A stretch of 64,000 nucleotides of DNA from Weissella tructae (GTDB taxonomy: Bacteria; Bacillota; Bacilli; Lactobacillales; Lactobacillaceae): positions 248,001-312,000 of the forward strand of contig NZ_CP007588.1 of assembly GCF_000732905.1 (NCBI RefSeq). Direction: 5' to 3'. The notes beneath the pieces are model-generated. The model did not search any database and was not told the DNA's origin. It saw only the letters and a program-made list of their open reading frames with translations. Within the stretch, counting starts at the first letter, position 1. Each line of letters opens with the position of its first letter. The position numbers were made by a program, and so were the translations under genes. Shown piece by piece: positions 1-64,000 of the stretch.

Positions 1-1
1 A

Positions 2-2569
2 TTGATCGAACGTTCAATCGCCGGATTTAAGGAAATTGAATTTGAAGTGATGCGTGACCGTGCCGACAACGCCTTGATTGTTGCATCAATGGAAAACTTT
101 GACCCAGTTGGTGTGCACACAGGAGACTCAATCGTTGTAGCGCCAGTGCAAACTTTGTCAGACGTTGAATTGCAAATGATGCGTGATGCTGCTTTGAAGA
201 TTATTCGCGCCTTGAAGATTGAAGGTGGAGTTAACATCCAAATGGCTTTGGATCCTGAATCAATGAAGTACTACATCATTGAAGTTAACCCACGTGTGTC
301 GCGTTCATCAGCCCTAGCATCAAAGGCAACTGGTTACCCAATTGCGAAGATGGCTGCGAAGATTGCGGTTGGTTTGACACTAGATGAAATCATGAACCCT
401 GTTACAGGGACAACAAAGGCTGAACTTGAACCAGCATTGGACTACGTGATTGTTAAGATTCCACGTTGGCCATTCGACAAGTTCCAATCAGCTGATCGTC
501 ATCTAGGAACACAAATGAAGGCAACTGGAGAAGTTATGGCCATCGGTCGTAACATCGAAGAAGCCATGAACAAGGCTGTACGTTCACTAGAAATCGACGT
601 TACAGGTTTGAACGACATGCGTTTTGAAGAAGTTGGCACAGAAGCATTGCTAGACTTGCTAATGCCAGCACGTGATGATCGTCTATTCATGATTGCAGAA
701 TTACTACGTCGTCATGTAACACCAGAAGCGATTCACGAACGTACAAAGATTGATTTCTTCTTCTTGGACAAGTTGGTTCGCATCGTTGAAATCGAACAAG
801 CATTGGCAGAAAATGTCGCTGATGTGGACACATTGGAATTGGCTAAGAAGAACGGATTTGCGGACACAACAATCGGTGAATTCTGGAAGATGTCAGGGGA
901 TGATGTGAAAGCATTGCGTGCCGAACACGGAATCATGCCAGTTTATAAGATGGTAGACACTGTTGCCGCTGAATTCGAATCACAAACACCGTACTACTAC
1001 TCAACATACGAAAAGGAAACAGAATCAGTGCGTACAGAACGCGAAAGCGTGCTAGTACTTGGTTCAGGACCAATCCGTATCGGACAAGGTGTGGAATTTG
1101 ACTATGCAACAGTTCACGCGGTTAAGGCCATTCAAGAAATGGGCTATGAAGCGATTATCATGAACTCAAACCCTGAAACAGTGTCAACTGACTTCTCTGT
1201 TTCAGACAAGTTGTACTTTGAACCATTAACAATTGAAGATGTTATGAACGTCATCGATTTGGAACAACCTAAGGGAGTTGTGGTGCAATTCGGTGGACAA
1301 ACAGCCATCAACTTGGCCGCACCTTTGGCAGAACGTGGTGTGCAAATCTTGGGAACAACAGTGACTGATTTGGACAAGGCTGAAGACCGTGAAGAGTTTG
1401 ACCAAGTAATCAAGCGTCTTACATTGACACAACCAGTTGGTAAGACAGCCACAACAATTCCAGGTGCCTTGGCAGCTGCGGAAGAAATTGGTTACCCAGT
1501 CTTGGTTCGCCCATCATACGTTTTGGGTGGTCGTGCCATGGAAATTGTTGGTAATGCCAACGAACTAGAAGACTATATGCACCGTGCAGTACAAGTTTCA
1601 AATGACCATCCTGTCTTGATTGACTCATACTTGGTAGGGGATGAAGCTGAAGTTGACGTCCTATCTGACGGTGAAACAGTTGTTATTCCTGGAATTATGG
1701 AACACATTGAACGTTCAGGAGTGCATTCAGGTGACTCAATGTCAGTCTACCCAACACAATCATTGTCACAAAAGGTTAAGGACGAAATGGTTGCGGCCTC
1801 AATCGCCTTGGCTAAGGAATTGAAGACTGTCGGATTGATGAACGTACAATTTGTTATCCATGATGACACTGCGTATGTGATTGAAGTTAACCCACGTGCC
1901 TCACGTACAGTACCATTTATCTCTAAGGTAACTGGATTGCCACTAGCACAATTAGCAACAAAGGTGATGCTAGGACAAAAGCTTTCAGACCTAGGACTAG
2001 AAACTGGTGTGGTACCAGAAAGCAAGGATGTCCACGTTAAGGCGCCGATCTTCTCATTCACGAAGTTGCCAATGGTGGACTCATTGCTTGGACCGGAAAT
2101 GAAGTCAACTGGTGAAGTTATGGGATCAGACCGCACATACGCTAAGGCATTGTACAAGGCGTTTGAAGCAGCGAATACAAAGATTCCAACTTTCGGAAAC
2201 GTATTGTTCACGATTGCAGATGATGGTAAGGAAGAAGCACTTAGCTTGGCTAAGCGATTTGACCGTCTAGGATTCCAAATGCTAGCAACAGCAGGAACAG
2301 CGCAATTCCTATCAGAAAACAACTTGCGTGTCTCAGTTTTGGACAAGATTGGGGAATCTGATAACAACGCAGTTACAGCGATGCGTGATGGTCGCCTACA
2401 ATTAGCGATTAACACAACAAAGCCTGATGAATCAGCTGAAAACGACGGACGTTTGATCCGTAGCGCAGCGATTGAAAATGCTGTACCACTATTTACAAAC
2501 TTTGACACAGTTGACGCGCTGTTGCATGTACTTGAAGCGCGCGCATTTGATGTCAATCCAATGGCATAA
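2..2569 (+). CDS. carB: Carbamoyl-phosphate synthase large subunit (5' end cut off by window)
   Basis: Makes carbamoyl phosphate from bicarbonate, ATP and glutamine-derived ammonia, the first step of pyrimidine (and arginine) synthesis, with CarA as partner. The frame is open from the first bases, and the 855 visible residues start inside the first ATP-grasp half, so roughly 200 of about 1060 residues lie upstream. The second synthetase half begins near fragment residue 350 with the motif [12 protein letters not shown], followed by the paired ATP-grasp signature [12 protein letters not shown]. An MGS-like allosteric domain starts near residue 730 ([12 protein letters not shown]). The first codon in view is TTG, inside the protein, not a start. 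pyrF follows 37 bases later, which makes this the pyrimidine-specific copy in all likelihood. The identification is very secure. Confidence 0.97.
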
Positions 2570-2606
2570 ATTGAAGTTATTATAAGAATTAACGGGAGGG
2601 AAAGAC

Positions 2607-3332
2607 ATGACAGTACCCATTTTTATTGCGTTAGATTTTCCAACAGCTGATGAGATGTGGGATTTCTTGTCTGCATTTCCAAGTGATGAGTTACCAGCTG
2701 TAAAAGTTGGGATGGAATTATTTTACGCAGAAGGACCTAGTTTAGTCCGTGATTTAAAAGCGGCTGGATTTACAGTGTTCTTGGACTTAAAGTTATATGA
2801 CATCCCCAATACAGTTGGGCAAGCAGTTAAGAACTTAGCGAAATTGGACATTGATTACTTAACTGTCCATGCAGCTGGGGGACAACGTATGATGGAAGCG
2901 GCCGTTGCTGGTGCAAAAGAAGGAGCGGCAACAGTTGGTGTGAAAGCGCCTAAGCTACTAGCCATTACGCAACTAACATCATTTAGTGAGTCTGAAATGC
3001 AAGCCACACAACTTGTATCGGTTCCATTAGAAGAATCAGTTGTACACTTAGCGCAACTTGCACAAAAGTCAGGAATTGATGGCACAATTTCTTCAGCCTT
3101 TGAATCAAATATGATTCATGAAGCGGTGGGGAATGAGTTCCTATCAATTACACCGGGAATCCGTTTATCTGGTGATGATCAAGGTGATCAAAGTCGAGTT
3201 ATGACACCAGCACGGGCAGCAGAAATGACAGCCGACGGATTGGTTGTGGGACGATCAATTACGCAAGCGAGTGATCCCGTTAATGCTTATCAATTAGTAG
3301 TCGAAGGATTTGAAGAGGTAAAAAATGGTTAA
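2607..3332 (+). CDS. pyrF: Orotidine 5'-phosphate decarboxylase
   Basis: Decarboxylates OMP to UMP, the last step of de novo pyrimidine synthesis, in the cytoplasm. The 241-residue length is normal for the short bacterial class. The catalytic motif D60-x-K62-x-x-D65 is visible in DLKLYDIPNT, and the phosphate-binding end is seen as TPGIRL and later GLVVGRSI. A strong ribosome site (GGGAGGG) precedes the ATG at good spacing. The gene sits 37 bases after carB and overlaps pyrE by 8 bases, so the three are co-transcribed and the last two probably translationally coupled. Confidence 0.97.
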   Translation: MTVPIFIALDFPTADEMWDFLSAFPSDELPAVKVGMELFYAEGPSLVRDLKAAGFTVFLDLKLYDIPNTVGQAVKNLAKLDIDYLTVHAAGGQRMMEAAVAGAKEGAATVGVKAPKLLAITQLTSFSESEMQATQLVSVPLEESVVHLAQLAQKSGIDGTISSAFESNMIHEAVGNEFLSITPGIRLSGDDQGDQSRVMTPARAAEMTADGLVVGRSITQASDPVNAYQLVVEGFEEVKNG

Positions 3333-3969
3333 TTATCAACAAGCAGTTGCGAGTGCGTTACTTGAAATTGGTGCGGTTAAGTTCCAACCAAACACACCTT
3401 TTACATGGGCATCAGGTTTGAAGAGCCCTATCTATACTGACAACCGTCAAACAATTAGTTATCCAGAAGTACGTGATACCATTGCGAATGGACTAGCTGC
3501 ATTAATTCGTGAAAAGTACCCAGACGCCAATGTTATTGGTGGGGTTGCAACGGCGGGAATTCCGCACGCAGCATGGGTTGCACAAGTGATGAACTTGCCA
3601 ATGGTGTATGTTCGTTCAAAGCCAAAGGATCACGGCGCAGGTAACCAAATTGAAGGTCGCGTTGATGGCGACAGTCATGTTGTTTTGATTGATGATTTGA
3701 TTTCAACTGGTGGATCAGTATTAGGTGCTGTTGATGCAGTACGTAAGGCTGGGGCACAAGTAGATGGTGTTGTATCAATTTTCTCTTACGAATTGCCAGC
3801 CGCAGATGAAAACTTTGCTGCAGCAAACACAGCATTTGCACCGCTAACAACGTATTCAGAATTGGTAGCAGCAGCGGGAGAACAAGGGCAATTAACGGCA
3901 GAAGAAATGCAAACTCTAACAGAATGGCGTAAAAACCCAAGTGCATGGAGTGATGCGCATCAAGGTTAA
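3325..3969 (+). CDS. pyrE: Orotate phosphoribosyltransferase
   Basis: Joins orotate to PRPP to give OMP, the substrate of the preceding gene product. At 214 residues it is standard length. The PRPP-binding loop is VVLIDDLISTGGS, near residues 119-131, and the substrate loop includes RSKPKDHGAGNQIEG. The ATG lies inside the end of pyrF (8-base overlap). A strong intrinsic terminator follows 21 bases after the stop, so this is the end of the pyr operon. No PyrR-binding leader is visible in the part of the operon inside the window. Confidence 0.97.
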   Translation: MVNYQQAVASALLEIGAVKFQPNTPFTWASGLKSPIYTDNRQTISYPEVRDTIANGLAALIREKYPDANVIGGVATAGIPHAAWVAQVMNLPMVYVRSKPKDHGAGNQIEGRVDGDSHVVLIDDLISTGGSVLGAVDAVRKAGAQVDGVVSIFSYELPAADENFAAANTAFAPLTTYSELVAAAGEQGQLTAEEMQTLTEWRKNPSAWSDAHQG

Positions 3970-3990
3970 TTGACAAGCTTAAATCACAAG

Positions 3991-4015
3991 AAGACGCTGA
4001 AAAGCGTCTTTTTTT
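3991..4015 (+). terminator. Intrinsic terminator of the pyr operon
   Basis: AAGACGCT and AGCGTCTT form a stem with a short GAAA loop, followed by a run of seven T. It lies just after pyrE. Confidence 0.9.
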
Positions 4016-4089
4016 GATGGTTAAATTTACAATGCCTCCCAATTATTGGTAAAATAAGGGAATATCATTTTTTATGAAAGGTGCCCAAA

Positions 4090-5334
4090 ATGAAAATTGG
4101 ATTGTTTACAGATACCTACTTTCCACAAGTCTCAGGAGTAGCGACGTCCATTAAGACATTAAAAGAACAGCTTGAAGCACAAGGACATGAAGTGTATATC
4201 TTCACGTCAACAGATCCGAAGGTGAAGAAGCCAACAATTGAACCGCATATTTACCGTTTTTCAAGTATGCCTTTTATTGGTTTTAAAGACCGTCGTATTA
4301 CTTACCGAGGTGGCTTCCAAGCGTTGCAAATTGCAAAGAAACTGGAATTGGATTTGGTACACACGCAAACTGAATTTTCTTTGGGATTAATCGGGAAGTT
4401 CGTTGCGCGTCAAATGAAAATCCCGGTCGTGCATACATTCCACACGAATTATGAAGATTATCTACATTATGTTGCGAATGGTCGTTTAATTCGACCTGCT
4501 GATGTGGCCTTAATTGCGCGCTACTTTTTGAATAGCATGACAGCCATTGTGTCACCATCACAACAAACATTCGATACATTGATGAAGTATAAGGTACAAA
4601 CACCCGTTGAAATTATTCCAACAGGTGTCAAAGTAGCGCATGATCAATCTACTGACAACAGTGTTGAATTACGCGCGAGTCTAGGACTGGCACAAGATAC
4701 ACCTGTTTTGATGTCAATTGGTCGTGTGGCCTTTGAAAAGAATATTGATCAAGCGTTGTCAGTCTTTAGCGAAGTCTTGAAAGATATCCCTAATGCGATG
4801 TTCGTTATCGTTGGTAATGGACCAGCTATGTCGTCATTGAAGGATCACGCTGAAGCAATTGGTATTGCAGCATCTGTGATTTTTGTGGGTGAAGTCAATC
4901 ATGATCAAATCTATGGTTACTACCGTGTTGGAGATGTCTTTGTTTCTGCGTCAACGTCTGAAACACAAGGACTGACATTTATTGAAGCTATTACAGCGGA
5001 TACACCAGTTGTGGCTATGCACAGTGATTATATGGATACCATTGTCATTGATGAAAACATTGGGACATTGGTCGACAATGGTGAAGAAATGGTTGAACCG
5101 ATTGTACGTTACTTACAAGCTAAGCAAGTAGGGGACGTTATTGGTGACCCAACAAGTCGTGCCGCCATTCTGCATGAAATTGATGAACGTACTTTTGGTA
5201 CGCGCATTAATGATTTTTACGAATTTGCATTTACGCTATACCATGCGGATGCACAGACAGATGAAGATGATGATAATGACGCGGAATACGCGCGTTCATT
5301 CTTGCATCCATTTAGGAGAGATTCACATGATTAA
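4090..5334 (+). CDS. GT4 glycosyltransferase, probable diacylglycerol glucosyltransferase
   Basis: Probably transfers glucose from UDP-glucose to diacylglycerol at the inner face of the membrane, the first step of glycolipid anchor synthesis (the role of BgsB-type enzymes in enterococci). The 414-residue protein has a GT-B fold: N-terminal MKIGLFTDTYFPQVSGVA, C-terminal donor site with SIGRVAFEKN, and the EX7E motif of retaining GT4 enzymes at E291/E299 (ETQGLTFIE). An in-frame GTG lies 9 bases upstream, but AAAGGTG sits at the right distance from this ATG and would overlap the GTG, so the ATG is chosen. The next GT overlaps its stop by 8 bases. Substrate is inferred from family and neighbours, not seen. 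Confidence 0.85.
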   Translation: MKIGLFTDTYFPQVSGVATSIKTLKEQLEAQGHEVYIFTSTDPKVKKPTIEPHIYRFSSMPFIGFKDRRITYRGGFQALQIAKKLELDLVHTQTEFSLGLIGKFVARQMKIPVVHTFHTNYEDYLHYVANGRLIRPADVALIARYFLNSMTAIVSPSQQTFDTLMKYKVQTPVEIIPTGVKVAHDQSTDNSVELRASLGLAQDTPVLMSIGRVAFEKNIDQALSVFSEVLKDIPNAMFVIVGNGPAMSSLKDHAEAIGIAASVIFVGEVNHDQIYGYYRVGDVFVSASTSETQGLTFIEAITADTPVVAMHSDYMDTIVIDENIGTLVDNGEEMVEPIVRYLQAKQVGDVIGDPTSRAAILHEIDERTFGTRINDFYEFAFTLYHADAQTDEDDDNDAEYARSFLHPFRRDSHD

Positions 5335-6349
5335 AATTACAATGTTCTCAGCTGCTGAAACAGTACCTGGGCAAGGGGTTGGTTCAGCTTATCGTGAACT
5401 AGTAAATCTATTGCAAAAGAAGTTCCCAAAGGAATTGGACTTGCAATTCAACACGTTGAAAAAGACAGACATCAGCCATTACCACACGATTAACTTTAAA
5501 TATTTCTTGAGCACATTCTTGCCCAAGCGTGGTCGTAAGCTTGGTTATGTCCACTTCATTCCAGAAACACTAGAAGATTCAATCAAGTTACCACGTCCAA
5601 TTAAGAACATGTTCTACTGGTATGTGATGACCTTTTATAAGCGTATGGATCACTTGGTTGTTGTGAACCCAACATTTATTGATAAGTTGGTTGATTTAGG
5701 TGTGAAGCGTGAACGCGTGACCTATATTCCTAACTTCGTTGCAAAAGAAACATTCTATCCAATGACTGCGGAAGAAAAGCTAGACGTGCGAAACAAATTA
5801 GAGATTCCACAAGATGCTTTTGTTATTTTAGGGGTTGGACAAGTACAAGAACGTAAAGGTATTTGGGATTTCATTGCTCTAGCAGAAGCAAATCCTAACT
5901 GGCACTTCATTTGGGCCGGTGGATTTTCATTTGGTGCGATGACTGCGGGATATGAAGAATTGAAGAAAGTGGTGGATAACCCACCTGCTAATTTGCATTT
6001 CCCAGGGATTGTTGATCGTAGCTTAATGAATGACTACTACAATGCAGCAGATGTATTCTTGTTGCCAAGTTTTACAGAACTATTCCCGATGTCAGCGTTG
6101 GAAGCGTTCAGTACAGGAACACCGACTGTGTTGCGTGATATTGAATTATATCGTGCGATTTTAGATGGTTACTATGTTCCTGCCGATGGCCGTCCGGGGA
6201 TGCAAGAAGCTTTGCAACAACTTTCAGAAGATGAAGCATTTTCAGCAAAGCTATCTCAAGAAGCGTTGGCAGCATCTGATCGTTATTCAGAAGCGAATGT
6301 CGCTGAAATTTGGCTGGACTTCTATGCGCAACAAAAACAAGAGGGGTAA
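5327..6349 (+). CDS. GT4 glycosyltransferase, probable second glycolipid glucosyltransferase
   Basis: A 340-residue GT-B enzyme, probably adding a second sugar to the monoglucosyl-diacylglycerol made by the previous gene product, as BgsA-type enzymes do. Glycine-rich acceptor loop TVPGQGVGSAYREL near the N-terminus; EX7E motif at E251/E259 (ELFPMSALE). The frame is open further upstream, but the ATG is placed by AGGAG eight bases before it and by overlap with the preceding stop, which is typical of coupled translation. The next gene follows 3 bases after the stop. The exact linkage cannot be read from the sequence. Confidence 0.85.
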   Translation: MIKITMFSAAETVPGQGVGSAYRELVNLLQKKFPKELDLQFNTLKKTDISHYHTINFKYFLSTFLPKRGRKLGYVHFIPETLEDSIKLPRPIKNMFYWYVMTFYKRMDHLVVVNPTFIDKLVDLGVKRERVTYIPNFVAKETFYPMTAEEKLDVRNKLEIPQDAFVILGVGQVQERKGIWDFIALAEANPNWHFIWAGGFSFGAMTAGYEELKKVVDNPPANLHFPGIVDRSLMNDYYNAADVFLLPSFTELFPMSALEAFSTGTPTVLRDIELYRAILDGYYVPADGRPGMQEALQQLSEDEAFSAKLSQEALAASDRYSEANVAEIWLDFYAQQKQEG

Positions 6350-6352
6350 TCC

Positions 6353-7375
6353 ATGTCACGTCGTAATTTGATTATTTTTATCACGATGTTACTATTTGGA
6401 TGTTTGATCTTCGCTTGGTCATTTAGAGACGTTAGTTTGCAACAATTTATGATGGATATGCAATCAGCTAATCTTTGGTGGTTAGCCGTTGCGGTCTTGT
6501 GCATGGCAATGTACTTATTGTTGGAAGCGGCTGTTGTGAAATTATTTATTGATGAAACACATCAAAAGTTATCATGGCGTGATGCGATTCGTGTTCCGTT
6601 GGTAGAACAATTAGGTAATGGGATTACGCCATTTGCTAGTGGTGGACAACCTATGCAATTAGTTGCGTTAATGCAAGCGGGGGTTGAAGCCGGAAAAGCG
6701 GGTTCAATCTTAACGATGAAGTTCATTATTTACCAAGGTATGATTGTTGTGAATTTCATTTTGGCTTTGATTGTTGGGTATCAATATATTCATGATAAGC
6801 TACAAGAATGGTCAACTATTGTATGGTTAGGATTTGGTATGCACGTTATTGTCGTGATGACGTTGCTTGCCTTGATGTTTTTGCCACGTATTACAAATAG
6901 TTTGGTCAACATCACATTCCGTATCATTGGACGTTTTTCAGCTAAAAAAGCAGCAGAATGGCGTCCGGCAGTTGATGAACAAATTGAAGGATTTCATCAA
7001 GAGAGTTTAGTGATGAAGGCGAATATGCGTTATGTAATTGGCGCAGCGGTCATTACATTTGTTCAATTGATGTTCTACTATATGATTCCGTACTTTATTT
7101 TGTTGTCATTAGGTGCGAAAAATGTCGATGTTGTGCTAATTCTAGCGCTCCACATTTTGATTGTGATGGTGATTTCACTATTTCCGATTCCAGGTGGATC
7201 GGGTGGTGCTGAAGTTGGATTTGCGGTCCTATTTCAACAATTCCTGCCCACACATGCTAAATTGATGTTAGCAATGTTGTTGTGGCGTTTGATTACGTAT
7301 TATTTGGGGATGGTGGCAGGTGTTATTGCCTTCGGTATTCCAACAACAAAACAAAAAATGCGTCAAACAAATTAA
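6353..7375 (+). CDS. Flippase-like integral membrane protein (UPF0104 / LPG synthase TM-domain family)
   Basis: A 340-residue, very hydrophobic protein with about eight membrane spans. It matches the family formed by the flippase half of MprF without the aminoacyl-transferase half; the landmarks are FASGGQPMQLVALMQAGV, GIVLA-like helices and the conserved late segment PIPGGSGGAEVGFAVLFQQF. The start has AGAGGGG six bases upstream and lies 3 bases after the preceding GT gene, so it is in the glycolipid operon. Position between two glycolipid synthases and LTA synthase suggests it moves the glycolipid across the membrane; that is inference. A terminator-like hairpin follows. Confidence 0.82.
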   Translation: MSRRNLIIFITMLLFGCLIFAWSFRDVSLQQFMMDMQSANLWWLAVAVLCMAMYLLLEAAVVKLFIDETHQKLSWRDAIRVPLVEQLGNGITPFASGGQPMQLVALMQAGVEAGKAGSILTMKFIIYQGMIVVNFILALIVGYQYIHDKLQEWSTIVWLGFGMHVIVVMTLLALMFLPRITNSLVNITFRIIGRFSAKKAAEWRPAVDEQIEGFHQESLVMKANMRYVIGAAVITFVQLMFYYMIPYFILLSLGAKNVDVVLILALHILIVMVISLFPIPGGSGGAEVGFAVLFQQFLPTHAKLMLAMLLWRLITYYLGMVAGVIAFGIPTTKQKMRQTN

Positions 7376-7391
7376 TTTAGGTTCAATTAAT

Positions 7392-7431
7392 GCCCTGCTG
7401 TTACCATATACTATTGGTGCACGGGCTTTTT
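7392..7431 (+). terminator. Probable terminator between the flippase-like gene and ltaS
   Basis: GCCC/GGGC outer and ACCA/TGGT inner stems with internal loops, followed by five T. Imperfect, so some read-through to ltaS is likely. Confidence 0.5.
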
Positions 7432-7464
7432 CAATTCAAAAAAATTTAGATGGGGTATATCATC

Positions 7465-9558
7465 ATGAAGAATGTTGTGACAGCGCTAAAGCGTGGGTTA
7501 TTAACAACAACGATGGGATTCTTTATCCTGAACGTCTTCTTGATTTGGCTAAAAACATATTGGTCATATCACGAAAACTTTTCATTAGGGGTAGCAGGAT
7601 CTACGCAGCAATTTTTGCTTTTCTTTAATCCAATTCCAACAGCGATTATTTTAATTGGTATTGGACTTTACTTTAGAGGGAAGATTGCTTATTGGATTAT
7701 GCTGTTAATGAACTTAATCCAATCTGTATGGCTATTCTCAAATATGCTTTACTATCGTGAGTTTTCAGATTTCTTATCAATGAACATCATGACTTCAGGT
7801 GGTTCAGCTGGAGAAAACTTATCAAAAGCGTTGGGTGGCTTAATTAAGCCGACTGACTTCTTAGTTTTCGTTGATATCATTATCATCGTGGCTTTGTTGG
7901 CCTTTAGCGTGATGAAAGTGGATCATAAGCGTCTACGTACACGTGTGGCTTTGAGTTTGACAACATTGGGATTTGTTTTGATGTTTGCAGGCTATGGCTT
8001 AGCGGAAAACGACCGTTCAGGACTGTTAACACGTACATTTGATAATAACTATATTGTTAAATACTTAGGGCTAAATGAATATGCGGCTTATAACATCTAT
8101 AAGACGCAACAAACAGCTAAGGTCCGTAACAAAGCGGTCGAGGCAGACCTTAAACCCGTTCAAAAGTTCGTGACGGATAATCAAACAACACAAAATCCTG
8201 AATACTTTGGTCAAGCTAAGGGTAAGAACGTTATTATGTTCCATTTGGAATCTTTCCAACAATTCTTGATTGATTACAAGGTTGACGGAGAAGAAGTAAC
8301 ACCGAACTTGAATAAGTTCTATCATGACCAATCAACATTGGCATTTGATAATGTTTACAACCAAGTTGGACAAGGTAAGACTGCTGACGCAGAAATGATG
8401 TTAGAGACTGGCTTGTTTGGAACTGCATCAGGATCAGCCATGGTTAACTATGGAACAACCAATACCTTCCAAGCAGTGCCGGGAATTCTTGGGCAACAAG
8501 GATATACTTCAGCGTCCTTCCACGGAGCAGGGGCAAGTTTCTGGAATCGCGATAATACGTATAAGTCATGGGGATATGATTTCTTCTTCAGTAAGCCTTT
8601 CTATAAGTATGCTGATGATGAGAAGAACAATTATGGTTACGGATTAAAGGACAAGTTGTTCCTAAAAGAGACGGCTGGTTACTTAGATCAAATGCCACAA
8701 CCGTTCTATTCAAAAATCATTACGGTGTCAAATCATTATCCTTATGATTTTGATGACCAAAATATCTCAATTAAAAAGACAAATACAGGATCAAAGACGG
8801 TTGATGGGTATGTGCAAACTGCCCGCTACTTAGATCAAGCATTCGGTGAATTCCTACAATACTTGAAGGACTCTGGTCTGTATGATGATACATTGCTAGT
8901 GTTGTATGGTGATCATTATGGTATCTCAGAAAACCATCCGAAAGCCATTGCTACACTATTAGGAAAAGATGAAATCAATGATGTTGATTTGATGAACTGG
9001 CAAAAAGTACCATTTATGATGCATGCGCCAGGTATCAAGGGATATGAAGATCACACATATGGTGGTGAAATTGATATCATGCCAACGGTTTTGAACCTGT
9101 TGGGTGTCTCAACTAAGGACAAAATTATCTTTGGGCAAGATATGCTGGCTAAGGATAACAAGCAAATCGTTTCTTTCCGTAATGGAAATTGGGTAACAGA
9201 CAAGTATATGCGTAGTGGAAGCAAGTACTACGATATGCAATCTGGTAAAGAGGTTTACCCTGAATCTGATGAAGCGGTGAAGAAGTACGTCAAGAAAACA
9301 CAAGATCATGTTAATGCAACCTTGATGAATTCTGATGCTGTACAAACGAGTGACCTACTTCGTTTCCATGATTTAGAGAACTTTACGCCTATTAAGCCAC
9401 GTGATTATTCATATAAGGTGAATGATACGATGGATAAATTGAAGACTCTTGAGAAAACTCATGACACTGTCATGAAGAAGAACAAGGGAAAAGAAACAAG
9501 CTATACGACTGATGCACCGGAAATTGGTGGTAAGCCACAGACAATTAAGGGTGAATAA
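7465..9558 (+). CDS. ltaS: Lipoteichoic acid synthase (LtaS-type sulfatase-fold enzyme)
   Basis: Polymerises glycerol phosphate from phosphatidylglycerol onto the glycolipid anchor on the outer face of the membrane. The 697-residue protein has five N-terminal membrane spans (to about residue 200) followed by an extracellular sulfatase domain. The nucleophile Thr306 lies in GKTADAEMM; metal-site motifs FHLESFQQF and LYGDHYG are present. An upstream in-frame ATG at 7450 has no ribosome site, while GGGG lies nine bases before the ATG used here. The charged, lysine-rich tail after about residue 600 is usual. A strong terminator ends the cluster. Confidence 0.93.
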   Translation: MKNVVTALKRGLLTTTMGFFILNVFLIWLKTYWSYHENFSLGVAGSTQQFLLFFNPIPTAIILIGIGLYFRGKIAYWIMLLMNLIQSVWLFSNMLYYREFSDFLSMNIMTSGGSAGENLSKALGGLIKPTDFLVFVDIIIIVALLAFSVMKVDHKRLRTRVALSLTTLGFVLMFAGYGLAENDRSGLLTRTFDNNYIVKYLGLNEYAAYNIYKTQQTAKVRNKAVEADLKPVQKFVTDNQTTQNPEYFGQAKGKNVIMFHLESFQQFLIDYKVDGEEVTPNLNKFYHDQSTLAFDNVYNQVGQGKTADAEMMLETGLFGTASGSAMVNYGTTNTFQAVPGILGQQGYTSASFHGAGASFWNRDNTYKSWGYDFFFSKPFYKYADDEKNNYGYGLKDKLFLKETAGYLDQMPQPFYSKIITVSNHYPYDFDDQNISIKKTNTGSKTVDGYVQTARYLDQAFGEFLQYLKDSGLYDDTLLVLYGDHYGISENHPKAIATLLGKDEINDVDLMNWQKVPFMMHAPGIKGYEDHTYGGEIDIMPTVLNLLGVSTKDKIIFGQDMLAKDNKQIVSFRNGNWVTDKYMRSGSKYYDMQSGKEVYPESDEAVKKYVKKTQDHVNATLMNSDAVQTSDLLRFHDLENFTPIKPRDYSYKVNDTMDKLKTLEKTHDTVMKKNKGKETSYTTDAPEIGGKPQTIKGE

Positions 9559-9595
9559 CCGCATCTTGTTTTTGACCCTTTTATAGTAGGAAAAG

Positions 9596-9635
9596 TAAAC
9601 CAATCTACATTTTGTAGATTGGTTTATTTTTTTTT
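9596..9635 (+). terminator. Intrinsic terminator after ltaS
   Basis: A perfect 14-bp stem (TAAACCAATCTACA and its complement) with a 3-base loop and a run of nine T. It insulates ltaS from rRNA operon 1, whose P1 -35 box starts 11 bases further on. Confidence 0.95.
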
Positions 9636-9645
9636 ACAAATAGTG

Positions 9646-9674
9646 TTGACAGTAGAGCATCTAGTCTGTAATAT
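9646..9674 (+). promoter_or_regulatory. rRNA operon 1 promoter P1
   Basis: TTGACA, 17-base spacer, TAATAT. The -35 box and most of the spacer differ from operon 2, while the sequence from the end of the spacer onward is nearly identical in the two operons. Confidence 0.85.
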
Positions 9675-9741
9675 AGTAAAAGTTGTCAGGGGCAAGCAAG
9701 ACAAGCCAACCCTTAGGGGCGCAAGTCATTTGCTCAATCGC

Positions 9742-9808
9742 TTCTCAAAAAAGTTTCAAAAAACTTTTGAGAAAAGCGTTGACATTATCATCCTCTCGAT
9801 GGTATGAT
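9742..9808 (+). promoter_or_regulatory. rRNA operon 1 promoter P2 with upstream A-tract inverted repeat
   Basis: TTGACA at 9779-9784, 18-base spacer, TATGAT at 9803-9808. Just upstream, TTCTCAAAAAAGTTT and AAACTTTTGAGAA (9742-9773) form an imperfect hairpin rich in A and T tracts, in the place of an UP element. The rest of the stretch from 9809 to the 16S start is transcribed leader with no gene. Confidence 0.8.
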
Positions 9809-10004
9809 AATTAAGTTGTTTCAGGGAGATGCAAATCAAACAAAAGCAACGAAGTAGATCATTGAAAACTGAATATCGTTTCGATGTAACAAATGTGTAG
9901 GTCGACCAACTATTAGTTGGTCCAAACATTTGCGAAGTCAATTCGCTAGTAAATTCGTTTAACATCTGTTAAACAACAAAAAAATTGAGTTATACTCAAA
10001 CTTC

Positions 10005-11582
<1,578 letters not shown>

Positions 11583-11842
11583 AAATCGGAAACCTACACA
11601 TTCGCATTGAAACGATATTTAGTTTTGAGTGGTTTACACTCAAATAGCAACGTAAGTTGTGAGACTTAGTTCTTTGAAAACTGAATAATATTGTAAATTT
11701 TAAATTCATTTCAAATTAATTATTTAATTAAATTGAGCCGAAAAAAATACACCGCGTAATTTTTTGAGTTTTTTAAATTAGTTTAAATCGCATGTGGCCT
11801 TGAGCCACATACTCAAACTTGAATCATCAACGTAAGTTGATA

Positions 11843-14750
<2,908 letters not shown>

Positions 14751-14842
14751 TTGAACAAAACGTGGTGTTAAGGCTCAATTAAAGAGTGAAGTAAAATTTA
14801 CATATTATTCAGTTTTGAGAGACGTAAGTCTTGAAAATATCG

Positions 14843-14959
14843 TGTTGTGATGATGGCATTGAGGCCACACCTGTTCCCATACCGAACACAGAAGTTAAGC
14901 TCAATAGCGCCAAAAGTAGTTGGGGGATCGCCCCCTGCGAGGATAGGACGTCGCAATGC
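14843..14959 (+). rRNA. rrf: 5S ribosomal RNA, operon 1
   Basis: About 117 bases with the standard core CCGAACACAGAAGTTAAGC and GTAGTTGGGGGATCGCCCCC. Differs from the copy of operon 2 by GACGTCGC instead of GACATCGC near the 3' end. Ends placed by homology. Confidence 0.95.
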
Positions 14960-14968
14960 AAACGAGAA

Positions 14969-17093
<2,125 letters not shown>

Positions 17094-17095
17094 TC

Positions 17096-17127
17096 AATCA
17101 GGCCGCCATTTCGATGGGGGCCTGATT
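17096..17127 (+). terminator. Hairpin after metG, weak terminator
   Basis: AATCAGGCC and GGCCTGATT form a nine-base-pair stem, but only TTCATTATT follows instead of a clean T run. The antiporter gene starts 21 bases later, so partial read-through is likely. Confidence 0.5.
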
Positions 17128-17147
17128 TCATTATTGGGAGAAAAAAT

Positions 17148-19292
17148 ATGACTTTATTTGGGGCAATTGCCTTGGTGTTGATGGCGATTATTGGTGCCAA
17201 CTTACTAGCACAAATGTATCCAACCATTCCACAAGCATTTTGGCAAATTATCATGGGGATTTTAATTGCGTTTATCCCAGGTGTGGGTGCGCAATTAATT
17301 ATTAATCCTGAATGGTTTATGTTACTGATTATTGCACCATTATTGTTTTATGAAGGACAACAAACGCCATTGAGTGTGTTGTCTAAAAATTTTGGCGCAA
17401 TTATTAAATTAGCGGTGATTTTGGCCATTGTAACGGTTATCATTGTGGCTATTTCCGCTGAACAAATTCTCTTGTGGCCAATTCCGTTGGCAGTAGCATT
17501 AGCCGCTATTGTGACGCCAACAGACGCGACTGCATTGGATTCCGTAACTGCAGGAGTGGAAATGCCGTCAGGTCTGCAAAAGGCGATGACTTTAGAATCT
17601 CTTTTCAATGACGCTGTTGGTTTGGTTGTATTGGAATTAGCGTTGCTATGGTTAGCAACAGGACGCTTCTCATTTTGGGAAGCATCTACGGTCTTTATGA
17701 TTGCTGCGATTGGTGGATTAATCGTAGGGGTCTTGTTAGGGATTGCATTGGTGTACATTCGTCAACATTTGATGCGTTATCAATTGAATGATATGACGGC
17801 GCAACTGTTGTTGCAGATTTTGAGCCCAATGTTTATCTACATGATTGCTGATAGCCTACATGTTTCAGCGATTATCGCAGTGGTTATTGCTGGAGTTGTG
17901 CATAACGAAGAACGCGAAAAACTACAATTTATGTCTACTCGCTTCAGTAATCTCTCTAACCAAGTGTGGAATGTGATTGCACAAGTGTTAAATGGTGTGG
18001 TCTTTGTTTTGCTTGGATCAGGATTGGTTCGTATCTTAGTAGATAATGAAAATACACCATGGCAAACACTTGTTTGGCTAACATGGGTCAGTGTGATTAT
18101 TTATGTTGTGATGTTGGTTGTTCGTTATATTGCGCGTAGTCGTAGTAATCGTAAGCACATTGCAGAAGCATTTGAGACAGAAGAAAAGTATCACCAACGA
18201 GATGCGTTGATTTTCTCTGTTGGTGGAGTTCACGGAGCCATGACCATGGCCATGGCCTTATCCGTGCCATTCGTTTTGGACAATGGTAATGTTGTGCCAT
18301 TCCGTGATGAAATCTTGTATATCGCTATTATTGTTATTATTTTGAGTCTAGTTGTGCCACTGATTGTCTTGCCTCGTATTTTGCCGAAGGTAACGCCAGA
18401 GTATTCTTCTGAAGAATTCCAAGAAGCACACTTACGAATGATTCAAGCGGGAATGAACTATGTTGAAAGCCAAGATGTACCGCAATCAACACAAGCGGTT
18501 ATTTATGATCATTTGAAGCGTCAAGTTGGGTATGAACAACCATTTGAAAAAGATGTTTGGGCACAAGCAAACCAAATTTTGGCAGATGCTAATATTGCGA
18601 CAATTCAAGAAGCCATGGCAGACAATCAAATTTCATCAGATGCCTTGTTGTTGTACCAACGTATGATGGCGCAAGAACAACGCAAGTTGGGAATGTCACG
18701 TTTCCATATTATTGGACACAAAATTATGGCACGTCTTGATCGCTTAGCGACTTACTTACTAAGTGAAGAAAAGCGTGAAGAAAAACAAAAAGCACGTGTT
18801 GAACATTTCTTGCAATATGAAGAAGACCGTATTGCTTTGTTGCCTCCTGAGAAGCAACCTGAACTGAAAGCTTTGTTGGATCACCAACGAGAATTTATGA
18901 AGGATGCATCTGCTAACGACTGGAAGCAACATCTAACAACATTCAAGGATTACGAGCATGAGCGTTGGAATCATGCAGCGCTTGAATTAGATACTTTGTT
19001 GTCTCCACCTGTGGATGTTGAAATTGCGGAATTGGAACAAAATCCAGAAAACACGCAATTAATTTTGGCTATGCGTAAAATTATGCAACGTCGTCAACAC
19101 AATGTGGAAGCAGCGGTGCAATCTGATACAGAAGTACATGGTGTTTTGTTTGCAGCATTGCAAGCTGAATTAACACAGGTACAAGACAGCTTAGCAAATC
19201 ATGAAATTTCACATAGTTTGGCCACAACACTATGTAGTGAAATTACGGCTGCACAAGCCTTAATCATGGAAACAGAATCTACTTCATATTAG
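17148..19292 (+). CDS. Na+/H+ antiporter, CPA1 (NhaP-type) family
   Basis: Probably exchanges Na+ (or K+) for protons across the cell membrane, for pH and salt homeostasis. The N-terminal 410 or so residues carry about twelve membrane spans with the CPA1 motifs TPTDATALDSV and ESLFNDAVGLVVLEL, and a later GGVHGAMTMAMALS segment. The remaining 300 residues are a soluble, charged, helix-rich domain typical of the long (about 700-residue) Gram-positive members. It stands between metG and tatD, with AGAAAAAATATG start context lacking a strong ribosome site. The ion preference cannot be told from sequence. Confidence 0.88.
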   Translation: MTLFGAIALVLMAIIGANLLAQMYPTIPQAFWQIIMGILIAFIPGVGAQLIINPEWFMLLIIAPLLFYEGQQTPLSVLSKNFGAIIKLAVILAIVTVIIVAISAEQILLWPIPLAVALAAIVTPTDATALDSVTAGVEMPSGLQKAMTLESLFNDAVGLVVLELALLWLATGRFSFWEASTVFMIAAIGGLIVGVLLGIALVYIRQHLMRYQLNDMTAQLLLQILSPMFIYMIADSLHVSAIIAVVIAGVVHNEEREKLQFMSTRFSNLSNQVWNVIAQVLNGVVFVLLGSGLVRILVDNENTPWQTLVWLTWVSVIIYVVMLVVRYIARSRSNRKHIAEAFETEEKYHQRDALIFSVGGVHGAMTMAMALSVPFVLDNGNVVPFRDEILYIAIIVIILSLVVPLIVLPRILPKVTPEYSSEEFQEAHLRMIQAGMNYVESQDVPQSTQAVIYDHLKRQVGYEQPFEKDVWAQANQILADANIATIQEAMADNQISSDALLLYQRMMAQEQRKLGMSRFHIIGHKIMARLDRLATYLLSEEKREEKQKARVEHFLQYEEDRIALLPPEKQPELKALLDHQREFMKDASANDWKQHLTTFKDYEHERWNHAALELDTLLSPPVDVEIAELEQNPENTQLILAMRKIMQRRQHNVEAAVQSDTEVHGVLFAALQAELTQVQDSLANHEISHSLATTLCSEITAAQALIMETESTSY

Positions 19293-19368
19293 GTAGGCTA
19301 TTGTATCGTTGTAAATTTTGCTATTATATAAATAAGCAAAACATGTACAAAGAAAATCGAGGTAAATA

Positions 19369-20172
19369 ATGGCAACTTATGACCCAACGAACCGTCCCGC
19401 AGATGCCTACGATACGCACACACATTTGAATGAAGATGTCTTCTGGGATGATGTAGCGACGTATTGGGATCGTGCACGAGAATTCCGTGTTGTAGAAATG
19501 AATAACATTGGGTATGACCGTGAAGGAAACGAACGTGCAATTGAAATGGCACATAAATTCGAAGGTATGCATGCTATTATTGGTTGGCAACCAGGCGATG
19601 TAGCTGGATTTACTGACGAAGAATTTGACATTCTAAAAGTTCAAGCACAAGATGAGGTTGTCGTTGGTCTTGGTGAAATGGGACTAGATTACTACTGGGA
19701 ATCTAACCCATCACCAGAAGTCCAAAAAGCGGCGTTCTCACGTCAATTAGCCTTAGCCAAGGAATTGAACTTACCTGTCACAATCCACGCTCGTGATGCC
19801 TCTGATGGCGTATATGAGCTATTGAAGTCACACAATGTCAGTGACTTTGGTGGTGTGATGCATTCCTTTACCGGAGATGCTGAAGAAGCTAAGCGTTTCT
19901 TAGATTTGGGTATGTATATTTCATTCTCTGGAATGGTGACATTTAAAAATGCCAAGGAGATTAAAGAAGCGCTACAAGTCGTTCCTTTAGATCGTCTATT
20001 GGTTGAAACGGATGCTCCGTTCTTAGCGCCAACACCAATGCGTGGAAAGCAAAATGAACCTATGTTTGTTCGTCATACAATTGAGAGTGTGGCAGAACAA
20101 CTTGGCATGACTTATAACGAGTTAGCTGAGATTACAAAAAATAATGCGCATCGTTTATGGTTGGATAAGTAA
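19369..20172 (+). CDS. TatD-family metal-dependent DNase
   Basis: A 267-residue TIM-barrel hydrolase of the TatD/YabD group, thought to be a 3'-5' exonuclease acting in DNA repair or turnover. Metal ligands H17 and H19 (DTHTH), then GLGEMGLDYY, HARDA, HSFTGD and the C-terminal ETDAPFLAPTPMRGK signature are all visible. The stop overlaps the start of rnmV by one base (TAATG), and rsmA follows, which is the conserved tatD-rnmV-rsmA order of Firmicutes. A possible promoter (TTGTAT, 17 bases, TTATAT) lies at 19301-19329. Confidence 0.92.
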   Translation: MATYDPTNRPADAYDTHTHLNEDVFWDDVATYWDRAREFRVVEMNNIGYDREGNERAIEMAHKFEGMHAIIGWQPGDVAGFTDEEFDILKVQAQDEVVVGLGEMGLDYYWESNPSPEVQKAAFSRQLALAKELNLPVTIHARDASDGVYELLKSHNVSDFGGVMHSFTGDAEEAKRFLDLGMYISFSGMVTFKNAKEIKEALQVVPLDRLLVETDAPFLAPTPMRGKQNEPMFVRHTIESVAEQLGMTYNELAEITKNNAHRLWLDK

Positions 20173-20726
20173 TGATTAAAGAAGTTATCGTTGTTGAAGG
20201 AAAGGCAGATACACAAGCGATTCGTCGTGTTGTAGATGCTGAAACGATTGAAACAAATGGTTCGGCGTTGTCAGAAGAAACACAACGTTTAATCAAACAG
20301 GCGGCCCAAACACGAGGCATTATTGTGTTTACAGATCCTGATTTCAATGGAGAAAGATTACGTAAAATCATTACCAATATCGTGCCAGATGCGAAGCATG
20401 CTTTTCTAACCAAAGATGAAGCTGGTCGTCAGATTAAGCATCATAGTTTAGGGATTGAATATGCTACTGATGATACATTGATACACGCGTTGTCTGAGCT
20501 ATCAACGGTGGCTGCAGAAACGTATCAATCTGACATTACTAAAGCTGATTTGATGCGATTAGGATTGTTAGCTGGTCCTGCGGCAGCGCAGAATAGACAA
20601 GCAATCGCGGAAGCTTTAAATCTAGGCTATGTAAATGGTAAGCAATTACTAAAACGATTAGAAATGTTTGGCATTACCTATGCCGAACTAGAACAAACAC
20701 TCACAGAAATAAGAAAGGAATCTTAA
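20172..20726 (+). CDS. rnmV: Ribonuclease M5
   Basis: Trims the 5S rRNA precursor to its mature ends. The 184-residue protein begins with a Toprim domain: VVEGKADTQAIRRVV with the catalytic glutamate E9, and the acidic pair in FTDPDFNGERLR. The C-terminal half is the RNA-binding DUF4093-like part. It overlaps tatD by one base and ends 3 bases before the rsmA start, so the three are translated from one message. Its substrate genes, two 5S copies, are both in this window. Confidence 0.94.
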   Translation: MIKEVIVVEGKADTQAIRRVVDAETIETNGSALSEETQRLIKQAAQTRGIIVFTDPDFNGERLRKIITNIVPDAKHAFLTKDEAGRQIKHHSLGIEYATDDTLIHALSELSTVAAETYQSDITKADLMRLGLLAGPAAAQNRQAIAEALNLGYVNGKQLLKRLEMFGITYAELEQTLTEIRKES

Positions 20727-20729
20727 TTA

Positions 20730-21626
20730 ATGAACGAACGACCTGATATTGCAACACCAGTCCGCACGCAAGCGATTATGAATGAATTTGGTATCAACAC
20801 TAAAAAGTCACTTGGACAAAACTTTTTGACTGATATCAACATTTTGACAAATATTGTTGCTGCTGGTGATGTAACAGAGAACGACAATGTTATTGAAATT
20901 GGACCTGGAATTGGAGCCTTGACTGAACAATTGGCTCGTAATGCAAAGCAAGTATTGGCTTTTGAAATCGATGACCGCTTGATTCCGGTATTGGCACACA
21001 CATTGGCACCATACGATAATGTCACTGTTGTCCACGAAGATATTTTGCAAGTTAACTTGGCAAAAGAAATTCAAGAACGTTTCGATGACCCAAGTGCGCC
21101 ATTGAAGTTGGTAGCGAACTTGCCATACTACATCACGACACCAATCTTAATGCAAGTTCTACAATCTGGTGTTCAATTCGATAGCATTGTTGTTATGATG
21201 CAAAAAGAAGTTGCTGACCGTATTTCAGCGGCACCAGGAACAAAGGATTACGGTGCGCTAACACTAGCTATTGAATACCGTATGAATGCTAAGTTGGCAT
21301 TTACAGTGTCACGTAAAGCATTTGTGCCAAATCCGAATGTGGATTCAGCGATTATTGCGTTGACACCACGCGAACCATTGGCTGTTTTGCCCAAGGATGA
21401 GACAAAAATGTTCTCACTATTTAAGATTGGATTTGCAATGCGTCGTAAGACATTGTGGAACAATTTGATTACGGCCTTCGGTAAGGATGATGAAACAAAA
21501 GCAAAGTTAACAAATGCGCTTGCTAAGGCGGATTTGGATCCTAAGGTGCGTGCTGAAAAGCTGACACTTGAAGATTTTATTAATTTGCACAATGCTTTAT
21601 TTGACGAAGGCGTTTATAGCGCTTAA
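20730..21626 (+). CDS. rsmA: 16S rRNA dimethyladenosine transferase
   Basis: Dimethylates the two adjacent adenines in the 3'-terminal hairpin of 16S rRNA, a late step of small-subunit assembly. 298 residues with the SAM-binding motif [15 protein letters not shown] and the adenine-methylase motif [11 protein letters not shown]. The start follows AGAAAGGA at good spacing. It is third in tatD-rnmV-rsmA. In most Firmicutes veg comes next in the same direction; here a CNNM gene follows and veg is inverted. Confidence 0.96.
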
Positions 21627-21673
21627 TATAGAAACATAACAATAAAAATATAATTTTTGAAAGAAGGTATCTC

Positions 21674-23038
21674 ATGGATTCTGGTCCGTCTATAATCTTA
21701 AACTTAGTCGTTATTACTGTCATTTTGCTGTTGGCAATTCTGTTTACTCTAACAGAATATGCTCTTGTTAAGGTTCGTCCTAGTGCTTTGCGCGTTATGC
21801 AAGAGGAGTCAGACAAGCCTCTGCCTAAGGTCGAAAAAGCCATCTACATGGTGGACCATTTAACAGAATATCTTTCAACAGCTCAAGTCGGAATTACACT
21901 AACTTCTTTGATTTTAGGTTGGTTGGGGGAAAGTTTTATTGCTGGATTGATTTTATCAGCTGACATTTTGCCACCACACATTGCAAAGTCAGTTTCATCA
22001 ATTGCCGCTATTTTGCTTTTCACATTTATTCACGCCGTCTTTACTGACTTGGTGCCTAAGAACATTGCGATTGACAAGCCAGTTCCTGTCTTGTTGGCGA
22101 TTGTGCGCCCTGTGATTTTCTTCCATATCTTGCTTTACCCAATGATTTGGTTGTTTGATCGTACAGCTGCGGTTGTAACACGTATGCTAGGGTACAGTCC
22201 TCATCCTGATGAAGACATCTACTCAGAAACAGAAATTTTGTCACTTTCTTCAGACTCTGTGAAGGCTGGAGAAATTGATCAAGAAGATCTACAATTCATG
22301 AAGCGTGCCTTTGAAATGAACGATAAGGTCGCTGAAGATATCATGATTGACCGTACACAATTGATTGTTGTCGATGTGACGGATTCAATTAAGGATGGAT
22401 TGAACACATACCTTGAAGAAAAGTTTTCACGTATGCCAGTTGTGGCAAACAACGATAAAGACAAGATTCTAGGTTATGTTTACTCATACGATATCGTGCG
22501 CCAAGGTCGTATCAATGATAACGCCTCAATTCGTACAATCTTACGTAACTTGCCAAACGTCTCAGAAAATCAACCGATTACTGACGTGTTGCATGAAATG
22601 ATTGAACACCGTGTCCCAATGGTTGTTGTTAAGGACGAATATGGTGGAACATCAGGAATCGTAACCGATAAGGACATTTACGAAGAATTGTTTGGAACAG
22701 TTCGTGATGAAATTGATGATGTTGCCGATGATTTGATTGAAAAGATTGCATCTGATGATGCAGGTCAAATGCATTATAAGGTTTCAGGAAAGATGACGTT
22801 GTATGACTTTGAACGTTTCTTCCAAGAAACAATTCGATCATTTGAAGAATCAGAAATGGTAACGTTGACAGGATACATTCTAGAAATGGATCCTGAACCA
22901 GTTGTGGGTAAGGCTATTCGCGTAGCGAACTTTGACATTACACCACTAGACTTTAAGGATGCGTACATTAATGAATTTGAAGTGGTACAATTACCACTAG
23001 ATACTATTAATAGTGACGAAGTGCTTGATGTCGAATAA
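21674..23038 (+). CDS. CNNM/CBS-domain membrane protein (HlyC/CorC family)
   Basis: Probable Mg2+ (divalent cation) efflux or regulation protein. 454 residues: an N-terminal DUF21 domain with about four membrane segments (to about residue 190; note the LTEYLSTAQVGITLTSLILGW motif), a pair of CBS nucleotide-binding modules (about 200-335, e.g. RMPVVANNDKDKILGYVY and GTSGIVTDKDIYEELFG), and a C-terminal CorC/HlyC domain. Often called haemolysin homologue, but a transport role is better supported for the family. Ribosome site GAAGG before the ATG. A strong terminator follows immediately. Confidence 0.9.
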   Translation: MDSGPSIILNLVVITVILLLAILFTLTEYALVKVRPSALRVMQEESDKPLPKVEKAIYMVDHLTEYLSTAQVGITLTSLILGWLGESFIAGLILSADILPPHIAKSVSSIAAILLFTFIHAVFTDLVPKNIAIDKPVPVLLAIVRPVIFFHILLYPMIWLFDRTAAVVTRMLGYSPHPDEDIYSETEILSLSSDSVKAGEIDQEDLQFMKRAFEMNDKVAEDIMIDRTQLIVVDVTDSIKDGLNTYLEEKFSRMPVVANNDKDKILGYVYSYDIVRQGRINDNASIRTILRNLPNVSENQPITDVLHEMIEHRVPMVVVKDEYGGTSGIVTDKDIYEELFGTVRDEIDDVADDLIEKIASDDAGQMHYKVSGKMTLYDFERFFQETIRSFEESEMVTLTGYILEMDPEPVVGKAIRVANFDITPLDFKDAYINEFEVVQLPLDTINSDEVLDVE

Positions 23039-23040
23039 TC

Positions 23041-23075
23041 AAAAAGACCTACTAAATATTTAGTAGGTCTTTTTT
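23041..23075 (+). terminator. Intrinsic terminator after the CNNM gene
   Basis: AAAGACCTACTAAA pairs with TTTAGTAGGTCTTT and a T run follows. Confidence 0.93.
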
Positions 23076-23102
23076 GTTTGTCATTATTGCTAAAATTAGG
23101 GT

Positions 23103-23134
23103 AAATAAAAACACCGCTAGCGAACTAGCGATGC
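23103..23134 (-). terminator. Intrinsic terminator of veg
   Basis: On the minus strand a stem around CATCGCTAG / CTAGCGGTG with a TTCG loop is followed by TTTTATTT. It lies 17 bases beyond the veg stop. Confidence 0.75.
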
Positions 23135-23150
23135 TTTTATCTAATCATTC

Positions 23151-23384
23151 TTATAGAAATGTGATTTCAATGTTTTCAGTTAGCACATCAGCATAGCTGA
23201 ATGATGCACGATCAAATTCATTTCCAGGTTGCTTTAAATCAAGAACGAATACTGCTGGGAAAGTTTCACGTACAATAGCATCGTGTTCGATGGTACGGTG
23301 GCGGCTTTCATGAGTAACTAATCGGACATCACCCCCAATATGATCATCCAATTGTTGCTTGATTTCGTTTAAAACTAAAGGCAT
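23151..23384 (-). CDS. veg: Veg-family protein
   Basis: A 77-residue protein of the small Veg family, linked in Bacillus subtilis to biofilm gene control and spore outgrowth; its molecular function is not firmly known. Family landmarks: LNEIKQQLDDHIGGDVRL, RRTIE-like HRTIEHDAIVRETFPAVFV and the strongly conserved FSYADVLTENIEITF end. The frame runs further upstream; the second of two nearby ATGs is chosen because AAAGGA is nine bases before it and it gives the family's MPxxLxxIK start. It has its own promoter and terminator on the minus strand, opposite to its neighbours. Confidence 0.9.
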   Translation of the reverse strand: MPLVLNEIKQQLDDHIGGDVRLVTHESRHRTIEHDAIVRETFPAVFVLDLKQPGNEFDRASFSYADVLTENIEITFL

Positions 23385-23474
23385 ACACATACTTCCTTTC
23401 GCGAGACACTCTCGCATTTCAGTTCCGAAGAGCTGACATATGAACATCGTTAAAAAACAATAAGCACTTGATTA

Positions 23475-23503
23475 AGTATACCAGAAAATCACTACAAATA
23501 CAA
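23475..23503 (-). promoter_or_regulatory. Promoter of veg
   Basis: On the minus strand TTGTAT, a 17-base spacer and TATACT. The 267-base gap between veg and the dCMP deaminase gene (23448-23714) holds this promoter, and otherwise only a TATAAT at 23645-23650 without a good -35 box. Confidence 0.72.
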
Positions 23504-23714
23504 TTTGTACAGCTATACCAACGATTGTGAAGGCATGAAAAACGCTGTGAAAGCTTTTGCAGAGCGTTTGATTGGCATGCAATATCGTGTATAGGCAAGA
23601 GGACAGCTCGGCTAATTTACACAGCGAAAAACTTAAAAATCCAGTATAATTTAAGCAGCACTGGGCGTTAAAAATGCTATCATTAGAATAATAAATTTTA
23701 AAGAGGTAAATAGG

Positions 23715-24203
23715 ATGAGTGAACGAATTGATTGGCCAACATATTTCATGCTACAAGCAGTTATGACGGCTTCCCGCGGAACTTGTCCCCGCTTACGAGT
23801 TGGTGCCGTTATTGTAAAAGACGGACGTGTCATTGGTAGTGGATTCAACGGTTCAGTTGTTGGGACACCACACTGTGATGAAGTTGGTGATTTGATGCGC
23901 GACGGACATTGTATTCGTGCCGTACACGCAGAACAAAATGCCTTAATGCAATTAGCTAAGATGGGAATTGCCGCTGAAGGTTCAGAAATTTACGTGACAG
24001 ATTTTCCATGTGTCTATTGCACAAAGTTGTTACTACAAGCTGGAATTACAAAGATTAATTACTTGCGTAGTTACCGCCCAGATGAATTTGTCATGGAGTT
24101 AATTGCACAAAAGAATGTTGATTTACAACAAGTTCTGGTGCACGAAAAAGATATTGAAAAGTTAGATCTAGCAAGCTATGTGATTAGCAATGAAGGAGAA
24201 TAG
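23715..24203 (+). CDS. dCMP deaminase (ComEB-like)
   Basis: Deaminates dCMP to dUMP. The 162-residue protein has the zinc site of the cytidine/deoxycytidylate deaminase fold: HAEQNAL (His and catalytic Glu) and [10 protein letters not shown] (two Cys), with an N-terminal [22 protein letters not shown]. The product is the substrate of ThyA, whose gene starts one base after this stop, so the pair forms a short dTMP-supply operon. In Bacillus the homologue lies in the comE locus, but no other competence gene is here. Confidence 0.93.
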
Positions 24204-24204
24204 C

Positions 24205-25161
24205 ATGAGTCAAAGTGAACAAATGTATCTGGATACCATTCAAGATATTCTAGAAAATGGAAATGTTAAAGGAGATCGTACAGGAACAGGAACACGTTCT
24301 GTTTTTGGACGTCAAATGCGCTTTGATTTAGCTGACGGTTTTCCATTGCTAACGACTAAGCGTGTCCCATTTAAGTTGGTGACAAGTGAATTACTATGGT
24401 TCTTGGCAGGAGATACTAACATTAAGTTCTTGCTTGAAAACAATAACCATATCTGGGACGAATGGGCTTTTAAAAACTGGATTGAATCAGATGAATATAC
24501 TGGACCGGATATGACTGATTTTGGTCGTCGTGCATTGGTAGATGAAGAATTTGCTGCTGCATATGATGAACAACGTCAATTATTTATTGAGCGTGTTTTG
24601 ACAGACCAAGCATTTGCTGACAAATATGGTGAATTAGGTGAAGTTTACGGGGCACAATGGCGTCATTGGCGTAAAGTGCAAGGTGGATTCATTGACCAAA
24701 TTGCTGAAGTAATTGATATGATTAAGACGAATCCTGATTCACGTCGTTTGATTGTGTCTGCATGGAATCCTGAAGCGGTCCCAACACAAGCATTGCCACC
24801 ATGTCACTCATTATTCCAATTCTATGTTGCTGATGGAAAAGTTAGTCTACAATTGTACCAACGTTCAGCAGACATGTTCTTAGGTGTTCCATTTAATATT
24901 GCGTCATACTCATTGTTGTTGCACATGGTAGCAGCACAAACGGGTTATGAAGTGGGTGAATTTGTGCATACATTGGGAGATGCTCACGTCTACAGTAACC
25001 ACTTTGAGCAAGTTAAAGAACAACTAACACGTCCAATGATGGATTTGCCAAGTTTGTGGCTAAATCCAGAAGTGTCATCAATTTTTGATTACACAATGGA
25101 CGATATTAAGATTGAAAATTACCATCCAGGGAAAGCCATTAAGGCACCGGTAGCCGTTTAA
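24205..25161 (+). CDS. thyA: Thymidylate synthase
   Basis: Methylates dUMP to dTMP with methylenetetrahydrofolate. 318 residues, the long form with the extra small-domain insertion known from Lactobacillus casei. The catalytic cysteine is Cys200 in [12 protein letters not shown], preceded by the [12 protein letters not shown] phosphate-binding segment. The frame is open 15 bases further upstream, but GAAGGAGAA sits just before this ATG. It lies one base after the dCMP deaminase gene and 17 bases before the LCP gene. No dihydrofolate reductase gene follows. Confidence 0.97.
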
Positions 25162-25178
25162 TCGATTGGGGAAAGATC

Positions 25179-26321
25179 ATGCAAAATCATCCAGAACAGG
25201 ATAATCAACGTGTATCCAGAGTTGAACAACGTGGGCCACGAAATCATGTGAATGCATATAAAGGACGCCATATTTTATTTGGTATCGTTATTATCGCGGT
25301 CGTATTGATGTTCCTATTTGGTATCCGTGCGTATTTTAATGCGCAATCAGCAGTTAACAGGGCCTACGAGGCAACAGAAATGAAGAAAGATAGAGATGTA
25401 TCTTCTTTACTAAAGAAGGGCGAACCTTTTTCTGTGCTGTTACTGGGGACTGACACAGGTGAATTAGGGCGTAAATATAAAGGACGTACTGATTCTTTGA
25501 TGATTGCAACGGTTAACCCTAAAAAAGAGACAACGACAATTGTTTCTATCCCACGTGATACGATTATCGCGCCGGTCGGATACGAAGAATATTTTCCATT
25601 GAAAATGAATGCAGCGTATGAAGTTGGATCTGCTAAGACATCCATGGAAACGGTGCAATCATGGCTAAATGTACCTGTTGATGCGTATATTTTAGTGAAT
25701 ATGGGTGGATTAGAAAAAATTGTTGATGAATTAGGTGGTATTAAAGTCGCTTCTCCATTAACGTTTAAATATAATCCAGATACTGCTAAAGAAGACAAAG
25801 GTAATTTGTACTCGTTTACAAAGGGCGAAACGACTTTTCAACATGCGGGTAAAGACGATGTGATGAAGACGTACCATGAAATGGACGGAGCTGCTGCACT
25901 AGCCTTTTCACGGATGCGTTATCAAGATCCAACGGGTGACTATGGACGTCAACAACGTCAACGAATGGTGCTAGAGGAGATTGCTAAAACAGCGGTGACA
26001 AATCCAATCGCATTGACGAGTAAGTCAACGTTAGCTGTCATTGGTGACTCAACGAAGACGGACTTATCATTTGGGGATATTCAGCGTATTGCTGGAAATT
26101 ATGTAGGCGCAGCGAAAAACATTAAGACTGACAATTTCACTGGGCAAGAATACAATAATCTGCCTTCAGGGTCATCTGAATTTATTGGACCGATTGAAAA
26201 GCAACGTATTACTAATGTTCTTCGAGCACAACTAGAACTACCAGTTGAAGATAGTGGTCCGCTATATGGTGGAAACGTGACAGCTGATCAAATTAATGCT
26301 TACCAATTGCCATTACCTTAA
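25179..26321 (+). CDS. LytR-CpsA-Psr family cell-wall polymer transferase
   Basis: Probably attaches wall teichoic acid or capsule-like polymers from undecaprenyl carriers to peptidoglycan outside the cell. 380 residues: a basic cytoplasmic tail, one membrane span at about residues 30-50, then the LCP domain with SVLLLGTDTGELG, KGRTDSLMIATVNP, IVSIPRDT and the late SRMRYQDPTGDYGRQQRQR motif, which supply the Asp and Arg residues that bind the lipid pyrophosphate. It starts 17 bases after thyA and ends before a bidirectional terminator. Not a transcription regulator, despite the family name. Confidence 0.92.
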   Translation: MQNHPEQDNQRVSRVEQRGPRNHVNAYKGRHILFGIVIIAVVLMFLFGIRAYFNAQSAVNRAYEATEMKKDRDVSSLLKKGEPFSVLLLGTDTGELGRKYKGRTDSLMIATVNPKKETTTIVSIPRDTIIAPVGYEEYFPLKMNAAYEVGSAKTSMETVQSWLNVPVDAYILVNMGGLEKIVDELGGIKVASPLTFKYNPDTAKEDKGNLYSFTKGETTFQHAGKDDVMKTYHEMDGAAALAFSRMRYQDPTGDYGRQQRQRMVLEEIAKTAVTNPIALTSKSTLAVIGDSTKTDLSFGDIQRIAGNYVGAAKNIKTDNFTGQEYNNLPSGSSEFIGPIEKQRITNVLRAQLELPVEDSGPLYGGNVTADQINAYQLPLP

Positions 26322-26355
26322 ATGCAAGGCATATATGGTTAATACATGTATATAC

Positions 26356-26396
26356 AAAAAGATGACCGTACTGATTCCAGTACGGTCATCTTTTTT
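26356..26396. terminator. Bidirectional terminator between the LCP gene and pspC
   Basis: AAAAAGATGACCGTACTG and its full complement form an 18-bp stem with a four-base loop; A and T runs on both sides let it stop transcription from either direction. Confidence 0.95.
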
Positions 26397-26419
26397 AATT
26401 CGTGTATAGGATATACCGA

Positions 26420-26662
26420 TTAATCTTCGCGGTATTCACCTTCACGAATGTTATCATCTTCGGATTGGTAATATGATGGGCGTGTAGGTAAAATGATTGC
26501 CGCGATGATATAGAAGATCGTCAAAGGGACAAACCAAGATAATAGCAATAGAGCCACGAAAATTAATCGTGTAATATTGGGGTCGATCTTGAAGTAATCA
26601 GCGATACCTCCAAGGACACCGGCCAATACGCGGTCGTTTGATTTATATAATTTCTTGTTCAT
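26420..26662 (-). CDS. PspC-domain small membrane protein
   Basis: 80 residues with the PspC signature KLYKSNDRVLAGVLGGIADYFKIDP followed by two closely spaced hydrophobic segments and an acidic tail. Members bind or sense membrane stress in some bacteria; here there is no partner pspA nearby, so the role is unknown. AAGGAG precedes the ATG and a promoter lies 36 bases upstream on the same strand. Convergent with the LCP gene. Confidence 0.88.
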   Translation of the reverse strand: MNKKLYKSNDRVLAGVLGGIADYFKIDPNITRLIFVALLLLSWFVPLTIFYIIAAIILPTRPSYYQSEDDNIREGEYRED

Positions 26663-26697
26663 GAAGATACTCCTTATTATTTACTAGTGTATAAAGA

Positions 26698-26726
26698 AGT
26701 ATACTATACGAAAAATAATAATGCAA
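26698..26726 (-). promoter_or_regulatory. Promoter of the pspC gene
   Basis: Minus-strand TTGCAT, 17-base spacer, TATACT, placed shortly before the AAGGAG ribosome site. Confidence 0.7.
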
Positions 26727-26833
26727 GTCATATAGCTGTTTTTTAAAAAGGACTAAAGCTGGCAAGTTTTTACGGCAATTACGTGCGATTTCTGATAAGG
26801 TAAATAAAGAAGTTATAAATAGAGGAGTTAACT

Positions 26834-27673
26834 ATGTTATTCGAATTATTGAAATCAATGATTATTGGGATCGTTGAAGGAATCACAGAATTTTTGCCGA
26901 TTTCATCAACAGGTCACATTATTATTACACAAACGTTTTTGAAGATTCCTGGTGGAGATTTGTGGACAAGTTCATTCGCCCACATGTATGAATATGTTAT
27001 CCAATTAGGTGCTATTATGGCGGTTATTCAACTGTACTTCCATAAGTTGAATCCATTTTCACCAACTAAGTCAACCGTAGAACGTAAGCAAACTTGGACA
27101 CTCTGGTTCAAAGTTGCCGTAGGTGTGCTACCTGCGGTTGTAATTGGTTTCTTATTAAACGATTACATGCAAGATAACATCTGGATTGTTGCAGCAATGT
27201 TGATTCTTTACGGTATTTTGTTCATCGTTATTGAAAATTACTTGAAGAATAAGCAACCAGTTGTGACAGACATTAATCAACTAACTTACCAACTAGCATT
27301 GTGGATTGGATTCTTCCAAGTTCTTGCGATTATTCCTGGAACATCACGTTCAGGAGCAACTATCTTGGGTGCTTTGTTGTTGGGAGCGTCACGTCTAGTA
27401 GCGGCTGAATTCTCATTCTTTATGAGTATTCCTGTGATGTTTGGGGTAACAATCCTAAAGGTTGGAAGCTACTTGAAGGATGGTGGAACATTTACATCAT
27501 CACAAGCTTGGGTATTAGCCGTTGGATTTATTGTTTCATGGATCGTGGCTTACGTTGCGATTAAGTTCTTGCTAGACTACATTAAGAACAATGACTTCAA
27601 GATTTTCGGTTACTACCGTATTGCGTTAGGACTATTTGTTATCTTGTTAGGGGCTATCGGTATTCTACATTAG
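26834..27673 (+). CDS. uppP: Undecaprenyl-diphosphatase
   Basis: Dephosphorylates undecaprenyl pyrophosphate so that the lipid carrier can be reused in wall synthesis; also called BacA for bacitracin resistance. 279 residues, about eight membrane spans, with the two catalytic signatures EGITEFLPISSTGH and PGTSRSGATI. AGAGGAG precedes the ATG. It stands alone between pspC (divergent) and a strong terminator. Confidence 0.96.
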   Translation: MLFELLKSMIIGIVEGITEFLPISSTGHIIITQTFLKIPGGDLWTSSFAHMYEYVIQLGAIMAVIQLYFHKLNPFSPTKSTVERKQTWTLWFKVAVGVLPAVVIGFLLNDYMQDNIWIVAAMLILYGILFIVIENYLKNKQPVVTDINQLTYQLALWIGFFQVLAIIPGTSRSGATILGALLLGASRLVAAEFSFFMSIPVMFGVTILKVGSYLKDGGTFTSSQAWVLAVGFIVSWIVAYVAIKFLLDYIKNNDFKIFGYYRIALGLFVILLGAIGILH

Positions 27674-27695
27674 TCTCAGTTAAATAAATGTCGAT

Positions 27696-27731
27696 AAAAA
27701 AGACCTCAAATATTATTTGAGGTCTTTTTTT
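27696..27731. terminator. Bidirectional terminator between uppP and the YihY gene
   Basis: AAAAAAGACCTCAAAT pairs with ATTTGAGGTCTTTTTT around a short loop; A and T runs on both sides. It touches the stop codon of the minus-strand gene. Confidence 0.93.
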
Positions 27732-28614
27732 ATTTGGTAATGTGCATTTTTTGTGATAATTGAACAATTTTTTGTCGGCTATTTTTATCTCGGGCAGGCC
27801 AAAGATGATTCAAAATGGCGGTGATAATCGTACCTAATAAACCAACGAATGCTATGAAATTCATCCAAACCATCGTGATGATAACAGAATTAATCGCTTG
27901 ATAAAATGAGTATGCTTGCGCAATAAATCCCACGTAGAGACTGAAAAAGTGCGCGGACACCATCATGAATAGCACTTCAATAATTGTTCCAGTCACAGCC
28001 CAGGGTAACCACGGCTTTTTAGTGGGTAATAACCAATTGAATAATGTTAGGGTAATAAATAATCCCACGAAAACAATTAATGGTTTTGCTGATTTCAACG
28101 TACGGACAGTATCAGCGTTAATTGGTAATAAGTCTAAAACGTTAGAGCCAACTGCTGCAAATAATAGTAATGCAGAGGCGATACTTAAAATCAAAACTAG
28201 CCAAAACAAGGAAACAAAACGATCGATAATGGCAATGTTTTTCGCAGGCACGCCATAAATTTGGTTTTGTGATAGCCGAATTGAAGCGACTAATCGCGTA
28301 ACGGACCATAAAGTCACGATAAGAGAAATAGATAAGACTCCGATACCATTTTGGAACAAAATAGATTTCACAATGGGTTGTAGGATACTGATGATTGATT
28401 CAGGTAAAAATGTTGCTAGAAACCGCAGAACTGAATCTAACTCTAAACCGACAATTGAAAGGAGATTACCAATGACAATTAGTAGTGGGAATATTGACAG
28501 TAATGAAAAATAAGCAATTGAGGCACTGGCATAGCCTAAATCAAGCCGACTAAAATAATCAATGATGACTTGAACATATTTATTTTGCCAAATCTTAGAC
28601 AAAGTCTGCGGCAT
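27730..28614 (-). CDS. YihY/BrkB-family integral membrane protein
   Basis: 294 residues with six hydrophobic segments and the family signature GLLGTIITAI near the C-terminus and GYASASIAYFSLLSIFPLL near the N-terminus. The family was once annotated as ribonuclease BN, which is wrong; a transport or envelope role is suspected but not proven. GAAAGGAGA precedes the ATG. The CBS-ACT gene lies upstream on the same strand, 63 bases away. Confidence 0.87.
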   Translation of the reverse strand: MPQTLSKIWQNKYVQVIIDYFSRLDLGYASASIAYFSLLSIFPLLIVIGNLLSIVGLELDSVLRFLATFLPESIISILQPIVKSILFQNGIGVLSISLIVTLWSVTRLVASIRLSQNQIYGVPAKNIAIIDRFVSLFWLVLILSIASALLLFAAVGSNVLDLLPINADTVRTLKSAKPLIVFVGLFITLTLFNWLLPTKKPWLPWAVTGTIIEVLFMMVSAHFFSLYVGFIAQAYSFYQAINSVIITMVWMNFIAFVGLLGTIITAILNHLWPARDKNSRQKIVQLSQKMHITK

Positions 28615-28677
28615 GATAATCTCCTTTCATTAATACTACAGCATATAAAAAACACCAATATAAATTGATGTTTACGG

Positions 28678-29304
28678 TTAGAGATGCTCTAAAGATTCTA
28701 GATGGAATCCCCGACGGGATAGTTGACGAATAATTTTTGATAAACGAGCTTCGTCGACGGCATTTGGTAATGTCACAACGACACGTGTTGTTCGAATGTT
28801 TTCATCTGGATCAAAAGTGACAAGGGATAAAATATTTGTATAGCGTGCAATAATCTTGGTGATTTTTTCAAGACTACCGCGATCCCCATCAGTTAACAAT
28901 GTCATAACATAGCGACCTACGTCAGGCGTCCATGAATTCTCAAACACCTCACTTAACCGATTACTAGTGATGATACCTAAAAAGTGGTGTTGATCGTCCA
29001 AGACCGAAATAAAAGGTAAGTCGCGTAAGGCAAAAATAAGATCAAAAAATGACGCATCCACGTTAATGAATTTAGTCATATTACGCATCAAACTTGTGAC
29101 TGAATCAGTCATGTCACCTTTATTTGCTAAATGTTTGTAGAGATGCATCTTATAGATGACACCACGAAACATTTGGCCATCTGCGTCTAAGATCGCTAGA
29201 GCACGCAGATTTTCAGTTTCTAAGATATCTAATGCTTCTTGTAAAGTCGTGTTACTGGTAATGGTAATAATATCGTCACGACTTTTAACTAATGATTCAA
29301 GCAT
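28678..29304 (-). CDS. CBS-pair protein with C-terminal ACT-like domain
   Basis: 208 residues. The first 125 or so form a CBS pair (ITITSNTTLQEALDILETEN and FISVLDDQHHFLGIITSNRL); the last 75 resemble an ACT regulatory domain (RYVMTLLTDGDRGSLEKITKIIA). Similar proteins of Listeria and relatives bind cyclic di-AMP, so this is a candidate nucleotide sensor, by inference only. A start 39 bases upstream is possible in frame, but AAAGGAGA lies nine bases before the ATG used here. Confidence 0.8.
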   Translation of the reverse strand: MLESLVKSRDDIITITSNTTLQEALDILETENLRALAILDADGQMFRGVIYKMHLYKHLANKGDMTDSVTSLMRNMTKFINVDASFFDLIFALRDLPFISVLDDQHHFLGIITSNRLSEVFENSWTPDVGRYVMTLLTDGDRGSLEKITKIIARYTNILSLVTFDPDENIRTTRVVVTLPNAVDEARLSKIIRQLSRRGFHLESLEHL

Positions 29305-29576
29305 TTGATTAAATCTCCTTTTGTTTTCTAATCTAATTATCATAACATGTTCTGAGTCTTTGCGACATGTGAGTATTTTTAGATTCCCGGAGTTTCTACG
29401 AATGAATGCTATTAAAACGGTCTGGGCGATTTTTGTAGCACCGTATTTAAATGAGGGGTTGATGAGAATTAAGGCGGATAATGCCCATAACAGGTATAAA
29501 TCAGGTACAATAAGTGATTAGGTGCTATTTAGTTAGTAGGATACAATGAGCAATGAAAAATTTGAGGAACTAAGTA

Positions 29577-31166
29577 ATGATGAATAAAATAACAAGTAAA
29601 CAAGGTAAAACAATGATTGGTACATTGTTGGTCATGGGAATATTGGCCTTCATATCAACCTATGTCGTATTTGTTGGAAAGCAATTCCAGATTAATCCGG
29701 ATGGTATTTTTCATTTGATGCGTTTTGAATCTATTTATCAAGCACTGGCAGCAGGGCAATGGCCAAGCCGAATTAATTTTATTGGTTATGAGCATCAAGG
29801 TGCAGCAGTGACGGGGATGTATCCATGGCTATCAGCGTGGATGTTTATCCTGCCGCGCTTCTTTGCATCACCAATGTGGTCATTTACAATTGGATTTTTA
29901 ATTTTAAACTTTATGACAATTGGATTTACCTGGTTGCTAATGGGGCGTTTTACCGATAAAACGTTAATCAAATGGCTAGGAGTAATTTTATACCAATTTA
30001 ATGGGTATCATTTTATTTTGATGTATAGTCGTGTCGCTTTGGGAGAAGCGATTGGTTATATGGCATTACCATTAGTTATTCTTGGTCTGATTGATATTTG
30101 GCAAAATCGTAAATACGGTTGGGCCGTATTAGGTTTTGGAATGGCAATTATTGCCAATGGACATATGCTATCGCTACTGATGTGTACGGTGATGGTTGTC
30201 GTATTTGAAGCCGGTCGTCTGATTATGAAGAAGATGAGTGTTGCTGAATTTTGGGCAATTATTAAAGCCGCGCTATTAGCTGGTGTTTTGTCAGCGTATA
30301 CTTTGTTTACAATGTTACAAATTATGATGCAAAACACACTAATGCCGCCTAATATCCGTTGGGATGCCTTGACGGGACATCATTATATTTTGGCAACGTT
30401 GACTAATGACTTTAAAGAATATCGTGATACAACAATGGGGCTTGTGATTGGGATCGTGATTTTGGTGTTCTTAATCATAGCAATTAAAAACTTTAAAAAG
30501 TCATGGGCGCGTTGGATTTTTGCGGCAAATATCGTCTTTTTGTGTACGTTTGATTTTATCTTAGGACCAGAATTAGTGAATACACCATTTGCCAATATTC
30601 AATTTAGCATGCGTTTCTTAATGTTTGTGGCAATGTTTTTGGCGATTGGTATTGTGATGTATTTTGATGAACGTCCATTGAATGTACCAACAAAAGTATG
30701 GGCATGGATTATCATCGTCACAGTAATGATTGGATCTTTGGCCGGTATGCGCGAATACTTTATTAAAGCAGACCAAGGTGACTATACGCATCCACTAACA
30801 GCAAAAACGTATAACAAGCGTATCTCTAAGCACGGTGTTAAAGATTATGTTTTGAGAGACCCTTCAGTTGATTTCAAGGACATTGATTTTACAAAACCAG
30901 ATGCTAAAGAAAAGTTCTTCGCTGCCATGTTATACGATCCAGATGTAAAAAAGAACTTTAAGCACAAAAAGAGTACGTTTGATTCAGTCACATGGACACA
31001 AGATACCAAAACAGCAGGTGACACGAAATTGCCAGTTGTTGGATATAACGGTATTGATTACACGGTACGTGTAAATGGTGCGACTGTACCTTATGAACGA
31101 AAAGAAGGACATTTATTTGTAACTCTACCGGCAGGACATAACGAGATTACAATCTCAGGTCGATAG
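29577..31166 (+). CDS. Large multi-pass membrane protein, possibly GT-C-like
   Basis: 529 residues with about eleven hydrophobic segments up to residue 400, then a soluble, probably extracellular domain ending in a beta-rich segment (GIDYTVRVNGATVPYERK). The first loop contains NPDGIFHLMRFESIYQAL and EHQGAAVTGMYPW, which recall the acidic first loop of polyprenyl-dependent GT-C glycosyltransferases and YfhO-like proteins. I do not recognise a specific function. GAGGAAC precedes the ATG; a second ATG follows at once. A strong terminator lies downstream. Confidence 0.7.
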   Translation: MMNKITSKQGKTMIGTLLVMGILAFISTYVVFVGKQFQINPDGIFHLMRFESIYQALAAGQWPSRINFIGYEHQGAAVTGMYPWLSAWMFILPRFFASPMWSFTIGFLILNFMTIGFTWLLMGRFTDKTLIKWLGVILYQFNGYHFILMYSRVALGEAIGYMALPLVILGLIDIWQNRKYGWAVLGFGMAIIANGHMLSLLMCTVMVVVFEAGRLIMKKMSVAEFWAIIKAALLAGVLSAYTLFTMLQIMMQNTLMPPNIRWDALTGHHYILATLTNDFKEYRDTTMGLVIGIVILVFLIIAIKNFKKSWARWIFAANIVFLCTFDFILGPELVNTPFANIQFSMRFLMFVAMFLAIGIVMYFDERPLNVPTKVWAWIIIVTVMIGSLAGMREYFIKADQGDYTHPLTAKTYNKRISKHGVKDYVLRDPSVDFKDIDFTKPDAKEKFFAAMLYDPDVKKNFKHKKSTFDSVTWTQDTKTAGDTKLPVVGYNGIDYTVRVNGATVPYERKEGHLFVTLPAGHNEITISGR

Positions 31167-31191
31167 GCTACAGACAAAAAATAACATAACG

Positions 31192-31227
31192 AACCGAGTT
31201 ACTGAAGGTAACTCGGTTTTGTTTTTT
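31192..31227 (+). terminator. Intrinsic terminator after the large membrane protein gene
   Basis: AACCGAGTTAC / GTAACTCGGTT stem with a five-base loop and TTGTTTTTT. Confidence 0.92.
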
Positions 31228-31347
31228 AGATGACAATATATTGTATTAGGGGCCATCTGTTTTCGTATAGAATGAGTGGACGAAATGGCACTTTTTTAAG
31301 GTTAGCGGTATAATATGTAAGGATAAAATTAACATTGAAATGAAGGT

Positions 31348-31371
31348 GGGGAGAATCACTTGATTCTCCCC
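31348..31371 (+). other. Perfect hairpin in the leader of pth
   Basis: GGGGAGAATC and GATTCTCCCC form a 10-bp GC-rich stem with an ACTT loop, followed by CTTTCG rather than a T run. It lies between a TATAAT box at 31309-31314 and the pth start at 31432, so it would be in the pth-mfd leader RNA. Confidence 0.6.
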
Positions 31372-31431
31372 CTTTCGTGTAGACAAAGTGCTTAACAGAT
31401 AACGTTCAAAGATGATATAGAGGCAAAAATT

Positions 31432-31998
31432 ATGAAATTAATTGTAGGATTAGGAAACATTGGTCGTGAATACGACAACACACGCCATAATATTGGGTTT
31501 ATGGCCTTGGATGCTTTGGCAGAGCGCGAAAATCTAACATTTAAGATGGATAGTGCCCACCATGCAATGATTGCAGATTGGCGTTACAAGGGTGAAAAAA
31601 TCTTGTTGGTGAAGCCAACAACTTATATGAATGAATCAGGTCGTGCTGTCGGACCTTTGATGAAGTACTACAACCTAGAAAACGAAGATGTTTTGGTAAT
31701 TCACGATGATATGGACATGGATCTAGGCCGTTTGCGTTTGCGTGCAACTGGTTCTGCTGGTGGACATAATGGGATTAAGAGCCTAATTCAAGCATTGGGA
31801 ACGAAAGAATTCACGCGTTTAAAGTTTGGGATTTCACATCCAAAATATGAAAGCCAAGCCGTTATTGATTTTGTCTTGGGGAAGTTTACTAAGGATGAGA
31901 TGCCTGATGTGATGTTGGGAATTGATCGCACAATTGAAATTATTGAAGGCTTTGGTACTGGTGAAAAAGTACAAATGTTGATGAATCGTTTCAACTAA
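31432..31998 (+). CDS. pth: Peptidyl-tRNA hydrolase
   Basis: Frees tRNA from peptidyl-tRNAs that drop off the ribosome. 188 residues, normal length. N-terminal KLIVGLGNIGREYDNTRHNIG with the catalytic His of the NTRHNIGF motif, then KPTTYMNESG and VIHDDMDMDLGRLRLR, and GSAGGHNGIKS. First gene of the pth-mfd-flippase block, a conserved Firmicutes order. Its message probably begins with the hairpin leader at 31348. Confidence 0.96.
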   Translation: MKLIVGLGNIGREYDNTRHNIGFMALDALAERENLTFKMDSAHHAMIADWRYKGEKILLVKPTTYMNESGRAVGPLMKYYNLENEDVLVIHDDMDMDLGRLRLRATGSAGGHNGIKSLIQALGTKEFTRLKFGISHPKYESQAVIDFVLGKFTKDEMPDVMLGIDRTIEIIEGFGTGEKVQMLMNRFN

Positions 31999-32031
31999 AA
32001 ACGATTCGACTGTGTTGGGAGGTAGCGTGAG

Positions 32032-35000
32032 ATGCAATTGCTCGAATTGATCGCACAAAATGAAGATTTACAAACGTTAGAAAACGTGTTGCCTGAAGGT
32101 GGGCGACACGTTATTTCTGGCTTAACAGGAACTGCTCGAACAACATATTTGGCCGCGCTTCACACGAAGACAGACGGACCAACAGTGTTGATTGCAGATA
32201 ATGATTATCATGCCGACCAAATCTTTGAAGATTTGGTGGGGCTTTTAGGTGAGAACTCTGTCTATCTATTCCCAACCGAAGATACTTTAGCGACTGAAGT
32301 GGCTTTGACATCACCAGATGCGTTGATTGCGCGCGTGAGTGCATTGCATGCACTACGACAGAATGAACACGCTATTGTGATCACATCAGTTAGCGGTGCT
32401 CAACGTTATCTACCGCCAGTGGATAGCTTTGATGCTGCCGCAATCACTATTGATTTCAGTCATGAATTTGAATTAGGGGATTTACAAAAGCAATTTCATG
32501 CCATGGGATACCAAAAAACAGCAGCGGTCGAACAACCTGGTGAATTTGCTGTTCGTGGATCAATTGTCGATATCTTTCCTATGGATGCCGCGTATCCTGT
32601 CCGAATGGACTTCTTTGATACGGAATTAGATTCATTACGTACGTTTGATGTTGCGACACAACGTAGTCTTGATCGTTTAGATGACGTGCAGATTTTACCT
32701 GCGACGGATTTAATCGCGGATGAACATCGTCGTACAACATTTACGACTAGCTTGGAATTGATGTTAACGGACCAACGTGATGCATTAGAAGGGGCCGCTA
32801 AACGTCATCTGACTGAAGGTGTACAGCCACTATTAGACATGTTGGCAGATTACCAAATGCCAGGAATGGTCCGTGCGTATTTAGATGTCTTATACCCAGA
32901 GCGTGTAAGTATCTTGGACTATGTACCAGAAAACGGGGTTGTTATCTTTGATGATTACCCACGTGCCTTAGAAAATGCGGCCCAATTTGAAGTTGAAAAC
33001 AACGAATGGGTGTCAGAGCAGATGGCATCTGGATTGATGTTGCAACCTAACGATACTGGTTTTAAATTGGCCGAATTAGCGCGTGATGTGAAACAGGCTA
33101 GTATTTTAACAACGACACTGCAACGTGGAATTGGTAATTTACGCCAAACAACGCTTACTAATGTGACAGTTCGTCCAGCTCAACAATTCTTTGGACAAAT
33201 GCCACTGTTAAAAAATGATGTTAGTCGTTGGCAAAAGCAAGGTTATACCATTTTGTTCTTGGCAAACACAGCAGAACGCGTAGAAAAAACAGAGAATACC
33301 TTAAATGATTTTGGTGTCCCAACAAACGCAGTGCGTCCAGATGGTTTAGTAACGGAACGCACACAAGTAACAGAACTTGCATTGAGTGCGGGATTTGAAT
33401 GGCCAGCGCAAAAATTGATGATTGTTACGGAACGCGAATTATTCCAACAAGTGAAGAAGAAAGCGCCACGTCGCCAAACAGTCTCAAATGCGGAACGCAT
33501 TAAGAGTTATAACGAATTGAATGTTGGCGACTATGTTGTTCATACGAACCATGGAATTGGAATCTATGAGGGGATGGAGACAATTGAACGTAATGGTGTT
33601 AAGCAAGACTACATTACGATTGGTTTCCAAAAAGATGCGAAAATCTTTATTCCAGTTACGCAATTAGATCTTGTACAAAAGTATGTTGGAGCGGCTGAAA
33701 AAGCGCCTAAGATTAATAAATTGGGTGGTGCCGAATGGCAAAAGACAAAGGCTAAGGTTGCGAAGAAGGTTGAAGATATTGCGGATGACCTTCTAGCGTT
33801 ATACGCTGAACGTGAATTGCGTCAAGGGTATGCGTTTAGTCCCGACGGGGATGCCCAACAACGCTTTGAAGCGGCCTTTCCTTATGCAGAAACACCTGAC
33901 CAAAGTCGTTCAACTGAAGAAATTAAACGTGACATGGAAAAGAAGCGTCCGATGGATCGTTTGTTGATTGGGGATGTCGGTTTTGGAAAAACCGAAGTTG
34001 CGATGCGGGCTAGCTTTAAGGCGGTTAATGATCATAAGCAAGTGGCCATTTTAGTGCCAACGACTATTCTGGCTCAGCAACATTACGAATCATTTGTGAG
34101 CCGTTTTGAAGGCACTGATGCGAAAATTGGGGTGTTATCACGATTCCAAAGCACGAAGCAACGACGTGAAACCCTTGAAGCGTTAGCCTTGGGAGAATTA
34201 GATGTTGTGATTGGAACACATCGTCTGCTTTCAAAAGACGTGACATTTGATAATCTAGGGTTGTTGATTGTCGATGAAGAGCAACGTTTTGGTGTGAAGC
34301 ATAAAGAGCGTCTAAAAGAGCTAGAAGCAAATGTTGACGTCTTAACGTTGACGGCAACACCTATTCCACGAACATTGAATATGTCGATGGTTGGGGTACG
34401 TGACTTGTCAGTGATTGAAACACCACCAGCCAATCGTTACCCCATTCAAACATATGTCATTGAACAAAATGGTCAGACAATTGCGAGTGGAATTGAACGT
34501 GAATTAGCACGTGGCGGGCAAGTCTTTTACCTCCACAATCGCGTGGATGACATCGAAAAAACAGTCGATTATATTCAAACATTAGCCCCAGATGCACGTG
34601 TAACTTATGTGCATGGTCAAATGACTGAAACCCAATTAGAAGGTGTCTTAGTCGATTTCATCAATGGTGAGTACGATGTATTGGTCACGACCACGATTAT
34701 TGAAACGGGTGTTGATATTCCAAATGCGAATACATTGTTTGTTGAAAATGCAGACCATATGGGATTGTCACAACTGTATCAATTACGTGGACGTGTTGGT
34801 CGATCAAACAATTTAGCTTATGCCTACTTTATGTATCCAGGGACACGTTCTTTGAGTGAGGAGAGTGAAAAGCGTTTAGAAGCCATTCGTGATTTTACAG
34901 AACTGGGTTCTGGTTTCAAGATCGCCATGCGTGATCTTTCGATTCGTGGGGCCGGTGATCTCCTAGGACAGAGCCAACACGGATTTATTAATACCGTGGG

Positions 35001-35541
35001 ATATGACCTATACATGCAGATGTTGAACGAAGCAGTTGAGGCTAAACGTGGTAAGAAGCAAGTGCAAAAGTCTGACGCGGAACTTGATTTGCAATGCCAA
35101 GCTTACTTGCCACAAGAGTACGTTAGTGATGGTCCGCAAAAGATTGAAATTTACCAACGTATTCGTAAGGCAACACAAGCGGCTGAATTTGCGGAAATCA
35201 CAGATGATTTGTTTGATCGCTTTGGTGAATTGCCTGAAACGGTAGAAGCATTAATCGCCGTAGGTCAATTAAAAGCAAATGCTGATTATGCGATGATTAC
35301 GCAAATCAAGCGTCCACGCCAACACATGCAACAAATTGTGGTGACCTTTGATGAAAAGGTTATCGACATGAATATGGTGCAAATGGCGTTGAAATCAGCA
35401 CATATGCCAGGACAAGTGAAGCAAATTAGTCAATTGGAATTGATTATTCCAATTCAGCCTAAGCAAACAGAATTAGAATGGTTGAAGATGTTAAATAGCT
35501 TTGCGGAAGCGTTACGTGAAGCGCGAACAAAGGAAAAGTAA
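32032..35541 (+). CDS. mfd: Transcription-repair coupling factor
   Basis: Removes RNA polymerase stalled at DNA damage and recruits UvrA. 1169 residues, full length: UvrB-like N-terminal module, RNA-polymerase-interacting CarD-like domain near residue 500 (VGDYVVHTNHGIGIYEG), helicase with Walker A GDVGFGKTE at residues 647-655 and DEEQ box, RecG-like LSQLYQLRGRVGRS motif VI and the C-terminal TRCF domain. GGGAGG lies nine bases before the ATG. It starts 33 bases after pth and stops 4 bases before the next gene. Confidence 0.96.
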   Translation: MQLLELIAQNEDLQTLENVLPEGGRHVISGLTGTARTTYLAALHTKTDGPTVLIADNDYHADQIFEDLVGLLGENSVYLFPTEDTLATEVALTSPDALIARVSALHALRQNEHAIVITSVSGAQRYLPPVDSFDAAAITIDFSHEFELGDLQKQFHAMGYQKTAAVEQPGEFAVRGSIVDIFPMDAAYPVRMDFFDTELDSLRTFDVATQRSLDRLDDVQILPATDLIADEHRRTTFTTSLELMLTDQRDALEGAAKRHLTEGVQPLLDMLADYQMPGMVRAYLDVLYPERVSILDYVPENGVVIFDDYPRALENAAQFEVENNEWVSEQMASGLMLQPNDTGFKLAELARDVKQASILTTTLQRGIGNLRQTTLTNVTVRPAQQFFGQMPLLKNDVSRWQKQGYTILFLANTAERVEKTENTLNDFGVPTNAVRPDGLVTERTQVTELALSAGFEWPAQKLMIVTERELFQQVKKKAPRRQTVSNAERIKSYNELNVGDYVVHTNHGIGIYEGMETIERNGVKQDYITIGFQKDAKIFIPVTQLDLVQKYVGAAEKAPKINKLGGAEWQKTKAKVAKKVEDIADDLLALYAERELRQGYAFSPDGDAQQRFEAAFPYAETPDQSRSTEEIKRDMEKKRPMDRLLIGDVGFGKTEVAMRASFKAVNDHKQVAILVPTTILAQQHYESFVSRFEGTDAKIGVLSRFQSTKQRRETLEALALGELDVVIGTHRLLSKDVTFDNLGLLIVDEEQRFGVKHKERLKELEANVDVLTLTATPIPRTLNMSMVGVRDLSVIETPPANRYPIQTYVIEQNGQTIASGIERELARGGQVFYLHNRVDDIEKTVDYIQTLAPDARVTYVHGQMTETQLEGVLVDFINGEYDVLVTTTIIETGVDIPNANTLFVENADHMGLSQLYQLRGRVGRSNNLAYAYFMYPGTRSLSEESEKRLEAIRDFTELGSGFKIAMRDLSIRGAGDLLGQSQHGFINTVGYDLYMQMLNEAVEAKRGKKQVQKSDAELDLQCQAYLPQEYVSDGPQKIEIYQRIRKATQAAEFAEITDDLFDRFGELPETVEALIAVGQLKANADYAMITQIKRPRQHMQQIVVTFDEKVIDMNMVQMALKSAHMPGQVKQISQLELIIPIQPKQTELEWLKMLNSFAEALREARTKEK

Positions 35542-35545
35542 TGTT

Positions 35546-37111
35546 ATGGGAAAACAAAAAATGTTGGCTGGAGCGGGTGTTCTAGCAGCCGCAGGTATTA
35601 TAGCCAAAATTTTGAGTGCCCTATACCGGGTTCCGTTTCAAAATCTGGTTGGTGATACTGGGTTCTATGTCTATCAACAAGTGTATCCAATCTATGGAAT
35701 AGGGATGGTCATGGCGTTAAGCGGTTGGCCACTCTTTATTTCAAAGGTGATTGCGGAACAACCTAACCAAGCCCATCGTAAACGGGTAGCAAAACAATTG
35801 TTTTGGTTGTTATCAATTATTAGTGTGATGATTTTTAGCGTATTATTCTTTGGTGCTCCTTGGATTGCTGAGGGGATGGGGAATGATATGCAATTGATTC
35901 CGGAAATCCAAGCGGTATCTTGGCTTTTCTTGGTAATGCCCTTTTTGGCTGTTGGCCGTGGGTACACACAAGGCACGATGGACATGGCACCTACCGCAAT
36001 TTCGCAAGTACTTGAGCAATTAGCGCGAGTTGTTTTGATTATTGGAATTGCGTGGTTTGGCGTCACGAATGGTTGGTCGGTTTATAAGATTGGAACATGG
36101 GCAATGTTTGCAGCAACGGTCGCAGGATTAATTGCTGCTTTATATTTAGCTTGGTATGTTCGTCGTGTACCAGCAGAAGACGTGCAAACGACAGCAGAAA
36201 ATATGCCATGGCGGACATTATGGCGTCGTTTGTGGTGTGAAGGTGGTATTTTAGCCGTTGTTGCAGCATTATTAGTCCTTTTGCAACTGATTGATTCATT
36301 TACTATCACCAGTTTATTGCAAGAGTTTGGTCAACCGATGCAGCAAGCAGCAGCTGAAAAAGGAATTTATGATCGTGGCCAACCTTTGTTACAATTAGGG
36401 ATGGTTATCGCAACTGGATTGGGAACCACATTGATTCCCGTGATGCGTGAAAAATGGTTGAAGCAGGATGAAGCAGGATTGCGTCATGACTTCCAATTAA
36501 CAATGCGTTTGGCATTGGTAAGTAGCTCACTGGTAACGATTGGGTTGATGGCTATTATGCCAAGTTTGAACCAAATGTTATTCGAAACGTCAGCGGGTAG
36601 CACAACCTTGCAGTGGTACATTCTAACGATTATTCCGGCAACATTGATTGTGGTAATGATTAGTATTTTGCAGAGTATTGATCAAGGACACGGTATTGCT
36701 AAATGGCTTGTGCTAACATTGTTATTGAAGTATGTGGGTAACCAATTGTTTATCCCAAGTTCAGGAACGAGTGGTGCAGCGATTAGTACCGCCTTTTGTC
36801 TAGTGCCATTGGCGATTGTTGTCTTGAAGCGTGTGCCGAAGGCTTGGTGGCAAGGGATGGATTGGCGTCGCTGGACGCGACATCTCGTGATGCTAGCAAT
36901 TATTGTAGGGTTGAGCGCAACCGTTATGCGTGGCTTGATGCAAATTTTGGGCGCGGATACACGTGGTATGAGTGTTGTTGTGACAATCCTAAGTATTGCC
37001 GTGGGCTTGATTGCAGCGTTTATAGGTATGCGTCGTTGGCCTGTGTTTGCACCAACTGATTGGAAGCATATTCCTAAAGGGGAATATATCCAAAAACAAT
37101 TAAAGAAATAA
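35546..37111 (+). CDS. MATE/MVF-type oligosaccharide or lipid II flippase-like protein
   Basis: 521 residues, about fourteen membrane spans, of the polysaccharide biosynthesis (SpoVB/MurJ-like) group of the MOP superfamily. It probably moves a lipid-linked sugar across the membrane. Landmarks: GAGVLAAAGIIAKILSALYRVP at the N-terminus and GVTNGWSVYKIGTWAM in the middle. The frame is open further up inside mfd; the ATG just after the mfd stop gives the family's usual MGKQKMLAGAG start, with AAAGGA about 12 bases upstream. Its place between mfd and rqcP is the same as that of yabM in Bacillus. Whether it serves peptidoglycan or another polymer is open. Confidence 0.87.
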   Translation: MGKQKMLAGAGVLAAAGIIAKILSALYRVPFQNLVGDTGFYVYQQVYPIYGIGMVMALSGWPLFISKVIAEQPNQAHRKRVAKQLFWLLSIISVMIFSVLFFGAPWIAEGMGNDMQLIPEIQAVSWLFLVMPFLAVGRGYTQGTMDMAPTAISQVLEQLARVVLIIGIAWFGVTNGWSVYKIGTWAMFAATVAGLIAALYLAWYVRRVPAEDVQTTAENMPWRTLWRRLWCEGGILAVVAALLVLLQLIDSFTITSLLQEFGQPMQQAAAEKGIYDRGQPLLQLGMVIATGLGTTLIPVMREKWLKQDEAGLRHDFQLTMRLALVSSSLVTIGLMAIMPSLNQMLFETSAGSTTLQWYILTIIPATLIVVMISILQSIDQGHGIAKWLVLTLLLKYVGNQLFIPSSGTSGAAISTAFCLVPLAIVVLKRVPKAWWQGMDWRRWTRHLVMLAIIVGLSATVMRGLMQILGADTRGMSVVVTILSIAVGLIAAFIGMRRWPVFAPTDWKHIPKGEYIQKQLKK

Positions 37112-37164
37112 TTTATTGTCGGACGTGTTCTGACACGTCGTATTTAGAAAAATAGGAGATTATT

Positions 37165-37425
37165 ATGCGTTTAGATAAGTTTTTGAAGGTATCTCGTTTA
37201 ATTAAGCGTCGTACGGTCGCAAAGGAAATTGCAGATCAAGGACGTATTGATATTAATGGTAAGGTTGCAAAGTCATCAAGTGACGTCAAGACTGGGGATG
37301 TACTAACGATTCGTTTTGGAAACAAGACAAGTGAAATCCAAATTGACCGTATTATGGATATCACAAAGAAGGATGAAGCAGAACGTATGTACACGATTCA
37401 AAGTGAATCATTTACAACAGAATAA
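37165..37425 (+). CDS. rqcP: S4-domain RNA-binding protein RqcP
   Basis: An 86-residue S4 protein that, in Bacillus, helps RqcH add alanine tails to peptides on stalled 50S subunits (ribosome quality control). The N-terminus MRLDKFLKVSRLIKRRTVAK and the KSSSDVKTGD and TKKDEAERMYT segments match YabO/RqcP closely. It sits between the flippase gene and divIC as in Bacillus. GGAG lies eight bases before the ATG. Confidence 0.93.
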   Translation: MRLDKFLKVSRLIKRRTVAKEIADQGRIDINGKVAKSSSDVKTGDVLTIRFGNKTSEIQIDRIMDITKKDEAERMYTIQSESFTTE

Positions 37426-37569
37426 ATAAGTCGGATTGCGCGTGTTGTATGCATATTAAGACTTTATTAAGTAATATATAAAAGTCTTTTAGAAGTTAGG
37501 TGTTATTCGGTATAGTTACACTATATTATTGGGAAAGCTGTATGAGTGGCACTATTTGGGAGAATGAAG

Positions 37570-37944
37570 ATGGCATACATGAACGGACAAGCAAATATTC
37601 AAGCATTGAATGATGCGGGTCGCAGTGAATTAGCATTTAGACAACAAGAATTGTCTTATCAACGTGCTATTCACCGTCGTCGTCGCATCGTTTGTGGGTT
37701 AACGATGTTGATTTTTACAATTGTAGCGATGGTGCAATACCACGGGCAATATGTGAAGTACACGTCAGCGCAACAAAGTGACGTCCAAATGCAAAAAAAC
37801 TTAGCTAAAGCGCAAGCTGAAAATAAGCAATATACGCAAACAGCAAAAGATTTGCAAAAGGATGATTACTTGCAAAAGGTTGTGCGTGAACGTCATTTGT
37901 ACACGAAGGATGGCGAAACGGTATTCAACTTACCAACTAACTAA
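37570..37944 (+). CDS. divIC: Septum formation initiator DivIC (FtsB family)
   Basis: Bitopic division protein that pairs with FtsL in the divisome. 124 residues: a basic cytoplasmic end, one membrane span at about residues 38-57 (IVCGLTMLIFTIVAMVQ), then a coiled coil (AQQSDVQMQKNLAKAQAENK) and the conserved DDYLQKVVRERHLYTKDGETVF end. Two earlier starts in frame are possible (GTG at 37546 with GGGAAAG before it, ATG at 37564); the ATG used here has GGGAG at the best distance. Followed by a modest terminator and tilS. Confidence 0.85.
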   Translation: MAYMNGQANIQALNDAGRSELAFRQQELSYQRAIHRRRRIVCGLTMLIFTIVAMVQYHGQYVKYTSAQQSDVQMQKNLAKAQAENKQYTQTAKDLQKDDYLQKVVRERHLYTKDGETVFNLPTN

Positions 37945-37954
37945 ATGTTGTGTG

Positions 37955-37983
37955 AAATGGTCGAGAATTTCTCGGCCATTTTT
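37955..37983 (+). terminator. Intrinsic terminator after divIC
   Basis: AAATGGTCGAG pairs with CTCGGCCATTT (one G-U pair), followed by TTTTT. tilS starts 18 bases on, so the stop is probably partial. Confidence 0.68.
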
Positions 37984-38000
37984 CTATAAGGAGTGATATC

Positions 38001-38987
38001 ATGCAAGCGAGAGTTTTAAATGCTAATTTAATTCAAGCGCTACGCCAAAAAAAGCTGTTTGGCAAAGAAGACCATGTATTAGTCGCCGTTTCTGGTGGTG
38101 AAGATTCACTAAATCTCTTACGGTGGTTAACGGATGGGCGCTTGCCTGATGACCTGCAACCAACGGTAAGTGCAGCATACGTGAATCATCAACTGCGGTC
38201 AGATGCCGCGGAAGAAGAAGCGTTTGTCGAACGGGTTTTTCAAGAGACACCGCAACTAGCGAGTGGGCATATGCGTCGTCTGACTTGGGATAGTCAGCCG
38301 ACACATAGTATTGAAGAATTGGCGCGCGAAGGGCGTTATACGTTATTAGCTGAAATTGCGCGTGAAATTGGTGCAACCGTCATCGTGACAGCTCATCATC
38401 AAGATGATCAAGCGGAGACTGTGTTATACAAATTAATTCGTGGTAGTCGCTTATCACAATTAAGTGGTATGTCAGAAAATACAGCATTTACTGAGAATAT
38501 CCGGCTAGTTCGCCCGTTTTTAGGGCTGACTAAAGAAAATATGCGTACACTTAATAACCATAATGTTCAGGAATGGGTCGTGGATTCCTCTAATGAAGAT
38601 GTGACGTTTGCGCGGAATCGTTTACGTCATGAGATTTTACCGGGGATGAAGGAAGTGAACACACAAGTGAACGAACACTTGGTTCGTTTGGGTGATCAAC
38701 TAGCAGGGCAACGCGCCTTGTTGGCGCCATTCTTGGCAAATTATGTCGTGGAGATTGAAGAAGGAACATTTAATTGGCAATTACCGGTTGAAAGTTGTAT
38801 CTTGGTCTTGCAACATTGGTTAACTGAGATAGCAGTTTTTGATATTAGTGATAAACAATTGGGGCAAGTTGTTCAATTAATGCGTAACCAAAACACGAAT
38901 CGTGGTGAAGTTATGTTACGAAATGGGCGACGTTTTGTGCGAAAAGGACCTTACTTGCGAATCGAATCGGATAAGCATAACGTATAG
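38001..38987 (+). CDS. tilS: tRNA(Ile)-lysidine synthetase, short form
   Basis: Converts C34 of tRNA-Ile(CAU) to lysidine so that it reads AUA. The PP-loop motif is SGGEDS at residues 31-36, followed by AAYVNHQLR and TAHHQDDQAET, and RNRLRHEILPGM. At 328 residues it lacks the C-terminal domain of the usual 420-470-residue Firmicutes enzymes, ending after the substrate-binding helical domain (GRRFVRKGPYLRI). The DNA after the stop shows no continuing reading frame, so this seems a natural short form. The tRNA array in this window has no tRNA-Ile(CAU). GGAG precedes the ATG. Confidence 0.9.
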   Translation: MQARVLNANLIQALRQKKLFGKEDHVLVAVSGGEDSLNLLRWLTDGRLPDDLQPTVSAAYVNHQLRSDAAEEEAFVERVFQETPQLASGHMRRLTWDSQPTHSIEELAREGRYTLLAEIAREIGATVIVTAHHQDDQAETVLYKLIRGSRLSQLSGMSENTAFTENIRLVRPFLGLTKENMRTLNNHNVQEWVVDSSNEDVTFARNRLRHEILPGMKEVNTQVNEHLVRLGDQLAGQRALLAPFLANYVVEIEEGTFNWQLPVESCILVLQHWLTEIAVFDISDKQLGQVVQLMRNQNTNRGEVMLRNGRRFVRKGPYLRIESDKHNV

Positions 38988-39084
38988 GTAAATTTCCATT
39001 ACAAATGGCTAAACAATAAGTTAAAATCATGGTATCTTAGTACTGTGTATCAATTTAAAAAGATGAACTTGAGGAGAAACCAAG

Positions 39085-39681
39085 ATGACGCAATGGGACA
39101 TGAATAACGATATTGAACGTGTACTTTATAGTGAGGCTGATATCGCTGCCGCTGCAAAGCGAGTAGGTGAAGAATTAGCTGCTGACTATGAAGGACGAAC
39201 ACCTATGATCCTTTCAGTATTGAAGGGGGCTGTATTGTGGACTGTTGACGTGATGCGTCACATGCAATACTCAGATGTCGAATTCATCGACGTATCTAGT
39301 TATCATGGTGGAATTGCTTCTTCAGGTGAAGTAGAGCTAAACATTGACTTGCAAACAGATATTAAGGGTCGTGACATCATTATCATGGAAGACATCGTGG
39401 ACACAGGACGTTCATTGAAGTTCATGATTGAATTGTTGGAATCACGTGGCGCTGCATCTGTTAAGGTTGCAAGTTTGTTGGACAAGAAAGAAGGGCGTGT
39501 TGTTGAAGCGAACGTAGATTACGTTGGTTTTGATGTACCAAAGGCCTTCGTGGTTGGATATGGGCTTGATTACAAGCAACTATACCGTAACCTACCATAC
39601 GTTGGGATTTTGAAGCGTGAAGTATACGATACTGCCCACGCTGATTTAGTGGATACAGCAGACATTACGTCTGAACACTAA
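39085..39681 (+). CDS. hpt: Hypoxanthine phosphoribosyltransferase
   Basis: Salvages hypoxanthine and guanine to IMP and GMP. 198 residues with the PRPP-binding loop IIIMEDIVDTGRSL and the flexible-loop segment SSYHGG. GAGGAG precedes the ATG. The tilS-hpt-ftsH order is one of the most conserved in Firmicutes. Confidence 0.95.
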   Translation: MTQWDMNNDIERVLYSEADIAAAAKRVGEELAADYEGRTPMILSVLKGAVLWTVDVMRHMQYSDVEFIDVSSYHGGIASSGEVELNIDLQTDIKGRDIIIMEDIVDTGRSLKFMIELLESRGAASVKVASLLDKKEGRVVEANVDYVGFDVPKAFVVGYGLDYKQLYRNLPYVGILKREVYDTAHADLVDTADITSEH

Positions 39682-39742
39682 ACAATTAATAATAAAAAGA
39701 GAGTGAACAAAAGTAATACGACTTTTGTTGAGGGGGCTAAGC

Positions 39743-41839
39743 ATGAAGAATCCACAAGGTAGTGGCAATTTTGTGCGTAATAGTGTGTTTTATGTGGTAG
39801 TTGTCTTGGGTCTATTGGGACTTGTGTACTGGGTTGCTGGACCTAATCAAGCAACACAAACACAGACGATTAACACGTCAACATTTATGACGCAACTACA
39901 AGACAAAAAGATTAAGAGCATTAATGTACAACCTGGTGCTGGAATCTATGAAGTTTCTGGTGAATACCACAAGGAACAAGAACCAGAGAAGAAAGAAAAA
40001 GACCAACAACAAAACAATGCATTTGCTAGCTTGTTAGGCGAAAAGCAAAACGCTAAGGTTAAGAAGTTTAAGACGCAAGTTGTTGGTAGTGACCAAGTCA
40101 TCTCAAATGTACAAACTGAAGCTGATAAAGCCAAGACACAAGTAACAGCATTGCCAGAACCATCTAACTTCCTAGGAACGTTGATGATGTCAATGTTGCC
40201 AATCTTGATTATGGTTGGTTTGTTCTACATGATGTTTGGACAAATGGCACAAGGTGGTGGTGGTCAAGGTGGCCGCGGAAACATCATGGGTGTTGGTAAG
40301 TCTAAGGCTAAGCCTGCAGATCCAGCGGACAACAAGGTTCGTTTTTCTGATGTGGCTGGAGCCGAAGAAGAAAAGCAAGAATTGGTTGAAGTGGTTGAAT
40401 TCTTGCGCGACACAAAGAAGTACACAAAGTTAGGTGCTCGTGTGCCTGCTGGTGTATTGCTTGAGGGACCTCCCGGAACAGGTAAGACATTGTTGGCGAA
40501 GGCTGTGGCTGGGGAAGCCCAAGTGCCATTCTTCTCAATTTCAGGATCTGATTTCGTTGAAATGTTCGTCGGTGTCGGAGCGAGTCGTGTACGTGACTTG
40601 TTTGAAAATGCTAAGAAGGTCGCACCAGCAATCATCTTTATTGATGAAATTGACGCCGTTGGGCGTAAGCGTGGTGCTGGAACCGGTGGTGGAAACGATG
40701 AACGTGAACAAACATTGAACCAAATGTTGGTCGAAATGGACGGGTTCTCTGGTAACGAAGGTGTTATCGTGATGGCCGCTACTAATCGTGCCGATGTTTT
40801 GGACCCAGCTTTGCTTCGTCCAGGTCGTTTTGACCGTAAGATTTTGGTTGGTCGTCCTGACGTTAAGGGACGTGAAGCGATTTTGAAGGTACACGCTAAG
40901 AACAAGCCTTTGGCTGATGACGTGGACTTGAAGATGATTGCTAAGCAAACACCTGGTTTCGTTGGAGCTGACTTGGAAAACTTGTTGAATGAAGCAGCGC
41001 TTTTGGCTGCACGTCAAAATAATGACGTGATTAACGCTAGCGATGTGGATGAAGCAGAAGACCGTGTTATTGCTGGTCCAGCCAAGAAGGATCGTGTTGT
41101 TTCTGCTAAGGAACGTGAAGTGGTGGCTTACCACGAAGCGGGACACGCCATTGTTGGTTTGGTATTGAATGATGCTCGTGTCGTACACAAGGTAACAATC
41201 GTTCCTCGTGGACGTGCCGGCGGATATGCAATTATGTTGCCACGTGAAGACCAAATGTTATTGTCTGCATCAGATGCTAACGATCAAATCGCTGGTTTGA
41301 TGGGTGGACGTGCTGCTGAAATGTTTAAGTGGGAGCAACAATCATCAGGGGCTTCTAATGACTTTGAGCAAGCAACACAATTAGCTCGTGCGATGGTTAC
41401 TGAGTATGGAATGTCTGATAAGTTGGGAATGGTTCAACTTGAAGGACCAAACACACCAATGATGGGTGTTAACTACTCACAAGACACAGCAGCGTTGATT
41501 GATTCAGAAGTGCGTGATTTGACTGCGAAGGGTTACAACAACGCTATCTCAATTGTTGCGCAATACGAAGATAAGTTTGATGCAATTGCACAAGCATTGC
41601 TTGAACATGAAACTTTGGATGAAAAGGAAATCTTGAGCTTGTTTGAAACAGGTAAGATGCCAGAATCTAAAGAAGTAAAGTCTGACGATGAAGTTGTTCC
41701 AATGAGCTATGATGAAGCTAAGGCTGCTGCGAACGAAAAGTTGGTAGAAGACGAAAAGGCACATCATGCTGGTGAAACAATCGAACCAGAAGATACAGAT
41801 GTGATGCCGGATGCGGATAATAACCGTGATGAAATCTAA
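39743..41839 (+). CDS. ftsH: ATP-dependent zinc metalloprotease FtsH
   Basis: Membrane-bound hexameric protease for misfolded and short-lived proteins. 698 residues: membrane span near residues 12-30, an outer domain, a second span near 145-168, the AAA domain with Walker A GPPGTGKT (242-249) and second-region-of-homology [21 protein letters not shown], and the zinc site H464-E465-x-x-H468 (HEAGH). The acidic tail ([17 protein letters not shown]) is long. A TTG 18 bases upstream is possible, but AGGGGG is placed for this ATG. Terminator follows. Confidence 0.96.
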
Positions 41840-41848
41840 TCATTAATG

Positions 41849-41877
41849 AAAAGCTAGCCAATTTGGCTAGCTTTTTT
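41849..41877 (+). terminator. Intrinsic terminator after ftsH
   Basis: AAAAGCTAGCCA pairs with TGGCTAGCTTTT and a T run follows. Confidence 0.93.
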
Positions 41878-41904
41878 GCTTGTCTAGATAATGGTGCGTA
41901 TAAT
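41876..41904 (+). promoter_or_regulatory. Promoter of hslO
   Basis: TTGCTT, 17-base spacer, TATAAT. The -35 box overlaps the T run of the ftsH terminator, so hslO has its own start independent of ftsH. Confidence 0.6.
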
Positions 41905-41973
41905 AGATAGACGAATGATAGCGTAACTTGAATATAGACAAAATATGATGATCTTAAAAAGTGAGGAAATACA

Positions 41974-42864
41974 ATGACAGATAAGTTAGTACGTGCAGTA
42001 ACACATGATGGCGCATTTCGTGCCATTGCATTAGACGCAACTGAAATGGTACAAGTAACAAGCAAGTACCATGCCGCATCAACACTAGGATTGGTTGTGT
42101 TGGGACGTGCATTAATTGGTGGTTTATTACTATCTAATGCATTACTAAAGGGTGATGAACGTTTAGTAATGACAATTAATGGTGGTGGGCCTATTGGGAA
42201 GGTTGTTGTAGAAACGTCAGCCGAAGGACATGTTCGTGGATATGTTGAAAACCCAACACTAGAACTACCATTAAAGGCAGATGGTCAAGTAGACGTCGCT
42301 GGAGCAGTTGGAACAAACGGATTTTTGACTGTAACAAAGGATATGGGCGAAGGTATGGCACCATTTAATGGCCAAGTAGAATTGGCCACTGGTGAAATCG
42401 GAGATGACATTGCTTACTACCTAGCAAAGTCAGAACAAATCCCATCTGCAGTTGCGTTAACAGTGGACGTTTCAGATGCTGGTGTTGAAGTTGCTGGTGG
42501 ATTTATGGTCTCTGCCTTACCTGATGCAACCGAAGCAGATATCATGGGGCTAGAAACAAAGCTACAAAACTTACCAGCGATGAATGACGTACTTGGTGCT
42601 AACCATGAACCGTTTGATGCATTAACAGCGTTGTTTGGGGATGATGCGGTTAAGTTGTTGGAAGAAATGCCAGTTGTTCCATATCCTGAAAACACAAAGA
42701 TGGACTACACAAAGATGTTGGCAACATTGCCTGTCGAACAATTAACAGATATGTTGGAAAATGACCACGGTTTGGAAGTGGTGGACCGATTCACGGGTAA
42801 TCGTATTCAATTTAGCGAAGCCGAATTAGCCGCAATTATTGCACAAGTGAACGCTGCGCAATAA
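41974..42864 (+). CDS. hslO: Hsp33-family chaperone lacking all cysteines
   Basis: Homologue of the redox-switched holdase Hsp33, 296 residues, in the conserved ftsH-hslO-lysS position. The N-terminal domain is normal (LVRAVTHDGAFRAIALD, LLSNALLKGDERL, NGGGPIGKVVVE, GFLTVTKD). The C-terminal switch domain keeps its helices (TKMLATLPVEQLTDMLENDHG), but the CxC motif is replaced by residues around VVPYPENTK and the CxxC motif by DRFT. The whole protein has no cysteine, so it cannot bind zinc or form the activating disulfides. The reading frame is intact. It may be a constitutive or heat-unfolding chaperone; that is inference. Confidence 0.9.
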   Translation: MTDKLVRAVTHDGAFRAIALDATEMVQVTSKYHAASTLGLVVLGRALIGGLLLSNALLKGDERLVMTINGGGPIGKVVVETSAEGHVRGYVENPTLELPLKADGQVDVAGAVGTNGFLTVTKDMGEGMAPFNGQVELATGEIGDDIAYYLAKSEQIPSAVALTVDVSDAGVEVAGGFMVSALPDATEADIMGLETKLQNLPAMNDVLGANHEPFDALTALFGDDAVKLLEEMPVVPYPENTKMDYTKMLATLPVEQLTDMLENDHGLEVVDRFTGNRIQFSEAELAAIIAQVNAAQ

Positions 42865-42938
42865 AGAACGGCATCTCACCCTAATTAATGCTTGCAAAAG
42901 TCGTAGATGATTGGCAAACTAGGTAATGAGATGATTAA

Positions 42939-44459
<1,521 letters not shown>

Positions 44460-44480
44460 TTTAAAGCCTAAATATGATGG

Positions 44481-44514
44481 AAAAACACGCAATTTAATAT
44501 TGCGTGTTTTTTTT
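44481..44514 (+). terminator. Intrinsic terminator after lysS
   Basis: AAAAACACGCAAT pairs with ATTGCGTGTTTTT, followed by more T. It lies 23 bases before the P1 -35 box of rRNA operon 2. Confidence 0.93.
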
Positions 44515-44536
44515 ATAAAAAAGATTGAAAAAACCG

Positions 44537-44565
44537 TTGACATTCTTTGGGGTAGTCTGTAATAT
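44537..44565 (+). promoter_or_regulatory. rRNA operon 2 promoter P1
   Basis: TTGACA, 17-base spacer, TAATAT. Near identity with operon 1 begins inside this spacer, at TAGTCTGTAATAT. Confidence 0.85.
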
Positions 44566-44631
44566 AGTAAAAGTTGTCAGGGGCAAGCAAGACAAGCCAA
44601 CCCTTAGGGGCGCAAGTCATTTGCTCAATCG

Positions 44632-44699
44632 CTTCTCAAAAAAGTTTCAAAAAACTTTTGAGAAAAGTGTTGACATTACCATCCTCTCGATGGTATGAT
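44632..44699 (+). promoter_or_regulatory. rRNA operon 2 promoter P2 with upstream inverted repeat
   Basis: TTGACA at 44670-44675, 18-base spacer, TATGAT at 44694-44699, with the same A/T-tract inverted repeat upstream as in operon 1. The leader from here to the 16S start holds no gene; it differs from operon 1 at a few bases (for example ACGGAGCGACG in place of ACAAAAGCAACG). Confidence 0.8.
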
Positions 44700-44894
44700 A
44701 ATTAAGTTGTTTCAGGGAGATGCAAATCAAACGGAGCGACGAAGTAGATCATTGAAAACTGAATATCGTTTCGATGTAACAAATGTGTAGGTCGACCAAC
44801 TATTAGTTGGTCCAAACATTTGCGAAGTCAATTCGCTAGTAAATTCGTTTAACATCTGTTAAACAACAAAAAAATTGAGTTATACTCAAACTTC

Positions 44895-46473
<1,579 letters not shown>

Positions 46474-46558
46474 AAATCGGAAACCTACACATTCGCATTG
46501 AAACGATATTTAGTTTTGAGTGGTTTACACTCAATGTAATAGACGAGAGAAGAACCTC

Positions 46559-46632
<74 letters not shown>

Positions 46633-46638
46633 TTCTAC

Positions 46639-46711
46639 GGGGAATTAGCTCAGCTGGGAGAGCACCTGCTTTGCAAGCAGGGGGTCATCGGTTCGATCCC
46701 GATATTCTCCA
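46639..46711 (+). tRNA. tRNA-Ala (TGC)
   Basis: Second tRNA of the 16S-23S spacer. Acceptor GGGGAAT/ATTCTCC, anticodon TGC in TTTGCAA (46672-46674). CCA not encoded. Confidence 0.96.
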
Positions 46712-46914
46712 TTGCCACTCACGTGGCAGTGACTTAGATCTTTGAAAACTGAATAATATTGTAAATTTTAAATTCATTTCAAATTAATTATTTAATTAAA
46801 TTGAGCCGAAAAAAAATACACCGCGTAATTTTTTTGAGTTTTTTTAAATTTAGTTTAAATCGCATGTGGCCTTGAGCCACATACTCAAACTTGAATCATC
46901 AACGTAAGTTGATA

Positions 46915-49832
<2,918 letters not shown>

Positions 49833-49937
49833 TTGAACAAAACGTGGTGTTAAGGCTCAAAAATAAATGATTTAAAACTTGACAATGTTATTCAGTTTTG
49901 AGATAATTAAATCTCGTACTGCTAATTAAATAGCACG

Positions 49938-50054
49938 TGTTGTGATGATGGCATTGAGGCCACACCTGTTCCCATACCGAACACAGAAGTTAAGCTCAAT
50001 AGCGCCAAAAGTAGTTGGGGGATCGCCCCCTGCGAGGATAGGACATCGCAATGC
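49938..50054 (+). rRNA. rrf: 5S ribosomal RNA, operon 2
   Basis: About 117 bases, same core as the 5S of operon 1 with one substitution near the 3' end. No terminator follows; transcription runs on into the tRNA array, with tRNA-Val starting four bases later. Confidence 0.95.
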
Positions 50055-50058
50055 ATCT

Positions 50059-50131
50059 GGACGTTTAGCTCAGCTGGGAGAGCACCTGCCTTACAAGCAG
50101 GGGGTCACAGGTTCGATCCCTGTAACGTCCA
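50059..50131 (+). tRNA. tRNA-Val (TAC)
   Basis: Acceptor GGACGTT/AACGTCC, anticodon TAC (50092-50094). Two bases separate it from the next tRNA. Confidence 0.95.
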
Positions 50132-50133
50132 TT

Positions 50134-50206
50134 GGGCCGTTAGCTCAGCTGGCAGAGCAGCGGACTTTTAATCCGTGGGTCCTGGGTTCGATCCCCAGAC
50201 GGCCCA
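50134..50206 (+). tRNA. tRNA-Lys (TTT)
   Basis: Acceptor GGGCCGT/ACGGCCC, anticodon loop CTTTTAA with TTT at 50167-50169. Confidence 0.95.
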
Positions 50207-50248
50207 TTTGTCAGTAACATATTCCGCCAGGCTGATATATTTTATATC

Positions 50249-50321
50249 GCCGACTTAGCTCAGTTGGTAGAGCATCGCTCTTGTAAAGCGAGGGTCGAAG
50301 GTTCGAGTCCTTTAGTCGGCA
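50249..50321 (+). tRNA. tRNA-Thr (TGT)
   Basis: Acceptor GCCGACT/AGTCGGC, anticodon loop CTTGTAA with TGT at 50282-50284. Confidence 0.95.
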
Positions 50322-50325
50322 TACT

Positions 50326-50395
50326 ACGATAACTAATGGTTAGTGGTTCTTTCTTAATTTGAAAGAACCGATAGGTTCGATTCCTATTTTTCGTT
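50326..50395 (+). ncRNA. tRNA-like element with abnormal D arm and 9-bp anticodon stem
   Basis: A 70-base sequence between tRNA-Thr and tRNA-Leu that folds like a tRNA but is not a normal one. The acceptor ACGATAA pairs with TTTTCGT with one T-T mismatch. The D arm is reduced to CTAA/TTAG with a three-base loop. The anticodon arm has nine perfect pairs, GGTTCTTTC with GAAAGAACC, and the loop TTAATTT (nominal anticodon AAT, T at position 37). The T arm is perfect: ATAGG, loop TTCGATT, CCTAT. It could be a decayed tRNA gene or a kept tRNA-like small RNA; the intact stems favour the second. Confidence 0.6.
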
Positions 50396-50397
50396 TT

Positions 50398-50481
50398 GCC
50401 GGCTTGGCGGAATAGGTAGACGCACAGGACTTAAAATCCTGCGATGGAAACATCGTACCGGTTCGATCCCGGTAGCCGGCA
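50398..50481 (+). tRNA. tRNA-Leu (TAA)
   Basis: Acceptor GCCGGCT/AGCCGGC, anticodon loop CTTAAAA, long variable arm CGATGGAAACATCG as usual for leucine. Begins two bases after the tRNA-like element. Confidence 0.95.
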
Positions 50482-50489
50482 TATATAAC

Positions 50490-50563
50490 GCACCTATAGC
50501 GCAATTGGATAGAGTGTCTGACTACGAATCAGAAGGTTGCAGGTTCGACTCCTGCTAGGTGCA
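50490..50563 (+). tRNA. tRNA-Arg (ACG)
   Basis: Acceptor GCACCTA/TAGGTGC, anticodon loop CTACGAA. The A34 would be deaminated to inosine. Confidence 0.95.
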
Positions 50564-50600
50564 TTGTGATAGTTAATATCACAGATAGAATTAAATTGTT

Positions 50601-50674
50601 CGGGACGTAGCTCAGCTTGGTAGAGCACCTGGTTTGGGACCAGGGGGTCGCAGGTTCGAATCCTGTCGTCCCGA
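50601..50674 (+). tRNA. tRNA-Pro (TGG)
   Basis: Acceptor CGGGACG/CGTCCCG, anticodon loop TTTGGGA. Confidence 0.95.
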
Positions 50675-50700
50675 TTGTAACAATTAATATGTTATAAGTT

Positions 50701-50774
50701 CGCGGTGTAGCTCAGATGGCTAGAGCGTTCGGTTCATACCCGAAAGGTCGAGGGTTCGATTCCCCCCGCCGCGA
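50701..50774 (+). tRNA. tRNA-Met (CAT), elongator
   Basis: Acceptor CGCGGTG/CGCCGCG is fully paired at position 1-72 and the anticodon stem TTCGG/CCGAA lacks three G-C pairs, so this is the elongator and not the initiator. Anticodon loop TTCATAC. Confidence 0.9.
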
Positions 50775-50798
50775 TTGATATTTTCTTAAATATCTACT

Positions 50799-50888
50799 GG
50801 AGAATTACCCAAGTCTGGCTGAAGGGAACGGTCTTGAAAACCGTCAGGTCGTGAAAGCGGCGCGTGGGTTCGAATCCCACATTCTCCT
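50799..50888 (+). tRNA. tRNA-Ser (TGA)
   Basis: Acceptor GGAGAAT/ATTCTCC, anticodon loop CTTGAAA, long variable arm; 90 bases. Confidence 0.95.
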
Positions 50889-50923
50889 TTAAACACGAAA
50901 GTGTTTATCCATAATAATATTAT

Positions 50924-50997
<74 letters not shown>

Positions 50998-51000
50998 TTT

Positions 51001-51074
51001 GGTCGCATGGTCTAGGTGGTTAGGACGCCTGCCTGTCACGCAGGAGATCACGGGTTCGAGTCCCGTTGTGACCG
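51001..51074 (+). tRNA. tRNA-Asp (GTC)
   Basis: Acceptor GGTCGCA/TGTGACC with a G-U pair, discriminator G, anticodon loop CTGTCAC. Starts three bases after tRNA-fMet. Confidence 0.95.
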
Positions 51075-51082
51075 TTTATTAT

Positions 51083-51155
51083 GGCGCGATAGCTCAGTTG
51101 GTAGAGCATACGATTGAAGCTCGTAGTGTCGACGGTTCGATTCCGCCTCGCGCCA
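51083..51155 (+). tRNA. tRNA-Phe (GAA)
   Basis: Acceptor GGCGCGA/TCGCGCC, anticodon loop TTGAAGC with GAA. The T stem GACGG/CCGCC has one A-C mismatch. Confidence 0.92.
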
Positions 51156-51195
51156 TTTTTTATAAAATTAAATAAAAGCATTTATATTTTATAAT

Positions 51196-51267
51196 GCGGA
51201 TGTAGTACAATGGCTAGTGCTCCAGCCTTCCAAGCTGGGAATGCGGGTTCGATTCCCGTCATCCGCT
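51196..51267 (+). tRNA. tRNA-Gly (TCC), copy 1 of 4
   Basis: Acceptor GCGGATG/CATCCGC, discriminator T, anticodon loop CTTCCAA. First of four identical 72-base genes in tandem. Confidence 0.95.
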
Positions 51268-51284
51268 TTTTATTGAATAATGAT

Positions 51285-51356
51285 GCGGATGTAGTACAAT
51301 GGCTAGTGCTCCAGCCTTCCAAGCTGGGAATGCGGGTTCGATTCCCGTCATCCGCT
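51285..51356 (+). tRNA. tRNA-Gly (TCC), copy 2 of 4
   Basis: Same sequence as copy 1; repeat unit 89 bases, spacer TTTTATTGAATAATGAT shared with the next unit. Confidence 0.95.
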
Positions 51357-51373
51357 TTTTATTGAATAATGAT

Positions 51374-51445
51374 GCGGATGTAGTACAATGGCTAGTGCTC
51401 CAGCCTTCCAAGCTGGGAATGCGGGTTCGATTCCCGTCATCCGCT
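51374..51445 (+). tRNA. tRNA-Gly (TCC), copy 3 of 4
   Basis: Same 72-base sequence, 89 bases after copy 2. Confidence 0.95.
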
Positions 51446-51461
51446 TCGTAAAAATAATAAT

Positions 51462-51533
51462 GCGGATGTAGTACAATGGCTAGTGCTCCAGCCTTCCAAG
51501 CTGGGAATGCGGGTTCGATTCCCGTCATCCGCT
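51462..51533 (+). tRNA. tRNA-Gly (TCC), copy 4 of 4
   Basis: Same 72-base sequence, 88 bases after copy 3, with a different spacer (TCGTAAAAATAATAA-like). Confidence 0.95.
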
Positions 51534-51537
51534 TTAT

Positions 51538-51611
<74 letters not shown>

Positions 51612-51653
51612 TTATTAACATGATAGTGTGTTAATAATGGGTTTTATTATAAT

Positions 51654-51741
51654 GGGGACATACTCAAGAGGCTGAAGAGGCGCCCCTGCTAAGGGTGTAG
51701 GTCGGGCAACCGGCGCGAGGGTTCGAATCCCTCTGTCTCCG
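51654..51741 (+). tRNA. tRNA-Ser (GCT)
   Basis: Acceptor GGGGACA/TGTCTCC with one G-U pair, discriminator G, anticodon loop CTGCTAA, long variable arm. Last tRNA of the array. Confidence 0.95.
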
Positions 51742-51750
51742 TATGAAGTT

Positions 51751-51785
51751 AAAAACCGGTATCTCATTTGAGATATCGGTTTTTT
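51751..51785 (+). terminator. Intrinsic terminator of rRNA operon 2 and its tRNA array
   Basis: ACCGGTATCTCA pairs with TGAGATATCGGT (one G-U), flanked by A and T runs. Confidence 0.92.
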
Positions 51786-51812
51786 GTTAGATATATTCAG
51801 AAAGGAGCTTTC

Positions 51813-52298
51813 ATGAGCAATGAACAACTTAAGACACATACGATCTTTATGTGTATGGTAACAACAATGGTTTGTGTGAGTTTCTTTACGACGATGGAAA
51901 TTTCTTGGCACACAATGCAACGTATATCACTAATGCTGCTTATCATGTGGCCTGTCGCGTTTAGTATTAAACAATGGGTAACGATGCCCATTGTCCGTCG
52001 TATTCACGAGCACGTACTACCAGCCGCAGTGGAAAACAAGAAGCGTCATACATTCCCTTTATTTGTGATCTTAATTAATTCAGGATTAATTACGTTTTTA
52101 TTATTGGCAGTGGCGCAAATTTATCCCAGTGATTTTTTGGCAACATTTTTAGATACATGGGAAAAGAAATTGATGGTACTGATTCCATTGTTCTTCTTTG
52201 TCTTACGACCTAGTATTGAATGGTTGATTAGTGAAGGCCGTCATGACCTAGTAGAGCGTATTGAGTCTAAATCTAATACAATTAACTCAAACAAATAA
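51813..52298 (+). CDS. Small integral membrane protein of unknown function
   Basis: 161 residues with about four hydrophobic segments (for example TIFMCMVTTMVCVSFFTT, ISLMLLIMWPVAFSI, LFVILINSGLITFLLLAVA, LMVLIPLFFFVLRPSI), arranged like a DUF2798-type protein, though I do not recognise the family with certainty. The tail is charged. The frame is open 45 bases upstream into the tRNA terminator; AAAGGAGC sits before this ATG and sets the start. Own terminator downstream; promoter not evident, so it may depend partly on read-through from the tRNA operon. Confidence 0.72.
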   Translation: MSNEQLKTHTIFMCMVTTMVCVSFFTTMEISWHTMQRISLMLLIMWPVAFSIKQWVTMPIVRRIHEHVLPAAVENKKRHTFPLFVILINSGLITFLLLAVAQIYPSDFLATFLDTWEKKLMVLIPLFFFVLRPSIEWLISEGRHDLVERIESKSNTINSNK

Positions 52299-52299
52299 T

Positions 52300-52333
52300 A
52301 CCTTTAGACAGTTTGTCTAAAGGTTCTTTTTTT
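52300..52333 (+). terminator. Intrinsic terminator after the small membrane protein gene
   Basis: ACCTTTAGACA pairs with TGTCTAAAGGT around GTT, followed by TCTTTTTTT. Confidence 0.93.
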
Positions 52334-52350
52334 ATACATTTAACAAAGTG

Positions 52351-52379
52351 TTGACTTATAAATAAAACTCTTTTATACT
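52351..52379 (+). promoter_or_regulatory. Promoter of the flavin monooxygenase operon
   Basis: TTGACT, 17-base spacer, TATACT. A palindrome overlaps its -10 box. Confidence 0.85.
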
Positions 52380-52397
52380 TACTTACAATAAGTAAGT
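52377..52397. promoter_or_regulatory. Palindromic operator over the start of the monooxygenase transcript
   Basis: ACTTACTTA, CAA, TAAGTAAGT: a perfect nine-base inverted repeat with a three-base centre. It covers the end of the -10 box and the expected start of transcription, where a bound repressor would block initiation. The form recalls sites of HxlR/MarR-type electrophile sensors; no such regulator gene is next to it. Confidence 0.75.
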
Positions 52398-52416
52398 GAA
52401 ATAAGGAGATATTAAA

Positions 52417-53469
52417 ATGAAAGCAACAGAAATTGAATTAGGTTTGGACACATTTGGAGATTTGGCAAAGGATGATGCTGGGGAAGTGATGAGTTATGGA
52501 GCAGCCTTGCGTCAAGTTGTAAAGGAAGCAGTGATTGCGGATAAGTCAGGTGTTGATGTCATTACATTGGGAGAGCACCATCGTGATGAATACGCAATTT
52601 CAAGCCCAGAAACAGTGCTTGCGGCGATTGCCACACAAACAGAACGTATTCGCCTAGGTTCAGGAGTAACCGTGTTGAGCTCTGATGATCCTGTTCGTGT
52701 ATTTGAACGCTTCGCAACTGTGGATGGACTTTCAAATGGACGTGCAGAAGTGATTTTGGGACGTGGATCATTTACGGAATCATTCCCATTGTTTGGATTT
52801 GATTTAGAAGATTACGACGATTTGTTTGAAGAAAAGATTGCGATGTTTGCTAAAATCTTAGAAGAAAAGCCGATGGATTGGGAAGGTGAATACACACAAA
52901 AGCTGACAAACACAGAAATTTTCCCAAAGACTGAGAGCGGACATCTTAAGACAATGGTTGGTGTAGGTGGCTCACCAGAATCTATCATTCGTGCTGCACG
53001 TTATGATTTTCCTGTTGTCCTTGCGATTATCGGTGGTGATCCAGCTCGATTCCAACCGTACGTTGAATTATACAAGCGTGCCGCAGAACGACTAGGTAAT
53101 CCAGTGCATCCAATTGCGATGCATTCACACGGATTCATTGCAGATACACAAGAAGAAGCGGAAGAAATGGCTTGGGAAAACATTAAACTATCATTTGACA
53201 AGATTGGTAAGACACGTGGATGGGCACCGATGACCCGTGAACATTTCAATCGTGAAATGGCAACAGGCTCAATGTATGTTGGGACACCAGAAGTAGTAGC
53301 ACAACGTATGGCAAAGGCAATTCAAACATTGAATGTTGGACGATTTGATTTGGTATACGGTGCAGGTGAACAACCAGCGGCTGCACGTGAACGTATGATT
53401 GAATTATATGGAACACAAGTTATTCCACGTGTTCGTGAGTTACTAGTGGAGGCAGGTTATGCAGAATAA
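52417..53469 (+). CDS. LLM-class flavin-dependent oxidoreductase
   Basis: A 350-residue luciferase-like (TIM-barrel) monooxygenase, most likely using reduced FMN, since Lactobacillales do not make F420. Landmarks: TLGEHHRDEYAISSPE near residue 50, IRLGSGVTVLSSDDPVRVFE, and the active-site segment VILGRGSFTESFPLFG. The substrate is unknown. AAGGAGA precedes the ATG. The reductase-like gene overlaps its end by 11 bases, so the two are translated together. Confidence 0.88.
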   Translation: MKATEIELGLDTFGDLAKDDAGEVMSYGAALRQVVKEAVIADKSGVDVITLGEHHRDEYAISSPETVLAAIATQTERIRLGSGVTVLSSDDPVRVFERFATVDGLSNGRAEVILGRGSFTESFPLFGFDLEDYDDLFEEKIAMFAKILEEKPMDWEGEYTQKLTNTEIFPKTESGHLKTMVGVGGSPESIIRAARYDFPVVLAIIGGDPARFQPYVELYKRAAERLGNPVHPIAMHSHGFIADTQEEAEEMAWENIKLSFDKIGKTRGWAPMTREHFNREMATGSMYVGTPEVVAQRMAKAIQTLNVGRFDLVYGAGEQPAAARERMIELYGTQVIPRVRELLVEAGYAE

Positions 53470-54148
53470 GACCATTGGAATTTTAGGTGCAGGTAAAGTA
53501 GGAATTGTATTAGCACAGCTTGCTGTACGTGCCGGTTATAATGTCATCATTGCAGGTTCTGGGAGTGTTGAAAAGATTAGCTTAACGATTGAAGTATTAG
53601 CTCCTGGTGCGACAGCAATGACAGCCAAGGACGTTACCGAAAAAGCAGATATTATTATCCTTGCATTGCCTTTAAGCAAATATTTGACCATTGAAAAAGA
53701 GGGACTAAAGGATAAGTTAGTTATTGATGCAATGAATTATTGGTGGGAAGTTGACGGATTCCGAACAGACTTAACGAATCCATTACAATCATCGAGTGAA
53801 CTGATTCAAGAATTTTTACCAGAAAGTCATGTCGTAAAAGCGTTTAATCATATGGGATATCATGATTTGCTTGATGAAGCAGTTTCTAAAGGTACGGCTG
53901 GTCGCAAAGCAATTGCTGTTGCTGGAAACGAGACACCTATGGTTCGCATTGTAGAAGAAATTGTTGATACTTTAGGCTTTGATCCTTTATATATTGGTGA
54001 TTTAACGCAGGGACAAAGATTAGAACCAGGTAGTGATGCTTTTGGGGCTAATGAAGAGATACAACAATTGAAGAGTATGATTGATGCGTTTGATGAAACT
54101 GAACGTGGTCAATTAATTAAACAAGCCCGTTCAGAAACCACTCAATAG
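53459..54148 (+). CDS. NAD(P)-binding reductase of the F420-dependent NADP reductase family
   Basis: 229 residues with a Rossmann nucleotide site at the N-terminus (GILGAGKVGIVLAQLAVRAGY) and the continuing ADIIILALPLSKY and VVKAFNHMGYHDL segments of this family. In organisms without F420 such proteins use other flavin or nicotinamide partners; here it may serve the adjacent monooxygenase. GTGGAGG lies before the ATG, inside the preceding gene. The last codons form part of the terminator stem. Confidence 0.85.
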   Translation: MQNKTIGILGAGKVGIVLAQLAVRAGYNVIIAGSGSVEKISLTIEVLAPGATAMTAKDVTEKADIIILALPLSKYLTIEKEGLKDKLVIDAMNYWWEVDGFRTDLTNPLQSSSELIQEFLPESHVVKAFNHMGYHDLLDEAVSKGTAGRKAIAVAGNETPMVRIVEEIVDTLGFDPLYIGDLTQGQRLEPGSDAFGANEEIQQLKSMIDAFDETERGQLIKQARSETTQ

Positions 54149-54160
54149 AGTGGTTTTTTT
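54135..54160 (+). terminator. Intrinsic terminator of the monooxygenase operon
   Basis: AACCACTC, AATA loop, GAGTGGTT and a run of T. The stem includes the final codons and stop of the reductase gene. Confidence 0.88.
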
Positions 54161-54378
54161 ATTGATACAAGATATATGATAAAAACATTTTTATGTGACA
54201 ATCCGTCATAAAAAAAACAAATGTTCCTAATGACGAAATTGAAAAAAATACGAGCAATGTGCATATGACATTATATAGGACGTGATTGGTATGAATAGAT
54301 GGGAATGATTGGATGAGGCTACTATAAAACGGTTGATAATGATAATTAATTCGGCTGTTAATTGTTAATAGAGTGAGC

Positions 54379-54407
54379 TTGTTGTTTTTCAAACGTTCAA
54401 ATACACT
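54379..54407 (+). promoter_or_regulatory. Promoter of the XRE-TPR regulator gene
   Basis: TTGTTG, 17-base spacer, TACACT. The 277-base gap before the gene is AT-rich and otherwise contains only an imperfect inverted repeat at 54188-54213. Confidence 0.6.
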
Positions 54408-54437
54408 AAATTCATAAAAAGATAGCGGGGACATTGA

Positions 54438-55280
54438 ATGATAGTAAATGGGGACGTACTAAAACAACGACGTGAGCAATTAGGGATATCACAGGGACAA
54501 TTAGCGCAGGGAATTTGTCATCAATCGCTAATTTCTCGTTTGGAAAAGGATCATCACATAACTAGTATGACTATTTTGCAGAATCTATGTGCACGACTAC
54601 AGATTAACGTATCGTCATTGGTGACTTTTGCAGATCAAGAACATATGCCTTTAAATGTTATTCGAGAATTAGTAGAGGCGCATCAATATACACGAGCAAA
54701 AGTATATTTACAAGCCAAACGGTTAAAGAAATGTTTACCAGAATTTGCACTACCTGAGTATCATTTGTTACGGGGACGTGTATTTTTAGGATTAGATGAA
54801 ATACCACAGGCGATGCAAAGTTTGCAGTTAGCAATGGGTGATGTTGGTCGGCATCAGCCTCAATTGATGGTTGAAATTTTTACCGAAATGGGTGCAGCAT
54901 GGTTAGCTCAGAATGAGATTATTAATGCAACTGAATGTTTAGAGCGAGCTTGTACGATCATTCATGGTTTGAGTGAGTCACAAACAGCCAGCATTAACAT
55001 GATTATTGTTTATACATATCGTCGACAAGCCGAACTATACATAAAAGTAGGCGATGCAGAAAAAGCCATGAAACGCGTAAAGGAAGCAATGGCATTATTA
55101 CCATCCGAAAATGTATATCATGAGATGGTTGCCTTACAGGAACTTCGTATTCAATGTGCTGATATTTTGGAATTAACAGATGATAAAAAAGATGCCATGG
55201 TATTAGCCTATGCGGCAGCAAAATTCTCTCGTGATACACGTTTAGAAGACACTGTGAAATCTTATCAAGACCTCTTGTGA
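54438..55280 (+). CDS. XRE-type transcription regulator with TPR-like domain (RRNPP-like)
   Basis: 280 residues. An HTH_3 domain occupies about residues 6-60 (LKQRREQLGISQGQLAQG, then SLISRLEKD); the rest is a chain of helix pairs with TPR character (AQNEIINATECLERACTII, YRRQAELYIKVGDAEKAMKRV). This is the architecture of Rgg/PlcR/PrgX-type regulators that bind small peptides, but no peptide gene is evident beside it. It stands just upstream of cydA in the same direction, without a terminator between, so a link to respiration genes is possible. The ribosome site is weak (AGCGGGG). Confidence 0.85.
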   Translation: MIVNGDVLKQRREQLGISQGQLAQGICHQSLISRLEKDHHITSMTILQNLCARLQINVSSLVTFADQEHMPLNVIRELVEAHQYTRAKVYLQAKRLKKCLPEFALPEYHLLRGRVFLGLDEIPQAMQSLQLAMGDVGRHQPQLMVEIFTEMGAAWLAQNEIINATECLERACTIIHGLSESQTASINMIIVYTYRRQAELYIKVGDAEKAMKRVKEAMALLPSENVYHEMVALQELRIQCADILELTDDKKDAMVLAYAAAKFSRDTRLEDTVKSYQDLL

Positions 55281-55343
55281 TGAATAAAACAAAAGTTGTG
55301 TGACGCCGTGTCATTTATTTAAGTGATAGACTAGCTAAAACAC

Positions 55344-55372
55344 TTGATAATGTTTATAATATATTGTATAAG
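55344..55372 (+). promoter_or_regulatory. Possible promoter of cydAB
   Basis: TTGATA, 17-base spacer, TATAAG, 44 bases before cydA. A TATAAT at 55355 lacks a matching -35 box. Confidence 0.4.
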
Positions 55373-55415
55373 CGTAGAGCTTGGGTATATTAAAACTGAG
55401 TAGGAGGCAAGTTTC

Positions 55416-56894
55416 ATGAACTTGATGACAGGTCTTTCCATGTTAGACTTAGCGCGTATCCAATTCGCGATGACAACAGTGTTTCACTTTTTCTTTGTGC
55501 CACTGTCAATCGGATTGGGAATTATCGTCGCAATCATGGAAACTATGTATGTGATTAAGAAAGATGACACATACAAGCGTATGGCAAAATTCTGGGGACG
55601 TATTTTCCTTTTGAGTTTCGCAGTAGGTGTTGTGACTGGTATTATCCAAGAATTCCAATTTGGAATGAACTGGTCACGATACTCACGTTACGTTGGGGAT
55701 ATTTTTGGACCGGCGTTGGCTGTTGAAGCCTTAGTAGCGTTCTTTTTGGAATCAACATTCCTTGGATTGTGGATGTTCGGTTGGGATAAGTTCAAGAAAG
55801 GGTTGCATTTGACCTTTATCTGGATCACAGCCGTAGGGTCTGCATTCTCAGCATTGTGGATTTTGGCAGCTAACTCATTCATGCACAATCCTGTTGGTTT
55901 TGAAATCGACAAGGTGTTGGATCGTGCAGTCTTAGTTGACTTCCCAGCATTATTGACAAACCATCAACTATGGTTGGTATTCCCTCACGTATTCTTCGCA
56001 ACATTCCTTGCGGGATCATTCGTGGTTATCGGAGTATCAGCATTCTCATTGCTACGTAAGACTAAGGAATTAGATTTCTTTAAGAAGTCAATTCACGTTG
56101 CTTCTGCAGTAGCAATTGTTGGAACATTTGGTATTTTGGTTACGGGTGACTTGCATGCCTACAACCTACAAAATGACCAACCAATGAAGTTCGCGGCCAT
56201 GGAAGGTATTTCAGAAGACGTCGGTGGTGAAGGCATTTCACAACCATGGGCTGTCTTGGCATATACTAACCCTAAGACGCATGAAACTGAATGGGCACTT
56301 GAAGTGCCATATCTATTGTCAATCCTTGGAAACCACTCATTGACTGGATTTAATAAGGGAACACATACAATTAACCAAGAATTGCATGAAAAGTATGATG
56401 CAGAATTTGGTGAAGATATGAGTTACTGGTTACCAGCAAATACCTTGTTCTATGCATTCCGTATCATGTCAGCCTCAGCAATGGCATTCTTACTACTAGC
56501 ATTGTATGCCTTCTGGTTTACACGTGAAAAAGCAAACTTTGCAATCTTCTACAAGTATCGTTGGATTTTGTGGATCTTTGGATTAGCAACGTTCTTGCCA
56601 TTCATTGCGATTACATCTGGATGGCTAGTAACTGAATTGGGACGTTACCCATGGGTTGTCTATGGTGTATTAACTATCGCTGATGCGGTGTCACCAAACG
56701 TGTCATGGGCTTCACTATTTATTTCTAACATCGTTTACTTTGTAACATTTAGTATTATTGGTGGAATTATGGTCTTCTTATCACGTCGTATTATGATTGA
56801 AGGACCTGAATCAGTTGATGCAGAAGCAATCGAAGATGCTAAGGCACCAACTGACCCATATGCAGCTGATTCATTTGAAGGAGGATCAAAGTAA
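55416..56894 (+). CDS. cydA: Cytochrome bd ubiquinol/menaquinol oxidase subunit I
   Basis: Haem-carrying subunit of the bd-type terminal oxidase, which passes electrons from menaquinol to oxygen in the membrane. 492 residues, about nine spans, with the short Q-loop typical of Firmicutes. The haem b595 ligand is His24 in TTVFHFFFVPLSIG; GDLHAYNLQNDQPMK and the EFQFGMNWSRYSRYVGDIFG segment are conserved landmarks. AGGAGG precedes the ATG. cydB overlaps its stop by one base. Function depends on haem, which lactic acid bacteria usually take from outside. Confidence 0.96.
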   Translation: MNLMTGLSMLDLARIQFAMTTVFHFFFVPLSIGLGIIVAIMETMYVIKKDDTYKRMAKFWGRIFLLSFAVGVVTGIIQEFQFGMNWSRYSRYVGDIFGPALAVEALVAFFLESTFLGLWMFGWDKFKKGLHLTFIWITAVGSAFSALWILAANSFMHNPVGFEIDKVLDRAVLVDFPALLTNHQLWLVFPHVFFATFLAGSFVVIGVSAFSLLRKTKELDFFKKSIHVASAVAIVGTFGILVTGDLHAYNLQNDQPMKFAAMEGISEDVGGEGISQPWAVLAYTNPKTHETEWALEVPYLLSILGNHSLTGFNKGTHTINQELHEKYDAEFGEDMSYWLPANTLFYAFRIMSASAMAFLLLALYAFWFTREKANFAIFYKYRWILWIFGLATFLPFIAITSGWLVTELGRYPWVVYGVLTIADAVSPNVSWASLFISNIVYFVTFSIIGGIMVFLSRRIMIEGPESVDAEAIEDAKAPTDPYAADSFEGGSK

Positions 56895-57904
56895 TGACAT
56901 TTCTACAAATTCTTTGGTTCGTCCTTGTTGGGATTCTATTTGCTGGATTCTTCTTCCTAGAAGGATTTGACTTTGGAATCGGTATGTCAGTGAAAACTGT
57001 CGCACAAAATGAAGAAGAAGAAGATGCACTAATCGAAACAATCGGCCCTCACTGGGACGGTAACGAAGTTTGGTTGATTACTGCCGGGGGAGCAATGTTC
57101 GCGGCTATCCCATTCTGGTATGCATCACTATTCTCAGGTTTCTACTTAATTCTATTGATTATCTTATTGGGATTGATTTTCCGTGGAGTATCATTTGAAT
57201 TCCGTGAAGCTATGCAAACAACTAAGTACCGTAACCTATGGACGACTGTTTTGGCAGTATCATCATTCGTTGTACCATTCTTCTTTGGTGTAATGTTCGT
57301 TGACGTCGTACAAGGTATGCCAATTGATGCTAATGGTGACTTGATGGCTGGATTCTCTGATTACATTAACGTGTTCTCAATTATCGGCGGAGTTGCATTA
57401 TCATTGATTTCATACATGCACGGATTAAACTACATGCGTTTGAAGATGGTGCCTGGTGTATTGACACAACGTGCTGCTAAGCAATTGAGTGTTTTGTACC
57501 CGGTATTGTTAGCTGGTGAAGTAGCATTTGCTATTGGCGTGTACTTTAAGACAGACTTCTTTGTTGAAAAGCCAATCATCACACTTATGTTGTTGGCATT
57601 GATTGTTGCGTTGACTCTTGTTGGATGGTGGAGTGAAAGCAAGTCTAAGGAACTATTAGCATTCCTTGCACTTGGATTTACTATCATCACATTGGTTGCA
57701 TTATTGTTCACAGGATTGTTCCCACGCGTTATGATTGGAAATGACCCTGCAACATCAATCTTGCTACAAAACGCAACTTCAACACAATACACACTAGTAT
57801 GGATGTCATGGATTGCTTTGATTATGGTTCCTATCGTGGTAGGATACCAAACTTGGAGCTTCTGGGTATTCCGTAAGCGTATTAGTGTTAAGCATGAAGA
57901 TTAA
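56894..57904 (+). CDS. cydB: Cytochrome bd oxidase subunit II
   Basis: Partner of CydA; 336 residues with about eight spans and the family landmarks FFLEGFDFGIGM, GPHWDGNEVWLITAGGAMFAA and RGVSFEFR. It overlaps the cydA stop by one base (TAATG) and is followed by a strong terminator, so cydAB form one unit and cydDC another. Confidence 0.96.
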   Translation: MTFLQILWFVLVGILFAGFFFLEGFDFGIGMSVKTVAQNEEEEDALIETIGPHWDGNEVWLITAGGAMFAAIPFWYASLFSGFYLILLIILLGLIFRGVSFEFREAMQTTKYRNLWTTVLAVSSFVVPFFFGVMFVDVVQGMPIDANGDLMAGFSDYINVFSIIGGVALSLISYMHGLNYMRLKMVPGVLTQRAAKQLSVLYPVLLAGEVAFAIGVYFKTDFFVEKPIITLMLLALIVALTLVGWWSESKSKELLAFLALGFTIITLVALLFTGLFPRVMIGNDPATSILLQNATSTQYTLVWMSWIALIMVPIVVGYQTWSFWVFRKRISVKHED

Positions 57905-57934
57905 GAACAACTTATTTGCATAAAATATGTTGTT

Positions 57935-57968
57935 AACCGCTACTGATAAATTCAGTAGCGGTTTTTTT
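57935..57968 (+). terminator. Intrinsic terminator after cydAB
   Basis: AACCGCTACTGA pairs with TCAGTAGCGGTT, followed by T. The next 302 bases up to cydD hold no gene: they contain a promoter (58170) and a second hairpin (58210). Confidence 0.94.
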
Positions 57969-58169
57969 AATGCAGTGAAATAGACATAGATATACACATC
58001 TGTGTTGAGGGGGTTAAAACAGTGATTTAAGGGTAACTCTCGTTAATGAATATATAATATCGAAATGGTGATATTAATTCGACAGGGGACTTATCAGGAC
58101 GCTTATTTACTTAAATGAGATATATCATTTGGGGCTTGTATTGGTGGATAATAGGACGTGTAGTGTCTT

Positions 58170-58198
58170 TTGACGGGATGGAAATAGACGATTATAAT
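58170..58198 (+). promoter_or_regulatory. Promoter of cydDC
   Basis: TTGACG, 17-base spacer, TATAAT: one base from consensus. Transcription would start near 58205, only about five bases before a terminator hairpin. Confidence 0.82.
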
Positions 58199-58209
58199 AG
58201 TATTAGTTC

Positions 58210-58244
58210 AAAAAAAGGATCGGGCAAGTGACCGGTCCTTTTTT
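58210..58244 (+). terminator. Terminator or attenuator in the cydDC leader
   Basis: AAAGGATCGG pairs with CCGGTCCTTT (one G-U) around an eight-base loop, followed by a T run, then 26 bases to the cydD start. Placed right after a near-consensus promoter, it is a candidate attenuator. Confidence 0.72.
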
Positions 58245-58270
58245 ACACATATTGACCTAGGGAGACGTGT

Positions 58271-60004
58271 ATGATTGATAGACGTATATTTAAATTTGCC
58301 AATGCTCGAAAAGTATTGATGCTATTGGCCGCACTAACAGCTGTGCAAGCAATTGTTATTGTTTTGCAAGGACGATTTTTAAGTGGCGCATTGACTGGAT
58401 TATGGAATATGTTGCCACTACAGAGTGTGGTACTACCATTGATTATTTTTGGAAGTGCCTTTTTGTTGCGTCAATTACTATCCGTGGCAAAAAATTATGT
58501 ATTAGCACCCTTTGCTGATCAAGCAACGAGTGAGTTACAAGAAGCCTTAATCAAGAAGTACACAAAATTAGGCCCCTCAGTTATCGCCCAACAAGGAACA
58601 GGTAAATCAGTTGTGTTGGCGGTTGAAGGAATTGATCAAGTGCATGATTACTTTTCATTAGTTTTAATCAAACTATTTGATATGAGTATTATTCCTTGGA
58701 TTATTTTGGCATACTTAGCAACGTTACAATGGAAAGAAGCATTGTTCTTATTCTTCATTTATCCTGTTATTGTGTTGTTTATGATTTTGCTTGGGTTCAC
58801 TGCACAAGCAAAAGCCGATAAGGAATATGATCGATTCAACCGTCTATCAAATCATTTTATTGATACATTACGTGGGTTAACAACACTAAAGCAATTAGGC
58901 CTTTCTAAAAAATACGCGAACAATATCTATGAAGTATCTGAAGATTACCGTAAAGCAACAATTAGCACATTAAAGATTGCTATTCTTTCCAGCTTTGCGT
59001 TGGATTTCTTTACGACATTGTCTATTGCAATTGTGGCTCTATTCTTAGGAATGAGCTTGATGAATGGGACGTTGATGCTCCTACCGGCATTAACGATGCT
59101 TGTATTGGCGCCAGACTACTTTTTACCTATCCGTAATTTTGCGAACGATTATCATGCGACATTGAATGGTAAAAATGCATTAGCAGATATTTTCACGATT
59201 CTAGATATGCCTGAACCAACTGACCAATTAACATTTCAACCAAAGACACGTCAATGGCAAGCAAATAGTGAATTGAAACTAAAACATGTAGATTTCCGTT
59301 ATGATGATGCGAATGAAAATACGCTAACTGATATTAATATGAATATTAGTGGTTATCAACGTGTTGGTTTAGTTGGAACCTCTGGTTCTGGAAAATCAAC
59401 ATTATTGAATTTACTAGGTGGCTTCTTAACAGGTTCTGGAGAAATTTCACTAGACGGACAACAAGTTCCACATTTGGCACAAACCAACTGGCAACAAATG
59501 CTTCAAGTTATGCCACAAGATCCTTATATTTTCCATGAAAGTGTCCGTGAAAATCTAGCTTTCTATGCAACAAACGCGACAGACGCAGAAATTATGGTGG
59601 CTATCGAACGCGTTGGTTTGCAAGATTGGTTTGAATCATTACCTGATGGATTGGATACAGTTATTGGGGATGGCGCATTACAAACCTCTGGTGGGCAAGC
59701 GCAACGTATTGGACTTGCACGCATCATTTTGGATGAGGAACGCCATGTTATTTTGTTAGACGAACCAACAGCTCATCTAGATATTGAAACAGAACATCAT
59801 CTAAAAGAAACGATGTTGCCAGTATTTGATAATAAATTAGTTGTGTTTGCGACACACCGATTACATTGGTTAGCGCAAATGGATCATATTATTGTCATGC
59901 GTGATGGGAAAATTGCAGAGCAAGGAACCTTATCAGAATTAATGGCAGCAAATGGTTACTTTGTAGAGTTACAAGCTGCAATGCGAGGAGTGACACATGA
60001 CTAA
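58271..60004 (+). CDS. cydD: Thiol-reductant ABC exporter, CydD-type subunit (called cydC in Bacillus order)
   Basis: One half of the CydDC heterodimeric ABC exporter, which sends cysteine/glutathione (and perhaps haem) outward and is needed to assemble cytochrome bd. 577 residues: six-span membrane domain to about residue 310, then the nucleotide-binding domain with Walker A GTSGSGKST, signature TSGGQAQRIGLAR and Walker B HVILLDEPTAH. GGGAGA precedes the ATG. It overlaps the next gene by 8 bases. Assignment to the E. coli CydD branch rests on order and general similarity. Confidence 0.9.
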   Translation: MIDRRIFKFANARKVLMLLAALTAVQAIVIVLQGRFLSGALTGLWNMLPLQSVVLPLIIFGSAFLLRQLLSVAKNYVLAPFADQATSELQEALIKKYTKLGPSVIAQQGTGKSVVLAVEGIDQVHDYFSLVLIKLFDMSIIPWIILAYLATLQWKEALFLFFIYPVIVLFMILLGFTAQAKADKEYDRFNRLSNHFIDTLRGLTTLKQLGLSKKYANNIYEVSEDYRKATISTLKIAILSSFALDFFTTLSIAIVALFLGMSLMNGTLMLLPALTMLVLAPDYFLPIRNFANDYHATLNGKNALADIFTILDMPEPTDQLTFQPKTRQWQANSELKLKHVDFRYDDANENTLTDINMNISGYQRVGLVGTSGSGKSTLLNLLGGFLTGSGEISLDGQQVPHLAQTNWQQMLQVMPQDPYIFHESVRENLAFYATNATDAEIMVAIERVGLQDWFESLPDGLDTVIGDGALQTSGGQAQRIGLARIILDEERHVILLDEPTAHLDIETEHHLKETMLPVFDNKLVVFATHRLHWLAQMDHIIVMRDGKIAEQGTLSELMAANGYFVELQAAMRGVTHD

Positions 60005-61742
60005 TTATCGACAATTAATCAAAAAAGATCATTGGGTCTTTCCTTATTTGAAGAAATATTCTGGCCTATTATCATTAGTGATTTTCCTAGGATTTTTAAC
60101 TGTATTCTGTGGTGGCGCATTGATGTTTACATCAGGGTATTTGATATCTCGTTCTGCCCAACGTCCTGAAAATATTTTGATGATTTACGCACCAATCGTG
60201 TTAACACGTGCCTTTGGGATTGGACGACCAAGTTTCCGTTACTTAGAACGCTTAGTATCTCATAATTGGGTGTTGCGTATCGTTTCTAATTTCCGTAAGC
60301 GTCTGTATCAAATTGTGGAACGAGGAACTAAAAGTATTCATGCGAAGGTTCAAACAGGACAAGTGTTTAATGTCTTGGCCAATGACTTATTCAAAATTGA
60401 AAACTTTTATTTGCAAATGCTGTTTCCAACAATCATTGGTTGGCTAATTTACTTAGCTGGATCAATTGCAGTAGGCCTATTTAGCCCAATCACAGCTATT
60501 TTATTGCTTATCGTCTTAGGATTGAACACAATTTTGCTACCGTTGATCACAATTGCCATTAAAGGTGCTAGTGATTTTAAGCAAAAACAATTAGAAGAAC
60601 AAATCTATACTGAATTAACTGATGCAGTACTAGGTCTACAGGATTGGGTGTTATCTGGTCGAACGGATGAATTGTTAGAAAAGCAAAACAAAGACTTTGC
60701 CCGTCTAAATGCATTACAAGAAAAAGATAATCATTTTGATTGGTGGCGTGGATGTGTAGCTGAAGTTATCATTGCGATTACTGCCATTATCTTGATTGTA
60801 TTTGCGAATACAATGTTTGGTGGGAATGAAGATACTGTTAGCTGGATTGCTGCCTTTGGATTAGTGATGTTTCCTCTAGCTGATTCACTTGTAAGTATCA
60901 GTGCTGGATTTGGAGAATGGCCACGATACGCTGATTCTATTCAACGTTTGAATGAATTAGAAGAACAAAGTAGTCAAGAAGCACATTATGAACAAGCCCC
61001 ATTACCAATAGATACAACGATTAACTTTCAAAATACGTCATTTAGTTATGATGATAAGCATACTGTACTAGAGAATATTAATGTCACGATTAAGCCAGGG
61101 GAACACCTTGCAATCTTAGGACCTTCTGGTGCGGGAAAATCAACATTGTTGAAATTGATTATGGGAGACGAAGCGCCTACATCAGGTGAGGTCTTAATTG
61201 GTGGCAATGCGACAACCAGCTATCAAGAGAATCGTTCGAACTTAATCGCAGTGCTAGATCAACAACCTTATTTGTTTGCTACGAGTGTTGCCAATAATCT
61301 ACGTCTAGGTAATTTACATGCAACGGAGGAACAACTATGGGCTGTCTTGGCACAAGTTAAATTGGATAAGCTCGTTGCTAGTTTGCCGGCTAAATTAGAA
61401 ACCCCCATGAACGAAGCTGGAAAGCGTTTTTCTGGTGGTGAACGTCAACGATTCGCATTGGCACGTATTCTATTACAAGATACGCCAATTGTTATTTTAG
61501 ATGAGCCAACTGTTGGATTGGATCCGATTACAGAATTAGCTGTATTAGAAATGATTTTTGAAACATTAGCTGACAAAACTATTGTATGGGTAACACATCA
61601 TTTAACGGGAATTGAAATGACTGATGAGGTGATTTTTATTGATGATCATCAAATTAGTTTGCAAGGTACGCCATCAGAATTGATTAAAACAGAACCACGC
61701 TTTGCACAATTACTAGCATTAGATCATGGTGAATTGATTTAG
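59997..61742 (+). CDS. cydC: Thiol-reductant ABC exporter, CydC-type subunit
   Basis: Second half of the CydDC exporter. 581 residues: membrane domain with SGYLISRSAQRPENILM and RAFGIGRPSFRYLERLVSHN (a typical CydC landmark), then the nucleotide-binding domain with Walker A GPSGAGKST, signature FSGGERQRFALAR and Walker B IVILDEPTVG. Starts inside the end of cydD with GCGAGGAG upstream. No terminator with a T run follows directly; 67 bases separate it from the glucosaminidase gene. Confidence 0.91.
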   Translation: MTNYRQLIKKDHWVFPYLKKYSGLLSLVIFLGFLTVFCGGALMFTSGYLISRSAQRPENILMIYAPIVLTRAFGIGRPSFRYLERLVSHNWVLRIVSNFRKRLYQIVERGTKSIHAKVQTGQVFNVLANDLFKIENFYLQMLFPTIIGWLIYLAGSIAVGLFSPITAILLLIVLGLNTILLPLITIAIKGASDFKQKQLEEQIYTELTDAVLGLQDWVLSGRTDELLEKQNKDFARLNALQEKDNHFDWWRGCVAEVIIAITAIILIVFANTMFGGNEDTVSWIAAFGLVMFPLADSLVSISAGFGEWPRYADSIQRLNELEEQSSQEAHYEQAPLPIDTTINFQNTSFSYDDKHTVLENINVTIKPGEHLAILGPSGAGKSTLLKLIMGDEAPTSGEVLIGGNATTSYQENRSNLIAVLDQQPYLFATSVANNLRLGNLHATEEQLWAVLAQVKLDKLVASLPAKLETPMNEAGKRFSGGERQRFALARILLQDTPIVILDEPTVGLDPITELAVLEMIFETLADKTIVWVTHHLTGIEMTDEVIFIDDHQISLQGTPSELIKTEPRFAQLLALDHGELI

Positions 61743-61812
61743 TGTCATACTTAATTTTATTTAAAGTCCAATGCATTAAAATAGTGGCATTAAATAGAAC
61801 GAGGGACAGATG

Positions 61813-62427
61813 ATGTCATATAACAAAAGACGGAAAAAACAAACGAGTGCCCTAAGGGCTCTGTTATTTTTCGTAATCCTTATGATAGGACTCATGATTG
61901 CTGGCGGTGTTTGGGGCATACAATCCCTTTCTAAGGTGAGTACGCAAAAATCCCCACAGGAAGAGCAACGTTATGAATTCTTATCAGCGATTGGACCAGG
62001 GGCTAAGCGTATTCAAGCGGTGTACGACGTGCCCGCATCAATTATTATGGCGCAAGCAGCATTAGAATCTGATTTTGGTAATTCAGAATTGGGTGCTAAA
62101 CATCATAATTTATTCGGTGTTAAGGCTAGCCCAGGTATGGAACAAGTCACATTAACAACCAAGGAATTTGTAGATGGGGAATGGATCACAATACACGCCA
62201 ACTTTAGAGAATATCCCGATTGGACCGCATCCATGATTGATCACGCACAGTTGATACGACGTGGTACAACTGATCAGCCAGACCGATACGCGCAGGTAAA
62301 TACATCCGGCACATACAAAGATGCAGCAAATGGATTGGTATCAGGTGGGTATGCAACAGACCCTAAATATGCAGATAAATTGATTGCAGTTATTGAAACA
62401 TATGACTTAGAGACGTATGATAAATAA
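61813..62427 (+). CDS. Membrane-anchored glucosaminidase (GH73 family)
   Basis: Cuts the glycan chains of peptidoglycan. 204 residues: basic N-terminus, one membrane span or uncleaved signal (about residues 17-37), then a GH73 domain with the catalytic Glu in AALESDFGNSELG and the following NLFGVK, and YPDWTASMIDHAQLI. No cell-wall binding repeats, so the membrane anchor holds it. Two tandem ATGs exist; the second is seven bases from AGGGA and is used here, but the first (61810) is also possible. Confidence 0.88.
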   Translation: MSYNKRRKKQTSALRALLFFVILMIGLMIAGGVWGIQSLSKVSTQKSPQEEQRYEFLSAIGPGAKRIQAVYDVPASIIMAQAALESDFGNSELGAKHHNLFGVKASPGMEQVTLTTKEFVDGEWITIHANFREYPDWTASMIDHAQLIRRGTTDQPDRYAQVNTSGTYKDAANGLVSGGYATDPKYADKLIAVIETYDLETYDK

Positions 62428-62460
62428 AAGAAACAAATTCAGAAAGGAGGAGAGCAGACA

Positions 62461-63584
62461 ATGTCATTTCATTTATTACCAGGCCACACTATTGGAATCA
62501 TTAGTAATGATTTAATGGGACAAAACATGGCCCAAAAAGCACATGCCATGGGATTTAATGTTGTTGGATTCAGTGAATATCCAGATACACCGGTAACGTT
62601 TGAAGCTGATGAATCATTTATTGGATATGAACAATTAGCTCTCTTCAAAGAAAAAGCAGATATTATAACGTATACGGCACCATGCTGGCACCTGAATTAA
62701 CAGACGAGCTAGAAGGCACTGTCTTGCCACAAGGATTAGATCTTGTATCAATTACAGGGGATCATGCAGTTAGTCGTGCGTTTAATGAAGCGTGTGGCTT
62801 GAATATCCTACCGTATCGTATTGCGACATCTCTCGATGAGGTGAGTGAAGCAGCACGTATGTTAGGTTATCCGGTTGTTGTAAAACCAATCTTCAAACAT
62901 AAGCATCATGATGAAACAGTTATTCTACATGGTGTTTGGGATTTGGGGATGGTCGCACCACTTGTTGATGGTGGTACAATGCTCGTTGAAAATTGGTTAG
63001 AGCCTGTTCGAGAATTCTCAGTGACAGCGATTCGTAGTGAGACTGGGGATGTTAAAGCATTTCCCATTCGAGAAACACAAAAGCAAGCGCAACATTTGCG
63101 TAAAGCATGGACTGTTGATAACCTTGATCATGATTTAATTGAAGCGTTGCAAGAAGTTGTCATACGAATTAGTACGGCATTGGATTATGTGGGAGCTTTC
63201 TCAGTTAACTTCTTCTTTAGTAGTGAAGAGAATTTATACGTCCGTGATATTTTGCCAGGGATTGAAGCAACTGATGCTGTATATGAAGGGATCACATCAA
63301 TCTCTGTTGTAGAACAGCATCTACGAGCCATTACCGGGCAACCACTACAAGCAGTTAAACAGTATGGCGCTGCAATGTATTTGCCAATTACAGCACGTGA
63401 ACGGACGAGTGTGTTATGGAATTGGGGTATCCAGGACAGTTGGGCCATATCCTTTTATCGTCATGATGACGGTATTAAATTAGGCCATGTTAATGTTTTA
63501 GCGACGAATACGGTAGAACTATTACAAAATATTGATGCGACACAAATCTGGACTAACAATCCAGATACAAAAGTTGAGTCGTAA
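62461..63584 (+). pseudogene. PurK-like ATP-grasp gene, split by a frameshift
   Basis: Two overlapping frames (62461-62700 and from about 62682 to 63584) together give one PurK-like protein of about 370 residues. The first part is the N-terminal Rossmann domain (TIGIISNDLMGQNMAQKAHAMG); the second holds the ATP-grasp and C-terminal parts (MLGYPVVVKPIFKH, ALDYVGAFSVNFFF, EQHLRAITGQPL). The frame changes between about 62671 and 62682, where a single lost base would explain it. Even when joined, the usual GGYDGKGQ loop and NEIAPRPHNSGH motif of PurK are replaced (KHKHHDETVILHG and RDILPGIEATDAVYEG), so N5-CAIR synthase activity is doubtful. GGAGGAG precedes the start. No purE lies nearby. Confidence 0.8.
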
Positions 63585-63604
63585 TAAAAATAACTGACGT
63601 AAAT

Positions 63605-63637
63605 AAAAAGGTCCGCAGAATATCTGCGGACCTTTTT
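63605..63637. terminator. Bidirectional terminator after the PurK-like gene
   Basis: AAAAAGGTCCGCAGA pairs with TCTGCGGACCTTTTT around a three-base loop. It also serves the convergent small gene at 63645. Confidence 0.94.
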
Positions 63638-63644
63638 ATTTAAC

Positions 63645-63761
63645 TTAGAAGGCGATTGAAAGAATAGCTAGAAGTGAGCTAACAATCATAATTGCCAACA
63701 TGAATACGACGAAAACCTTGATAATCTTTTGCATTGTTGATTTGCGCTTTTTTGTTGCCAT
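63645..63761 (-). CDS. 38-residue membrane miniprotein (DUF4044-like)
   Basis: MATKKRKSTMQKIIKVF, then one hydrophobic span VVFMLAIMIVSSLLAILSIAF to the end. The basic head and single C-terminal span fit the DUF4044 group of Lactobacillales and recall the Listeria stressosome miniprotein Prli42; the link is by pattern only. The frame is open far upstream, but the ATG used has GGAG eleven bases before it and gives the family length. Confidence 0.78.
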   Translation of the reverse strand: MATKKRKSTMQKIIKVFVVFMLAIMIVSSLLAILSIAF

Positions 63762-63897
63762 GTTAATTATATCTCCAATTGTTTTATGGTTATTTAATAG
63801 TATAGCAAATATTTTCATTAGATTGGGAAGATAGAACACGTATAATTAAATTTAACGATATTTAGTAAAAAAACACTTATTAATTCGAGGTGAATAT

Positions 63898-64000
63898 ATG
63901 TATAAGTCAGTAGAGATATTAAAAGCATGTCTTGATATGTCTTTTGATAATGTTGAAATCATCGAAGAAAAACAAAATGCTGCTTATGAAGGGTTTTATA
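63898..64000 (+). CDS. Start of a gene cut by the window end, function unknown
   Basis: An open frame of 34 residues running off the window: MYKSVEILKACLDMSFDN, then VEIIEEKQNAAYEGFY. GAGGTG lies five bases before the ATG. Too little is visible to name the family. Confidence 0.6.
   Translation, partial: MYKSVEILKACLDMSFDNVEIIEEKQNAAYEGFY

Follow-up and report, generated by a model that had tools for sequence, protein, structure and literature searches.

A 70-base element lying between a tRNA-Thr and a tRNA-Leu gene of a tRNA array (Table 1) has the outline of a tRNA in which a long perfect hairpin stands where the anticodon arm should be, which raises the question of what it descends from and why it should persist. 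The window, meaning here the whole stretch of 64,000 nucleotides analyzed, belongs to a genome referred to hereafter as G000, assembled into one contig of 1,355,853 bases.

A tRNA-like element below the tRNA covariance cut-off

Direct reading of the element reproduced the arms drawn in an earlier note on this DNA: the seven acceptor positions (ACGATAA/TTTTCGT) contain a single U-U mismatch at 5-68, the putative D arm CTAA-TGG-TTAG has four pairs and a three-base loop, the hairpin GGTTCTTTC-TTAATTT-GAAAGAACC has nine pairs, and the T arm ATAGG-TTCGATT-CCTAT has five pairs and a canonical loop. The tRNA-like spacing pointed out in that note was borne out by the neighbor ends of the covariance model, which place the element 4 bases after tRNA-Thr and 2 bases before tRNA-Leu (ARAGORN starts tRNA-Leu one base earlier). 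An acceptor stem and a T arm with a UUCRA loop can both form, with 6/7 acceptor and 5/5 T pairs possible. The MFE fold of the element (-19.9 kcal/mol, z -3.39) was equaled by 2 of 200 dinucleotide shuffles; it pairs only four acceptor positions, together with an extended T stem, and does not contain the pairs 6-67 and 7-66. A search allowing up to three mismatches located the 25-base hairpin at a single place in the window and in none of 100 shuffles.

By covariance search the element is not a standard tRNA: its score under RF00005, the tRNA family of Rfam, is 20.1 bits, below the gathering cut-off of 29, and ARAGORN makes no tRNA call at 50326-50395. A divergent but working tRNA reading a codon through the loop TTAATTT could appeal to the seven-base loop, with U as its second base, and to the tRNA-like acceptor end. 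Besides the low score and the silence of ARAGORN, however, the canonical arrangement of a 5-bp stem and a 7-base anticodon loop is not kept in orthologs, the stem here having nine pairs and the loop in the sister species G002 consisting of the four bases GTCG. Codon reading is thus excluded in practice, and we give this interpretation virtually no credence.

Alignment to an intact relative places the bases of the mini D arm elsewhere and introduces gaps near acceptor positions 5-7, whose homology in G000 is unsure. This makes the D arm and acceptor pairs 5-7 the least secure parts of the drawing, and the small D arm is unlikely to be the original one. A scan of positions 49900-52000 gave 10 promoter-like sites (2.9 expected) and five terminator-like sites (1.4 expected). 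The terminator-like sequence GAACC-GATA-GGTTC within the element competes with the T arm and was judged a chance match.

Table 1. Coordinates in the window of the element, its parts and the tRNA genes discussed.
Feature	Position	Strand	Basis or remark
tRNA-Thr(UGU), upstream neighbor	50249..50321	+	ARAGORN and covariance model
tRNA-like element, putative remnant of tRNA-Gly(GCC), whole	50326..50395	+	Direct read, MFE fold, Rfam model, slot comparison
Acceptor 5' strand ACGATAA; A1-U72 where intact genes have G1-C72	50326..50332	+	Read and pair comparison
Linker CTAATGGTTAGT; potential 4-bp mini D arm; UGGU as in the D loop of intact tRNA	50333..50344	+	
9-bp hairpin replacing the anticodon arm	50345..50369	+	Stems 50345-50353 and 50361-50369, loop 50354-50360; tip different in G002
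T arm, 5 pairs, loop TTCGATT	50371..50387	+	Read, Rfam model, pair test
Acceptor 3' strand TTTTCGT	50388..50394	+	Read and pair comparison
Discriminator-like U73; CCA not encoded	50395..50395	+	Read
tRNA-Leu(UAA), downstream neighbor	50398..50481	+	ARAGORN and covariance model
Four identical tRNA-Gly(UCC) genes	51196..51533	+	With a fifth elsewhere, the only tRNA-Gly found in the genome

Ancestry of the slot between tRNA-Thr and tRNA-Leu

We searched 28 genomes of the genus with the Thr-element-Leu segment and extracted the slot, which was readable in 22; in the other six (G003, G008, G010, G013, G019 and G023) contig ends intervene or the array is missing or reordered. The slot holds an intact tRNA-Gly(GCC) in 16 genomes, including G025 and G026, where a contig end cuts the neighbor or the gene, and a remnant in three (G000, G002 and G009); in the remaining three (G004, G014 and G015) it is empty, the gene having been cleanly deleted. 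A Leu-Arg-Pro query matched 356 of 397 family genomes, genus included, and tRNA-Gly(GCC) occupies the slot at 59/59 on-target family loci sampled outside the genus. These loci represent 57 genomes (G226 and G253 twice) taken from the best-listed places among the 397; ARAGORN called 58 of the genes, the remaining one containing a run of N and being judged by eye. A sixtieth region, from G242, fell in rRNA and is excluded from the count. With 16 genus genomes and all 59 family loci carrying it, tRNA-Gly(GCC) is the ancestral occupant of the slot and, judged by synteny, the element is a remodeled remnant of that gene. The earlier note had looked to the same locus in close relatives for conservation of the stems: these are indeed kept in the closest relative, G002, where both bases of two pairs in the 9-bp stem have been substituted. 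Across the genus the slot mostly holds an ordinary tRNA-Gly(GCC).

A further Gly(GCC) slot, in the arrangement Leu-Thr-[Gly]-Arg, contains only spacer, and no remnant, in G000, G002, G009, G023 and G014. This slot is occupied in some species and is elsewhere plain spacer, hairpin-forming in places.

A covariance model built from the G000 and G002 elements (R1) matched only those two strongly across the 28 genomes and did not list the G009 remnant. Given that an ordinary tRNA-Gly(UCC) reaches 24.6 bits, against 26.4 bits for the G009 remnant, R1 is unable to sort weak matches. Two such matches, in G015 (25.3 bits, no T arm) and G024 (23.9 bits, pairs broken), were rejected as tRNAs by both ARAGORN and Rfam. 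When the collection of named genomes was scanned with a T-arm plus acceptor pattern of the remnants, 0 stretches were returned, a result of little weight since the known carriers also went unmatched.

Loss of tRNA-Gly(GCC) and the glyQS T-box

Excluding the element, G000 has 75 tRNA genes, all above the covariance cut-off; the five tRNA-Gly among them all have the anticodon UCC. The published description of the Weissella ceti WS08 genome (CP007588) likewise gives 75 tRNAs, including two of undetermined type (PMC4153489). Tandem tRNA-Gly(UCC) copies number four in G000 and three in G002; the remaining arrays that were read have one or two.

Strings of GCC near an anticodon position in G000 belong to tRNA-Gln(CUG) and two tRNA-Met. 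A BLAST search of 16 genomes with tRNA-Gly(GCC) gave only short T-arm cross matches in G000, G002, G009, G004, G014, G015 and G023, and a pattern combining GCC with a standard T-loop matched, in those seven genomes, other tRNAs, tmRNA-like sequences or chance stretches, mostly judged by eye. A match to this pattern in G015 lies inside a 67-codon open frame and is not a tRNA by ARAGORN or Rfam.

The specifier of a T-box leader identifies the tRNA being sensed, and in Bacillus subtilis glyQS it is GGC. We found glyQ in 28/28 genus genomes and read its T-box leader in 27, with G008 (66% complete, with a broken glyQ match) yielding none. The glyQS specifier, assigned by alignment and context with the Rfam structure checked for four leaders, is GGC in 20/20 genomes with tRNA-Gly(GCC) and GGA in 7/7 genomes without it, among them G023, whose tRNA array is not assembled.

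Among named genomes, the eight highest-ranking Mfd matches all come from Weissella, in agreement with the genus given in the earlier note. A tree of the Mfd protein from 27 genomes places G000 and G002 in a lineage beside species with an intact gene, and G009, G023, G014, G015 and G004 in another lineage, beside G021 and G022, which retain the gene. Forcing the three remnant carriers together was rejected (277 log units, p-AU 5.9e-36) on this tree, which is based on a single protein with a midpoint root and contains some long branches (G021, G014). As read from the tree, tRNA-Gly(GCC) is a gene lost separately in two lineages of the genus. The specifier is GGA rather than GGC in both, so that regulation now rests on tRNA-Gly(UCC). 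In G009, the mfd gene does not form one frame and is broken into overlapping open frames of 717 codons and 546 codons (G009:C1:790248-793744).

Wobble reading of glycine codons

To our knowledge, few bacteria other than Mycoplasma rely on one tRNA for the four glycine codons. The wobble base U34 is modified by MnmG together with MnmE. MnmG (TIGR00136) was matched in 0/28 genus genomes, and is present in 166/201 family genomes, 33/40 genera and 9/14 control genomes. The sampled genomes of 7/40 family genera have no MnmG match at all, so this wobble modifier has been lost widely. Because six other genera also have no MnmG, its loss probably predates the tRNA losses and would be only permissive, an ordering that we infer from its distribution.

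All 32 tRNA-Gly(UCC) genes read, from 20 genomes, carry C32. This base is needed for superwobbling of the M. mycoides tRNA but is not sufficient, the E. coli anticodon arm being identical, and one tRNA reading all four glycine codons is known in Mycoplasma and in organelles, according to the available text of the same study (PMC10853795). The absence of MnmG may let tRNA-Gly(UCC) read all four GGN codons, C32 also helping. In mfd, GGU and GGC together make up 0.46-0.59 of the glycine codons in the seven genomes lacking tRNA-Gly(GCC), compared with 0.53-0.85 in the twenty that have it, values that rest on one gene and, for G009, on one piece with 37 codons.

Retained pairing in the remodeled remnants

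The G002 hairpin, GGTTCTTAT-GTCG-ATAAGAACC, shares an identical stem base with that of G000; nearer the tip, two pairs differ in both of their bases, and the loops have four bases in G002 and seven in G000. Between the two genomes the element differs at 8/67 aligned columns, the spacers at 30/294 and the tRNAs at 3/1235; seven of the eight element differences, plus a gap, fall in the hairpin tip. The G009 remnant has no D stem and combines perfect acceptor and T stems with the hairpin TTAAGAAAC-TAAT-GTTTCTTAA, which has eight pairs in the MFE fold (z -4.31, computed with a few flanking bases included). On these comparisons, what stands in place of the anticodon arm in both lineages is a perfect hairpin of 8-9 bp.

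Pair 1-72, G-C in intact genes, is A-U in G000 and G009 and G-U in G002; in both lineages pair 49-65 has changed from G-U to A-U and pair 51-63 from G-C to A-U. These three pairs are invariant in the 76 intact genes that could be parsed, out of 77, a set in which G226 and G253 are each represented twice and four genus genomes also contribute their second-locus copies. The T-stem base, 49-65, is a G-U wobble in 76/76 of these intact family genes and A-U in the three remnants. Bacterial glycine identity, as given in the available text of a published account, comprises U73, G1-C72, C2-G71, G3-C70, C35 and C36 (PMC9976931). The element keeps U73, C2-G71 and G3-C70 and has lost G1-C72, C35 and C36, which makes its glycylation unlikely; having no anticodon, it can neither decode nor serve the T-box.

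Over twelve acceptor and T pairs, G000 shows 12 substitutions at 24 positions relative to intact relatives, with five pairs changed on both sides, one changed on one side and one broken; depending on the relative and on mutation bias, 8 to 27 of 20000 random simulations did as well. Since working genes too show variation at pairs 4-69, 6-67 and 7-66, the test was repeated on nine pairs constant in the 76 intact genes (75/76 for 52-62). Pairing as good was reached in 1450 of 200000 simulations for G000 (8 substitutions at 18 positions, one pair broken), in 2469 of 200000 for G002 (7 substitutions, one broken) and in 686 of 200000 for G009 (5 substitutions, none broken). Fisher combination of G000 and G009 gives 2.9e-4, or 7.2e-4 under AT-biased mutation. 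By these simulations the acceptor and T stems have stayed paired through compensatory changes in both lineages, beyond chance; G1-U72 in G002 argues for stepwise change.

These results bear directly on the alternative that the element is a neutrally decaying pseudogene, its hairpin made by a template switch and its stems surviving through short time or further template switches. Such decay fits the overall divergence of the element, no less than that of the spacers, but sits poorly with the two lineages having each substituted both bases of pairs that are invariant in 76 intact genes while breaking almost none of these pairs, or with a G-U at 1-72 that looks stepwise rather than block-copied. 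Pairing was not lost in step with substitutions, although template switching could make some compensatory pairs without selection and is thus a possible neutral cause.

Array hairpins and the origin of the hairpin

Hairpins are common in these arrays: a perfect stem of at least 7 pairs occurs in 36/136 inter-tRNA spacers (18-69 bases, 19 arrays), against 4.6 expected by simple shuffling, with near-identical species included so that the spacers are not independent. The Arg-Pro spacer has a stem of at least 6 pairs in 16/19 arrays; its sequence differs between distant species, and its hairpin tip differs between G000 and G002, as in the element. By this comparison, the hairpin of the element is one that behaves like the array spacer hairpins. 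Across 50208-51652 of the window, spacer hairpins such as Arg-Pro, Ser-Met and Ile-Ser keep their position and vary in sequence. The 15-pair Ile-Ser hairpin (51608-51641) carries a T-rich tail.

The earlier argument that decay would not yield so strong an anticodon arm proved weak, because one template-switch mutation can produce and maintain perfect hairpins, as described in the available text of PMC8794818, and the array spacers are rich in hairpins. A short template-switch mutation may have produced the hairpin of the element, as such mutations may have produced those of the spacers. Neutral decay draws support from this mutational route, from the spacer hairpin tips that also differ between G000 and G002, and from the simple loss of the gene in three sister species. 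It gains nothing from the old gene itself, as the hairpin arms match it, in a comparison directed at the old D-stem strand, no better than shuffles do (302 to 1984 of 2000 as good). With the pairing results also in view, we regard neutral decay as rather unlikely.

In-context folding gave no sign of better insulation of the neighboring tRNAs. The acceptor and T pairing of tRNA-Thr is 0.49 in G000 (0.74 when folded alone) versus 0.42-0.72 in six intact relatives, and that of tRNA-Leu 0.74 versus 0.38-0.91; scores cover 8/12 loci (G000, G002 and the six intact ones), G009, G014, G015 and G004 having been dropped where the Leu pattern was missed.

A retired tRNA gene as a putative spacer

We think it probable, if well short of assured, that the element is a retired and remodeled tRNA-Gly(GCC) gene still processed as a tRNA-shaped spacer, structured and acting in cis, which would neither decode nor carry glycine. 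RNase P and RNase Z recognize the acceptor stem, the T arm and the elbow contact, and in the element UGGU could make such a contact with UUCGA. Its RNA would fold as the upper half of a tRNA, to be excised by the two enzymes from the array transcript. The clean deletion of the gene in G004, G014 and G015 indicates that any role is dispensable, and the second remnant design comes from one genome only (G009). As far as sequence comparison can tell, the element most likely persists as a tRNA-shaped, putatively processable spacer in a hairpin-rich array.

A small RNA acting in trans, that is, a stable, CCA-ended, anticodon-less tRNA body serving outside translation as an aminoacyl donor, an enzyme decoy or a regulator, would equally retain the tRNA-like fold and the elbow-like bases UGGU and UUCGA; it would have arisen twice, and B. 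cereus tRNA-Other offers a precedent (PMC3399842). We hold it to be decidedly improbable in view of the three deletions, of two designs that share little sequence (26.4 bits for G009 with R1, against 24.6 for tRNA-Gly(UCC)), of loops that differ even between G000 and G002, and of the loss of G1-C72 together with the absence of G3-U70, which leaves neither glycine nor alanine identity. It also seems to us quite unlikely that anticodon-less tRNA bodies evolved twice in Weissella from the retired tRNA-Gly(GCC) to fill a selected role, as stable, CCA-ended and uncharged molecules with the anticodon arm turned into a hairpin and the first glycine identity pair erased.

Read as a retired gene turned spacer, the element belongs to a series of loss stages displayed by one genus, in which MnmG is not found, the GCC tRNA appears to have been dropped twice and the T-box specifier switched each time; it would be a defunct gene in which the identity pair and the anticodon are gone and the fold persists. 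The genus thus offers a natural setting in which to test how tRNA genes retire inside a processed array, and of whether array hairpins are mutational by-products or working spacers. Our search of the open-licence literature found no work on pseudo-tRNA in Weissella, and among the matches listed for Weissella tRNA genes, the glyQS T-box, tRNA pseudogenes and MnmG, the available text does not report the loss or the remnant.

Relation to known tRNA-like RNAs

The closest relative of the element is the Lactobacillaceae tRNA-Gly(GCC), its ancestor by synteny, with which it has in common the slot, the acceptor end (C2-G71, G3-C70 and U73) and the T arm GGUUCGANUCC. It differs in the 9-bp hairpin that stands for the anticodon arm, in a replaced D arm, and in the changes of G1-C72 and G51-C63 to A-U and of C50-G64 to U-A.

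The earlier note had proposed an analog of B. cereus tRNA-Other, and both are indeed non-canonical tRNA-like genes. As described in the available text on it, tRNA-Other has a Trp anticodon and poor lysine charging in vitro, and its effects on resistance and on trpS1 have been tested (PMC3399842), whereas the element is known from sequence, has no usable anticodon (TTAATTT, or GTCG in G002) and descends from tRNA-Gly(GCC). An intact Trp anticodon of the tRNA-Other type, for a T-box role, is absent from the element, and the glyQS specifier GGA matches tRNA-Gly(UCC). The tRNA-likeness, the spacing, the conserved stems and the kept pairing thus survive from the original interpretation, and the analogy does not.

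The tRNA-like domain of tmRNA also consists of a tRNA upper half without the anticodon half, as described in the available text of PMC3929946, and the G009 form resembles it further in having no D stem. The element differs in standing alone, in having G3-C70 rather than G3-U70, and in a length of 70 bases that leaves no room for a tag frame. The staphylococcal non-proteinogenic tRNA-Gly, which serves cell-wall synthesis, likewise belongs to a tRNA-Gly lineage taken out of translation; it has kept its anticodon arm, whereas the Weissella element has shed both that arm and the first identity pair.
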